NCBI RefSeq assembly: GCF_010015585.1
Contig: NW_022985075.1
Location: 124,001-188,000, forward strand
Direction: 5' to 3'
Length of the DNA stretch: 64,000 bases
DNA from: Eremomyces bilateralis CBS 781.70
Lineage: Eukaryota > Ascomycota > Dothideomycetes > Eremomycetales > Eremomycetaceae
In this document: positions 1 to 64,000 of the stretch, one piece after another
Position numbering within the stretch: position 1 is the stretch's first letter
Layout: every line of letters starts with the position of its first letter
The notes under the pieces: model-generated
Databases searched by the model: none
The model's input: the letters and a program-made list of their open reading frames with translations, nothing else
Told to the model about the DNA's origin: nothing
Made by a program: the position numbers and the translations under genes

Positions 1-1342
1 CGATCTGCGGTTCTGCACACTCCCATACAGTAGCCAGATGCAACTCCGTCCCATACAACTCGATCGGATAGACACCGCAGAAAACTATCCCAGCATCCGG
101 ACCACAGTATAGGACACCATGGTTCTGACTGCCGCTATCCCGGAACAAAGGGACCGCCCAGAAATCAGACTCGGCAGCCCAAATGGATGGCTGGGAACAG
201 GACGGTTCAGTCGTGCAGATCTTTGATTTGTGGTGGTGCGGTGGGAGAGGAGAATTGGCTTCTTTCAGTGGGAGGTGCATGGATTGGTTCCCAAGAGGCG
301 AGATGGGCGTAGTACAAGCAAGGGAGAACAGCACACGATTTCACAAGGACTGCTGCAGTATCGTGGTTTGGGTTGTGTTCCCTTTGGTGAGTGCTGCAAC
401 TAATGTGTATCAAGATGAAGTCTTATATGCTTGGCATTGTAAGGAATCGGTATGCAAATACCATAAGGGACTAACAGACTTAACCAATTTGCATGAATCA
501 TTTCTGTTTACAATCTAGCTCCCCATCCAAAGAGTAGCAGGAGGGAATCTTTGTGTAGGCATTGAAGTCCCAAAACAGTTTCCGTCTAGGCGTCGAAAGT
601 CGCTTTTATGAGCAGTGTCAGGTAGTAACCAGAGCCATTGATTACCAATGTCCTCCGTAGTAATGAGCATGCGAGTCTCTATAGATAGAAAGAGCAATAT
701 AGATATTTAATTCCGTTGAGCTCGAAGCATGCCTAATTCGTTAGATTTTCCCCCTTTCCCAAAGCCAGTGGACGAAGCTTCGTCCATCAGCTGACAATCT
801 CCGCTCCTGAAACTAGAAGTCTGCTACTGTTCATACAGGGGAAACATGCAGAACGTAAGAAGTATGATGGGGAAATTGCATCAAAGAACAAGGAATCTGC
901 CAACCCTAGGTAAAACTATAGGATGACGTCCGATAGAAACCAAGAGTGCCATAATCAGAGAAATGCAACATTGAAGAGCCGGTGAACTGACACTCTGTTA
1001 TAAAACAGATGCAAAAGAAGTCCAGGGGCGTCCCATTGTGACAATCGCAAAAGTGGTATCCGTCGCATGATTCCAATCCAAGCCGAGATGATAAAACCCA
1101 GAAACGCAAGCCAAATCAAACCACGAGCACCCATAAAACATCGACCCAAATCTTCCAAGCATAGAACCATGAGGCCAAAGATATCCAGTGACTCCGAGCC
1201 AAGATCCAACCCATTCCAACATACACATTATTTTCCGGTGATGGTTGGCACCTAGCAGCGCCTAGATATATAATACAGTCGCTAAATGAAGCGAAGGAGC
1301 AAAAATCGATTTGTCCATCGGATCGATTATCACGGCACCGGC
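1..1342. other. No supported gene (3' flank of C2H2 gene)
   Basis: Only short overlapping open frames (up to about 110 codons) are present on both strands, with no recognisable domain, no convincing splice pattern and no RNA gene. The right end will contain the 3' UTR of the C2H2 gene that ends at 1343 on the minus strand. I see nothing else in it. Confidence 0.5.
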
Positions 1343-2648
1343 CTATTTCTCCGTCTTCGTTTTGGAGATGTGTGGATCGCTGGAGGGATCTTTCTTCTCG
1401 CCGTCGGGGACCGGCTTTCCGCATCCTTTCACAAGAATATGTCTCTGTTCGATGTGTATTAGCAACGGATGCCCTATGTCGCGATCCTTGTCATCAGGCT
1501 CATTAACTCACCTTCAACGCATCCTTCCTTGAAAAGCTCTTGTCACAATCTGTACACGGGAACGGCTTGACAGCCAGATGAATTCGCTTATGGCGTTTCA
1601 AATCGTGGTTCCTGTTGAAGCTCTGAGGGCACTGATCGCACTTGAACGGTCGATCGTTCACCGGCGCCGAGACCGGGGCGTGGTGGTGCGCTCCATACAT
1701 GTGCTGCATGGTCGCGGCGTGCCCGGAATTATATGGCGGAGCCATCATCCCCGGAGGAAACCCGCCAATAATAGTAGGTCCTGCTTGCGGGTTCTGGATG
1801 TTGCTGAGGACAGGTCCTGGAGGAAGAGGGTAACCATACGGCCGCTGGTAGGTGTGGTGGGGTTGGCCGGTCGGGGTCGACATTGTAGGCATATGCGCAG
1901 CTGAAACGGGTGACATTCGTGGTCCGTTGGAAAGAGGGCTTTGCTGCGAGGGAGGCGGTCCAGTGGAGTAGGCATATTGAGGTGGCGCGGAGTTGGGGGG
2001 ATAGTAGGTTGGTGTTGGAGGGAGACGAGGGGTGTGGAACTCGCCCTGCGACTGTTGGGGCGACTGATGCGGCGCTACTTGTGGGGAATGTGGCCGTGCC
2101 ATGGAAACTGCCATTACTGGTTGTTGGGGTCCCATAGTGGTCATGCTGGAAGAGGTCGTGATATTCGTGGATCCGGGAAATTGTGGAGGGTTAACCTCAT
2201 ATCCCGGTGCTGAATCGGCGGAATTGGGTGCGTTGCCGCGCACCATGGAATGCATCGAAGGGGGGAATGCCATGGGACGGCCGAAGTTGTGCGCTGACGC
2301 TGGCGAATATGTGTATTGGTGCGATGCTCCTTGTCCCGACTGTGGCCATACATAGCCATTTTGCGCATATGTCTGCTGTATGCCGTGTGTTGTTGTTGAG
2401 CCGGTCGTCGCAACGCCAGATGCGGGGCTCAAACCATCCCCTTGGACGGTGCTTGGAGGAGTCAGAAGGTTCCCTACACTCGACACCGGTGGGACCCCTT
2501 GCGCCTGCGAATTCGAATATTGAAACTTCTGGCTGCTCGACATGTGAGGCGTGGGTAGTTCGAAGTTCGGGAGGCTGGAAGCATTCGGCCGCCGAGAGGC
2601 GAAACTCGATTGCGCTGTGCCGCCCAATTGATCCGGCCCAGGATGCAT
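1343..2648 (-). CDS. C2H2 zinc-finger transcription factor (FlbC-like, two C-terminal fingers)
   Basis: Two exons, 1512-2648 and 1343-1444, with a 67-bp intron (GTGAGT donor, CAG acceptor). The protein is about 412 aa: a long Pro/Ser/Gln/His-rich disordered region of some 340 residues, then two tandem C2H2 fingers. The first reads FKCDQCPQSFNRNHDLKRH; the second (FPCTDCDKSFSRKDALK) is completed across the intron by RHILVKGCGK. A short charged tail follows. It is a nuclear DNA-binding regulator. The finger pair and the C-terminal position resemble the conidiation regulator FlbC, but that is from memory, and other two-finger fungal factors are possible. The first in-frame ATG is at 2646-2648; the frame stays open further upstream to about 2740 without another ATG, so an extra 5' exon may exist. 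Its upstream region of nearly 10 kb fits a developmental regulator. Confidence 0.8.
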
Positions 2649-5600
2649 AAGGGTCGGATGAGCGACTGCGGCAGCCACGATGACGGTGTTTTCCGCGACA
2701 CGGGCCCGGCGGCCGGAGATAGATGAGCGGGAAAGCGGTCGGAGTTGCTACAGCAAAAGGCAGCGCCGACCTGCTACCTTGTACGCTGGAAGCAGGAGGT
2801 AGAGACGTCTCCCTAACAATCTAGAGGCGTCTAAGAATGTTCCCAAGCTCTTTGCAGGGTCTCCTGTCGTACCGAGTGACTGAAATGAATTCGAAAGGTG
2901 ACAGATGGCTTCGCTGATGGTCGATAGTTCAGAGCCGAAGGGGGCGATGGCAAGGCATATGAATGAAGCGACAACCGTACTCCTGGATGACCCTCTCCCA
3001 AATTCCTAGGATGAGTCCAATAGGCGGACAGGGCGTTCACGAGGGTTCCTCGACAACGCTCGCTATTAGGCCCACCTGGATGTGGTACTGAAGATGCAGC
3101 TTCACCTTAAAGCTTCTTAGGTTCAAGTCCTGTGAGAAAATAGGAATCTGGTCTGCCAGGCCGGACTGATCGGGTACCAGTGTGATTTCACCCGTACGAC
3201 GAGGACCCTGAATCGCAGATAGAACCAGTAATTGGGTAAGGTCCCGAAATTGTGGTCTTAGGGAGCTGTGCGACTTCAGGTCGCACGAGGCTTTAGTGAA
3301 GGCGGGTTTTGGAAATGGCCTGCTCTGGGTGGACTCTTCTCCCAGCTGCTTGGTTAAGATAGAATAAACGAGCTTGATCGTTGAATGGGAGGTCCGGAGT
3401 TTCAAGGCAGAGGACGCAATGAAGAGGATCTAGTTTGACGTAGGACTAAGTTCAAAGAAGCGTGTCGATCCAAACAACAGTCTGGTAGCCTAGTGGGGCG
3501 TGATCGAGACAGCTAAAGATGGTTTCGCTAGGAATGTCCGCTGACGAGAGGTGTACAGGATCCAAAGCTGACCGGAACAAGATCGCAGACGAAGAAAGCG
3601 ACACCCTAAGAAGTCGATTCGTATGAAAAGGCAACGTCGCGGATTCGCGACGATGTTGATGATGTTGGGATAGACAGCGGGGCGGTCTCAGTGGTGGACT
3701 GGGTGGATGAGAAGGAAGTGAAGTGTTGATGTATGCTTCTACAATGTGCACCGGGCTAGGGGTGCAGGTTGGACTGTTCGCGTGGCTCTTGGACGGGTTA
3801 GGGCAGTTGCTGGCCTTCGTCCCGTCCGTGCTTGCGAAAAGACTGGGGTGCGGGCATAGGGGATCTGGATCTGGGAAGATGAGATACTAAAATGGCTCAA
3901 GCCTGATCAAATGGTTCGGATAATGGACATGGGAGGTTTCTAGGGTCAAAAACAGAATAATAGTGCATGGGGAAAGACTCGACCCAAGGTACCGCATGGA
4001 AGAAGCAAACTATCAACAGCAACCTAGTGGACAACTTCATCCTCCTCAAAGGGCTGATTCATGACACAACACACCACTTTGATCAAGCGCATTCAAACCC
4101 CAAATAAGGATCAAAGTACAGCTGCAGGGTTTGAGAAATTATGATAGAGAAGGGATGTCTGCGGTTCCAGAAAATTAGGGAGATTTTGGACTGCAGTCGT
4201 CTTTGACGAGAAGAGGCGAAGGGGAGGTTTCTGATGGAACCGGCGTAATACCAGCCCTGAGCCATGCGCCGCTCTCATAGCGGACACCCAGTACTCGACA
4301 TGATGTAGGCAAGTCGTCCCGCCCACTCCGATATTATGGGACTGGGGGTAAAATAGCGGGAGCATATTGGGGTGAAAGTGGTGTTTCTCAACGCGCCAAA
4401 TCCAAAAGGGGGGCAAAGCAAAAGTACGGGGGGTCAACCGGTCCCCGCTAGTTCTGGTACCGTCAGCGGCTCCGTGGCAGCCCAGTCCAGGTTCCGGGAC
4501 AGACAGGGTCCTGGGTCCCAAAACCCCTGTTATGCTTTAACTGTATTTCCTCCCCTGTCGCTGCCTCGACCCCAGCTCCAGACGAGACGGCCATCCCCAC
4601 TCTCCAGGAGCTTGGGACGGCGAGGGAACTGCCTTTGGGCGGCTTAAATAAGTCTTGTCATCGAAGTCGCCTGTCCTAACCGGGCCGGCTTTGCGTTGGC
4701 TTTCATGCAACGATCATGAGGATCACTGTGCTCTTCTCGGTGCGAAGGTTCAACCGACCATGATCTCGGAATGTTGCCTATCGTAGGACCGATATAGATC
4801 ATAAAATAGGTTCCTAGAGGGCAGAGTCACCTCTGTGGACAGCAAGTATACCAAATCAAGACCATGCATTCGTTTTCGGGGTATAGTTTGGTTCCGTTAA
4901 CCTCGGATCCATCGCTCATCATTGGCTCTGGGGGTCGCTGAACGAACAAATGACCGGCTCGGAGGGGGAATCCAACAATTCAGTCATCGGACTGTTAGGT
5001 CGGCTTACACCTTACAGGGTGTCAGAATTCAGAGACCTTAGAAAATGCGCCGAGCGATGTTGACCGGTTAGGGGGAGCCAAAAACAAGCGAGTGGTGTAC
5101 GGTGGTCTGTGGTCCAGGTCCATCTTTGTCTCGTGTGAGCTGAGGTATTCCGCCTGGGATCAGGGTATTAGGGAGAGACCTATTGTAGGTGGTTTGTGCC
5201 GCTAAGGTTTCTTGTATTTGATCGATTTGGAGAGGTGCTTCTGAGTTCTATGTCCTGTCACCTGTGACAAAGTAACGAACTTTCGAGGTTCTTGTTCCTT
5301 GCCCTCGTGCAAACCGAATATTTTGTGACCGGTCCAGAGGTCAAGAATTGCTTTACCGCTTGCCATGCAGCCTCCAGCATAAGCGAGAGTCGCCCAGATT
5401 GTGAACAATGAGAGGAACCATCCATGCGGCAACAGATGCAGGATGATTCGCTCCCAAAACGTCAGTCCATCTCGTCGTGCATGGAGATTTGGAGAATTCA
5501 GCCGACTTCCTTCCCAGGAAACCCCTAGTGCGTACCATACAGGTGCGCATTTTAGTATCATTGGTCTGATGATCCTGAACCGGACCCGATCGCGGGGGCA

Positions 5601-8600
5601 TCACAGTCCTGGGAATTGGTATCATGTAATATTTGATCTGAGGGACGTGAGGATGGACCAAATGTTCATCGCCCGTTCATCTTATTTGATCGTCGCGCAC
5701 AGGAGCGATGCATCCACCCATATTCCTTGCGCTGTCCCCAGGATGAATCCGATCGTCGCCCCACGCAATGCTCCCGATATGGATGGGGCATGCTAAATTG
5801 TTGAGTGCTGGCGGCTGCGACAGCCGACTGCTTAGTGCTCGGGAGACACGAAAGTCGACCAAGGGAGGGGTCAGCTATTAAGCGTGCTAAGAAAATACCG
5901 ACAAGGCTGTGGAGCAAATAATATTCTTCGACGACAAATTGCTTTCGCTTCCCCGTAGGCCATAACCAGTAATGTTGCAGCTCAAGCAGGAGCCACCAGG
6001 AAATACGAAATGACTTTCGGATCTCCTCGAAGTTCTGACATGATGAGTGGCGTCTCCGGAATGATAGAGTAATACTTCGGTGACTGCGCTAATAACCACC
6101 GTTCCATTCTTGCCGCCAAGCCCAAACAATCAATGGATTCGTGATCACGAATGGTTATCCATAATAATAACGGTAATGATAGCTCTCAATAATAAGTCAA
6201 ATACCTGCTAGTAATTCACTGGGGCCCAGAAAAGGATGACTTCAGATGAGATTGTACAGTGCTAGGGCTACAATCAGCATGGATGATGAGCAGATGGGCG
6301 GTTCCAAATCACGGAACTTTCCGAAATCCATCCCAGCAACTCAAATGTCTCCGATTTCTCTCCACCGACCACGGGAAATCCTGAACCTGGTCAGTATTTT
6401 GATATTATTACTGTTTCTCTTTGTTGGGAGGGTTGCCTTGAGAATGACCTTCCTGCAAATGTCCAGCTGTGGTACCTATGTCTGGTGTGGAGATGCGGAA
6501 ATGCGCCAATACTAAACATCATGCTGGCACAGTTTCTCCGTTGATTTTCGTAGACTAGATTATTGCTTCATGACAATCACAAATTGGATCAAAGTCATAG
6601 ATATACGAGTTCCAAGTCCGATATCTAACATTCGGATATCGCCACAAGTTTTATGCTTCATTTTCGAGTGAGCCTGGCGATTCTTACGCACGTCGTTCAT
6701 GAATACTTTCGCCCGTGCAACGAGGCGCATATGGCTTCTCAAAACCGTGAATTCGGGATGGAGTTGGACTGGAAATGCGTGTTGCGCAGAGATCTGATGA
6801 CAGCAACAGTGGTTTCGCGATCGTGGATGCACAACCCGAGTCAATGGAGAGTGGTGGCACTGGATGCCACAACAGGGTTCCGGTGGTGATGAACGAGGGC
6901 ATCTGCAACCACCCGATCTGTTTCCCGTTTTCTGTCTCCAGACTCCAGTGAAGTTGGCGATGCTCATGACAGCGATCCGATGGCCTGGTCTACGGTTCCC
7001 ACAGACAGAAAAGGAAGTGCTGGACGAGTGCTGGCGATGGCACCAAATCATACTCTCCACAGACGGTCCACTGGGCACTAATCCAGCGCCAATATAACGC
7101 CATGGAACGCCTCGCCTACGAGATACACAGCTGTGGGTTCGGGCTGCTTAGCGCTGGGTGCAGAGAGCGAACTCGGTCCCTTCCCCAATACCCAGCATGC
7201 ATTATGCACTATGCAGGAGCCCATCAGAATTCAGACATGGGCTCGTTTATCAAGGATACCGACCCTCCATGACTCCATCAGATTCGCAGCTGGTGGCGTC
7301 ACCCGGAACTGACCGAGGAGGAAATGAGATGGTGGAGGCCATGGGGTCCCTGACTAGTGACTTCTGGTTGCAAGCACCTAGTGCTGTCGTGTGGCCGCTT
7401 CTGGGGTCAAGAGTAGAAAATCACGGGTGAGGCGTCCACTATGGCTCTCGTTCAACTTTCAAGTCTTGAATTGCCCGATACTCTTTATCCATCCCTCTTG
7501 AGTCTTGACAGGCTGCGATACCCAGTATTCACTACTCTGTAATAGGTACGCCCAAATCTGTCGAGGTATACTTGAGTCTGAAATGGCGTCTTGGGTGCAC
7601 CCGTCGGGCTTGCCAGAGTACCTCCGGATTTCCCTTCAGTATCAGTCCTAGGAAATAATTATGGATGCTCCGTCCGATGCAAACACCCTCTAATCTAGCC
7701 CCTTCTTGATCTAAATATAATCAATCAAAGAGGACATGCCACAAAGACACGCGAATTTGGTCGACTTAGGAGAAATGCCCCATCGCGGCTAGCTGCCTCA
7801 ACGCTACTTGGATGGATTCATTGACCGATGAAAATACCGAATTACTGATGGACGGGATGGTATCGAAATGAGCCGAGTGTGCATGAGTAGTGACAGCCTG
7901 ATAGACCGTCAACGATGGCCTCAGTCATTCCTCCTGAGTTCTCACATTCTCACTGCTAAAAAATCACAAGTCACATTCCCACCCCTTCCTTCAAAGTTCC
8001 CATCGCGCATCTCGCATCTCGGATTGGTTTAATTTGCAATGGAAGGATTGCAGGACAAGCGCGAACAATACGACGGGGATAGCGCGTATCCTGGTTGACA
8101 TCCGCCAATGGAGCCGGGAGGTAAGCGAGACCCTGGCAGCTAACCAAGGATTTTCCCAATATTTTCTTCCTGTATGAGCTTGAACCGTCAATCCATCACA
8201 ATTCACCTAATTTCCCATGGTCGGGATTGCGTGGAGGAGGTTTCCTGATCCAATTCTCTTTTATTCAACTCACTTCAACGGCATTTGCCTTGCTCGAAGA
8301 TTCGCCTAAGTCTTTCTTGGTCCACTCGTGTTCCCGTTGCTTTTTCTTCCTCTGTCTTTCCTCTGCAGGCATATCTTGATCTGGTTGACCAGCGCTTGAC
8401 TATCATGTAAATGTCTCGGAGCATGTCGTGCCCGATTCCGTATCACAGTGCAGCTTCCCTGTATCGGATCATAAGGATTATCGTACTACGTATGTATGTT
8501 GATCTGCTTAAAGGAGACCCTTCAGGCCTCAAGGCCTCAACAGTGGATCAGAGCATTTTCCAGCTTAACTAATAACTACACTAACTAAGTTAAGTTAGTT

Positions 8601-11600
8601 AACTACATAATCTGGTTAAGTTACTGGTAGGTACAGTACGTAGCTCTTTGGAGTAGGGACTTTTGCAACATCCTGGGATCCACTCTGATGATCTAAATGG
8701 CAGTTCTATTTTGGGTTTGCTCTGACTCTGCTGTTGTACGAGAATCTCCGACCTGCTCTTGCACGATTGAAGCCTTGGGCACAGACTCACAGCTCAAGTT
8801 TCTCAGTCGCCCATATCTGAGTGGAGGAGCAAGAATTAAGCATCAACAGATGATCGACATGGCTTTCTCCAGCCTTCAGCTTTTTTCAAGCCTGCTGGCT
8901 GCTGCACTTGCCATTGGGACCTGGGGAATGGGGATGGTGGAGAGCCGCAAGGCTGCCACGCGATTCCGACTTTGGTCTCTGGTGAGTGGTGACTGGTCTG
9001 GACTCTGGGCCATCCCTCGACCGCAGCGAATGATAAGGCACTTCTTGCCTCCTGGCCGTTGGAGAAAGTCAGCGCAAGTGCCACTGGATTTCTCCGTTGT
9101 GTGATCTGTTGTCTTTACAAATCACAACCAGGCCCACCCTGGCTATCACTTTACTACTGCGCGACGGTCGGTCAGCCAGCCGTCCGCCTCAGCCGCTCGT
9201 GATATTTCGCTTCTTTTGAACCTGCCCATCAAGGGTTAGCCAATAACCAATTGCATACAGGAGACGAGATCCCCGGAATTGGTACCGGAGGTACCTCCTA
9301 AGTTCAACGGAGGTCTTTACAATGTATTTCGTTCCCTCGGAAATTAGCTCTGACTTCTGAGGCAGTTTATGATAATCATCACTGCGAACTCTCTCCTCCT
9401 CACAGCGTTGGTTCTAATCTTGTCTCAACCTTCGACAAACCTTTTCAGCATCCGATCTCCCTCATTACCTCCATGCAACAACACAAAGCGAACATGATGG
9501 ATCGACCAGGATCTGACAGCGCCTTTCCAATTTCCAAGGTCCAAACCTTACCTGTCGCACCGTGCTCATTTCGAGGGTGCTAAGCAATTATCTGGCCCCT
9601 GCGTGCGTCCATCCCCACCGACCAGTGAGAACTGGCAAACTTCGCTACTCCTTGAGGGGCTAACAGTCAAAAGCCTCTCCCGCTTGTTGGCTGAACTTTA
9701 ACCTGGTTCAATATTCCCGTCTTTCTGGTGAAAGAATCCATAATCCATTTAGTGGAATGTGCTGTGGCTCCTCCACACCCTGGTAAGTTCCCGGCTTCCC
9801 GCTCATTATCCCCCTTCTGTTTGTAAAGGAGGGAAATACGGAGTATTAGTAATACCGTACGAAGAATTTACAGATAACCGATATATTGGATAGGCAGCTG
9901 TTGGAGATCAGTTACGCAAGTCTGGATCAGAGTTCAATTCACGGACTCCCTACGGTGCAGGTACCTTTCATGTTGCTTGGAGTTTCGGTGCCCTCCTAAT
10001 TCCTCAAGGCTCAACGTCATGGCAGTGTCGGAGATCGTCGAGATCGGCAAGCTCCATACAACTAACAAGGTGGGTATACCTGATGAAATCAGTACTGGGG
10101 AGTGGGGTCTCAAAACTCGGTGATGGCGGGGGCGGACGTACAGATAAGAGACTAGGAACATACCGTATTACCAACAATTCTCCGTGATACGTATGTGCTC
10201 CCTATTCTCTTTGTTCATGTCGTGAAGAAAGACAGGCCAGACCAGCTTTGAGAATCTACAATTCTGCATTCATGTTTTCGCAATACGAGGTGCGTGCTGC
10301 GTAGTGGCCAAAGCCAATTCGCTCCGATAAACGGACTGGGGATACAATACATGTGACCAATAATTCCGTGCCGCTGCTGTACATGAAGGCAGCATTGACC
10401 CCAAGCAGGATAATTATCATGCATTTCCCTTCCATGGCCTCTTTTCGCTCTGGTACTCATTCTCTACGAGGTTTGGCGACCCTGACCCAAGCTTCCGGTT
10501 TGGCATTTGGCCAAAACGACCTTTATGTCCCTTCAACAGGGATACCCTTCACTGGTGGCTTTGACAGTTAACTGTGTGTCTTCACCACTCCTCAGCAAGT
10601 CAGTATCACTACAACCACAACCTCTGCTGTCAAACGAACGATAAGCCGGTCGTGAAATACTTCAATCTACTGGCAAGGTGTTTCAATAGTTTCCCATTTC
10701 CGCTCCACTATGCCCCCAAATTTCGAGTGTCCTGAACTGAAATCCGAATGAAAATAATCTATCAACCTTCATGACAAAGGATGAGTTACACTGTACACAT
10801 AAGCATCGGTATGACAGCCGGGGGATATCCCGTTCAATAGACTCTTGCTTCCACTTACCGTGATATGGCCTGATATTAATTTAGGATAGAGGTATTATAA
10901 CTCGCTTCACGATTTAAAACTTCTTCGCCTTGGAGACGCCCACAATTGCCACCGTGCCACATTGGTGCTCTGGATCGGCCAGCCTAGTGCTGGTTCAGTG
11001 CTTCAAGGACGGCTGCCTTAATGAAGAGGCACAACAGTCAGCCTTATCATGTCATAATATAGTCAAAGCTCATGGTTGAGCTAGGCCATTCGATGAATTC
11101 AACGGGTAAACTAGTTACATCCTCATACATGCAAAATGCAACAAGGACGCTCATCGCTACAAAGAGAGGACTATTCAGTGGATGAGCGTGGGGACACCGA
11201 CCGTCAGATAATGTATACGATGCAATTGATGACTATTTCGGATGCCCGAGGACAGTCCGGTCTATTCTTCGAATTGAAATTAGCATTTGCTCGTCCAGTC
11301 TTACCAGTTAACTACCATACTGAATGTCCCAGGCGGTCGCTCTGGGAGACGTATCTGCTCCTACGAGGGAGGACCTTGTTTCGCGTTTCTTTGATCCGTT
11401 CCCTCAACCGAGCCGCTCGAGTTCGGTGTGTTTTGCAAAGTCTAGCCCCCTACTGGGCTAATTCTCATAGCGGGAAGTACATCCGAATGTCCAGACAGCA
11501 TCGGGATGGAGACGCATGGTATTCCCGAGTGTTGCCACACGCCCCTAGCATATACATACATACCTCGTAAGCGACATCTGCAGGAAGTGTCATAGGATTT

Positions 11601-12427
11601 AAACTGGTTATATTGAAGCAGGGCATACAAAGAGGCGGTGATTGGTTGAGGAGCCTGGGTCAAGAACTCGTTACTACACTCAATCCCTCATTTGTGATGC
11701 ACTAGTGTCTTAAGGGGCTAACCTCGAAGGTGTGTCTAGTTCTGAGAGCTGAGATTTGACCTCCTAAGCTGCCGAATCCGATTACTCCCTATTTTGCTCT
11801 TCCGGTGGGGTTGAGTTTGCATCCATCAGCGTCCCAATAAGTCAATATTTCCTTCTTGTGCTTCTCTCCACGCTCTTGGTGACTACTAGATGGCGCCCTT
11901 GAACCCCCCCAGCAGGCTGAAATGGGAAAGACAACTACTTTTCTCGGGGGCTAAAGTACCACTGGCCTAGATCTGTAGTGTGTGCATCATGGTGAAGAGG
12001 GCCTCCTCAATACGTGATGGCGAAGTTAGTCTGCCTAAGTGTGCCCTTCATCAGCTGTGCTAGCTTCCCGCAGTGGCAGTATATCGCGATGTACCTTATC
12101 AAGTCACTGATTTGAAGTTGGAGTCTCATTCGAGCCTCTCATTCAAAATATGAAGAAGACCTATACCCGTGTGAAAGCGAACAAGTTTGTTGATCAAAGG
12201 ATAGCTTGGTCTTCGGGTCAATTCGGATGATGGATAATCAGAGCCAACACTCCTGAACTTGTCAACGAACATCAGAATAACCTCTTGGTAAGACCTGTTC
12301 ACTCATTGAGGCTATTCGGGTGGCTAGAGATCTAATCATTTTTTTGTGCTATCAACTTATAAATTCCCCAAGGTGTCATAAGAATAACTATTGCCAGAAT
12401 AATATGCCTGCATCTCAAAGCTCAAAG
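2649..12427. other. Gene-poor 9.8-kb region upstream of the C2H2 gene
   Basis: No frame here shows a known domain or a consistent exon chain. The longest open frames (about 120-170 codons near 3.0-3.4, 6.6-7.1, 8.7-9.1 and 11.1-11.6 kb) have low-complexity or randomly mixed residues and overlap other frames. A frame on the minus strand near 5.2-5.8 kb encodes some hydrophobic stretches, but I could not link it into a gene. Small features include a tandem octamer (aggcctca twice, 8524-8539) and a near-palindrome TAACTAA/TTAGTTA at 8582-8601. The region probably combines regulatory DNA of the C2H2 gene with decayed sequence or unannotated transcripts. Confidence 0.5.
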
Positions 12428-14617
12428 TCAAGCAGAAAAATCCGTCCACCTTCTCGTCTCTAAGTATGCCTCCAACGCTTTCTTCACCTGCACGCCACCT
12501 GCCCTCCCATCGTTATCGGAACCACAAGGGCATCCGTTCAGTCTCCCAGCCGTCCGTAAGACAGCCATCAAGGCTGCCTCTAGAAGACGATTCTCCCTCT
12601 CTAAACGCTCAATCTTTGTATCCTTCTCTCCATCTAGGATACTACCTTTCAATGAACGTGGTGGAGACTCTGTCCCGATACTTGCACAGGCACCGGGCTG
12701 GGTGGGGTCAGAGGGGCTGGGATGGTGCGAATGGGCGCTGGGGTGGGTTAAGGCATTGATGGGCGACGATATATGTTTCTGAGAAGGCCTGTTGCGTGAA
12801 CTGGAAAGAGTGTTGATCGGGGACGTCGCACCAGGGCGAGGTGTATCAACCCGTGATGGGGCCAGGCAATATGGCCTAGGACCAGCAATTTCAACTCCTG
12901 AGGCAGTGATATGCGGTGCCTTCGAGGTCGAGAGAGATCTTGCGGGAACAACAGTGGCCTTCTCAGCAATGGCTAAGACTGACGAGTCGTGTCCCGTGGT
13001 AAATGCCAACCCACCAATACTGTCCGGGGTCATGGAAGCATCATGGTAACCCGGACAGCGGGGTTTATTTTCGAATGGGAGACCGAGACACAATCCGAGC
13101 CTCTTGGGCGATTTTTCTGGTATCTTAATCGACTCAGTTGCCGCATCAGTCTTGTTGGTGAGGTCAAGGGGCCGGGCCATAACTGAATCGATGCTGTCAC
13201 GCACTCGACGCAGATCTCGGAGCTTTCGAGCCCTGATTTTCTCTTCTCGGTTCTTCCGGGTTTGTCTATTAGACGCCGAGCGAGAATCGTCTCGGAATAG
13301 TTCGCAACGGCTAGCGCTTTCATGTGTTGCGTCAACTTGGTACAATGGCTCCTGACCATCCCGAAGAGGAGGCTCGATGGTAGAAACAGTACCATCCTCA
13401 CTGGCTCGGGATGAGGCCTGATCGCGACTGGGCCGTCGTAGTCCTTGGCCTGCGAGCCGCTCCCCATTTTGTCTTTCCACCAAGTGCGATGCGCTTATTT
13501 TGTGTTTGAGGCTATCCCTATTCATCTCAGCTTCCTTAGATCCCGAGCTCCGCGGAAGGGAATGGCTTTCCATGAGTGACTGGTTATCAGTGTTGGCGGA
13601 AACGAACGACTGTGACGGCGTCGGTACGCTAGAATTTCGATCATCGCTCAACATAACGCCAGTCGATCCACCAGGACTAGTGCAGACGTCCACATACTCT
13701 CCTCGACTCTGAGCTCCTTGTTCCCCAGGTTCAGTGTTTTCGTGACCGTGTTCATCAGTGGCTCGTAAGGTCGACCCGGAGAACTGCGCTTGTTGCATCT
13801 CTAGGGTCGAGAGCCAACTATCAAATCCATCGATATCAGCTTCTTCCGTCGTGGATGAGAAGAGGGATGTTGTGGGGGCCGCTAGATTGTATCTAATGCC
13901 TGGTCAAGCTATATTCACACCAAGTTTTGAGGTTGCCCACTCACTTGAAGTTATTGGAATCGACCAATCTTTGGTCAAACCCTTGCGTGTTCGGGATGAT
14001 CTGAAGATACTTATTCCCTAAGTGTGCGGTACGAATAAGTGTCTTGCTTATGGATCTCGTGAATGACATTTTCTGAGCGTACCGTCTTGGGACACTTTCT
14101 GAACAACACCGTCATGTGGAATAAAGAGACCATCTGCGGGAATTCGAGCGATTGATCTTCTTTAAGTTAGAAGGTAGCATGAATTTACGAATTCATACAC
14201 GGAAACTTACTCTCTGCGAACCCGGGTGCGAGGACTATGCTTGTTGGTCCTGAACAGTCTCAACCCAGTCTTAGGAGAAGCAGCCCTCTTCTGCTGTGTC
14301 TTTGGTTCTGGCCCTGGCTTCGTTGGTGGTCCCGTGTTCTTCAAGAAGTACGCCATATCAAAAGACGGATTGGACATGGGCAGAGCGAGGACCTGAGCGT
14401 CCTTCCCAGTATCTACTAATGACATCTTGTTATCAAAGAGGCGATGGTTCTGCTCTGAGAAGGAGGCCCAAGATCGACGGCGCAACAGTGATGATGGAGG
14501 CCGATGGTATAACGGACTGGATCGGGGACTCTGAGACCTGCTTTTCAATCCGTCTGAGCCACCGAGTAGAGGTCGAAGATCCCCTTTGAGAGGCCGTAAT
14601 GTTGCGTCAAGGCTCAT
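12428..14617 (-). CDS. Hypothetical fungal protein with short C-terminal coiled coil
   Basis: Three exons reconstruct in phase: 14211-14617, 13945-14000 (an alternative acceptor would start it at 14009) and 12428-13899. The introns have GTAAGT and GTGAGT donors; the second is only 45 bp. The product is about 644 aa, mostly Ser/Pro/Arg-rich and disordered, with a basic patch near the middle (RQTRKNREEKIRARKLRDLR) and a short heptad-like segment near the C-terminus (KIERLERENRLLEAALMAVL) followed by CPCG. I recognise no catalytic domain. The start is the first ATG of the open frame at 14615-14617; the frame is open a little further without an ATG. The basic patch plus coiled coil suggests a nuclear or scaffold role, which is inference only. 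Confidence 0.7.
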
Positions 14618-15705
14618 GAAGTGCAAGAATGTCAAGAAACAATGCTGTACAAAAGCCGTCGCCCCGAACTATATCGAGCTGACGGATCGTTGTCCAATAG
14701 ACAAGCCGTTGAAGAACAAGGCTAGAAATGTCCACAATTAGAGCGTCGTTCACACAGATGTACTGCAATCAAAGAAGTAGTCAGATTGCGGAACTTTCTA
14801 TAGGTCAAGGTAGGACGAGGAAAGACACGCAGGTCGCCATTTATCAAGTCGCTGAGCGGTCTTGTTACATAGCCTCCTCGGACATGCAGACTTTACCAAT
14901 ATGATGAATCCTGGATAACCTGCTGTGCTTCGCCAAAACCATCCATCCCTTGCCCAGGCATCTCGAGATGTATTACCGATTGCAGGAGGGGTAGAAACCC
15001 CCGCAAAAGTACCACTACATAAAGGCACGGCTGAATGGCAGAAAAGCTTGATTCAAGAAGAGGAGAGCATATGGATGAACGCACGAGGTCAAGCACAAAG
15101 GTAGGCCAGGCAAGTATTCCCGATATGCAGCAAGCCGTAGAGCGCAAGGGGTGTGGAAGCCTGCGTACAGAAGCTATGGGATAGCATCCGAATTGCAAAA
15201 CGAGCCATCTGGCTAAGAAAGTGACACGTCCAATTTTGCGGACCTGGATTTTCATGCCGCCAAACTTCTTACTTAGTAGAGAGATGGTATGTGAAAACTC
15301 TAATTAACTGGTGGGTATTACTCCTGATTTTGTGGCGTCGACTCGCGATGAAAGAGACTGGCCTCCATCCGGGTGTCTTGAACATCAAGATCTCGATGCC
15401 CCGGCAGTGGCGTGAATTGAGGTTGCACGGATGGTGGCACAATTCACACGCACTACACTTCTTCCTTATTAGCGGTGCGATGAGCTGCATCGGACAGTGA
15501 ATGTGAAGCCGAATGGTAAGTAACATGCCCCGGCGAGATATTGGGGATGAACATGCGTCTGACGAAAACTGATTATTAGTGGCTAGTTCTGACGGATACA
15601 GAAGCACCATCACGTCGAGCAATGCTGCAACCCGGATTTAGAATTGATCGCGCGTACAGCTGCGCAGCGCTCTGGTAATTAACAGAGAACCTTTGCACTT
15701 TAGCA
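14618..15705. other. Intergenic, nothing recognised
   Basis: This stretch lies between the start of the hypothetical gene (minus strand) and the stop codon of the ZIP transporter (minus strand). It holds short minus-strand open frames at about 14.9-15.6 kb without domains or splice logic. It should contain the promoter of the hypothetical gene and the 3' UTR of the transporter. Confidence 0.45.
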
Positions 15706-17428
15706 TCATTCCCATATTCCAAGGACTGTCATAACTCCAGCTCCCCCCCCAAGACTAATCAGTCCCACTGACACCTCTTTCCAGTCCGCATTGCTCAGTT
15801 CACCACGTAGCCAGTCCTCACTCCACATCTCCACCACTGCCACCCAGATTAAAACTCCGGCACTCAAAGCATCCATCGCCCCCACCGTTTGGATCGTTCT
15901 CGGATCGTTCTCATTGAAAGTGTGGCGGACGATGAGACCGATAGCCATACCAATCGGGGCTGTCACCGCAAACGCCACTCCGTAGAGTAGTTTGCTGAGA
16001 AGTGTCGGATGCCAGAGCGTAGCGATTCGGGCACCAAGCGCCAGACCTTCAAAGAGTTGATGGAGGAGGATGACGGCGAAGAGGACCGTAAAGTTGGCGG
16101 CGGGCGTCACAGTCAGTAAGACACCGAGCACTAGATATACTTATGTCAGATCGTCTATCGCTTCGTGGTGAGAGAAAATGGCAACCCACAGATCGAATGG
16201 AAAATCATTCCCGCTTCCATGATCATAACATGTAGCTTTTCCTTCTCATGCTGAGCGATTCCTTCCTGGTCCCATATTGCTAGGTCCCGCTCAATCGCTC
16301 TCGGACTCTTCATATCGCGTTGTTGTAGAGGTGCCAGGATGCGAGATGGATATATATCCGTGGATGTCCCGTGTTTTGCCCTGGACGAGAGATACCGAAG
16401 ACCTGCATAGTCCACCAAAAACGAAATGAAGACGCCCGCCATTGCAATAACGGTTGCTGTGCTCTCAAATGACAGCTCTCCAAGGCAGGGGTTAAGGAAT
16501 TGTAAGAATGCATGCGAAAGGAGCTGCAACTGTCAGTACTGGGAGTTGAGGGGCACAGGAGGTATACTTGCGTGAATAAAAATCGTTGCAATAATAACGC
16601 CCGTCCCAAATTGCTTGATAGCAGTGAAAACCAGACCATCTTTTCGTATACGGGTCCACTTTCTGATCCCGATAGGTCCCAGGACGGCTGTCGAACTCGT
16701 TAGCGGACAGACTTCTGGCTGGCCATCGAGACACGAACCGACGGAGCTGGTCGCTAGGACGATGAAGATGCTAGCCACTCGAAAGGTAAGGTCCGAGTCT
16801 CCAACTCGTTCTGCATCACACTTTGCGATGCCACCCATCTTGGCATGGCCGTGTCCTCCAGAGCTCTCTTCCATAGAAGACGACCCTTCTCTATTACTGC
16901 TTTCGCCGGCACCGTGTCCGCCATGAGCCGGCTCATGGCTGTGGCCTGGAGCTTCAGGAGACTCATTGTGGCTAGTATCTTGCACGTGTCTGTCATCGTC
17001 ATTTCTTAGAACCTGAGCTTCGCGGAGTTCCGCAACTTCCGTCCAGCTACATTCCATCTCATGAAAGTTATGGACCTACCCTGGTTGGATTTGAGACGGT
17101 ACACTGTCTGTTTGGCCCGGAGCGGACGCAGCTGTTGGAGTGGAACCATCTACAAGGCAGAATCTACAAGAGGAATCAGTCAAGATATTAGCCGCCCCTG
17201 AGCTGTTGCCTTACAGCTGGCCCCCCTCAATATGGCAATCTGGTCTTGCAGAAGGCGTGACTTGCGGCAGATCGGTAGGCCTTTCACAGTATCTAGAATT
17301 CATTAGCGAGTTGATTATTCGAGAAATTCGGATAAAACAGACTCTATATTGCCATTCCAATGACACTGCGAAACGACCGGGCTGACTGCCAAAGAAATAC
17401 TAAAGATTGAAAACAATAACCGCCTCAT
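15706..17428 (-). CDS. ZIP family zinc/iron transporter with signal peptide
   Basis: Multi-exon gene on the minus strand. The core exons are well supported: up to 16739, 16572-16687, 16190-16523 and 15706-16130. They encode the ZIP fold with a His-rich segment (GHSHEPAHGGHG), TM regions and the TM5 metal motif HQLFEGLALG preceded by the TM4 FHS motif. The intron 16524-16571 is GC-AG: only a GCAAGT donor restores the conserved FIH-LLSHAF junction. Upstream exons at 17367-17428, 17215-17292 and 17080-17163 add a signal peptide starting MRRLLFSIFSISLAV and a Cys/His segment DCHIEGGQLFC, in phase throughout; the joint between 17080 and about 17046 is unsettled (33-bp intron or a later acceptor). 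The role is plasma-membrane uptake of Zn2+ (or Fe2+). It diverges from the nicotianamine synthase gene. Confidence 0.88.
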
Positions 17429-18411
17429 AGCGAAGAATGAGTTGAGAAAGGAAATGCATTGGAGCGCGATGCCATAGCAGCGCTCCCATCTAGGTGGATG
17501 GAGGTAGGTTGATATAACATGCAACCAGGGAAGCTGTACAAGCTGGAAACACCCACCGAGAACGGCGAGAATATATTCCGTACGGTCCGAGGACTTCGTA
17601 GTAAAGCCTATCAACTTGCTGCGGCTCAAAGTGAATAGATATATTCCGAGACGTGCCAAGCTACGTTTCAAACGTTTGGGTCAATCTAGTTGGGATTGGC
17701 AGGGGTTGGCGTTGACGCTGAAGGAGACACAAATCGAGGTGATCAGCACGATGACCTGCTGGGGAAGCGCTCACTGGGAAAAGTAACGATCACTTGGTGC
17801 GAGATTCATTACATCTGTACAACTATTCCATGCAAGAATTCTAGTGAGACCGATGTAGTGTAGGTATTTTCTGTGTTCAAATCCCCCCAGGGTTTAGGGC
17901 ACCCAAGATTCTGTCGGTAAGGAATCTGCAGTACATGTGTTACTATCTGACGAGTTATACAAGCAGAACCGGCACCACTGCAGACTCCCGCAAGATGATG
18001 TTGAGGTTTAAGACTGAAAAGCGACCACAGAGGATAGACGGATTGGAAAGGAGACGGAGTAAGTGTTTCGAAGACAGACATGGTCAAAATTCACCTGGTA
18101 GACTCACACCGGTTGCGAGGATGGTTTTGAAAAAATAATAAGACACCCGGAGTAAAAGTAAGGCCGAATGAAAGCAGAATAATGGGAATGTCTTACCGTA
18201 CCGTTTGCAAGTTTGTTTATAAAAGATTCTGTTTGTCGGCAGCGAACCATCAAGGTTTCCATCAAGGTACGCTGGAGACACCCCAGGTTGCCCTATTATA
18301 CGACTGGAGATTGGGATGCCGTAAGTATCTTGGGACTGGCTTCACTTGGTATCAGAATCGAGCCGAACGTTTTCCCTTCATTGGACAGTAGTGTGGAGAG
18401 AATCGCCAGCG
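17429..18411. promoter_or_regulatory. Divergent intergenic region between ZIP transporter and nicotianamine synthase
   Basis: The 983 bp separate the two divergent start codons and must hold both promoters. There is no supported gene within it. The clearest signal is a pair of CAAGGT hexamers near the synthase side (listed separately). I found no CAAGGT or reverse complement in the half nearer the transporter. Confidence 0.6.
18251..18268 (+). promoter_or_regulatory. Paired CAAGGT motifs (candidate ZafA zinc-response sites)
   Basis: CAAGGT occurs at 18251-18256 and again at 18263-18268, both on the plus strand, about 145-160 bp upstream of the nicotianamine synthase ATG. In Aspergillus fumigatus the zinc-starvation activator ZafA is known to bind CAAGGT in front of zinc-uptake genes. 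Two copies with 12-bp spacing are unlikely by chance at this position. Function is inferred. Confidence 0.5.
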
Positions 18412-19539
18412 ATGACTACCCCAACAGACCGAACCGCAACGGTTCCAGTGCAGTTTCAAAAGCCGTATCGAGGATCTGTGGCGGAGACTTCTGGCCTTGT
18501 TACCCCTCCGGATGACACGGGCAGTCCGCCGACACTGCATGACGATAGCGCTCGAGAGGAGGCTCATGATATAATAGAGCGGCTGGTTGGAATCTATCAC
18601 CAATTGCTCGCACACCGATCCTTGGCTCCAAGTGCAGAGGTTTCCGAAACGTTCGGTCGTCTCGTGCGTGCATGCATCGAGCCTCGCAGCAAACAGACCG
18701 TCGAACTCGTCTTGTCGGATCCGGTCCTGAACAAGATTGCCTCGAGCCTGCTCAAGCTGTGCTCTGCTGGAGAGACAGAGCTGGAACTGTCTTGGGCTGG
18801 ACGCATTGTCAATTCTGGTGCTGGGAGCAACCAGTCTGGTAAGCACAGTGCATACACACTCTTCCAAGTGCCATCTGCTGACGGACAGTTCCGCAGCACA
18901 AGAGACGCTGCGAGCGTTCCCCTATTACGACAACTATGCCAGGCTCAGCCGCCTCGAATGCGCCAATCTCGTTACGCTATTACCCTCGGATCCAACATCC
19001 ATTGCATTCATTGGATGCGGTCCCCTTCCTCTCTCGTCATTCTGTCTGTCTGACCGATTTCCCGCCGCGCGAATCAATAATATCGACCACGACGTGACCG
19101 CCATCAGCCATGCCGAGAAACTATCCAATGCGCTCGGATACGATCAGGTTACGTTCACTCATGCATCGGCGGCAGAGTGTGGGAGCCTTCGGACGTTTGA
19201 CGTCGTGCTCATGGCCGCGTTAGTCGGGATGGACCAGGGCGAGAAGATGAATTTGGTGCGGAATCTCGCGGCGGAGATGCGCCCTGGAGCGATCCTGTGC
19301 ATCCGGAGCGCGCATTCGTTGAGGTCGTTGCTCTATCCGGTAAGCTGGCGCTTTGAATCTGCCACGAGGGCTATCGTGGTCGAGACATGCTAAGCAAGTG
19401 ATCACAGACGATTGAGATGTCCATTCACTGCCTTGATATAGGACTGAGACCACTTCTGGAGGTTCATCCGTGGCATGACGTCGTCAACTCGACACTATTT
19501 ACGAGTGTAGAGAGGACGGATGCCGGAGATGACAGGTGA
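18412..19539 (+). CDS. Nicotianamine synthase family protein
   Basis: Three exons, 18412-18838, 18897-19339 and 19408-19539, join in phase to a 333-residue protein, close to the usual NAS size. The signature blocks are present in order: LELSWAG then FPYYDNYARLSRLE around the first intron, the nucleotide-binding-like motif FIGCGPLPLSSFCL, NIDHD, the segment FDVVLMAALVGMDQGEK, and MRPGAILCIRSAHSLRSLLYP followed in exon 3 by LLEVHPWHDVVNS. The family condenses aminocarboxypropyl groups from S-adenosylmethionine into nicotianamine-type metal chelators; fungal members are known, for example in Neurospora. It is cytosolic by inference, as no targeting signal is seen. It diverges from a ZIP transporter and has two upstream CAAGGT motifs, which suggests a role in zinc handling. 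Confidence 0.92.
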
Positions 19540-20266
19540 GCATGACGGGGCACTTGGGTGTTTTTGAGCTGTGCATCGAGCTCCTGGATGAGGAAATAGA
19601 ACCTCCATTTCCTCCTGGTGATCAGATGTGTCGTCCCTTGTTAGAACTATCTCAGCTAGTTCCCTAAATGCAGAGATCGAGAGAGAGAGGGCGAAATTTG
19701 GGTGGAAAATAGTGTGCCACTCGATGAAATGGATTAAATCAACGACTGGAAGCATGAAACAATGGAGAGGGCTTCCATCAAAATACGGGACGCTGATGAA
19801 TCCAGGTCGGGTTAATAGTAAGAAACTGGTTGGAGTGCTAATTAATTAGCCACCCATGCGCCAACGCAACATTCAACAGTGAGACAACCAACCCAACAGC
19901 AACTTCAACAGCGAAATAATTTTGTAAACACTTCCCTTACCAGTAAGATTGCTGACGTATTGGTTAAGCTTAAAACCTGGTACTAATAATTGCCTTATTG
20001 AGAAATTCGACAAGATTTGGTCAGCATCTGTCATCAATGATCAATCAGAGAGACTTTTAGCCCCACGCTTTCGCTTCATCTACACGTCATTTATATCAGC
20101 TCTTGCGAAGGACTGGGAGGTCTGGACGCATCAGAACGATCTCGCGGGTTCAATTTTAGACCTGTATATTATTACCTCACATTTGATATTTGTATAACCG
20201 TTCTTGAACATTTTCCCTTCCTCTTTTCTTTGGTGTGTCGAAAGAGCTTGGAAGTAACCGTAAATA
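19540..20266. other. Intergenic, nothing recognised
   Basis: This contains the 3' flank of the nicotianamine synthase gene and the promoter of the bisphosphatase gene. It is AT-rich from about 19.65 to 20.1 kb. No gene, repeat or RNA was found. Confidence 0.45.
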
Positions 20267-21200
20267 ATGACAACACCCCGAGTCTTTCTCGTCCGACATG
20301 GAGAGACGGAATGGAGCTTGAACGGCCAACATACAGGCACCACTGAGCTTGAACTCACTGCCAATGGCGAAAAGCGTGTGTTGGAGACGGGGAAGGCATT
20401 GGTCGGCAACGATCGATTGATCGTACCCAAGAACCTTGCCCACATGTACGTTTCGCGGCTCCTGACACTATTCCAGACACAGACATTTAATGGCGACCCA
20501 GCTACGTATCGCCGCGAAAACGCGCTCAAAGGACGCTCGAGTTGCTTCGGATCGGCTGCAAGGAGCGATACCCATGGAACGAGCAGCGTGAGCAGAGCGA
20601 CGGCGCGATTCGGACGCAGGCGGAAGTGGAAATCACGGAGGATATCCGAGAGTGGGACTACGGTGCCTATGAAGGATTGACGACCAAGCAGATCCGCGAG
20701 ATGCGGTTGCGGGGAGGGGAGAGCGAGAATTGGGATATCTGGCGAGATGGGTGCCCAGGCGGCGCGTGAGTTTCGCACTCACTTACCGAAGAGGAGCAAT
20801 TGCTGAACATCTCAGGTCTCCCCACCAGATCACGGAACGGCTGGATCGACTGATCAATGATCTGCGGTCCAGGTTCCATGCTAATGCGATTGGAAAGCCC
20901 AAGGGCAAAGCCGGCCCTTGCGATGTGTTGATCGTTGCCCACGGACACATTCTCAGGGCATTTGCGGCTCGATGGGTGAAGCGAGATGTAGCGACCAATC
21001 CGTCTCTAATTATGGAGGCCGGCGGAGTGGGAACCCTGAGGTGAGTCATGGTTGTTAGCCTGGATATTGAGGGAGTCGTCGTTGACTCGATTAGTTACGA
21101 GCATCATAGTATCGACGAGCCGGCCATCTTGCTTGGAGGCGGCTTCATGGTGGACATCGTCGAGGAGATAGAGCAGGAGAAGAATCAGACGAAAGGCTAA
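20267..21200 (+). CDS. shb17: Shb17-type sedoheptulose-1,7-bisphosphatase (histidine phosphatase family)
   Basis: Four exons, 20267-20445, 20502-20765, 20816-21040 and 21095-21200, give a 257-residue protein (yeast Shb17 has 271). The N-terminal phosphohistidine loop reads [16 protein letters not shown], followed by [33 protein letters not shown] and the second catalytic-His motif [14 protein letters not shown]; the C-terminus reads [11 protein letters not shown]. These match yeast Shb17 closely and differ from ordinary phosphoglycerate mutases. In yeast the enzyme removes the C1 phosphate of sedoheptulose-1,7-bisphosphate and drives carbon into the non-oxidative pentose phosphate pathway. 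The intron phases all agree, including the first intron, which restores the IYVSPRK motif. Confidence 0.88.
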
Positions 21201-24976
<3,776 letters not shown>

Positions 24977-26580
24977 ATGGAGTGACGAAGCCAAGGAGCG
25001 CAGAGATACGCAGCGATTCCTTCCACGTGCTATGTTGGCAGGGAAGATGGGACTCTGAGTAGTCGAGAGTGCTTGTGGGACGACGGATTGGCCTTGTGAT
25101 GTCCGATGCATTGTCTTTCGAAGTTGGTCGTGGTTATCTGCAAGCATCTCGTAGCGATATAAAGGCATCGAACAGCCTTGACAGGGTTGGCAGGACAGCG
25201 TGGGAAGACGCTCATAGCGCGAAAAGGGGACGTGTGCTTGTCGGTGAATGATGGCAAGGTAGATTAGAGGAGGATCCGGCGAGGAAACGTAGGGACATTG
25301 AATAGATGCAACCGTTCACTTCGAGTAGTTATTGCTTCTCTATTTGCAGTATGCTAGTAGTACCTCGTTTCACTTCGATTTCGGAGAAATAGGGGGCACC
25401 ACTAATATCCCAGACGTCAGATCCATCCTCATCTGTACCAGGCGTCAGTCAGTTGACCCTTTCCTATAACTTACCTTTTGGCAGTCCTCACAGATAACAC
25501 AATGTACCAGGTACATGAAATTCGGCCAGCAAAATATATCTGCCTTTGCGAGACGATGCTGGGCGCCTAGTCTTAATATTGCTTAATCTCGTCACGGCGA
25601 CAATGCTTATTGCTCAGTAATGCCGCCTCGCTGGATACGAGTTTTCTCGTTCCGCCTTGGCCAGCTGGCTTGTTTAGCGGCTGAGATCAGAGGCAGGTAT
25701 GGTTGTATGGAAGTTGCTCCGAGCGCTGGTGGAATGGTGCCGGATTTAGCACTGTGGGGGCGCCATGGATTAGTATATGTATTGCAGATGCATATTCCGA
25801 GAGATCGGTGAGATTAGCGATGAGATTAAGTTCTAGGGCCATATATCTGCGGATTAGAGACGTATGTTTCAGCACGTCGGAGCAACAGGATGGCAACATA
25901 AATCTTCCGTGGCTATCAGTCGCGCGAGCCCACGTGCTGGCGTGCGTGCATCTCATTCGCCCTTCCCACCCCTGGTGGTCAATGTAAGCTGTGTTCAGGA
26001 GCCTCAGCTTATTGTTTACGCTGTGGCCAAGATGGTTTGGGAGTGATTGCTTCCAAAACCCGAGAACAAGGGCTGGAAGCGAGAAGGCACAACAACAACG
26101 CGATGCGCGCATGCAGGCGACCATGGGTGCCAGAAACATGTTCAGATAAGCATATCATGACTCTAACTTCAGGAGTGACACTTCACAATTGACGACGATC
26201 TCGGTGTTAAATATAGACGCTCATTGATGACGAAAAAGAAAATGCGATCTAAGAGACATATTGAAGCAACACTGGCGGTACCGACAAAAATCTTCTGCTG
26301 ATGTTGTTTCTTTAGAAAAATCTGAGACAATACGATTATTCCAGCTGTATTCTCCAGCATCATCGTGTCATCGAGGCGGCAACCAGTCTAGATCGCTCCA
26401 GATTTCCGAAACTACTGCTCGATGAACGAAACAGCCGAGAAGGATAACCCTACGAGAGAAAGGCCGGCCAGGATGCCCTGTAGTACCAAGGAACACATGC
26501 TTTTGCCATATAGCTTGATTCTTGCGGGATTGTATATAGAATGACCATAATATATGGCAATTTATGTTCGGGTAGATCTT
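24977..26580. other. Intergenic, nothing recognised
   Basis: This lies between argEF and a weakly supported minus-strand gene. Open frames of up to about 150 codons on both strands at 25.6-26.1 kb overlap each other and carry no domain. No RNA gene or repeat was found. Confidence 0.45.
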
Positions 26581-27060
26581 TCATCTACACGAGGGAATAC
26601 GGTGGATTGAAATTTGAAGGAGCTCAAGGAGGGAGTTGAGGACAAGGTCACGTGCCTCGGACCAAGGATCGCTGCATTTCGCGCCCCTGTCGCCCGCCGG
26701 ACAGCACCTACTTGCCATTTCGGCACTTCCTACACTGCCTGACTGACGTGACTGAAGTTGACGGTAGTGGAGAAAGGCCACCATGAGGTCAATTGTTTCT
26801 TGGCAAGCCTCCACTTGTACAGGCCAGGTCTCAGGGTTTATACCTGATTCGGAAGTTCTTCTAGAAGGATTAGGCATGCTTCGTCTCATTCGAACGGATA
26901 CATAACCCTCAAGTACATTAGCCAAGACCGCAGCATATGTCTCTCCTGATGCGCAGCATGGTACTTTGGCCAGGTCTCGCCGGCTATGCCCGAATATATC
27001 TGCGGAACGTTTGATGTTTTGTTGATGCAGCAATAACTGGAGAATGAAGATGGAATCCAT
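26581..27060 (-). CDS. Small hypothetical protein, possibly a regulator remnant
   Basis: An uninterrupted 159-codon frame starts at a true ATG (27058-27060). The product has amphipathic, leucine-rich helices at both ends (MDSIFILQLLLHQQ near the start and DLVLNSLLELLQISIHRI near the end) and scattered cysteines. I recognise no family. The helical, Leu/Cys-rich character resembles the C-terminal part of some Zn2Cys6 regulators, but no zinc cluster is found upstream, so it may be a fragment or a chance frame. A CAAGGT hexamer falls inside it near 26644. Confidence 0.35.
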   Translation of the reverse strand: MDSIFILQLLLHQQNIKRSADIFGHSRRDLAKVPCCASGETYAAVLANVLEGYVSVRMRRSMPNPSRRTSESGINPETWPVQVEACQETIDLMVAFLHYRQLQSRQSGSVGSAEMASRCCPAGDRGAKCSDPWSEARDLVLNSLLELLQISIHRIPSCR

Positions 27061-27102
27061 CAGTGGGTACGGCGTTACGGTGATCTGGAGATGGACGAGG
27101 GC

Positions 27103-27144
27103 TAAGCTTTACGGGTTAAGCTTTGCGGGTCAAGCTTCACGGAC
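27103..27144. repeat. Three tandem 14-bp units
   Basis: The units taagctttacgggt, taagctttgcgggt and caagcttcacggac follow each other without gaps. They lie just upstream of the small hypothetical minus-strand frame and about 540 bp before the second ZIP gene. No function is evident. Confidence 0.7.
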
Positions 27145-27681
27145 ACGGGGACAAGCCATGGGGGAGATGCTTTGCATTTAGTGATGCCATCGCATCTTTA
27201 GTAGATCTGATCTCCTGATAATTAGCATTGCTCCAGGTTGGCTTTCTCCTGGCCTTTCCAAGACTTTCCTCGTTCATGCCTAGACTTTCATTTCTCCATA
27301 GACGTTGAGTTGTTAGTTTACCGTTGGCAGAGCCTTTGGTTGTTTTTCAAGGGGCCACCTTTTTTTCCAAGAGGGCCTTCTCTTCTCCCCAAGCGCCGGC
27401 GTGTCGATCATGTTTTCAATTCTCGGATCTAATCCAGTAAAGTTAATCACGAGCCGTTGGAACAAACCGACTGTGGAAGTGAGTCCCAGCAACACTTGCT
27501 TTTTAAAAGATGAAGAGGCAGAGCACCACTGCCCTCCTTCATCCTATGAAGCTTCGGTTTATCCCTCTTCCACCCTGGGCCACATGACAGTGCGGGATCC
27601 TTCGACTTCGACTGGCTTCACCATTACCATAGAGAGGTGGAGCCGAAGGTTACACAGAGCCATCTCCTTTTCCGCATCACC

Positions 27682-29450
27682 ATGGCCGGCTCTTTGCCTC
27701 TTTATGATTGGCGTATTCTGCTGCTTATGGGTAACTGGAGCTTTGGATGCTGCTGGAAAGCAAACAAGGCAGACGGTATCCACTTGTATGGATTTCTTTT
27801 CCCTCGTGTGGATGGGTGCTAACCTTTGTAGACTCTGATCTGGCAAAACAGGCTGCAGCTGCCCATCGCCGCATCAGGCGAAGTGGTGGAGCCCATGGAC
27901 ATTGCGGAGAAAGCGATGATGATGATGATGACGATGAGGACGAATTTGACTATGATACGCCGTGGCATATAGCTGCTGTCGGGATCATCTTCGCCATTAG
28001 CACGTCCTCTGCTTGTTTCCCTATGATTGTGAAGACATACCCAAGACTTCGGGTTCCCACGTCTTTTCTTTTCTTTGCTCGTCACTTCGGGACCGGAGTG
28101 CTACTCGCAGCGGCGTTTGTTCATCTCCTCACCGAAGCGTTCGTCTCATTGACAAGCAAATGTCTCTCCGACTATTGGACCAAGAGGTACCCCTCAACAG
28201 CAGGCGCCGTCTGTCTTGGGGCGATTCTTCTCGTCACACTCGTAGAGATGATCTTCAGTCCGAATCGTCATCTCATCCGAGAGAAAGTCCAATACATCGA
28301 GGAGCTTGATGAATCGAGATCCAGCCAGGACGAGGCGGTGTTTCGTCTAAAAGAGATCAATATTGGTCACAAACTCGAAATTCCGGACTATCTTAGAAGC
28401 TATGCAAATGAAGCTGGAACGCATCATACGCACCATCGCCGAACTTTTTTCCGCAGGAGCAGCGGCATATTTGGAGGTCACCTTGAGCTTCCTCGATTTA
28501 GCAGGATCAATCATGGTCCTGGGATCCGAAAAAGTCACACAGCATGGCGTGACAGTTACCATCCGCGTTTCGGAGGAGCCTATCATCCCCCGCTTCCTCG
28601 ATCGAGCCACCACCACACCCATCGGGCCCCGATAAGTGGCCTTGGCACTGGCAACTTCAATCGGAACTCAACAAGCATCGGAAAAGGGCTAGATGACTTT
28701 ATAGAAAATGCGAAGAGACAAAATTATGAATTGGACGAAATTAAGAAGGCAAGGAAGAGCCGCCAGTCAACTAGGTTTCAAGGAGCTATAAACGAGAGCC
28801 AAGAAGACCTGGTCCAACCACAAGAGATGCCAAATGAGCGAAAGCTAAAGGTTACGGAGGTTGAAAGCAACTTTGAGTCGATCCCATTGTCACCAGAGCA
28901 GAAGTTCCAAAGGATGAGAGTCCAAGTCACGATGCTGGAGATGGGTGTTCTCTTCCATGGGATCTTCATCGGAATGTCTCTCAGTGTCGCAGTTGGCATG
29001 GAATTTAACATGTTCCTCGTTGCCTTCGGGTTTCACCAATTGTTCGAGGGGTTGGCTCTAGGCTCACGAATCGCGGCATTGCCGTGGCCGAAAGGTTCGA
29101 AAAAGCCGTGGTTGATGTGTTTATCATACGGAGCAACGTAAGTCTTCCCCTGCTTCACACTTTCACATCGTCCAGACACTCATGATTCTAGTGCGCCGGT
29201 CGGCCAGGCACTTGGAGTAGCCACTCATTCAGCGTATGACCCAAGCTCAGACACCGGGCTCATCTTGGTCGGAATCTTCAATGCTATTTCATCTGGACTC
29301 CTGATCTATGCTGCTCTCGTCGAGCTTCTGTCCGAAGACTTTTTGAGCGACGAAAGTTGGCGTGTTTTGCGAGGGGCTCGACGTAGCTTTGCGTTCTTTA
29401 TGGTATTTCTGGGTGCTTTCTTAATGTCTTTGGTTGCGGCGTGGGCGTAA
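27682..29450 (+). CDS. ZIP family metal transporter with long acidic and His-rich regions
   Basis: Exons 27682-27775, 27832-29137 and 29192-29450 are in phase and give about 552 aa. The start ATG has a good context (ACCATGG); a second reading frame from 27401 is open but has the wrong phase for the first intron. N-terminal features are NKAD, a run of Asp residues (GAT repeats at 27917-27940) and TM1. RHFGTGVLLAAAFVHLL marks TM2-3. A cytosolic loop of about 200 residues holds His clusters (THHTHHRR, SSHHHTHRAP). TM4-5 carry LFHGIFIG and the metal-site motif HQLFEGLALGSRIAAL; three more TMs follow. It transports Zn2+ or a related divalent metal into the cytosol; whether it sits in the plasma membrane or an organelle is not visible. 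It lies 8 kb from the nicotianamine synthase. Confidence 0.88.
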
Positions 29451-30105
29451 CTGCTGGGGTGTGCGCGCAACGATGGAAACCACTGAAGTCGTTTGACGAC
29501 AAGAGTTAAACTTGAATAATATCTCCTCCAGTCCACACCAAACGGTTAGGATAATGATTCGGTGGCATCGTAGTACACGATGCGGAAGACCAAAGACACT
29601 AGAGGGCTGCCGCGTTTTGTACAGCAGAACAGAGAAAGAATATCTTGTGTTCTCTATGAGTAGATAATGAAATTAATGAATTATTAGTAGTATATAGTAG
29701 AAGAGACCTCAATAGGTACCTTTGATCAATTTGAGACAACCATCAAGAATAGGAAGATCGTAGTTTGCGAGACTAGTAGAGTTCGCTGTAGAGATAGATT
29801 GCGAAGCCAAGCGTATTGGGCTTGATTGCCCAACCTCCTGCAAAAGAACGACTGCACTGTGCTCAAAACGGGACGGACAGTGACAGGTTGAGAAGGGTAG
29901 CAGAAACCGTTCCGAGGGTATCCAGAGGGCGCACCTAATATGTACGGCCGCCGGACTCTTCTGGACTTCCACCTATCGCGTCCGCCATATATATATCATT
30001 AAAAATTTTGCGGACAGCAGTGGAGCCGTTTAATGGATAAAAGATGATCGTCGGGTTCTTTTACTCATACCTTTCGGTTTCATTGAGGGCAGACGGGGAG
30101 GCATA
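29451..30105. other. Intergenic, nothing recognised
   Basis: This contains the 3' flank of the ZIP gene, AT-rich around 29.65-29.70 and 29.99-30.02 kb, up to a small inverted-repeat element. No gene was found. Confidence 0.45.
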
Positions 30106-30390
30106 CGGAGGTCCATTTCAAAAGTTATTGCTCGCCAAGAAAGGGGCTTGATTATATAAGCCGTTCGAAAGCCGATAGCACGGCGTGCACGGGCAGTAGG
30201 GTGCCTAGCCAACGGGCGGGTACTACACGCGGTAAATCGAATGTCCGGCGCCCTTGCCTCGAATTAGGCTCTATAAAATCTGAATTAAATGCCCAGTTGA
30301 TAGGCAGTCCAATGCCCGTGGGCTTCTCGAAGCTGCTTATATAATCACGCCACTTCCTTGGCGAGCAATAACTTTTGAAATGGACCTCGG
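30106..30390. mobile_element. MITE (miniature inverted-repeat element) flanked by TA
   Basis: The left arm starting CGGAGGTCCATTTCAAAAG and the reverse complement of the right arm starting CCGAGGTCCATTTCAAAAG match over about 70 bp with few differences, including TTATTGCTCGCCAAG and TGATTATATAAGC. The 285-bp element has no coding capacity and is bordered by TA on both sides (30104-30105 and 30391-30392), the target duplication made by Tc1/mariner-type transposases. It lies 191 bp upstream of the alpha/beta hydrolase ATG. The moderate divergence of the arms suggests it is not very recent. Confidence 0.75.
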
Positions 30391-30581
30391 TATAACGAAC
30401 GGATATCGGACCGGAAGTCCGCCATGCACGTGACCACGGCTGAGAGCCGTCATGTGACGTCATATATATCAGGCTGTGAGGACGTAGCTACATAGTACAG
30501 AATTCGGGTTCATTCCTGCATTACGAATCAAGATTGACATAGTGGGCTATTAGAACTAAATAGACTCGCTCATCCCCCCGT

Positions 30582-31571
30582 ATGGACGAACCTGTAACTG
30601 AGCTGGTGCGACCATGCTTTTCGTTCATAACTCCTGGCAACCAGGTTGAGCAGAAAGACTCGTACATGATTATAAACCAAGGCTATGTTCATTTCATCAG
30701 CCCTACCACGCCATTATCATTTCCAGATGAAGCACATCCCCAGCGTCCACTGCTATTTCTCCATGGTGGAGGGCTTACATCTACCGTTTATACAACGCCA
30801 CTCCATCATTCGACGCAGACATGGGCTACGCTGTCCGCCGACTCAGGCCGGCCAACATATCTCCTAGACTTCCCGGATAGTGGCCACTCACAGCGGCCGC
30901 CGTCCAAGTTCCGCACGCTTGAGGAAGGCTTCGGACCCCTAGAGCATCGAACGGCAGCGGAGGCATGGTCCATGTTTCGCCTCGGACCGGCGGAAGGTCT
31001 CGCGTCCCGTAAAACGTGGGAGCGGAGCAAGTTCCCTGGGGAAGCCTTTGACGACTTAGTAGCTATGCAGGCAGCGCGGAGGCGAGGTCCTGGTGTAGAT
31101 GACCTGGAAGCTCGAGCCGTTATAGATGCGGTGAACCGCATAGGCGAATGTGACGTATTGGCTCATAGTCATGGCGCTGTGGTTTTACTGATCGCCCTGA
31201 AAATGATGGATGAGATGAACGATGACAGCAAAGTCTTAGTACGAGACGTGGTACTGGTGGAACCTGGTCCAACCGGGGACGGAGACATGCTCAAGCAATC
31301 ATCGAGTATTGGCAGAACACTGGTAATTTGGGGAGATTTGGTGGATAAGTTCCCAGGGTCTGTGGCTGCATGGGATCGGGTCAAGAGCGGCTACAAGTCA
31401 AACACCGCAGAGGAGTTAGTACTTCCCCAGCTTGGAATCATGGGAAACTCACATGTGATGATGCTGGATACCAATGCTGCGCAGATTATGGACATCATTC
31501 TGCAATGGCTCGATAACCACACGATTCAAGGCGCTCCATGTCTGGATGTGGGGAAGAAAATTCCGCAATAA
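30582..31571 (+). CDS. Alpha/beta hydrolase fold protein
   Basis: A single exon of 329 aa. The oxyanion-hole motif LFLHGGG occurs near residue 60, an aspartate-containing strand YLLDFPDSGHS near 95, the nucleophile elbow DVLAHSHGAVV near 195 (Ala-His-Ser-His-Gly rather than the standard Gly-x-Ser-x-Gly), and a probable catalytic His in GNSHVMMLD near 290. There is no signal peptide or TM segment, so it is probably cytosolic. The fold is clear, but the substrate (ester, epoxide or other) is not. A MITE sits in its promoter region. Its stop codon is 200 bp from the stop of the convergent BAR-SH3 gene. Confidence 0.85.
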   Translation: MDEPVTELVRPCFSFITPGNQVEQKDSYMIINQGYVHFISPTTPLSFPDEAHPQRPLLFLHGGGLTSTVYTTPLHHSTQTWATLSADSGRPTYLLDFPDSGHSQRPPSKFRTLEEGFGPLEHRTAAEAWSMFRLGPAEGLASRKTWERSKFPGEAFDDLVAMQAARRRGPGVDDLEARAVIDAVNRIGECDVLAHSHGAVVLLIALKMMDEMNDDSKVLVRDVVLVEPGPTGDGDMLKQSSSIGRTLVIWGDLVDKFPGSVAAWDRVKSGYKSNTAEELVLPQLGIMGNSHVMMLDTNAAQIMDIILQWLDNHTIQGAPCLDVGKKIPQ

Positions 31572-31771
31572 GCCAAGCACACGGTCAACGGAGGAAATGA
31601 ATATAAGAAAGCAGCATGGACATAATAGCTTGAAACACAACAGATACTATTTCCCCCTCTCAAACAACGTATCCTAGATTTGAATACACCAAACATTATA
31701 TCCTAAACCGCCATTCATAAACATCGAGGACTGTGCTGCAGTCGAGGCGTTAGCAGCGTATCATTTCCACG

Positions 31772-33407
31772 TTACTTGCAGTAATTGGCCGGAAAACTCC
31801 CTCTCACGCCTCCTAGCTCTCCTTCCCACCAATCAATATTGCTCTTCGTCCTCTTCAAAACCCGGATCCTATCCCCTTCGCGGAAGCTCAAGTCCTCATT
31901 CCCATCACCGTCGAAATCATACAGCGCGACCACATAGTCCGCCGGTTGCTGTAAATTCGGTTTCTTCTTCGGCGGGGGTGGTGGGGGCTTCTTCTTCGCC
32001 GCAGCAATGGCGGCGGCGGCCGACGTCGTGGCTCCGGGGGTGGTAGGTGGGAAATAGCCTACGGAAGAGGCCGAAGGAATGCGGTTGATGGGCGCAGCGG
32101 ACGGGACGCGGCCGTAATAGTTGCCATACGATCCCAGCTGCTCCAGCGTGGACGGTGTGGAAGGAGATGTGCCCGTGGACGCGTGCGATTGGTGGCTAGT
32201 CGTCGGTGAAAGGAGGTTGCTGGATGCCTGTCTCGATAAGGAGGGGATCTTTGGTTTCGGTCCAGGTTCCGATGGAGCGGACTGCGAGCCGTAGGAGCTC
32301 ACCTTGCTCAATGGCGGCGACGGTTGTGCAGGCTGGTCACTGGGCTTTCGCGAGAAGCCATTCCGAATGTTGAAGCCACCTTTTCCCCTTTCATTCTCAT
32401 GTGACCTGGACTTTCCTGTCTGAACCGATTTTCCGTGAGCGATCATCATTAGATTGGATTCGATTTCCCTGCATATCGGCGTGAATGCACTATGGAATGC
32501 CCGGAGGATCACTTCCACCTCTGGGGGTGGAGACTCGAATCCATAATCTTGACAGAAGTTGTGGAGCGAGGTGTAAAGGTGGCCTAGAAGCGCATTTTGG
32601 ACCAGTATTTGAGCATTGAGAAGGTGTGGAAGCATCGAGAACGCCCCATGGACGACCCCAGGGAGGCTACTCTTGAGCCTGTCATCGGCGACTTCATAGT
32701 CCTGGATAATGTGAGCACTTCACCAACAATATATGAGAAGGTTGGTTGCTCACGGCGGATGCTCGTTCCAGATCAACCTCATTTTTCTGTAATGAAACAT
32801 TCTCTCGATCCGATCGCTTGGTCTTGCTTCGTAGAGACTCACACCGGCTGTTGTATCGTTCATAGTCCAGCTGCAGGAGCATTAGCTCCAGGTATGACTT
32901 AATATGACGACGTAGCCACATACCTTTTTATTGTCCCGGTTTTTGATGACTTTCTTCATGAATTTGATCGATTCCTTCGTTTCCCTGGCAGGGTTGACAA
33001 TTCTGGTTTCCACCATCTGCAGCTCCTCCACCATCTCTTGCCGCAGTTCGGCGTATGTTTCCTTTAGGGTCGAGGTTCGCCCCATCTGCTCCTCCAGCGT
33101 TTCGGCGGGGATGTGAGTTTGGCCGGAGCAGTCTGGAGCGGCAATGGGTTTGTATATGGCCTCCAGCTCTGCTAGAATCGCCGATTGTCGCATGAGGATG
33201 TCGGACCATGCATCTCGCCATGCTTTCGATGCATCGATGAGCTATTTGCTGGTCAGCACCATCGCAAAACGATTTAATAGAGATGGAAACACGTACAGTA
33301 GTAAGCATACGATCCGCCTCTTCAAACTCATGAATTAAAATGTTCACTTGCGCGTCGCCCGCTGTCCGCGGCATGAAAGCGCCCACCTTCCGTTGCATTC
33401 GCTGCAT
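31772..33407 (-). CDS. BAR-SH3 domain protein (amphiphysin/Rvs167-like)
   Basis: Four phase-0 exons, 33297-33407, 32924-33241, 32754-32870 and 31772-32701, give 491 aa. The N-terminal half is an alpha-helical BAR region (MQRMQRKVGAFM, then LIDASKAWRDAW, LDYERYNSR and YEVADDRLKSSLP) expected to bind curved membranes. A Ser/Pro-rich linker with a polyproline run follows (KKKPPPPPPKKK), and an SH3 domain ends the protein (VVALYDFDGDGNEDLSFREG through WWEGELGGVRGSFPANYC). It resembles the second class of fungal BAR-SH3 proteins rather than Rvs167 itself, whose N-terminus differs. The expected role is endocytosis and actin-patch membrane remodelling at the cell cortex. The start is the first ATG of exon 1; a small 5' exon cannot be excluded. 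Confidence 0.87.
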
Positions 33408-33963
33408 CTTGAACGCTGGTTGTCGTGTCGGTGACGGAGACGCAAAATACTGGGCCGGTACGAGATGCAACTTCAATTAAGAAATTCACGTTCTTCGAAC
33501 GGACCACAGTAGGTATCATAGACTGATAATAGATGATTCATAGAAGGAGTCAGAGCAATTTCAAGGACAACCAGCACCTTGACCCCAACTTGACCGGTGG
33601 CACGTTCATCTGCCAACCACTGGACATTTCGGCTTGTGCTTCGGGGAAGTTTCAGGACCGAGAACCTTGTCAAAATGATGATGAGTCGCACCACAAGTCA
33701 AGTGGCGCAACAGTGAGAATCAATAACCAATTATGCCAGCTAAAAATAGTGTATTCATGCCATGATGCGAGGATCACTAGAAGATAAAAGAGATACAAAT
33801 ATGTCGACGACGTGTGAACGAATGCGCAAATAAACAGCAGACCATCGGTACGCAAATGCGGAGGAGTAAATCCACTTTCTAAGATCGCACGATTGAATTT
33901 CATTTTGTTTTTACAGGCAGTGATCGAATGCATGGCTGCTATGGATACATGTAGTCGTGCGGT
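33408..33963. other. Intergenic, nothing recognised
   Basis: This is the promoter of the BAR-SH3 gene and the 3' flank of the acinus-like gene. Both neighbours are on the minus strand. No repeat or RNA was found. Confidence 0.45.
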
Positions 33964-35808
33964 TTACCTCCCTCGATACCCTCCGTGTGGAGGTCCTCGT
34001 CTTCCACGACCACCACCACGAGGGAATCCGCCCGGTGCTCGATCCCCAAATCGAGGACGATGTTCGCCGGAGTCGACCAGTGTGTCGCCATCCTCAAAGG
34101 TGTACCGTCGCAAGCTTTCTGGGGAATCCCGGAGTCCCCTAGCCCAACGACTGCTCTCGGCCCTATCAAACTCGTCCAATCTCTTCTGCGCCAGCTCTTC
34201 GTCGACTGGATGATAATACAGCTTTGGCTTCGCAGTGGTCGACGGGAAGAGCGCATCGAGAGCAACGAAGCTCTTCCCGGTCGCCTCTGGCTGAGGCGGT
34301 GCGGCCGACCTCGAACTAGAGGGTTCACCTAGAGGGCTAAGTTTATTAGGTGCCGCTCCGTACAAAGGAAGGCGATCTCGGAGATCAGAATGTCTTCGTG
34401 GAGGTGCTGCGCCAGCATCCTGCAGTTCTGCATGCACTGTCCCGTCGTCACTTCTCTCGTACGTCACTTCCCACCGCTTGGCACCTCGTCCACCGCCGGT
34501 TTCGTATGCAATCTCCATCTCGATCCATTGCTCGACCTTGTCTTCAGGAATAAAGTCGACCCACAAGGGCTTGCGATCCCGCTCGGTCGGCCAGACCCGA
34601 TCATGGAGTGACGCACGAACACGGGCAGCTTGGTTGGAGGTGGAAAACAGGACGAAGGCGTGCGTGCGGATGGGATCGATATGGAATTTGACGATAATGT
34701 CTGATGGCGACTCGGAGGGGACATCCTCTCCATGGGATGGCGGTGTCGCCAGACGGATGAGGTGATTCTTGAGTGCTGGCAGCTGTAATGGGCGCATCAG
34801 GTTCCGAATATAGATGGCCGGGGTGGCCGGGTGAAGCGCGGGTGCGATCTCCATTTCATCCTGTTCCACGCTTGGAGCTAGAGTAGGGTCCCCAGGGGCG
34901 TTGAAGAGCTCTCGATAACGTGCATCCTTCCCAGACATTCTGGGTGATTCTTCTAGGGCTTGACGAGATGTACTGGTCTCAAAGTCTTCGACTTTTCGAA
35001 GTTCTTCTTCTGCAGTATCCACATGTTGCTTTGTAGAAGTATCTGGCTGGGGGGTGGGTTCCTTTTGGGCTTCCTTCGATTCGTCAGATGCCTTGGGTTC
35101 GACATGTTCGGCTGGTGTAGGACCGGCTGGAATGTTTTCTTGCAGTTCTTGAAGTTGAATATCTTCCATGGAATCGACCTGCGTCTCCACCACTTTGTCC
35201 TCAGCAAGATGAACCGCGCCGGTTTCTTCATCACTCTGCTTGAGCTTCTTGGCGACGACCTCAGCAGGGATGGGTGGCGTTACGCTTCTCCTCTTTCGTT
35301 TCCGACTCTCCTCAGTATCCGACGCTTGCGCTGACGACGTAGGGATATGCGGCTCTTTCACATCTTCTGGTAAGGTAGGCGGTGGTTCTAGACTCGGTAG
35401 TGGAGTTTGCGACAAGGCTGACCGTGGAGCATCACTGGGCTGTGAACTCCCTTCTAGTGGAGCTGAAGTAGTCTCCGCAGGTTGTTTTTGCGCAGCACCG
35501 GGCAGTTCTCTCTCCTTAGGGACCTCCGCAGGAGGTTCGATATCAGTTGGTGCTGCAGATGCTGCTCCCTCCGGGCCTTGGGGACCGGCTTCAGCAGCCT
35601 TGGTGGTCGAGCCAGCAGCTTCTGCGGCGACAGCCTCGTCCGGCTGCTGCGGCGCATTGGGATCGACTTGTGTCGGGGCTTTTTCACGATCGTCTTGTTC
35701 GAGGCGGTCAATGAATTGTTGTTTGCGCGTCAGACCGGTGGCAGGAATGCCACGATCCTTGAGGACGGCGCGGAGATTGACGACGGTGAGTTTTGCGTAA
35801 CCGGACAT
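33964..35808 (-). CDS. SAP domain RNA-binding protein, acinus-like
   Basis: One exon of 614 aa, starting at the ATG at 35806-35808, which places the SAP domain at the very N-terminus (KLTVVNLRAVLKDRGIPATG, residues about 6-40). A long acidic, Glu/Pro-rich stretch contains a basic nuclear signal (RKRKRRSVTPP). An RRM-like domain follows near 330-425 (IYIRNLMRPLQ; THAFVLFSTSNQAARVRASL; PLWVDFIPEDKVEQW). The segment FVALDALFPSTTAKPKLYYH near 515 corresponds to the RNPS1-SAP18 binding motif of acinus, and the tail is Arg/Gly-rich. In animals acinus belongs to the ASAP complex that binds spliced mRNA. A role in splicing or mRNP assembly in the nucleus is inferred by similarity. The frame is open upstream of the chosen ATG to 36051. 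Confidence 0.87.
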   Translation of the reverse strand: MSGYAKLTVVNLRAVLKDRGIPATGLTRKQQFIDRLEQDDREKAPTQVDPNAPQQPDEAVAAEAAGSTTKAAEAGPQGPEGAASAAPTDIEPPAEVPKERELPGAAQKQPAETTSAPLEGSSQPSDAPRSALSQTPLPSLEPPPTLPEDVKEPHIPTSSAQASDTEESRKRKRRSVTPPIPAEVVAKKLKQSDEETGAVHLAEDKVVETQVDSMEDIQLQELQENIPAGPTPAEHVEPKASDESKEAQKEPTPQPDTSTKQHVDTAEEELRKVEDFETSTSRQALEESPRMSGKDARYRELFNAPGDPTLAPSVEQDEMEIAPALHPATPAIYIRNLMRPLQLPALKNHLIRLATPPSHGEDVPSESPSDIIVKFHIDPIRTHAFVLFSTSNQAARVRASLHDRVWPTERDRKPLWVDFIPEDKVEQWIEMEIAYETGGGRGAKRWEVTYERSDDGTVHAELQDAGAAPPRRHSDLRDRLPLYGAAPNKLSPLGEPSSSRSAAPPQPEATGKSFVALDALFPSTTAKPKLYYHPVDEELAQKRLDEFDRAESSRWARGLRDSPESLRRYTFEDGDTLVDSGEHRPRFGDRAPGGFPRGGGRGRRGPPHGGYRGR

Positions 35809-36289
35809 GACGAAGCTCAAGTAAACTCCAATTGGAGGGATGTGAAATGGGACGAAGGGTGCCACATCTGGGCCTTTGGGAAATGCTAAGTTTGTTGACG
35901 GTAGAGATGAGAAATTGTGTCTGAACTGTACAAAGCACTGAGCATCAATCACTGCGTGGAGGGATGCATCAGCCAACAATTTAATACATGATGCAGCAAT
36001 GCGACGCGTCCTTGCGACTGGGGAATTTGGATGCGCTAACAGCGAATGCAATGCAACCGGAAGGCCACAAGGCGATAAGATTTTAAAACCTGAAGTGCGA
36101 CTGGACTGACTGACTTATGAGTCGTGACTGACAGGGATTTCTAGGCTCCTGCTACAGTATAGGCAAGTGGGGCAAGCCACAATCACAGCCACGTCACGTG
36201 CATCGATTTCGTTAGCGCATTCTTTCGTAGTTTCCCACCGAAAGTCCGAAACCTAGAGGAATCTGACTCCCAATGCGCCGATTCCAACC
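35809..36289. other. Intergenic, nothing recognised
   Basis: This is the promoter region of the acinus-like gene. It contains a CACGTG-like motif (cgtcacgtgc near 36193). No gene was found. Confidence 0.4.
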
Positions 36290-37234
36290 TCATGCGGCGT
36301 ATTCTACCGAATTCGAACATGCATCCACAGTATTTGAGAAGAATCTAGCTTTGGATCCTTCATCTTGATCGGCTTTCACAGATTTCCTCTTCCTGGGTTT
36401 AGGGGTTGGCTTCGAAGGTACGTCCGGGCTAGGATCCTCAAGGGGCATTCCATTTAGTGTAGTTTCCTCAACTGTGGGGGTGCCGACCGGCGCCTCTTCC
36501 TGATGAATGGGAATATGAGAATATATGACATCGATTCTTTGCATCGGCTCAAGAAATTTGATGACCACGATTCCTTTGCAGTCAAACTGATCTCCTTCAC
36601 CTAATTACAGTGTTTTGTCACCCGGGTTCGATTCCATGAAATTAGATATGTATTATCCAAGCCCCCGTATTCCTCACCATCTTGAAGATTAGTCTCCGTT
36701 CTCTGTTCTTTTAGCCCTCCTGGTCCTCGAGCGTGCAACTAGAGATGATTTGCATAGAAACTTGTAGCAAAAAGCGCTAATGGCTTGGTTCTGCCACTCG
36801 TGCGACTTTTGGTAGGCAAAATCATCCCCCTTATCTATGCCTGCGATCAACGACTTTAAGACTGCTTTCCGCATTTCAAGCTTCTGTTCCTCGCTCTTGA
36901 AGTCGGAGACCACATCTTCCACCGAAATTGATGGGGGAATGTCGAAGTCCCATGTGGTTCTAGGTGTCCCGTCCGGGCTTTTGGTGGTTGATGCTGCCTC
37001 TGCAGCCGGGTTGCTGGCATCGAACACGACCTCAGTAGTAAAGGATGCCTGGAACAGCACGCTCTCGGGGATTAAACTCTGAGTCGCATTCTGGTGAAGA
37101 TGCTCCAGCAACAACTGGAGCTGGTCCAGGGATTCACAAGGATACAGCACTTTTGGCTCGGGAGCGGCGGTTTTCACGGCGATTTTCACGGCGGTTTTCC
37201 TCTCTGCCTTCGCATCACTGGCAGTACCATTCAT
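36290..37234 (-). CDS. Hypothetical protein, exon structure unresolved
   Basis: Two minus-strand open segments look coding. The first, from the ATG at 37232-37234 to a stop at 36689, gives 181 aa with charged helices (WDFDIPPSISVEDVVSDF, then KSEEQKLEMRKAVLKSLIAG). The second ends at 36290 and encodes FDCKGIVVIKFLEPMQRIDV, followed by a Pro/Lys-rich tail with a PKPRKRKSVK nuclear-type signal. A TAATTAG acceptor near 36602 could begin the second, but I found no convincing donor in phase, so they may be one gene or two. I recognise no family. It is divergent from the Zn2Cys6 relic, whose frame starts about 40 bp away. Confidence 0.45.
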
Positions 37235-37275
37235 TTGGGTACCGGCCGTGAAACGGCGGAGGATGAACAGCTTCA

Positions 37276-37949
37276 GTGCACAGGAACCAACGCCACGGAA
37301 GAGAGTCGGCCCCATCAAAGGATGCAACATCACCATCCTCGTCAAGATCCAAGCCTCAAACCTCGCCGAAGAAAAGTAGCAGTCAACCGAAAACCGGACA
37401 GCCCAATGCTTTTGCTCCCCCTAGCATTGAAAGACTCGAATCTGCCAATCAAGAAATACCCGGCAGCGCAAAGCCGGCCTCAATACCTGCCAAGGGTGCA
37501 CCGAAAGCCAGTGCGAAATCCTCGAAATCTCAGTCCACCAACCCAGATGCCAACTCGCGCTCGAAGACTGGCTGCTTTGAGTGCAAGGTTCGGAAACGAA
37601 AGGTGAGAAAAGCGTCCGCAACTTACGTCCTATGCAACCAATCATCTCTTCTATAGTGTGATGAGGCGAGACCAATTTGTAGCGTCTGTAGAAAGCGAAT
37701 TGAACGTGCAAATACCCGGGTAAGCAGCGAAGATTTTGAAGTCCAAGCGCTTCCTCTGGTATCAACCATGGGATGTGTATGCTCCAATCCACCGAGTGGC
37801 TTGATACCGTGGCCGGTGTCTGGTGATTGCACCTCGAGAAAGAGCGTGATGTGAGAATCCAGGGCTGCTCGCTTGGCTTGCTCGCGGCGATGCTACATGA
37901 TGAGCGGGTAACGGACGTTTGCAAGGGAGCATCATGGGGACTGCCATAG
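37276..37949 (+). pseudogene. Zn2Cys6 transcription factor relic with frameshift in the zinc cluster
   Basis: A Ser/Lys/Pro-rich leader (no in-frame ATG seen) runs into TGCFECKVRKRK, an intron (GTGAGA donor, TATAG acceptor at about 37657), then CDEARPICSVCRKR. In this frame the sixth zinc-binding Cys is missing. One base-step away the text reads TCKYPG, the usual end of such clusters, and the spacing from CRKR is one base short of a whole codon, so a 1-bp deletion is the simplest reading. Further plausible coding pieces follow in other frames (RFLWYQPWDVYAPIH; LGLLAAMLHDERVTDVCKGA) with stops between them, and the usual long C-terminal regulatory domain is absent. It is therefore a decayed fungal transcription factor. 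A sequencing error at the frameshift alone would not explain the short 3' end. Confidence 0.6.
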
Positions 37950-38129
37950 CTTACCGTGCTGGATTTCCCCGGGGATTTAATGTGATATGATATGGGCGTA
38001 GGGAAATAAAACCGCATAAAATACTAGGCGGCATTACGTTGCGGAAAGCGGCCCCATGAAGCAACGGAGTATACTGTATTTATACCGATCTGATAATCGG
38101 CAAGTGGTATCTATTTCCTCACCTTTACT

Positions 38130-39411
38130 CTACGACGCAGGCGGTTGCTCATAGAAGGCTCTCTCGTTCTTGAGAAGCGCCTCGAACCGTTTCCGCTCGC
38201 CTTCTTCGTCGCTCCATGTATCGACATCGTATTGCTCATCGTCCGAGCCCCGATCGCGATACTTGTAGGGATCAACGTTGTACTCGTCGTCGGAATCCAC
38301 TTCGTCTTCGGGATAGTCGTTGCCATACCAATCCTCGGCTGTAATTGTCAGTTTGGCCCCTTAGCAGTGGCGAAGTTGGGTCACACACCGTTCTCGTCTT
38401 CCTCATCGCTATACACGTATTCCCCCTGCTCGTGATGCATGTAGCTTTCCCAATACTCTTCGTCCTCCTCCTCAATGACAAGGATACCAACGTTGTTCGT
38501 CGAGAGACCCAAGTTATCTGTCGCCTCATACTGAACAAAGGTATCATATACATATTCCCCCTCTTGCTGGCCAGATGTAGTCATGTCCACCTGCATTGCG
38601 TTGTTTTGTGGCTCTTCCTGCCGGATATCCGAAACTAGTCCAACCCCCGTTTCCACCTCCTGCGCCCAGCGAGACATCTCCTCCGCAAGCTGGCGCAGTT
38701 CTTCCGGGTTCTCGGTCGGCGGTGCGTTTTTGATACTCTGGTCCCTCACTCGGTCCCTCAGCGCTCGGACGTTGGGTCTCTTCCTCTTCGGCGACGGAGC
38801 CATTTGTTCGGTTGCAGTTGCTTCGGGAACTGGTGGGGAGGTCCAGGTGTTGTCGTCTGGGGTCGCTTGGCCAGAAGGGTCGCTTTTCTCTACGAATGTG
38901 GCAATTTCCGACTTCCGTTTCTTACTCGGATTTAAAGCGCTGGGTGTGAGCGACCGATGCCTCATAAGATGAAATCGCCGAACACGCTCCCGCGCAATCG
39001 GGTGTGTTGGCAGGACGGCATCCTGCCGACCTGGAACATCGAGCCGGTTCCTATTATCCGCGCCCTGATGTTTCCGCACCCTGAGAGCAAAGGGGTCTCG
39101 ATCTTCGTCGCCTGGCGCGGTTGCTCGGACGGGTGGAGGGCGATCGGGAGCCGGACTCCTGGGCTGAGTGGGACGGAACACACCCTTCTGGAGGATGCCA
39201 TCCGACGGGGGAAATGCGCTGCCTGATTCCTGGTCGAGACGCCGGAAGTAGTAGCCTTGGTCGGTGAACTTCTTCTTGTTCGGGCGTTCGACATCTGTTA
39301 AAGGTTAGCGTTGAACACCGCATCTCAGGGACGTGGCGTACAAAGCAGGTCGACGTGCGGTTCTGACTTTCGCCGCTTGATGTGGACAAGTTGAGGGGAA
39401 GAATGAGACAT
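38130..39411 (-). CDS. iwr1: IWR1-like RNA polymerase II nuclear import factor
   Basis: Three exons, 39342-39411, 38389-39294 and 38130-38338, encode 394 aa with consistent phases. The N-terminus has the family pattern QLVHIKRRKSEPHVDLLYVE followed by NKKKFTDQGYYFRRLDQ. The middle is disordered with basic clusters (KKRKSE, PKRKRPNVRALRDRVRD). The C-terminal Iwr1 region is acidic and aromatic (EEEDEEYWESYMHHEQGEYV, then AEDWYGNDYPEDEVDSDDEY across the last intron). In yeast, Iwr1 bridges the assembled polymerase II active centre to importin-alpha and carries a nuclear export signal. The last intron separates the two halves of the Iwr1 motif. Confidence 0.88.
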
Positions 39412-40222
39412 GATCACCGTGTTGATGCGATATGGATATGGCAATTACCTATCAGGCATTGAGAGAACTAGAACGGCGCAAAGCCAATGTCAGACTTTCA
39501 TTGCGGCGATGGCGAATGTTGAATGGACAAGCGCGCCACGAGCAACCAGAAACCAGGGTTCAGGTTCACGCTTACGCCTTATTAGGGTATGGATATGAGT
39601 ACCATCTCATATCTTAACGGCCTTACTTAATTCCTACTAGGAACCATCGCTATGAAAGTGAGACGTGTGAAACGAGTGAACACTGAACTGTGTGTGTTGT
39701 GGAGAACTGAAGTGAAAGGGGAACTCTGCTCCACTGCGAAGTGGCTGGCTGGTTATCTTCGATTGTTCAACCTCCTCTTTCACTCATGCATGCCTCTTGG
39801 TTCATGTCGATATTGAGGAATCTACGGAATAAATCTACATGGATTGTTAGGATCAGATCAACTGGAGTAAATCATGTGTTTTCTTGGTTGTCAATCAGCT
39901 GGCTTCTAATTTAAGGCCGCCAACAGAGCCCCAGCTGTGCCTCCTGCCTTCCTGTCTAATATGTAACATGAGCCCCTCCATTGAGAACAAAACTGAAACT
40001 GGTAACCATTATAACTTGATGTATTCTTTCCTCTCCTTCTGAGCTCAGTGTTTTATTCTTTCATCCTGCCTTGCCAAGTCAAATTCTCTATACGGCATCA
40101 TCTCTGCCAACTACCTATTCTACTCAATTGTCATACTCCGTTCCAGGACGTCCCATCCACTCCTTGCGATCGAACACTTGATACTCTAGGCATCCATCAC
40201 CCAAGCTATTCGGACCTTCATC
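39412..40222. other. Intergenic, nothing recognised
   Basis: This divergent region between iwr1 and a small hypothetical gene probably holds both promoters. There are pyrimidine-rich tracts near 40.03-40.2 kb. No other feature was found. Confidence 0.45.
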
Positions 40223-40759
40223 ATGGGCCGCTGGGGCGATCTAGACGAGGATGAATATCGTCTCCCCGAAGGCATGAAGCGCATCGCCTATGATGCTGAC
40301 ACCCAGATCTATACATACCAAGACACCGATGGGTCTATTTGGGCGGGTCAACCTGGTGCAATATACGGTTCTCTCAGACGGGTGAATGACGACATCGTCG
40401 ACAACGAAGCGCCGGGAATGTATGAATCACCTACTGCGGATGCAGATATCGAAAAGAAGTTGTCTCAAGATTCCTCCCCATCGAAGAGCCGATTCACTTC
40501 ATTTGATGCGCTTTGGCCAGAACATGATGGCAAGGCGGGAAATACAAGGGAGGCCACCTTCGGCGTACTGGCCCCATTAACGAAACTTCCACGGTCTCTG
40601 ATCAGTCGAGTGCGGAGCCGCCGACAGACTGCGAGCTGGGTCCCAAAACGACGCGAAAGCCGCGATGAACGCGTCTCCGAGAAGAGAGATGGCCTATCGG
40701 AGCAAAATTTGGGTTCAAAGGTTGAGAGTCGGAAAATGTCGCGACGAGGAACTGTGTAG
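40223..40759 (+). CDS. Small conserved-looking hypothetical protein
   Basis: A single exon of 178 aa from a well-placed ATG (TCATCATGGG). The N-terminal 50 residues form a compact motif: MGRWGDLDEDEYRLPEGMKR, then IAYDADTQIYTYQDTDGSIW. From memory, similar N-termini occur in fungal proteins annotated as LysM/CBM50, but no LysM is present here. The rest is polar, with a basic segment (SLISRVRSRRQTASWVPKRR). It has no signal peptide or TM segment. The function is unknown. Confidence 0.65.
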   Translation: MGRWGDLDEDEYRLPEGMKRIAYDADTQIYTYQDTDGSIWAGQPGAIYGSLRRVNDDIVDNEAPGMYESPTADADIEKKLSQDSSPSKSRFTSFDALWPEHDGKAGNTREATFGVLAPLTKLPRSLISRVRSRRQTASWVPKRRESRDERVSEKRDGLSEQNLGSKVESRKMSRRGTV

Positions 40760-41263
40760 GGTGCTGGCGTTATTCCAATCCTTCTCCGGGAGCTTGTGTT
40801 GGATGGACAGGCCATTCTAACGACTGAGGAAGTACGAAACCTATCGGATTGAAAGGAGTTTGGTGGCTAGGGTTCATTAGACAATATTTCTACGGGCTTA
40901 ATATGGAAGGTATGAAATTGATATCTTTGAGCGAGCGACATCGAGCCCTGTTTTACGAAGAAACAGAGGGACAGATGGACAAATGAATCAAATTATGAAT
41001 TTAAGTTCCCTCATGAACTGACCTAAAAATATTCAGTAGTCTGCAAGTCCCTTCTTGGGATTTGAGTCTTACTTCTGCATGCTCAGATTGCAAATTGTAT
41101 CTTCATTCTCTAGACATTTGCTGGGGGAAAACCTAAATCGAGTAATTTCACCACCGGGAAACACAACTTCCACACCAACTCTATCAAACAATATAAACCG
41201 GATGGTTCCTCGAAACAAACGAATCAATCCATGGCGACTCCTAATTAATGCGACTTCTAAACC
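40760..41263. other. Intergenic, nothing recognised
   Basis: This is the 3' flank of the small hypothetical gene and the promoter of rmi1, both on the plus strand. It is AT-rich and shows no repeat or RNA. Confidence 0.45.
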
Positions 41264-42013
41264 ATGCCGCCAACAACACATCCTCCCATCAATGGCCAAG
41301 CAATTTCTGATCACCTCGTCCGCCTAAATCTTCACCCCTCTCCATCATTTCTCCATTCATTCATCTCATCTCAGACGCGCAATCTTCCCATCAACGCTGT
41401 CTGCCACTCCGCTCGCTTCCGCATCCTAAACGCCGACATCCGCGAATGTCTCTCCCCTCCCCCCAATCAACTCCTCCCCCGTGATCTGACCCGGAGCAAT
41501 CCGCACGACCTGCCCGCACAGGAGCGCCACCTCGCTGGACCCTTCGTCCTCCAGATCGCCTGGGTCGAGGACATCGGCAAGAGCAAATGGAGTCAACTCA
41601 CCGAATGGGAGCAGGCGAAGCGCGATGAGGGGAGAGAAAAAGTCGTCGGGCTGGCCGATGCCGACAGCGATGATGCCGCCGAGGCGACGCATCCAGCGAA
41701 CGCGATAGGGCAAGGCCGCTCGCAGGCGCTGGCGCCAAAAGGCCCGTTTAAACTCCATTTGCACGATGCGCAGAATCCGCCAGCGCAAGTGCATGGCGTG
41801 ACTGTTGGTCCGATCGAGGGCATCAACGTCGATGTGCCGATGGGCGGAAAAATCCTCGTTAAGGATGTCGTCGTTGCGAGAGGGGTGATGCTTTTGGATT
41901 CGTCCAATACGACGCTGTTGGGAGGAAAGGTACACGCTCTAGCGACGAAGTATAAAGAAGGTAGGATAGACTACCTTCGCAGACATCTGGAGGGCGATGG
42001 TACCGTTGGCTAG
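41264..42013 (+). CDS. rmi1: RMI1, RecQ-mediated genome instability protein 1
   Basis: One exon of 249 aa, close to yeast Rmi1 (241 aa). The N-terminal helical region (ISDHLVRLNLHPSPSFLHSF) is followed by the OB-fold with GPFVLQIAWVEDIGKSKWSQ, GPFKLHLHDAQ and, towards the C-terminus, GGKILVKDVVVARGVMLLD and LLGGKVHAL. Rmi1 binds topoisomerase III and a RecQ helicase (Sgs1/BLM) and stimulates dissolution of double Holliday junctions in the nucleus. The insert of about 40 residues in the OB-fold (LADADSDDAAEATHPANAIG) is long, as is usual for fungal members. Confidence 0.85.
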   Translation: MPPTTHPPINGQAISDHLVRLNLHPSPSFLHSFISSQTRNLPINAVCHSARFRILNADIRECLSPPPNQLLPRDLTRSNPHDLPAQERHLAGPFVLQIAWVEDIGKSKWSQLTEWEQAKRDEGREKVVGLADADSDDAAEATHPANAIGQGRSQALAPKGPFKLHLHDAQNPPAQVHGVTVGPIEGINVDVPMGGKILVKDVVVARGVMLLDSSNTTLLGGKVHALATKYKEGRIDYLRRHLEGDGTVG

Positions 42014-42989
42014 GATTTCGAAGTGCATTCATCTCGTCGGCTTATGGTGGAGCAATGCAAGACTCCTACTCAACAGATACTGGGCTACAGGGACAGGCAA
42101 CTCAAATTATGATGAACTCACCATTAAGATCTGAGGTGGTTCGGTGAGAAAGGCATAAAGACGATAAGACAGTCTATTTACTCTGGTACCACTGGTTAGT
42201 GGTGGATTCCACGGTGAGGCATATTCGAGCGGTCTATACGGGCTTGATGAAGCATTTGAAATCACTCGCCTACGCTGTATCTCACCCATTGCTTATTGGA
42301 CGAATGTTACCGTTCTGAAAAGATGAAGAGGGACACAAAGGGCTTGAACGAGCGACAGCCGAATCCACTGCTTCTAGAGGATGAACAGAGATGGACGACA
42401 TCGGTAAATCATGATTTCTCTTATCACGGACCTGAGCACATGATAGCACTTCATACCGTGCCATTTATAACCATTGCTGATCCTATGAGATATAGCCGTA
42501 CCCAGTGGTGTTCCTCGAACAAATTCTTTTATTGCTCCTGTGTCGTATCCCAGTCGTGAAAACGTATCATCTTTCGTGGCGGGTGTGTCCTATCCCCCGA
42601 CTCGTTATCATACCCTATGCACACCGCGCAGTTCCCAGAATGCGTAAACCTGCATCTACAGCCCAGGCGGTCTTGTGACTGCTGCTGATATCCTGCGCCT
42701 TGCGTCCATGGTTGGAAGGTTTGACTACGTCCCCGGCAATGAACCAGCGTGTAAACGACCCTGTCTATGATCCGTCACACTCCTCTCACTCCGTTGCATT
42801 CCCTAGTACATGTTTGTCCACAAAAGCGAGGATGGGAAGCAGAGCAAGAACTAAAAGAAAAAGAAGAAGGAAAAGGAAAAGATGACTGCAGTGAGAAAAG
42901 TCCGGTTGAAAGAACCGCATCCGAAGGAAGAAGGTTTTCGGGCGCAGGTGGATTTTGTATTGCGGGAGAGACGAGAATTTCAGGGTCGA
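42014..42989. other. Intergenic between convergent rmi1 and ubiquitin hydrolase genes
   Basis: Only 3' flanks are expected here because the two genes converge. A purine-rich A/G tract lies at 42846-42885. No gene or RNA is supported. Confidence 0.45.
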
Positions 42990-45900
42990 TTAAGTCTCCG
43001 CCTCGACACCATCGTCGCTGTCGCCAGACATGTCTGATACTCCCCAACACTCGGCGTTATCTGAGTTGCGTAAGCGCTTGCGGTCGCCAGTAGATTGCGG
43101 AGTGGTCACCCACCAGACTGTATCTCCTCATGCTCATCGCTATTCGGCCACTGCTCATAAATGCCTGTACAGTCTGTGACCCGTCCGGTTAGCAAACGAG
43201 CCCATACGTTACTGATCAACTGAGGAGGGAGCGCCTACTCATGCACCTCTCGACCAAGGCTTCATCATCCGCTCTGAATCTCTCAATCTCCGCAGCCAAC
43301 TCATGCCCGTCTTCTTCCATCGCAACCGCTGTCTGATGCACCAAGTGCAGCCAGTTCGCCATGCCGTTCATTACCTCCATGAGCTCCTGCATCCCCCGCT
43401 TCGAGAATACTTCGGACGAGATCACGTTCTCGGCTTTGTGCATCATGGTTTTGAGAAGCTCACGCGTCTTCCACATCCGCCGAAGGAACAGCGGATCGAC
43501 CACATTACCGCCGTCGGCCGGGCCGTCGACGATCTCGGGAACCGCGGCCGTTTCGTAGAGGAGCTCGGAGAGCAGCTGCACGGATTCTTCGCGGACGCCG
43601 ACATCGGGGTAGCTCAATAGACGGTATCCCCAGTTCGGGGTTAGTTCCAGGATTGTGTCGAGGATGATGTGCTCGCCATCGGGGATTGAGGCGGTGAGAT
43701 GTTCATTGGATACCTTGCGAAGTTCATTGAAGAAGCGAACGTGGAACTCGCCGCCCTGTCCGTCGAGGGACGCGGTGCTTCGTGCTGCTGCGCGGATGAT
43801 CTCGACGACGGGAACCGGCTCGCGGGCATACTGACAGAAGCGAAGTCCCGCCAATAGATATGGGGCAACGTATATGTGCGCAACCTGCTCAATGCCCTCA
43901 AAGATGGTCATGAAAAGAAGGTTGGTGATCCCAAGATGCGCTGGTGCGTCAAGGAGAAAGGGCACAAGCTCGCCAAGGAAGAACTCGTCACCCCTTGCCG
44001 TGTCCCATTTGTCCAACATGCGGTTGAAGAAGATCAGCGACTTCTCCTTCGGGTCCCACATCTGCAGTCGTTCAATATCATGACTCGTGGGAGGGAACAT
44101 GTGAGTGTTGGCGTCATACTCCTGGACTCGCTCGGTTTCCGTATCGACCGGGTCAGCGTCCAGGTCGATCTGCATCAAGACATGATAGAAAAGTTCGAAG
44201 AGTCGGTGTTGAGGAGGGCTCCGTCGCTCTATGCACCGAAGCAGCCGCTCGAGATCCTCCCTGATCCTGTAATCATGATGGGCAACGAGGATGTCGAAGC
44301 AATAGCTGAACACGCCAGTACGGAAGATGACGCTGATCTCGAAGATGCCGCGCTTCGATATGTCGCATAGCAACCCGAACGTATCTTCCCAAGCCCGTGC
44401 GTTCCAGAAAAGTCCGGGAAGAGAGGAGTGCAACGCTTGAACGACCATCGGCAATATACCATCGTCAGAGACCTCAGGTGTGGAGGTCCCCTCCGCAGGA
44501 AGCCCGTAGGAGACCGGATCCGACTCTCGGAGAGAATTAAGCAGGTCTATGATCAGTTGCCTGATCCCGAGACGGACCTTAGGGAGTGTAGAGCGAATCA
44601 GCAGATCCGTGAGAGCGTAGGTGCCGTTTCGGTCTTTCATGAAGGCGTTCAACGCCAGCGCATTGCACGTGGGGCAATCGCCGAGTGTATCTTTGAGCAG
44701 CGTAACCATGTCCTCGAATATGGGGGTTTCTTTAGTCCGACCAAACACTTGATGCAAATGGGAGACAACAAGCTCGATGACTTGCATATGCAGACCATGG
44801 CTGTTAGGATCCTCGTCGTGCGGTGCATCGCCACGGAGCCGGTCCAAGAGAAACTTGACGAACCCCGCATGGTTGGGATCGAACATGCAATATTCCCGTA
44901 ATATCAGCTCATTCTCGTGGGCCATTTGTTCTTCCAAATCCGGGGGTCCTGGGACGTGAGGGGGAATCTTCTCGCATCGACCGCTCCACTCTTCTTCATC
45001 CTTCTTGATGCTGGAGGCCCGTTGGTAGAAGAGCATATATGCATTATAGCCCTTGAGCATCGGCGTGTGGTATTCCGTCCCAAAGTGCGACTCTTTGACG
45101 TCCGATAGGCCACCGAAGCACTTTTCGCGAATTTCCGCCGGGTTGAAGACCGTGACATCCGAATCGTCGAATTGCAGCCACTCGGGTTCCACGTCCTGTG
45201 AGGTGTGCCGTGTGCGGATATAGGAAAAGTAGTGTCCATGCTCTGCGACACCTTTGTGCAGCAATACACCCACCAGTTCAAAGATATCTGGTTCGATTGG
45301 CTGACTGGGGTCATTCAAGTGTTCCACAGTGTATTTGGAAAGATCGATCGTCATCGGGAACTCGAACAGATCGTTGATCTTGCTCCGCTGCATCAGACCA
45401 AGATCAAAATCAAACCGCTTCAGATGGAAGATGACGTTGTCCGGGACTTCTTTGAGACACGAACGCTTGACCGCATCGACGAACTTTCCGCCACAGGATT
45501 CGCACTTGTACTTGTTCTCTCCTTCCATGACGTCGCCTTCGACGTATGCCTGCAGGCTCTCAAAGAGATTGGCTTTCCCTTTCACATCGCATTGGATGGC
45601 GATGAAGCTCTCCGATCGTTCCGAGATGTGCTCGCACTCTTTCGACTTAATCTGGTTCACCGTTTGCCCGCCGAAGAAGGACCGGAACTGTTGCTTGTCG
45701 TCCGCGGAAACCATTTGCCCCTCCCATTGATCGAACAGCAGGTTGAAGAACTCTTCTACGTCCATCTGGATGGCAATATCGATCTGTGCGTCATCGTACG
45801 TCCGGATGCACCTTGCCAACTCCCCCGCGTCGGCCGCCTTGATATAGCTGTTCTGCATTTTCAAAAATAGCTTCTGCGTCTCTTCTAGCAGATTCTGCGA

Positions 45901-48900
45901 TCCGTTCGTCTGCGAAATCGGGAGGCTCAGGACGAAGCGTCGGAATTGGAGGTTCATAAAGAGCTGCGTGAGAAGCGAGTTCATGTAGCATGTGTTGCCT
46001 AGATTCCGAATCCCAACATGGCCGGTCGATGATCGAAGGGTTCTTGATCGGTCGTAGAGGTAGTACCGACCTTCCTCGGAGAGCATAGCGCCTTCAGCAA
46101 GGTTGACTAGGCGCTGAAACTGGCTGCGTTCAAGGGCCAACGTGGTCACTAGTTGATAAAGGGCCATGCGCGTTGTGCTTTCGAGCACCGGATGATTGAT
46201 CTTGAGAGGTACACCGCCCTTAACAACTTCCAAGAACGCATGCGGCGGGAACAGGAAGCTTGAGAAGACATGCTCCATAAACTCGTCATCTCGGTATTGA
46301 TCCCCTGGCCGATTCAGGCATTGTATTCCGTATGTGATCAACGTAGCAAGTCCAAAGATCAGGATGTCGGGAAGGTCGCGCCCGACAATCTCTTCATGCG
46401 CATGGCTCATTAGGATCGTGCGCCAAGTCTCGATGTGGTTGGCAAGAGAGGCTTTATCGACAACATCAGCATGCCGCTGCATGACAATGGCGAAAAGGTC
46501 ACGGGCGAGACCGTAGAAATCCGTCGAGGTTTTGGGAGACTCCACCGTCCGTGGGATGATCGACAACGCCATCTTCCAGAACAACTGGGCGATTTCTCGG
46601 ATATCGACGCGCGATCCTGGCGAAGGTTGCTCGGAGACCATCTTGATCACTTTGGCGATGGCGGACCGCAGACCGGGGCGGTTATCCTGGACTAAGAGCA
46701 GGTAATGCATATCCTCAACGTCAGATGCCGATGTAAAAGCGTGCCAGATGTCCGCCGAGAACTTCACCGACTGGACGAGGAAATTGTAGAAATTGTACGC
46801 CGCCACATCCGCCATTTCCAATGGACTCGCGAGTACCGCCTTGAGTGCGCGGAGGATGTTCGAGGTGATTTTCTCGGGATTTTGGACTTTGATGCCCACG
46901 TCACCGTCCGGTTTATATTCGTGTGTTAACCGCAGACAAAGGCTGCTAACTTGACAGAGCTGCTCCACCTCTTCGCTGCCGGAGATGATGGCGGGATATT
47001 GTGGGAAATCGAGGATGAAACTGAGCAGTAGCTGGATGGCGTGAGTGACAAACGTCTGCTCCACGAGGCCCATGTTCCTCTGGCGATTCAGATGCGCTTC
47101 AAGGCACCAAAGTGAATACTGGACCTTGAAGGGCTTTCCATGTACGAAGACGTGACTGGGATCCGTATGGATCGTCTCTATGCAGGCGAGTTCGGTCGGC
47201 ACAAACTTCTTCAGAAACGAGTACGTCGCGCCTGCGATGGGGTCGTCGGCTTCCAGGAATCGATAGAACGACTTCAGCTGGCTACAGATTTCGGCCTCGA
47301 TCGCGGACGAATAGACGCCAATCGGCGCATTCGGCTCGATGATCGCCGGGGCATCCGCCGTTCTCCGGATAAGTAAAAGCCCCTTTCCAAAAATGCCCCA
47401 GTCCCTCAACGTCTGCGTCGGAAAGGCGCCAGGTTCAACTTTCTGGCCGGCGCAGATTAGCTGGAACGTCGAGAACCCGGTCAACTTCGCGAGACGCTGG
47501 ATGAAGTCTCGACGGGTTTCTAAGTCGCCTACTTGCGCAGTGCGGATCTCGGGAGGGTTCGCATCGTCTCCAAAAGCTTGGTAGCTGAATGTGACGGGGT
47601 CACCAACAATCTCGTCACTCACCCTGCCCACGCCAACTGCCGTGAGCGGAGCGGACGCGAACTCCTTGTTGGTCCGTACTTGATGGAGAAGGATTCCAAG
47701 AAACTGAATCGCGCGGGAGAAGGATTGGGTTGGTTCCTCCGATATAGGGATGTCGAATGGCATGGCCGTATGTTCGAACTCGGTCATGCTCCCGTCTCGT
47801 CCGCATGATTCCAACAGCAATGTGAGGCACCGGTTGACAACGGAGACGTGCATGGCCTCGATTTGTTGCTTCGGAACCGAACGCAACTGCAAAGGATTGA
47901 GATACAACTTCGCCAACAGACGCATAACATTCTCCGCGATTTCATGCTCACGTGCCAAAAGGACCATTCGCCAGAGGATACCTTCGCAAGGAACGGTGAG
48001 TATTCCGTTCTCAAGGAAATGAGGGCCCGGGGAGGCGCGGGTGGCGTAGTACGCCGCATGATGAACAAAATCGAACGCTCCAGTTGTGAAATGAACGGGT
48101 TGAAGCGCCTGCAAGAGGGTCTCTATGCATCGATCAATAAACGGATGAGTACTGGTCGACGTCCGAGCTACATCGGCCAACCTGGACCAAACTTGATCGC
48201 GGGCGTCGTCATTAACGGCGCCGGATCCGCAAAGTGTTTCCCAAAGATCGTTGTATTCTTCAAGCGGCAACGAATCGCAATCGTGGAGAAGGAGGGTGAG
48301 AAGGAGGTTGAGCGAATGCTTCATGATCTGGGATTGCATAGGTCCCAATTTGGATTCATTCGAGGTTTCGCGGACTTGATGCTGGAAGCGCTGCAGATCC
48401 TTCAAGACCAGTGATGAAAGACCTAGATCTCCGGTAAGGAACGTGTGGTCTGTCTTGAATAGACGGGCAACATGGGAAAGCGCTTGGATTTCGCCGGTTG
48501 CGCCATCGTTGCTGGTGTTGATTCGGGCTGCACAGTTCGTGTAAAGCTCACGACGAGCTTCTCTATCCGTCGCTCGACCCAGAAGGCAAATCAAACGCGA
48601 AGCTTCTTCATGGACTTCCCGATAGTTCTTGATGGGGCAGCTGGGTGCACTGGTGTCTTGTAGCAGGCGGACAAGCAGTCGAAAAGGCACCATCCTCGAC
48701 GTGTCTCGCATCCACTCCGGCTGTCGCTGTGGGAAAAACTGAGCCAGACTAGTCATGAACCCTAGGATTTCGTTTTGAAATGCATCCGATGGCAATTCAT
48801 CCAGTTTGCCGAATAGATAGAGTAAGTCTGATATCGGCATCAGCTGCATGCTGTGTGAGAGCATTTCGACCGTCGCTGCTGCTACCCGAGGGTCTTGACT

Positions 48901-50853
48901 TTTCGCCAGGGCTTGCCAGACAATGTCGGCCGTCTCGTTCGTGTACTTGTTCGTCACGACGAGGAACCCGAGTATATTGCTGCTTCGTTGGATGAGCTGA
49001 GGGTGTGAATCCACCCCAACTATATACTCGATGATTTTCTCATCGAGGAGAAGCTGTGCAACGAGCTGCATCAGTGCTCCCTGTGAACCAGGACCTTCGC
49101 CTTGCGTCTTGTAAAAGTCCACGAGTTCTTGACTCATGGTCTCGATACCGAACACGCGAGTGTCCATCTTCCCGCCGCAGATGTACTCCTTCAGGAACCG
49201 CACTTTCCAAAAATACATGGCCACGGTGCCCCGGTCATTCAGCTGGCATGCGCCAGGCACGCCGACAAAGTCATCAAACGTCTGACCGGCAATATCCTTG
49301 TTGAGAAATGTGGCAGTATGGAGAACCCTTCCAGGTACGAGGTAGAACAGTCGACGAAGGTCTGCTGACGTTGATGAAGGAAGTTTGTGAACGGATCCGA
49401 AGAGGTTGTTGTGTACCGCTCGGAAAAGAGCAATCGCTTGTGACGGATACGGACCGATCGCCGCGTCGACTGGAAACGAGCGTGGGCGGTACAGCTTGCT
49501 GGCAAGCCGATTAGTCTCTCCAGCAAGTCGCAGGATAAAGAGGACGTTGTGGCCATAAGTTGGGCAAGAGTAGATACGTGCCATGCACTCTTGGCACAGG
49601 TTTGCCAGGTACTTCATTCCGTCGGTGCCGTCCTCAAGGAAGCTGAATAGGGTTTTCTGGCAAATGCCGTCCACTGAGAGCCGATACTCACGATCCAGCA
49701 CATCTCGAAGCACCGGTTCTTCTTGGTCGTGTAAGAAATACCAAAGGGCTTTCAAATGACGGGGGCTGAACAACAGCGGCTTTTGGACACAGTTTAATGG
49801 AGTCTCTCGAATCAGGATCACATCGGTCTCTAGTAGCCGTGCGACGATTTTCACGTAGCTCCGCAGAAGTCGAGTGAGACCGGACTCCGCGTCGATGACG
49901 CTGATTCTGGTCCCGAAATGAACTCTGTGGTGACATTAGTGTTCACTCTTCGCCGCGCTTGATGCGTTGGCCTACCTGCGCGTAAATAGTTTGATAAAGA
50001 TGGTCGCGACCTGCTCCCAGAGATCCCTCTCATTGAGATACAACTCATCCCAGTCGGCGCCATGTTGAGACAGGATTGTCACCTGAGTCTCAAACCAATG
50101 GGCGAGTGAGCCGAAGAAATCGCCCATGATTTGATCGTCTAAAACACATCAGAACTGATGACGTGGGTGACGGTTGGGGGGATGAGAGCACTCACCACGA
50201 TCAATATGGGTGGCCATGGCTTTGGCAGCCTCCACACAGGAAGCAAAACGGTCAACGAAAGGAAACTGGTCGAGGATGTCGGCCGAGAGGGAACCTTCGT
50301 CCCCAGAGATCTGGATGAACTGGCCTTCGTTGAAGTTATCAATCATTTCTGGTTCGTCTGCCTCGATCTCCATCGGAGGACTCGGCTTGGGGGACAGAGG
50401 GGAATCATTTCTCGCGTCTTCCTTCTCTTTCTGAGAAACAGTCTCAATACCTACTTTCTCGCCGTTCACGGGTTCGGTGGCCTTGCCGTTGCTCGCGTGT
50501 TGCTCGGGCTGGTCGGACATATCCATGGGCGAGCCTTGTTGGGTGCGAACGGTCATGGTGACCTGATTTGCCAACGGCGGGGACATGGTGACTTCTTCAG
50601 ATGCTGGCTCGGGCACTCTCTTCTCTTCCGGTTGATGGGGTTGAATTTTCTCTCCTTGATCGTCCATGGCGATGGACACGGGGTCTGCGGACATGCTCCT
50701 TGCACGCTGACCCCCACTATCCAATCTGGGTCGCTTTCTGGTTAGTGATGAATTGGCATCTTCGTAGGAATCCCGTCGCGGTAACGAAGGCTCCGAGCTG
50801 GGAGCCGGAGGAACTGGAGGTATTTCAAAATCTGCCACGCTGGATCCGTCCAT
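42990..50853 (-). CDS. Giant ubiquitin carboxyl-terminal hydrolase (USP9X/USP34-like)
   Basis: Five exons: 50196-50853, 49976-50138, 43239-49924, 43114-43173 and 42990-43060. All phases agree, giving about 2,545 aa. The N-terminal 220 residues are disordered with a basic patch; a long alpha-solenoid-like region follows. The catalytic USP domain begins at the Cys box GIRNLGNTCYMNSLLTQLF (Cys near residue 1585); zinc-binding pairs CESCGGKF and the His box EHGHYFSYIR (near 1840) with WLQFDDSDVTVF complete it. The C-terminal 600 residues are again helical, as in the large fungal USPs. The two small last exons encode an acidic tail ending SGDSDDGVEAET. It should remove ubiquitin from protein substrates; the targets are unknown. 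Confidence 0.92.
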
Positions 50854-52043
50854 AGTAGTAGGTAGGCCTCAAGTGAATGTGGGATGCTCCGACGTGCAAC
50901 GCGGGGCACGGCACGAGTGGGGAGGGAAATGGGTTGCAATCAAAGATTGAGAGCCATGGCGGGAAAAGGCGTAGGAAGTGAATGATGGAGTCGGATCAAT
51001 CCTGTCAAGAAAAAAAAGTGCATAGAATTATTGTGTTGTGTGTTTGGGGCGGTTGAAGTTGGAGAGCAGCGTGAGGTATGGGGTGGCTTGAGGCAGAGCG
51101 CAGACCGTGAATGGTGGTAGGCTGCAGCCTTTTTGGCCTTTTCTAAGCCCTTCTCAGCGACAAACACCAACAACCCACACGCACACAAGGTCAACCGCGG
51201 CCCCGAAACTACCAGAAGAAGACCAAATCGGGGAGAGAAAGAAAAGGCAGGATGGAAGAGGTCCAGGGGATGAAAGAGGAGAGACGAAGTTCGGCAAGGC
51301 GATGATGCTAGAGGGAGCTAACTAGCAGAGCTGCAGGATGGATGGAATAGTGGGAAGAATTGATAAATAGATTTTATTGGAACAACCTGAACCTGACATG
51401 GACGTTCAACTGAAAGCCATAGTCTTATTCATCATTCACAAATCACTTCGGGTCTTGGTTCAGATCTAGTGAATCAATCAACAGAATCAAGTGAAACTGG
51501 ACATGGTGGGTGCCTGAGGGCCTGGGCTTCGCTGCCTGACAACTGAACCCCTCCACCGTTACAAAAAAAGCCTCCCCCAAAACTCGGCTGAAAATGGTCC
51601 CTCCGCGTCTGGTCGCTCCAACTAGTTTTCCACGCGTCACTTTGTTGGGTCCGTGCGGGGGTCAATCTAGGCATCAGACGGCATCTGGCATCAATGCATC
51701 ATTGCATCAATATGTCAGATCACATGCAGGAGTCACGTGCACTGCAGGGACTGCGAACACAGAAAGGCTAATTAATCACCAGATTAGGCAACGAGGCGAC
51801 AGTACCCCTGTACAGATGGGCAGGACATGGAAGCTCGCTGGGATAGAGAGTTGGAGGCATTCACGCTCTTCAATCAGGATGATATACCTGCCTCCATATG
51901 CTCGATTCTGGTTGATGATCTGATAATATGATAGACACCGAGTTCACTGCCATCTATGATGTATAATCCTGCCAATCTTAGACTCTACTCTATCCAATTT
52001 CCGTCCCCAAACACCTGCCACCGACCATGACCCTCGATCACTA
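50854..52043. other. Intergenic, nothing recognised
   Basis: This is the promoter of the ubiquitin hydrolase gene (right to left) and the 3' flank of bna3. It has a poly-A stretch near 51009 and low-complexity pieces. No gene is supported. Confidence 0.45.
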
Positions 52044-53573
52044 TCACTGAATGTACTTCTTCAGGCCCCGCAGCCGCTCATGCGCCCTCTCCAATATCTC
52101 GTCGTCTTTGCACACCGCAAACCGCAGCCAATCCTCCACTATGTGCGCGTTCTGCGGCGTAAAGAACTCCGTCGGCGGGATGGCGGCCACCCCCAGTTCC
52201 ACGATGAGGAACCAAGCCAGTTTGAAATCGCGCGGCCGGCTCGCCACATGCGGCGGGAACACGTAGTCTTCTGGAAGCTTCACTTTGGCCATGTTCACCA
52301 GCACTAATTGGGTGGGTTAGCGTATAGGCTCATGCAGTAGACAAGGGAGGTAGCAAACATACCGAAATACCCTCCTTCTGGGTCCGAGTAGGGCAACCCT
52401 AATTCGTCCCAGATGGCGTTGAAGCGGTCCATCTTCCCCTTCATCTCCTTCTTGGACTCCTCCCAGAAATTGTGCCCCTCGGCCTCCTCGAACCCGATGG
52501 CTGTGGCTTCCTGAAGGGGGCTGACGCTGCTGTAGCAGATGCGCGTGTGCGCCGCACTGACGTACTTGATCAGATGCTCCTGGCCGATCAACCAGCCCAC
52601 GCGCCAGCCGGTGGCGTAGAACAGCTTCCCGCCGGACCCCACTGTGAGCGTGAGCCTGTTGATTTCCGGGGAGAGGGTGGCGATCCGCGTGAACGGGACG
52701 TAGTAGAGCTTGTCGTAGACTTCGTCGGAGAGGATGATGATGTTGTGCTCCACGCAGAGGTTGCCAATCGCGAGCAGTTCGTCCCGGGAGAAGACTTTGC
52801 CGATGGGGTTGTGCGGGGTGTTGATCACGACCATCCGCGTTCGTGGAGTGATGGCTGCTTCGAACGCTTTTATGTCGACTGTCCAGTCTCCAGCGGAAGT
52901 GGTTTCAGATGCTCCCCGAGCCGGCGGGTGCATGGGAACGTAGACCACTTTCCCTCCAGGCATCTCGATGTTGCTGACATACCTGTATCGTGGATGAGAG
53001 ACCGAAATGCCACATCACAAGGGGAACTTACTGGTCAAAGAACGGTTCAAAGACAATCACCTCATCCCCGCTTTCCAAGAACCCCATAAAAGCGCTAAGC
53101 ATACCTAACGTCGTACCAGTTAGAGAAATTCATGATGGGAGTAAGATTCCTACCTTCATTTGCGCCAGTGGTGATGGTGACCTCCTTCTCAGGATCCAAC
53201 TCACGGCCAAAGAATGGCGAATACGCTTTCGCAATCGCCTTCTTTAACCTTGGACGCCCCTTTGACATCTCAATCAGCCGCGCTCACGACTGCTACGATG
53301 CAAGGCAATATACCTTCGTCGGAGAATACTGATTACACTCGACCTTATCCAGCGCCTCTTTGGCAGCATTGAGCACGAACTGCGGCGGGTTATACCCGAA
53401 AAACCCCTGTCCCATATTGACAATCGGCTGCACCGGCGACGCCGCCGCCGCTTCATTGATTATGGACCTGCATGATCAGCGTCGAGCCTCCAGGGGGATC
53501 GGTCGACTCACCAGACATCCTGAGGTTGGTTCGCGACGCGGGCAGCGGGTTTGAACGGGTCGGACCGCGGCAT
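52044..53573 (-). CDS. bna3: Kynurenine aminotransferase (BNA3-type, PLP fold I)
   Basis: Six exons, 53512-53573, 53314-53467, 53154-53259, 53032-53104, 52363-52982 and 52044-52303, give 424 aa, the usual size. The motifs in order are NMGQGFFGYNPP, NQYSPTKGRPRLKKAIA, the cofactor-phosphate loop TTGANEGM, EPFFDQY, NTPHNPIGKVF, SDEVYDKLYY, the PLP-lysine motif GGKLFYATGWRVGW and the C-terminal WLRFAVCKDDEIL. The family transaminates kynurenine to kynurenic acid and can act as a cysteine-conjugate beta-lyase. No mitochondrial presequence is obvious, so it is probably cytosolic. Exon 3 was set by the conserved QYSPTK-GRPR junction, not by the nearest acceptor. Confidence 0.9.
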
Positions 53574-54677
53574 GGTGGTGAAGAAGCTGGAATATCGATA
53601 CGGTCGGATGTTGCTCGAGCGTGCTGGCTGTCGGAGAGGGTTGAAGGGACGGGTTGAGCGCAGTCGCATCGAATCAACTGGTGATGGTTCTGGGCTCTCC
53701 CGATATCGGGGTGGTTACGGATTACGACTGGGGTGTGGATTTGGTCAAGTGTGGATGGGGGAGCATGAACCGGAATTGATAAGCGAGGCAAAAGGTATGA
53801 AAAGATGAATGTCAAGCTCTGATAAATGAGTGGTGACGACTGCTGTACGACGGTGAGGTTCGGGTATAATTCTAAGTCTATAATTCAACCGAGATGATAA
53901 GATGACGTGCTGACGCCAAATCAGCGCAACAGATGATGAGTCAACAGTCCAGGGGTCTTAACCCTTAAGTAAATGTTAAATAAGAAAACCATGAGCTCGC
54001 TCAATTAGCATTTCTCCGAATCGGTACAGTAGTCATCAAGTACTGATATCTACCTGATAGGACCGATAACCCCGGGGAACCTCGTTACATATGGGATGCA
54101 CTTCGTACTCTGTGTGCTACTGAATTTCCCTATACGGTATAGCGCGCCATATCAGGCATAGCGCTCTCCCATTTCTAAATCTTCAAATCCTCGAAATATA
54201 AATACTACTACCTACCTCCTAATCTCTTGATAACCCTCTTCTGCCTCTACCTTTCGGTTTCCTTTTCTTCTTGCTTCGCCCTGCCTACTAATCGGGCCCT
54301 TGCTTGCATCATTTTTACCAGCTGAATCACCTGCCGACCTGCACTGCGCCCTACGCAAGATTACCCTCCCTCCTATTCTATTCCATACTTGACCACTCAC
54401 TCCTCATAGCACCCTCTAGATAGTGAGTATATATGCGGTTTTTCTTCCCCCTTTGATGTTACATTTCCTCACAGATTATCGGAGCTCCTCGCTTAACCTA
54501 ACAGTACCATCACGATCTGTGTCCCTAGAGCGCATCCCTTACTCGGCGTCCCCGTCTCCTAAGGCCTATCCCATCGCTGTCACGAGTTGGCTACGGCACT
54601 CGTGAGCTACCTCGACAGAGGACCTTTATATACTGAATTACCTCAATCAACACCGACTTTGGTTTAGTCATGTTGGT

Positions 54678-54713
54678 GTCCTTTTAGCGTAGTGGTTAGC
54701 GCGTCACAATCGC
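54678..54713 (+). other. tRNA-like 5' half (A-box), probably a relic
   Basis: The stretch TTTTAGCGTAGTGGTTAGCG matches the D-arm/A-box pattern of eukaryotic tRNA genes, and GCG-TCACAAT-CGC could mimic an anticodon arm. Position 33 would not be T, and no B-box or matching acceptor strand follows within 100 bp, so it is not an intact tRNA. It may be a decayed tRNA or a SINE-type head. Confidence 0.35.
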
Positions 54714-55170
54714 TTCTACATTCTTGTTTCCATGGCTTTTCGAACGTCAAACTCGATAGGCTTAATCCGTCGACCCTTTCCCCACTCATTTTAACGTACT
54801 CGCTTCTCTCTATCCTTTTCCTCCGAGGTCTGAGCTTATGCCATAGATTATAGCCACCGCCCTCCCTCTCCCCTACTCGTTACTTTATGCATTATACACA
54901 CACCTTCGAGCCTCGACTATTCCGGATCTTTCGTCGCTTTCGTCTCAGACCGCATCATCAATCAAGTTACACCAATCATAGACAGGAGGCGCACCTTCTC
55001 GAACCGGCTAACCTTGATGCTCGGCCACATCTCCCCGTGCACCGCATGATCATGATCGCATAATGATGAACGTGATCGCCTGATCCCTTTATCTTATTCG
55101 AATCGACGGTGGTTTTATACGGACACTGGCATGGGCATTCTATGATTGAATAGGAATTTGGAGTGGACAA

Positions 55171-55605
55171 CTATCCGCCAGTCGGTTTCTGGCTTGAATA
55201 CTTGGAATTGAAGACGCCAGCCTCGGGCCCTTGGACCCTGCTATTCATACGAAAAGTTTCGAGGCGCAGCCCAACACCTTTCAAAGGATCCAGTGAGGCT
55301 GAGCCTGGTAAATTCGGCGATACCGGCAACATTGACGGCGACGATGACGGCGAAGCATTTTGATCCATGAAGGCTTTGCAGTGTGACCGCTCCCGGATAC
55401 GCTCCCGCACGCAACTCATCCATGCATGCTCGAACCGCCTCGAAGGGCCATGGGTCCAATTGCCCTTCTGCTTGAGGTTCGCGATAAGCCACGCGATCTT
55501 ACCCGGGTTTGTATCGCTTTCTTCTCCAACTCCGGATAAATCGAAGCTGGGACTCGTTTTGCTACCGGTAAAGGTGAACTCTCTGTTTTCTTTCGCTTAG
55601 GCAAT
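55171..55605 (-). pseudogene. Orphan reading frame next to MAT1-1-1, possible gene fragment
   Basis: A minus-strand frame of about 144 codons runs open from a TAAG at about 55605 to a stop at 55171, but its first ATG is 60 codons in (55417-55419). The translated text has a protein-like pattern: REFTFTGSKTSPSFDLSGVG, then NPGKIAWLIANLKQKGNW, GPSRRFEHAWMSCVRERI and a Ser/Pro-rich tail. Codon texture and alternating helix-like residues look coding, but I recognise no family and find no partner exon. It could be the last exon of a broken gene or an unknown gene with a distant 5' exon. Confidence 0.35.
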
Positions 55606-56346
55606 CTCGCAATTCGTGTACACAGTAAATTCCGTTTACAGGGTAGGGGGCTCTAGTTCCGGCGGACCGAGCCGGGTCAGCCATGGGTCGTGCAGATCAG
55701 TTGCACACGAGGGACCCACCACTTATTTGAGCTTTCCTTCAAAACTTCCTTTTGTGCAGTATCAAAATCCCCGTCTCGCTCCCGTCCTTGTACTATGGTT
55801 GTCGTACAGTATCAATTCTTAGTGAGTTAGTGTACTCAATCGGCTTAATGGTTTGCAAATCCAGCTTCGTCTTTTGCACGTATAGATTCATTCAAACCCC
55901 TATAGTACAAGGCGCCTTGCAAATGGCCCAGTTGATCACTCGCTACCAGCCCTGATAATCTGGAGCTGGCTGTTCTGTGGTGTTTTAGGGGGTTCACATG
56001 GGCTTGGAAATTCTCTGTCATCTGATTTAGTTCGACGAATCCAATTTCCAGTCGTTCACGGGTATCTACATAAGGATCATGGCGGATGCTCGCGTTCGAC
56101 TCGCTACACCCAAATGGTTAGAGCAACGGTGTGTTATCATGTGTCGAAGCTTGAGTGATAGCAAAGATCATAAACACTAAAACACATACTGGGTATCGTA
56201 TGGAAGCTCTGGTCACATGAACTCGATTTTCCGCGTGTGAATTGCTGTCACCCCTCTACATAAATCTGCGATTCAGATCACTTCTTACTTACTTTCACTC
56301 ATACTCCCGCTTTCAATACTTACTTCTTCTATTATTGGTTTTCCAT

Positions 56347-56384
56347 TCACTCCCCCAGGCAACCACTCACTCCCCTAGGCAACC
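56347..56384. repeat. Direct 18-bp repeat upstream of MAT1-1-1
   Basis: The unit tcactccccYaggcaacc occurs at 56347-56364 and 56367-56384, differing at one base, with a 20-bp period. It is about 400 bp before the MAT1-1-1 ATG, probably in its promoter or leader. Confidence 0.65.
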
Positions 56385-56412
56385 TTGTTCTTGCTGGGTG
56401 AATTGAGCATTA

Positions 56413-56458
56413 TCTCCTTTTCTTCCTTTTCTTCCCTTTCTTCCCTTTCTTCCCTTTC
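56413..56458 (+). repeat. Pyrimidine microsatellite (TTTCTTCCC-type) before MAT1-1-1
   Basis: An uninterrupted C/T tract built of cctttc/ttccc units. Such tracts are common in fungal promoters and 5' leaders. It lies 316 bp upstream of the MAT1-1-1 start. Confidence 0.7.
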
Positions 56459-56774
56459 GCTTCGGCTCTCTCCTCTCCACCACTTCCAGTCCTCCACCTT
56501 CATCCGTTGCCCACGGTCACCTCAAAATTCCATACCACGTCCGCTCGCCTCTAACAAGTTAACATCATCTGGAGAAGGCTTCCTAAGTTAATTCAATTGT
56601 GGTACCACAAAGTCTCATTCCAAGAGGTTTGTCTTTTCTCATCTCCACTGAAAGTTGACACACTAACTCACATAGGTTACTCCAGGCATAGCTGTGACTT
56701 TCAGGGGAACCCGAAAGCCTACCATCACCAAACTCTCAACTCTTCCTCAATCGATTTCTTGCTTTGTTACCGAA

Positions 56775-58070
56775 ATGCCGTCTGCAGCGATGGATGATCA
56801 GGTTGCCAAACGGCCCATGAATTCTTGGTTGGCTTTTCGATGTACATCGACTCTGACTCTCGTTTTGAATTATCGCTAACCATAAATGAAAGCCTTCTAT
56901 TGCACCATATTTGATGGAGTGCCTCAGAAAGAGCGCTCTAGCTTCCTTCGTCAGATGTGGAGCAATGAGCTCTTCCAAGCCAAGTGGGCCATTGTCGGGA
57001 AGTCTTACTCGATTATCCGTGACAAAGTTGGGAAGCAGAATGCAAATCTCACCGAATTCATGGAATTGGTTGCTCCTATCATTGGGATCATCCACCCCGA
57101 CGACTACCTAGAGATGATGGGTTGGGAAATCTGCAAGGTGAATGAAGACCACAAACTCATCCGCGTCGTGGAGCCCGACCTCAATGACTTTGATGAATCC
57201 ATCAAGTCAACCACAATGTCTGCCCACGATGTTATCAAGTACTACCGTGACTCTGGCTACACTGACTTGGAGGACTCAGTGATAGGTAAGCCACTCTTTC
57301 TATTTAAAGCAAGCAGTCACTTACTCAACGCCACAGATGAGAGCAGCGTGAATAGTGGCAACTTGACCATGACGTCCAAGCCTAAGAAGAACGCGAAGAG
57401 CAATCACCTAGTCAAGAATGCGCTCAGAATCGAAGCAGATGTCTCATCAACTGGTTCTGACCCGGCTTCGTTTGCGTCCAATGGCAACAACGCCTGTACC
57501 TTCAGCTCCAACGGACAATCTGCTGTTCCTCCTGCAGCCAACGGCAATGTCGCTGCTGGGAGTGTGGCGAACTTGCACATTGGCCAGATCTTTAATGGAT
57601 TCGTCTGGAACGGCGCTGAGTTCGTGCTCCCGGGCAGCAATGCGGACCACAACTTGAACAACACAGCTGCTGTGCCTCCTCCTGTTGCAGCGACTGCGCA
57701 GCGTCATCGAGCTTATCCTGAACCGCCCTCTATTATCGGTCGCTTTGATTGTGCGCTTGGCTACTCGCGACCCCCTAGCAATCTTCCCTGGCTCGGCTGG
57801 CAAGTGCATATGGGAGGAGCTGCAAATGCTTCACGACTCCATGCTCTTGGAATATTGCTCCATAATGGAGCAGCGCACCAGGCGACTATCAATCCCGGTG
57901 TCCTTCAGCTTCAGCCCTCAGCCGTTGCTCAAACGCCTGGCGCGATGACTGTTCCGACCGCCCCGACCGCTCCATCTGCTCCATCTGCTCCGACTGCCCC
58001 GACTGCTCCGACTGCTCCGACTGCCGGGCCCTCCGTAGCGGCCTCTGGTACCTCTGGTTCGAACCCTTGA
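56775..58070 (+). CDS. MAT1-1-1: Mating-type alpha-box transcription factor MAT1-1-1
   Basis: Three exons, 56775-56841, 56893-57285 and 57337-58070, give 397 aa. The alpha-box (MATalpha_HMG fold) spans residues about 12-110: KRPMNSWLAFRSFYCTIF, then FLRQMWSNELFQAKWAIVGK, SYSIIRDKVGK and VAPIIGIIHPDDYLEMMGWE. The first intron splits the box right after AFR, restoring the AFRS motif, and the second (51 bp, no stop codon in frame) has clean GTAAGC/CACAG borders. The C-terminus is Asn/Ala/Pro-rich and ends in a PTAPTAPSAP-like repeat. It specifies alpha-type mating identity, activating pheromone and receptor genes in the nucleus. No SLA2, APN2 or COX13 gene is visible nearby, unlike the usual Eurotiales MAT locus. 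Confidence 0.93.
57954..58025 (+). repeat. Eight tandem 9-bp units in MAT1-1-1 coding sequence
   Basis: The units (CCGACYGCY or CCATCTGCT) encode Ala-Pro-Thr/Ser triplets at the C-terminus of MAT1-1-1. The unit length keeps the frame, so copy number could vary freely between strains. Confidence 0.85.
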
Positions 58071-58268
58071 GTTCTGATCATTTAGTTCCCCGTCTTCCGC
58101 AGCCTTGGCCCCCTCTTGCGGACGCTTTTTATAGCAACACTGTCAATGCAGATAACTCTTGACCGACAGTTGGAAGTTACTACCGACCACTAGAGTGTTT
58201 TGACCTGGCTAGTCCTCTGTTATTCTGGTCATGAAAGCGGTTTTTAAGATACTAACCGTGGAAGGAGT

Positions 58269-58496
58269 ATGGCACAACTTAGTTTCGGGCGAGGTCCTAA
58301 GGGGGATGATTGTTGCTTATTATGCAAAGGAGCACATGGCGCCGACACATTATTCATATGCAATCATATCTGTTCAACAGAAGACCCTCGGGTTCGTTGG
58401 ACTTGTCCTTTTTTGAGTGATAAATATCGCATCGCTTCCGGTCCATCGATATGCCCCATGGAGCCCAAACCTAAGCGGAAACATTTGCTCCTTTGA
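58269..58496 (+). CDS. Small Cys-rich hypothetical reading frame downstream of MAT1-1-1
   Basis: A 75-codon frame begins with ATG 198 bp after the MAT1-1-1 stop. It contains GDDCCLLCKGAHGADTLFIC, then NHICSTEDPRVRWTCPFLSD and a Lys-rich tail, a Cys spacing that could bind zinc, but no known finger fits. An overlapping frame is of similar length. It might be a small idiomorph gene, a decayed fragment or chance. Confidence 0.25.
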   Translation: MAQLSFGRGPKGDDCCLLCKGAHGADTLFICNHICSTEDPRVRWTCPFLSDKYRIASGPSICPMEPKPKRKHLLL

Positions 58497-59353
58497 TGAA
58501 TCAGAAGAGCCCTCCTGGCCCATGTCCTTACGCGAATCGCAGCGCCCCTGTCTCCGATGTAATCGAAATATATTTGAACATGAATGACTGAGTTGGCTTA
58601 TGATACAAGGCGAGCTCTAGTTAGAAGAAGATATATCTAGTTAGTCTTAAAATTCAATTCAAAGATGGACGGTGGCTCCACTATGGAGCCGTAGCGATTA
58701 ACAGCATCATGCTTCTGAAAATAGCGTGGAGGCATTGAAATTCGAAGGTCAGAGAACTGAAGACTGAGAGAATTAAAGTCCAAAATCAGAACCCCTAAAT
58801 GTCCTGGGAAAGACTGCGTTCCCGTAGGTATGGACGATGGAGCAAGGGTCCGACCCGTGCAAGGCCGTCGGTTGGCACTACGTCAGAGTGCTTTGGAGTA
58901 ATATCGCCAGTAACGAAGTGAGAGCGTTTCGCCTAAGCGGAAAGCCCTCTGAAAACGGCTTTAGAATCCCCCGTTGTTGGAGCCAATTTCGGTAGCACAA
59001 CGTTACTACGTACTCCTTACAAGTTACAACACGGAAATATGAATGCATGTGATGATCTCCTGCCCCAGCCACCCAGCCTCTGCTCTGCTGGTGCCGGTAT
59101 TGCCGAACTCCGAACTCCCGCATTGGCTCCAGTCGGCTCCAGGAACCGATGGCGCTTCTCGGTCGCGTCGCGTCCAGTCCTGGATTTACACTCCAGGGAT
59201 TCGCGCGCAAGGCGCGAGATGCAGGTATCCGACAGAATGGTTCCAAGATCACCATCGCCGCCCACCCTGCACCTATTTCTCGTCCACTACCTAATATTGC
59301 TGCTTTGAATTTTGTATACCCGGAGTCCTTAGTCTTGGTTCACCGAATTCATA
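58497..59353. other. Intergenic, nothing recognised
   Basis: This lies between the MAT1-1-1 area and mgs1. Short frames on both strands at 58.9-59.3 kb have no domain. The right end should hold the mgs1 promoter. Confidence 0.45.
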
Positions 59354-60984
59354 ATGGTAGGTTGTCCGATATGTGGTCATCCCGTCCGCGAAAAGGACAT
59401 CAACGCCCACCTCGACTCCGACTGCGCCGACTTCATCTACGACCCATCCGACGACGGGCCCCCCAAGCCCGCCGGAACCCCCGTATCGACCTTCTTCACT
59501 CCGGCGTCTGCAAAGCCGCCTCGCAAAAGTCCTCCACCCACAAACGGCGTCCCGTCGACAGACACCGGCCCGCAAGGTCCCCCCAACGGCACGAAACGCA
59601 AGCTCGACGATGCCGCCGCCCCCTCCCAACCCTCTCCCTCCGAAACGGCCACCAAGCGCTCTAAACTCTCCAATCTCGACCGCGTCGCCCCACTCGCCGA
59701 CCGCATGCGCCCGCGCACCCTCTCCGACGTCGCCGGCCAAGACCTCGTCAGCCCGCACGGCATCCTCCCCAGTCTCCTCGAGGAAGGTAAAGTCCCGTCG
59801 ATGATCCTCTGGGGCACGCCAGGGACAGGCAAGACGACGATCGCGCGGCTGGTGGCGGCGGGGGTGGGCGGCCGGTGCGTGGAGATCCACAGCACGAGCT
59901 CGGGGGTGGGGGAGTGCAAGCGGATTTTCGCGGAGGCGCGAGGGGAGCTGGCGATGACGGGGCGGCGGACGGTGCTGTTTTGCGATGAGATTCATCGGTT
60001 TACGAAGGCGCAGCAGGATGTGTTTTTGGGGCCGGTGGAGGCAGGTAAGTCGTGGTGTGGAGGATGTGTGGGTGGATGGGGCTGATTGGAATAGGGCAAA
60101 TTACGTTGATCGGAGCGACGACGGAGAATCCGTCTTTTAAAGTGATTAATGCGTTGCTATCCCGATGTCGCGTATTTACGCTTTCGAAACTCTCGGAAAC
60201 GGATATCCTTTCCATCTTGCATCGAGCGATGGCGCAGGAAGACCCGGACGGCACAAGCGCTGCCCTCCTAGACGAAGAAATGCTAACCTACATCGCCCGC
60301 TTCGCATGCGGAGACGCCCGCACCGGCCTCAACCTCCTTGAGCTGGCCCTATCTCTCGCCAAACAACCGACCGTCACCCGTGCCACCCTCCAGCAATCCC
60401 TCACCAAAACCGTCCTCTATGACCGCGCGGGCGACTCGCACTACGACACCATCTCCGCCCTCCACAAATCCATCCGTGGCTCCGACCCTGACGCCGCGCT
60501 GTTCTACCTCGCGCGTATGCTCCACGCCGGCGACGACCCGCTCTTCATCGCCCGTCGGCTGATCGTCGTCGCGTCGGAGGACGTCGGGCTTGCCGACGCC
60601 TCGATGCTGCCGCTAGCCACGGCGGCGCACGCGGCGGTGGAGAAGGTCGGGATGCCGGAGGCGAGAATTAATCTTGCGCACGCGGTGGTGGCGTTGGCGC
60701 GTGCGCCGAAGAGCACGAGAGTGTATCGGGGGCTGGGGGCGGCGATGGCGATGGTGGAGGAGGTGGGGTCGGATGGGGTGGGGATGGAGGTGCCGGCGCA
60801 TCTGCGGATGGGGGTCAGCAAGCTGCTGAAGGAGATGGGGGTCGGGGTGGGGTATAAGTACAACCCGGATTATGAGGATGGCAGGGTGAAGCAGGAGTAC
60901 TTACCCGAGGCGATCCGGGGCCGAACATTCCTGGAGGATCGGGATTTAGGGACGAAGGTCGATCCGGATCTTGATGATACGTAG
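59354..60984 (+). CDS. mgs1: MGS1/WRNIP1-type AAA+ ATPase with UBZ zinc finger
   Basis: Two exons, 59354-60044 and 60095-60984, encode 526 aa. Residues 4-24 form a Rad18-type ubiquitin-binding zinc finger (CPICG ... HLDSDC). A basic/Ser/Pro linker leads to the AAA+ module: LADRMRPRTLSDVAGQ, Walker A WGTPGTGKTT, Walker B LFCDEIHRF and sensor ATTENPSF, with SRCRVFTLSKL after the intron; the C-terminal MgsA-type helical domain contains ASEDVGLADASMLPLA and the ending KYNPDYEDGRVKQEYLPE. The family acts at stalled replication forks with PCNA/Rad18-dependent damage tolerance, in the nucleus. It is strongly GC-rich at the third codon position. It converges on pex14 with only 12 bp between the stop codons. 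Confidence 0.95.
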
Positions 60985-60996
60985 TGACGACCCAAT

Positions 60997-62242
60997 TTAT
61001 CGCACAGCGGCTCTTGCGGATGGGAAATTGCGTGAACTCAGTAGCACGCCTTTGACGCCACGTATATCCGCCTTCACCGCGTCGACCGCATCGATCTTGC
61101 CCGTCCCCGATCCTGCGGTGGAGTTCATGGAGTAGTTGAAGGTGTTCAGGCCGCTCATGCCGTAGTAGGGGCTGGAATACGTGATCCCAGTCAGGTAGCT
61201 ACTCAAGTCCCGGACCTGCTCGTCCATCGCGTCGTTGCTGGATTTGGACGTCTTGGCCGACTCGATCATCTGCTGGAGACGGTCCGATATCGACTGCAAC
61301 TTGGCCTCCTGATCCGTAACAGCATCCCGTGCTGCTTCGGGAAGACCGCTTAGGCTGTCGGGGCCAACCGAGCCGCGACGGGACAGCGCCGGCGATGTCT
61401 GAACTCCAATATCCCGGTGAAACAGCTCGGTGGGGTCCGAATCGCTGGAGGAATCCGATAGTTGATCCGCCTCGACCAGCTGGTTGACTTGGTCTTTGAG
61501 CGTTAGGGGCATAGCCGGTACTGTGGATACAGTGTCGGTCAACCGGTCGTTCAGAGTCGTCAGATGTTCCTGGGTATGGTTGAAGAAGTCATGTCGCGTC
61601 TCGGAGAGGCTCTCCACCAGCGGCTCGACCAAGAACTTCGACGCGCCGTATATGACTGCGGCGGTGGTGCCGGAGGCATATAGAATGTTCCACAGCAAGT
61701 TGGCAGTGATTAGAGGAGGCTTCTTGGCCGAATGCGTAAGGAATTCGGGATATGTGATGATGGGAGGGATATCTTTGGTCGATTGTTTCACAGCCGGCGT
61801 CTCTACCTTCGCAACCGGTGTCTGTATCTTCGCAGCCGGCGCCGAGGGCTGGAGCGTGTTAGGATAAACGACGTTGAAAATAGATACTACGAGCACTAAC
61901 CTGATTATCTGCCTCTTTCACGACCTCTTCCACAGATTGAACCTCTGGACCCAATAACGTCTCTGCATCGGACCGCGGAATCCCCTTCGACTCCAGGAAA
62001 GCCACCTTCCGCTCTCGCGATGCATCCTGGATACTTGGGTCCTGCAGGAACTTCGTAGCTTGGTCCCGGAGACTGGCTTCGGCGGATGCGGCATCCACAT
62101 CCCCAACTGCAACTTCTGCAGTTTTCTTTTCCGGAGAATCGCCCTTTGGTGAAGATGCCACAGCTGCTTCACCATCGGAATGCCCAGGTTGGGCACGCTG
62201 CCATGACGGAATACCGGCGGCGTCTTTCTTGGAGAATGCCAT
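60997..62242 (-). CDS. pex14: PEX14, peroxisomal import docking protein
   Basis: Exons 61901-62242 and 60997-61848 (GTTAGT donor) give 397 aa. The N-terminal Pex14 domain, which binds Pex5 WxxxF motifs, is seen as LRDQATKFLQDPSIQDASRE and KVAFLESKGIPRSDAETLLG (residues about 60-100). A Pro-rich stretch is followed by the membrane-associated segment LLWNILYASGTTAAVIYGAS (about 165-185) and then a coiled-coil region (NHTQEHLTTLNDRLTDTVST; EAKLQSISDRLQQMIESAK). The tail is Ser/Gly-rich. It docks the PTS1/PTS2 receptors at the peroxisome membrane and forms part of the translocation pore. It shares a 433-bp divergent promoter with pex26. Confidence 0.94.
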
Positions 62243-62675
62243 GTCGATTATGTCTAGAATTTCTCAACAACTCTGAACTCTGGAAATGTCTGACTGGTTA
62301 TAAGAAATAATCATTCAATTGAAAAGGTCTAGGATGAGCAAATGCATGTGCAGTGGACGTCAGAGTACGTTTCCCTTGAACCCTTCGGGACCTGAGGCTT
62401 GTGAGACGGGAGGCGATGGATTGCCTCGGCTTGTGGTTCGGTGATTCCTTCCTCCCGTAAGATCCGATGTCACTGGACCGCTGCACCACTGGCGGCAACC
62501 ACGTTCACTGCACCTGCCACTCCACTTCCACCTCCACCTCCATGCACACCTCCCGCGAATCCTCATTCCTCCGCGTCCAACACCTTCACTTCGGAATGCC
62601 GACAAAGGAGTAAAGACCAACTCACCACCATCGGCCTATAACATGGATCCGGGATAATGCTCGCGTACACTGACA
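62243..62675. promoter_or_regulatory. Divergent promoter between pex14 and pex26
   Basis: 433 bp separate the two start codons; no gene lies between them. It is GC- and pyrimidine-rich near 62.50-62.56 kb (CCACTTCCACCTCCACC). A shared promoter for two peroxin genes invites co-regulation; FarA/FarB-type fatty-acid response (CCGAGG-like) boxes are expected in such promoters, but I find no clear match apart from the CCTCGG at 62426. Confidence 0.5.
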
Positions 62676-64000
62676 ATGACCTCCGAGATTGATTCCTCTC
62701 CCACTGCATCAAACGGCGCCATGCCTGGATACGCGAACCACTACCCTCCCGCTGACGACCTGTCGTCCTCCCGTATGCTCTCCACCTCCGTCGGCTCCCT
62801 CTCCTCCTCCCGACATCAGCAGTCGCAGATCGCGAAGACCTATCGCCAAGCCGCTCAGCTGTTCCTGACTCGACGTCTGCCGGAAGCGTTGTCGACCATC
62901 GAACCCGTCATCACACCTCAGCTTCCCGAGGGCTCGGCCGATGTCCCGTTCGATACACATGAGGACTCGCAGAAGCCGAGGGCGGTGGCTCCCATTGCGT
63001 CGGCCTCGCGTGGGACTCGTATCAAAGTATGGAGCTTCTATCTGACCTTCCTCAATGCGGTCGTGGAGCTGGGACACGAGGAGGGGAAGCATGCGTTCGG
63101 CAGTAGCAAATGGCGCGCATTGGTCGCCAAGGCGCGAGATGGCAGCGTATGGGAAGAGGTGGTGCAGAATGGATATGGGGGAAGTGAAAGCGATGTTGAT
63201 CCGGATGTGGTCATCAATCTGTAATGCCCCCGAACTGTACTCATATGCGGCGTTTGACTGACCCTTCTGCAGTGCGACCCTTCTCTTGACACATTGCCCG
63301 GCTCAGACCCTCAACCAACAACGGTTGGAGACATATCTCTCCGCAACAGCAAATCCCACCTTCGACATCACCTCCCGATTATCCTCGTCACAGGGCCTCC
63401 ACCACATCCCCAAGCGATACTCTCCCCCAACCCCCGGCGGAGGCACATCGACGCCCCGAGACCTCAACACCCGGTTAAAGTTGCTCGAACTGTACACCCT
63501 CCACGTCCTCCCGCGCAACGGCGAATGGGAGTATTCCCGCGAATTCATCATGATGAGCGAGGTCCTCGACGACGAACGCAAGGAAGCCTTCCTCGCGGCG
63601 CTCCACTCCCTCAAGGAAGAACGGGAGCAAGCCGAGGAACGGGAGCGCGAGCTCGAGCAATCCCGGGAAGAAGAGATGGAAGCCCGTCGCCGCGAAACCG
63701 AGAAGGAGGCCGACGAGGAGAGAAAGCGGCTGCAGCAGCTGGAGAAGGACGAGCAGCGACGGCGGCAGGATGAGAAGAGACGACGAGCGCCCGTGCAGCC
63801 GGACGCGGTCAGGCCGGAGAGCAGACCCAATCCAATATCAAGATCATCGGGTGCCGCAAGGGAAGATCGACCGGCGCGAAGACCGAGGAAGGCACCACCG
63901 AGTCTCTATAAGCGATTCGGCGCCATGTTTGGTGCGCTCCAGACGCTTCTCCTCAACACCGCGCAAGGACTACGAGCCCGACCGCTGGCTCTGCTGCAGA
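62676..64000 (+). CDS. pex26: PEX26-like peroxin (anchor of Pex1/Pex6), partial at window edge
   Basis: Exon 62676-63220 and a second exon from 63273 running off the window (3' end missing). The visible 424 residues comprise a Ser-rich N-terminus, helical repeats ([71 protein letters not shown]), a highly charged coiled-coil ([20 protein letters not shown] onward) and the start of a hydrophobic segment ([14 protein letters not shown]) that is probably leading to the C-terminal tail anchor. This layout matches filamentous-fungal Pex26, which recruits the Pex1/Pex6 ATPases to peroxisomes for receptor recycling. The family assignment is from memory of the pattern. Divergence from pex14 supports it. 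Confidence 0.78.

Follow-up and report, generated by a model that had tools for sequence, protein, structure and literature searches.

Background

In several fungi the gene of a zinc importer stands head to head with the gene of a zinc-binding partner. The aspf2-zrfC pair of Aspergillus fumigatus and the PRA1-ZRT1 pair of Candida each combine a secreted zinc-binding protein with a ZIP transporter of the ZrfC/Zrt1 type, and both genes are transcribed from one promoter that carries several ZafA sites (PMC6070888, PMC3386192). ZIP transporters of the ZrfC/Zrt1 group often face a secreted zincophore (Aspf2/Pra1) in this way, and only the direct orthologues of ZRT1 adjoin orthologues of PRA1 (PMC3386192). 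The ZafA binding motif was described in A. fumigatus as the 15-bp sequence DYYVYCARGGTVYYY with the essential core CARGGT; it functions up to 1.2 kb away from the start codon, the count also includes sites that deviate from it at one or two positions outside the core, and divergent genes less than 1200 bp apart are jointly controlled by ZafA (PMC6070888). Mutation of three sites of the aspf2-zrfC promoter reduced the activity of two reporters 523-fold and 611-fold, respectively, and nicotianamine is not mentioned in the main text of the same study (PMC6070888).

Nicotianamine synthases (NAS) of Neurospora crassa and other fungi belong to class III, i.e. short core enzymes encoded by genes with introns; fungal NAS proteins are active in vitro, and N. 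crassa makes nicotianamine, as cited in the same paper (PMC10248798). Fungal NAS are thus known as enzymes, and the literature consulted says little about what they do in the fungus itself and how they are controlled there. In bacteria, NAS-like enzymes serve metal uptake as part of the opine metallophore operons for staphylopine and pseudopaline. Genes homologous to these operons form a copper-responsive cluster in the fungus Pseudogymnoascus destructans (PMC12113139), and three putative genes for the synthesis of nicotianamine appear, with small values, in a study of zinc tolerance in Suillus luteus (PMC11373636).

Results and discussion

A nicotianamine synthase gene faces a ZIP transporter gene

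The window, by which we mean the whole stretch of 64,000 nucleotides that was analysed, corresponds to positions 124001-188000 of contig C9 (G000:C9:124001-188000) in the genome of Eremomyces bilateralis CBS 781.70, which comprises 26.6 Mb in 62 contigs. The NAS and the ZIP transporter encoded in the window match proteins of this strain. Since the species belongs to the Eremomycetales, an order of the Dothideomycetes, the comparison across Eurotiales suggested in the initial annotation is not applicable. By contrast, its description of the two genes as divergent around positions 17429-18411 was confirmed for both genes and for the limits of the intergenic region. The locus contains the following features:

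15706..17428, minus strand: ZrfC/Zrt1-related ZIP zinc transporter gene, in which two N-terminal Cys/His repeats follow a signal-peptide-like start
17429..18411, no strand: divergent promoter region of 983 bp between the ZIP gene (minus) and the NAS gene (plus)
17888..17893, plus strand: isolated CAGGGT core with poor flanks (four substitutions)
18218..18224, plus strand: TATAAAA stretch upstream of both candidate sites, read from the sequence
18246..18260, plus strand: candidate ZafA-type site 1, ACCATCAAGGTTTCC, one substitution from DYYVYCARGGTVYYY, outside the core
18258..18272, plus strand: candidate ZafA-type site 2, TCCATCAAGGTACGC, one substitution from DYYVYCARGGTVYYY, outside the core
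18412..19539, plus strand: nicotianamine synthase gene, exons 18412-18838, 18897-19339 and 19408-19539 (own model)

The NAS gene extends in our model from the ATG at position 18412 to a TGA ending at 19539 and encodes 333 amino acids, interrupted by two introns. The NAS domain PF03059 is present over its whole length (E 1.1e-57, profile positions 5-269 of 276 in Pfam), which bears out the earlier assignment as a full-length fungal NAS. The model agrees with the deposited E. bilateralis protein P0001 except around intron 1, which is spliced differently in P0001. The genome search yielded no second NAS, both NAS matches being exons of the window gene, and a profile search for fungal NAS returned mostly plant and bacterial proteins among the matches listed (120 of 655). 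In AtNAS1, the residues E73, E77 and Y106 and the VGMD motif are essential, the enzyme being inactive when they were changed (PMC10248798). An alignment of 12 NAS demonstrated that the window protein retains the equivalents of all three residues, with the Cys and both Glu of the stretch LCSAGETELE and the Tyr of FPYYDNY, together with an exact VGMD. Because these elements are kept, the product of the enzyme is likely to be true nicotianamine. Among prokaryotic NAS loci, an AALVG motif occurs in 35 of the 60 best BLAST hits (56 of 57 loci), and one of these 35 reads AALVGMD. The start of the window NAS is, by eye, not signal-peptide-like.

The ZIP gene is transcribed in the opposite direction (ATG at 17428, stop at 15706) and encodes 470 amino acids with six introns, one of them of the GC-AG type. 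The N-terminus MRRLLFSIFSISLAVSPVVSQ is signal-peptide-like by eye, in line with the secreted-type N-terminus noted initially. It is followed by two repeats, CHWNGNIEYC and CHIEGGQLFC, and by a His-rich stretch that precedes the ZIP core. Both repeats have the form CH-x7-C and lack the second His of the extracellular CHxH...C repeats. The ZIP domain PF02535 is present, and the model contains FHSILLG and HQLFEGLALG, corresponding to FHS and HQxFEG, which we take to be the metal-site motifs of ZIP proteins. The deposited protein P0035 (397 aa) begins inside our model and lacks its first 77 residues; from its fifth residue on it is contained in the model letter for letter. As the additional N-terminus resembles that of the full-length protein P0036 of Aulographum hederae (QCHSEGDKEYC and DCHTVGNEVVC; BLAST match from residue 3), the longer gene of the initial annotation is probably right. 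In our model an intron of 51 nt replaces one of 33 nt assumed at first, and a further intron was adopted from the deposited model; the search for ZIP relatives had used the first model, with the 33-nt intron, as query. The GC-AG intron (16524-16571, minus strand, donor GCAAGT) lies within the conserved IHLLSHAF stretch, and the deposited protein shares this exon junction.

A tree of ten ZIP proteins was calculated from six of the ten ZIP genes counted in the genome and from four relatives out of 120 listed; it does not include the distant or partial ZIPs encoded on C38, on C30 and at C9:776 or the broken one on C18. The tree was rooted at the midpoint, and the row of the ZIP encoded on contig C39 was joined by hand. 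Subject to the long-branch warning issued by the program for these ten rows, the window ZIP groups with ZIPs of Aulographum and Tothia (95/90) and falls not inside the ZrfC group but as a sister to the ZrfC/Zrt1 group. In the ten-row tree the latter (91/96) comprises the C39 ZIP, which is paired with an aspf2 gene, P0088 of A. fumigatus and P0043 of Blastomyces. P0088 was classed as ZrfC-like because it has four CH-H repeats; this name was assigned here and is not that of the record. A second ZIP gene, of another group, is located about 8 kb past NAS (27747-29438, plus strand) and has no CCATCAAGGT upstream.

Candidate ZafA-type sites in the divergent promoter

The initial annotation had reported two CAAGGT motifs 12 bp apart upstream of NAS as the published ZafA target. 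The two cores are indeed present at 18251-18256 and 18263-18268 on the plus strand, 12 bp from start to start with a gap of 6 bp, and they were located 161 to 144 bp before the ATG. ZafA-type sites are thus found there, but the published site is a 15-bp motif and not the bare CAAGGT. With respect to this motif, two sites with a CARGGT core and one substitution each lie within the 1.2 kb upstream of NAS, and the promoter length of 983 bp is below the limit of 1200 bp that applies to co-regulated divergent pairs in A. fumigatus (PMC6070888). The candidate sites lie 144-161 bp from the ATG of NAS but 823-840 bp from the start of the ZIP gene. Since their 15-mers overlap by 3 bp, it is doubtful that both sites are occupied at the same time. 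The CAGGGT core at 17888..17893 is probably not a site, as judged from its flanks.

At least two CAAGGT occurred in 544 of 5000 dinucleotide shuffles of the promoter, so that the hexamers alone are unremarkable, whereas at least two sites with at most one substitution from DYYVYCARGGTVYYY occurred in only 5 of 5000 shuffles. Pairs of CAAGGT at exactly 12 bp are found 16 times in the genome and 19 times in the reversed control. Bare CAAGGT counts and the 12-bp spacing, being as frequent as expected by chance, were consequently discarded as evidence. Both candidate sites share the 10-mer CCATCAAGGT, and its two copies in the promoter are the only ones in the 64-kb window. The corresponding Poisson probability is about 8e-6, rising to 5e-5 when only 40% of the genome is taken to hold sites; the 10-mer was chosen post hoc, and as the extended motif CCATCAAGGT(A) was selected after inspection of the window and the zinc genes, these values are optimistic.

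Genome-wide distribution of the extended motif

The distribution of the motif was compared with ten promoters of zinc genes that were chosen by their proteins, namely a ZafA-like regulator gene and nine ZIP genes, the one in the window pair being excluded. The ZIP genes of the genome were compiled from 18 protein match pieces grouped by hand, and the first base of the domain match served as the start of several of them, so that their true promoters may lie further upstream. The 11-mer CCATCAAGGTA is present 26 times in the 26.6-Mb genome, compared with 15 times for the reversed control. Six of the 26 copies fall within 1.2 kb before four of the ten zinc genes, where 0.01-0.03 were expected: 120 bp upstream of the ZafA-like gene, 524 and 354 bp before the ZIP gene at C1:1708132, 664 bp from the top of the open frame of the ZIP gene at C9:776, and 449 and 365 bp before the aspf2-paired ZIP gene on C39. 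Site 2 of the NAS promoter (18258..18272) is one further of the 26 copies. The 1.2-kb promoters of the other six zinc genes contain no CCATCAAGGTA, a result that counts against the reading proposed below. According to our own reading of the sequences, the ZIP encoded on C1 may be of the Zrt2 type and that at C9:776 Zrt3-like.

The shorter CCATCAAGGT was detected 111 times, compared with 29 times for the reversed control, and many of its places lack a known link to zinc; these places were assessed among the matches listed (100 of 111) and those within the CCATCAAGGTA list. The strict motif DYYVYCARGGTVYYY proved too diffuse for this purpose, with 229 matches genome-wide and 166 for the reversed control, and both window sites need a substitution to match it. 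Taken together, the link to ZafA appears much stronger from the genome-wide motif test than from bare hexamers.

The candidate regulator gene is the following:

G000:C1:1258525-1260186: candidate ZafA/Zap1-type activator gene, best match to the Zap1 fingers

This gene is an open frame of 553 amino acids whose first finger contains CxW. It is the best match in the genome to a query stretch with the Zap1 fingers (E 2.4e-20, the next being 3.9e-13). A PDB search with the fingers of the ZafA-like protein found, among the matches listed (60 of 178), other zinc-finger proteins, and its identity therefore rests on the Zap1 query.

Zincophore genes paired with ZIP genes

HRXXH (Aspf2) matches occur at two places in the genome, on C39 and on C18, each head to head with a ZIP gene. 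On C39, two CCATCAAGGTA sites lie in the stretch that separates the paired genes, and the ZIP retains the repeats CHVHGTDNFC and CHFHAGVEHC. The pair on C18 (G000:C18:531092-533824) lies near the contig end and looks decayed: the Aspf2 match covers about half of the family, the ZIP translation jumps from the N-terminal repeats straight to the later membrane part, and no CCATCAAGGT is present between the two genes.

The partner of the window ZIP is NAS and not a secreted HRXXH/Aspf2 protein. Because aspf2-ZIP pairs stand head to head in this genome and PRA1-ZRT1 pairs do so elsewhere, the window pair is, as judged from gene order and protein similarity, the zincophore-ZIP layout beside a ZIP of the sister group, NAS standing where the zincophore would be. 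In aspf2-zrfC the partner is a secreted zinc-binding protein, whereas here it is an enzyme that produces a small chelator; the ZIP, too, differs in that it belongs to the sister group and carries N-terminal repeats of the CHxx instead of the CHxH kind. The initial annotation had considered the module undescribed in fungi. No NAS-ZIP pair and no ZafA-controlled NAS was found among the matches listed in the mostly open-access literature on NAS and fungal zinc control, and the same matches connect the fungal class III NAS in print, which the window enzyme resembles, neither with a ZIP gene nor with a ZafA site. Since a ZIP and a zinc binder arranged head to head under ZafA/Zap1 are already known from aspf2-zrfC and PRA1-ZRT1, only the kind of binder is new.

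The locus also recalls the bacterial opine metallophore operons, from which it differs in that neither an opine dehydrogenase nor an exporter was noticed there by eye. In 57 prokaryotic NAS loci with flanks of up to 4 kb, neither BLAST with the ZIPs of this genome nor a small home-made HMM detected a ZIP-like ORF, a search that remote ZIPs could escape. The cluster of P. destructans, likewise a case of fungal genes of this kind, is unlike the window locus in its response to copper and its gene content, and no ZIP-NAS pair was found in the part of its description available to us (PMC12113139).

A putative zinc-starvation module

We propose that the NAS-ZIP pair, known together with its motif from one genome, is probably a zinc-starvation module. 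At low zinc, an activator of the ZafA/Zap1 type would bind the tandem sites at 18246-18272 and turn on NAS and ZIP from the single 983-bp promoter. As the candidate sites are near NAS, this gene would be driven strongly, and ZIP would be driven through the shared promoter. The ZIP, with its Cys/His-bearing N-terminus on the extracellular side, would bring zinc across the plasma membrane, and NAS would convert three S-adenosylmethionines into nicotianamine, which would bind the imported zinc intracellularly, serving as a soluble buffer or carrier, and pass it on. Joint control of both genes by a ZafA-type activator is likely, as far as promoter composition can indicate. The TATAAAA stretch upstream of the sites and the distance of the sites from the start of the ZIP gene count against this model.

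That distance is also an argument for control of NAS only, the ZIP being a chance neighbour or under its own control and the chelator serving nickel, copper or iron. The sites lie much nearer to NAS than to the ZIP start, several metals are bound by nicotianamine (PMC10341464), and the P. destructans cluster with its opine-metallophore-type genes responds to copper (PMC12113139). However, the window ZIP is placed in the tree next to the Zrt1/ZrfC group, whose members are under zinc control in other fungi, and divergent pairs of A. fumigatus less than 1200 bp apart respond together (PMC6070888), so that control of NAS only is regarded as unlikely. It is very improbable that the sites are mere chance matches and the head-to-head order accidental: the frequency of at least two CAAGGT in the shuffles (544 of 5000) and a 12-bp spacing no rarer than in the control would agree with chance, but CCATCAAGGT is rare, doubled here and common to the promoters of the zafA-like gene, ZIP genes and an aspf2-ZIP pair.

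Alternatively, nicotianamine or a product derived from it might be secreted and act outside the cell as a small-molecule zincophore, delivering zinc back to the ZIP in the manner of the protein zincophore Aspf2/Pra1. The nicotianamine-like metallophore of bacterial zinc competition is reportedly exported. As judged by eye, NAS does not begin like a secreted protein, and the adjacent ORFs, likewise read by eye, showed neither an exporter nor an opine dehydrogenase; ZIPs, as far as is known, carry free ions. A search of the genome for Staph_opine_DH gave no match, the control of the same search being silent too, and OPT-type carriers are encoded elsewhere in the genome, unlinked to the NAS-ZIP locus. 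In spite of the position of NAS in the head-to-head slot of aspf2 next to a related ZIP, as on C39 and in other fungi (PMC3386192), and of the service of the bacterial metallophore in zinc competition (PMC5666155), secretion therefore seems quite unlikely. The preferred reading remains a zinc-starvation module with intracellular nicotianamine.

If this reading is correct, NAS is under the control of the zinc-starvation switch and has an importer as its partner, and would consequently serve zinc uptake. The pair of zincophore and importer would then be one form of a wider arrangement of importer and chelator, in which proteins and small molecules are interchangeable as chelators. As a tentative extension, to which we give less than even weight, the slot beside importers of the Zrt1 family may be interchangeable, with NAS taking the place of the protein zincophore under the same ZafA switch and its small-molecule carrier acting inside or outside the cell.

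Neighbouring genes and further motif occurrences

Downstream of NAS, a histidine-phosphatase-like gene (20267-21200, plus strand) and an ARG5,6-like arginine gene (22107-24533, plus strand) were named from their translations. Elsewhere in the genome, two CCATCAAGGT lie 95 bp apart at G000:C12:271573-271677 near genes for a dihydrouridine synthase and a FYVE protein; no zinc gene is evident near this pair, which counts against the proposed reading of the motif. Three CCATCAAGGTA occur within 500 bp (G000:C1:1016475-1016975) before frames with two PHGDHW stretches, one of them PHGDHWHC. These frames begin with a signal-peptide-like stretch and end in a hydrophobic C-terminal tail, are divergent from a carnosine N-methyltransferase-like gene and gave no Pfam hit; their product is perhaps a zinc-binding cell-surface protein. 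Finally, a CAAGGT pair ending in CCATCAAGGTA was detected at G000:C5:1419809-1419827, shortly upstream of an apparent protein in which several CCHC zinc knuckles were recognized by eye.
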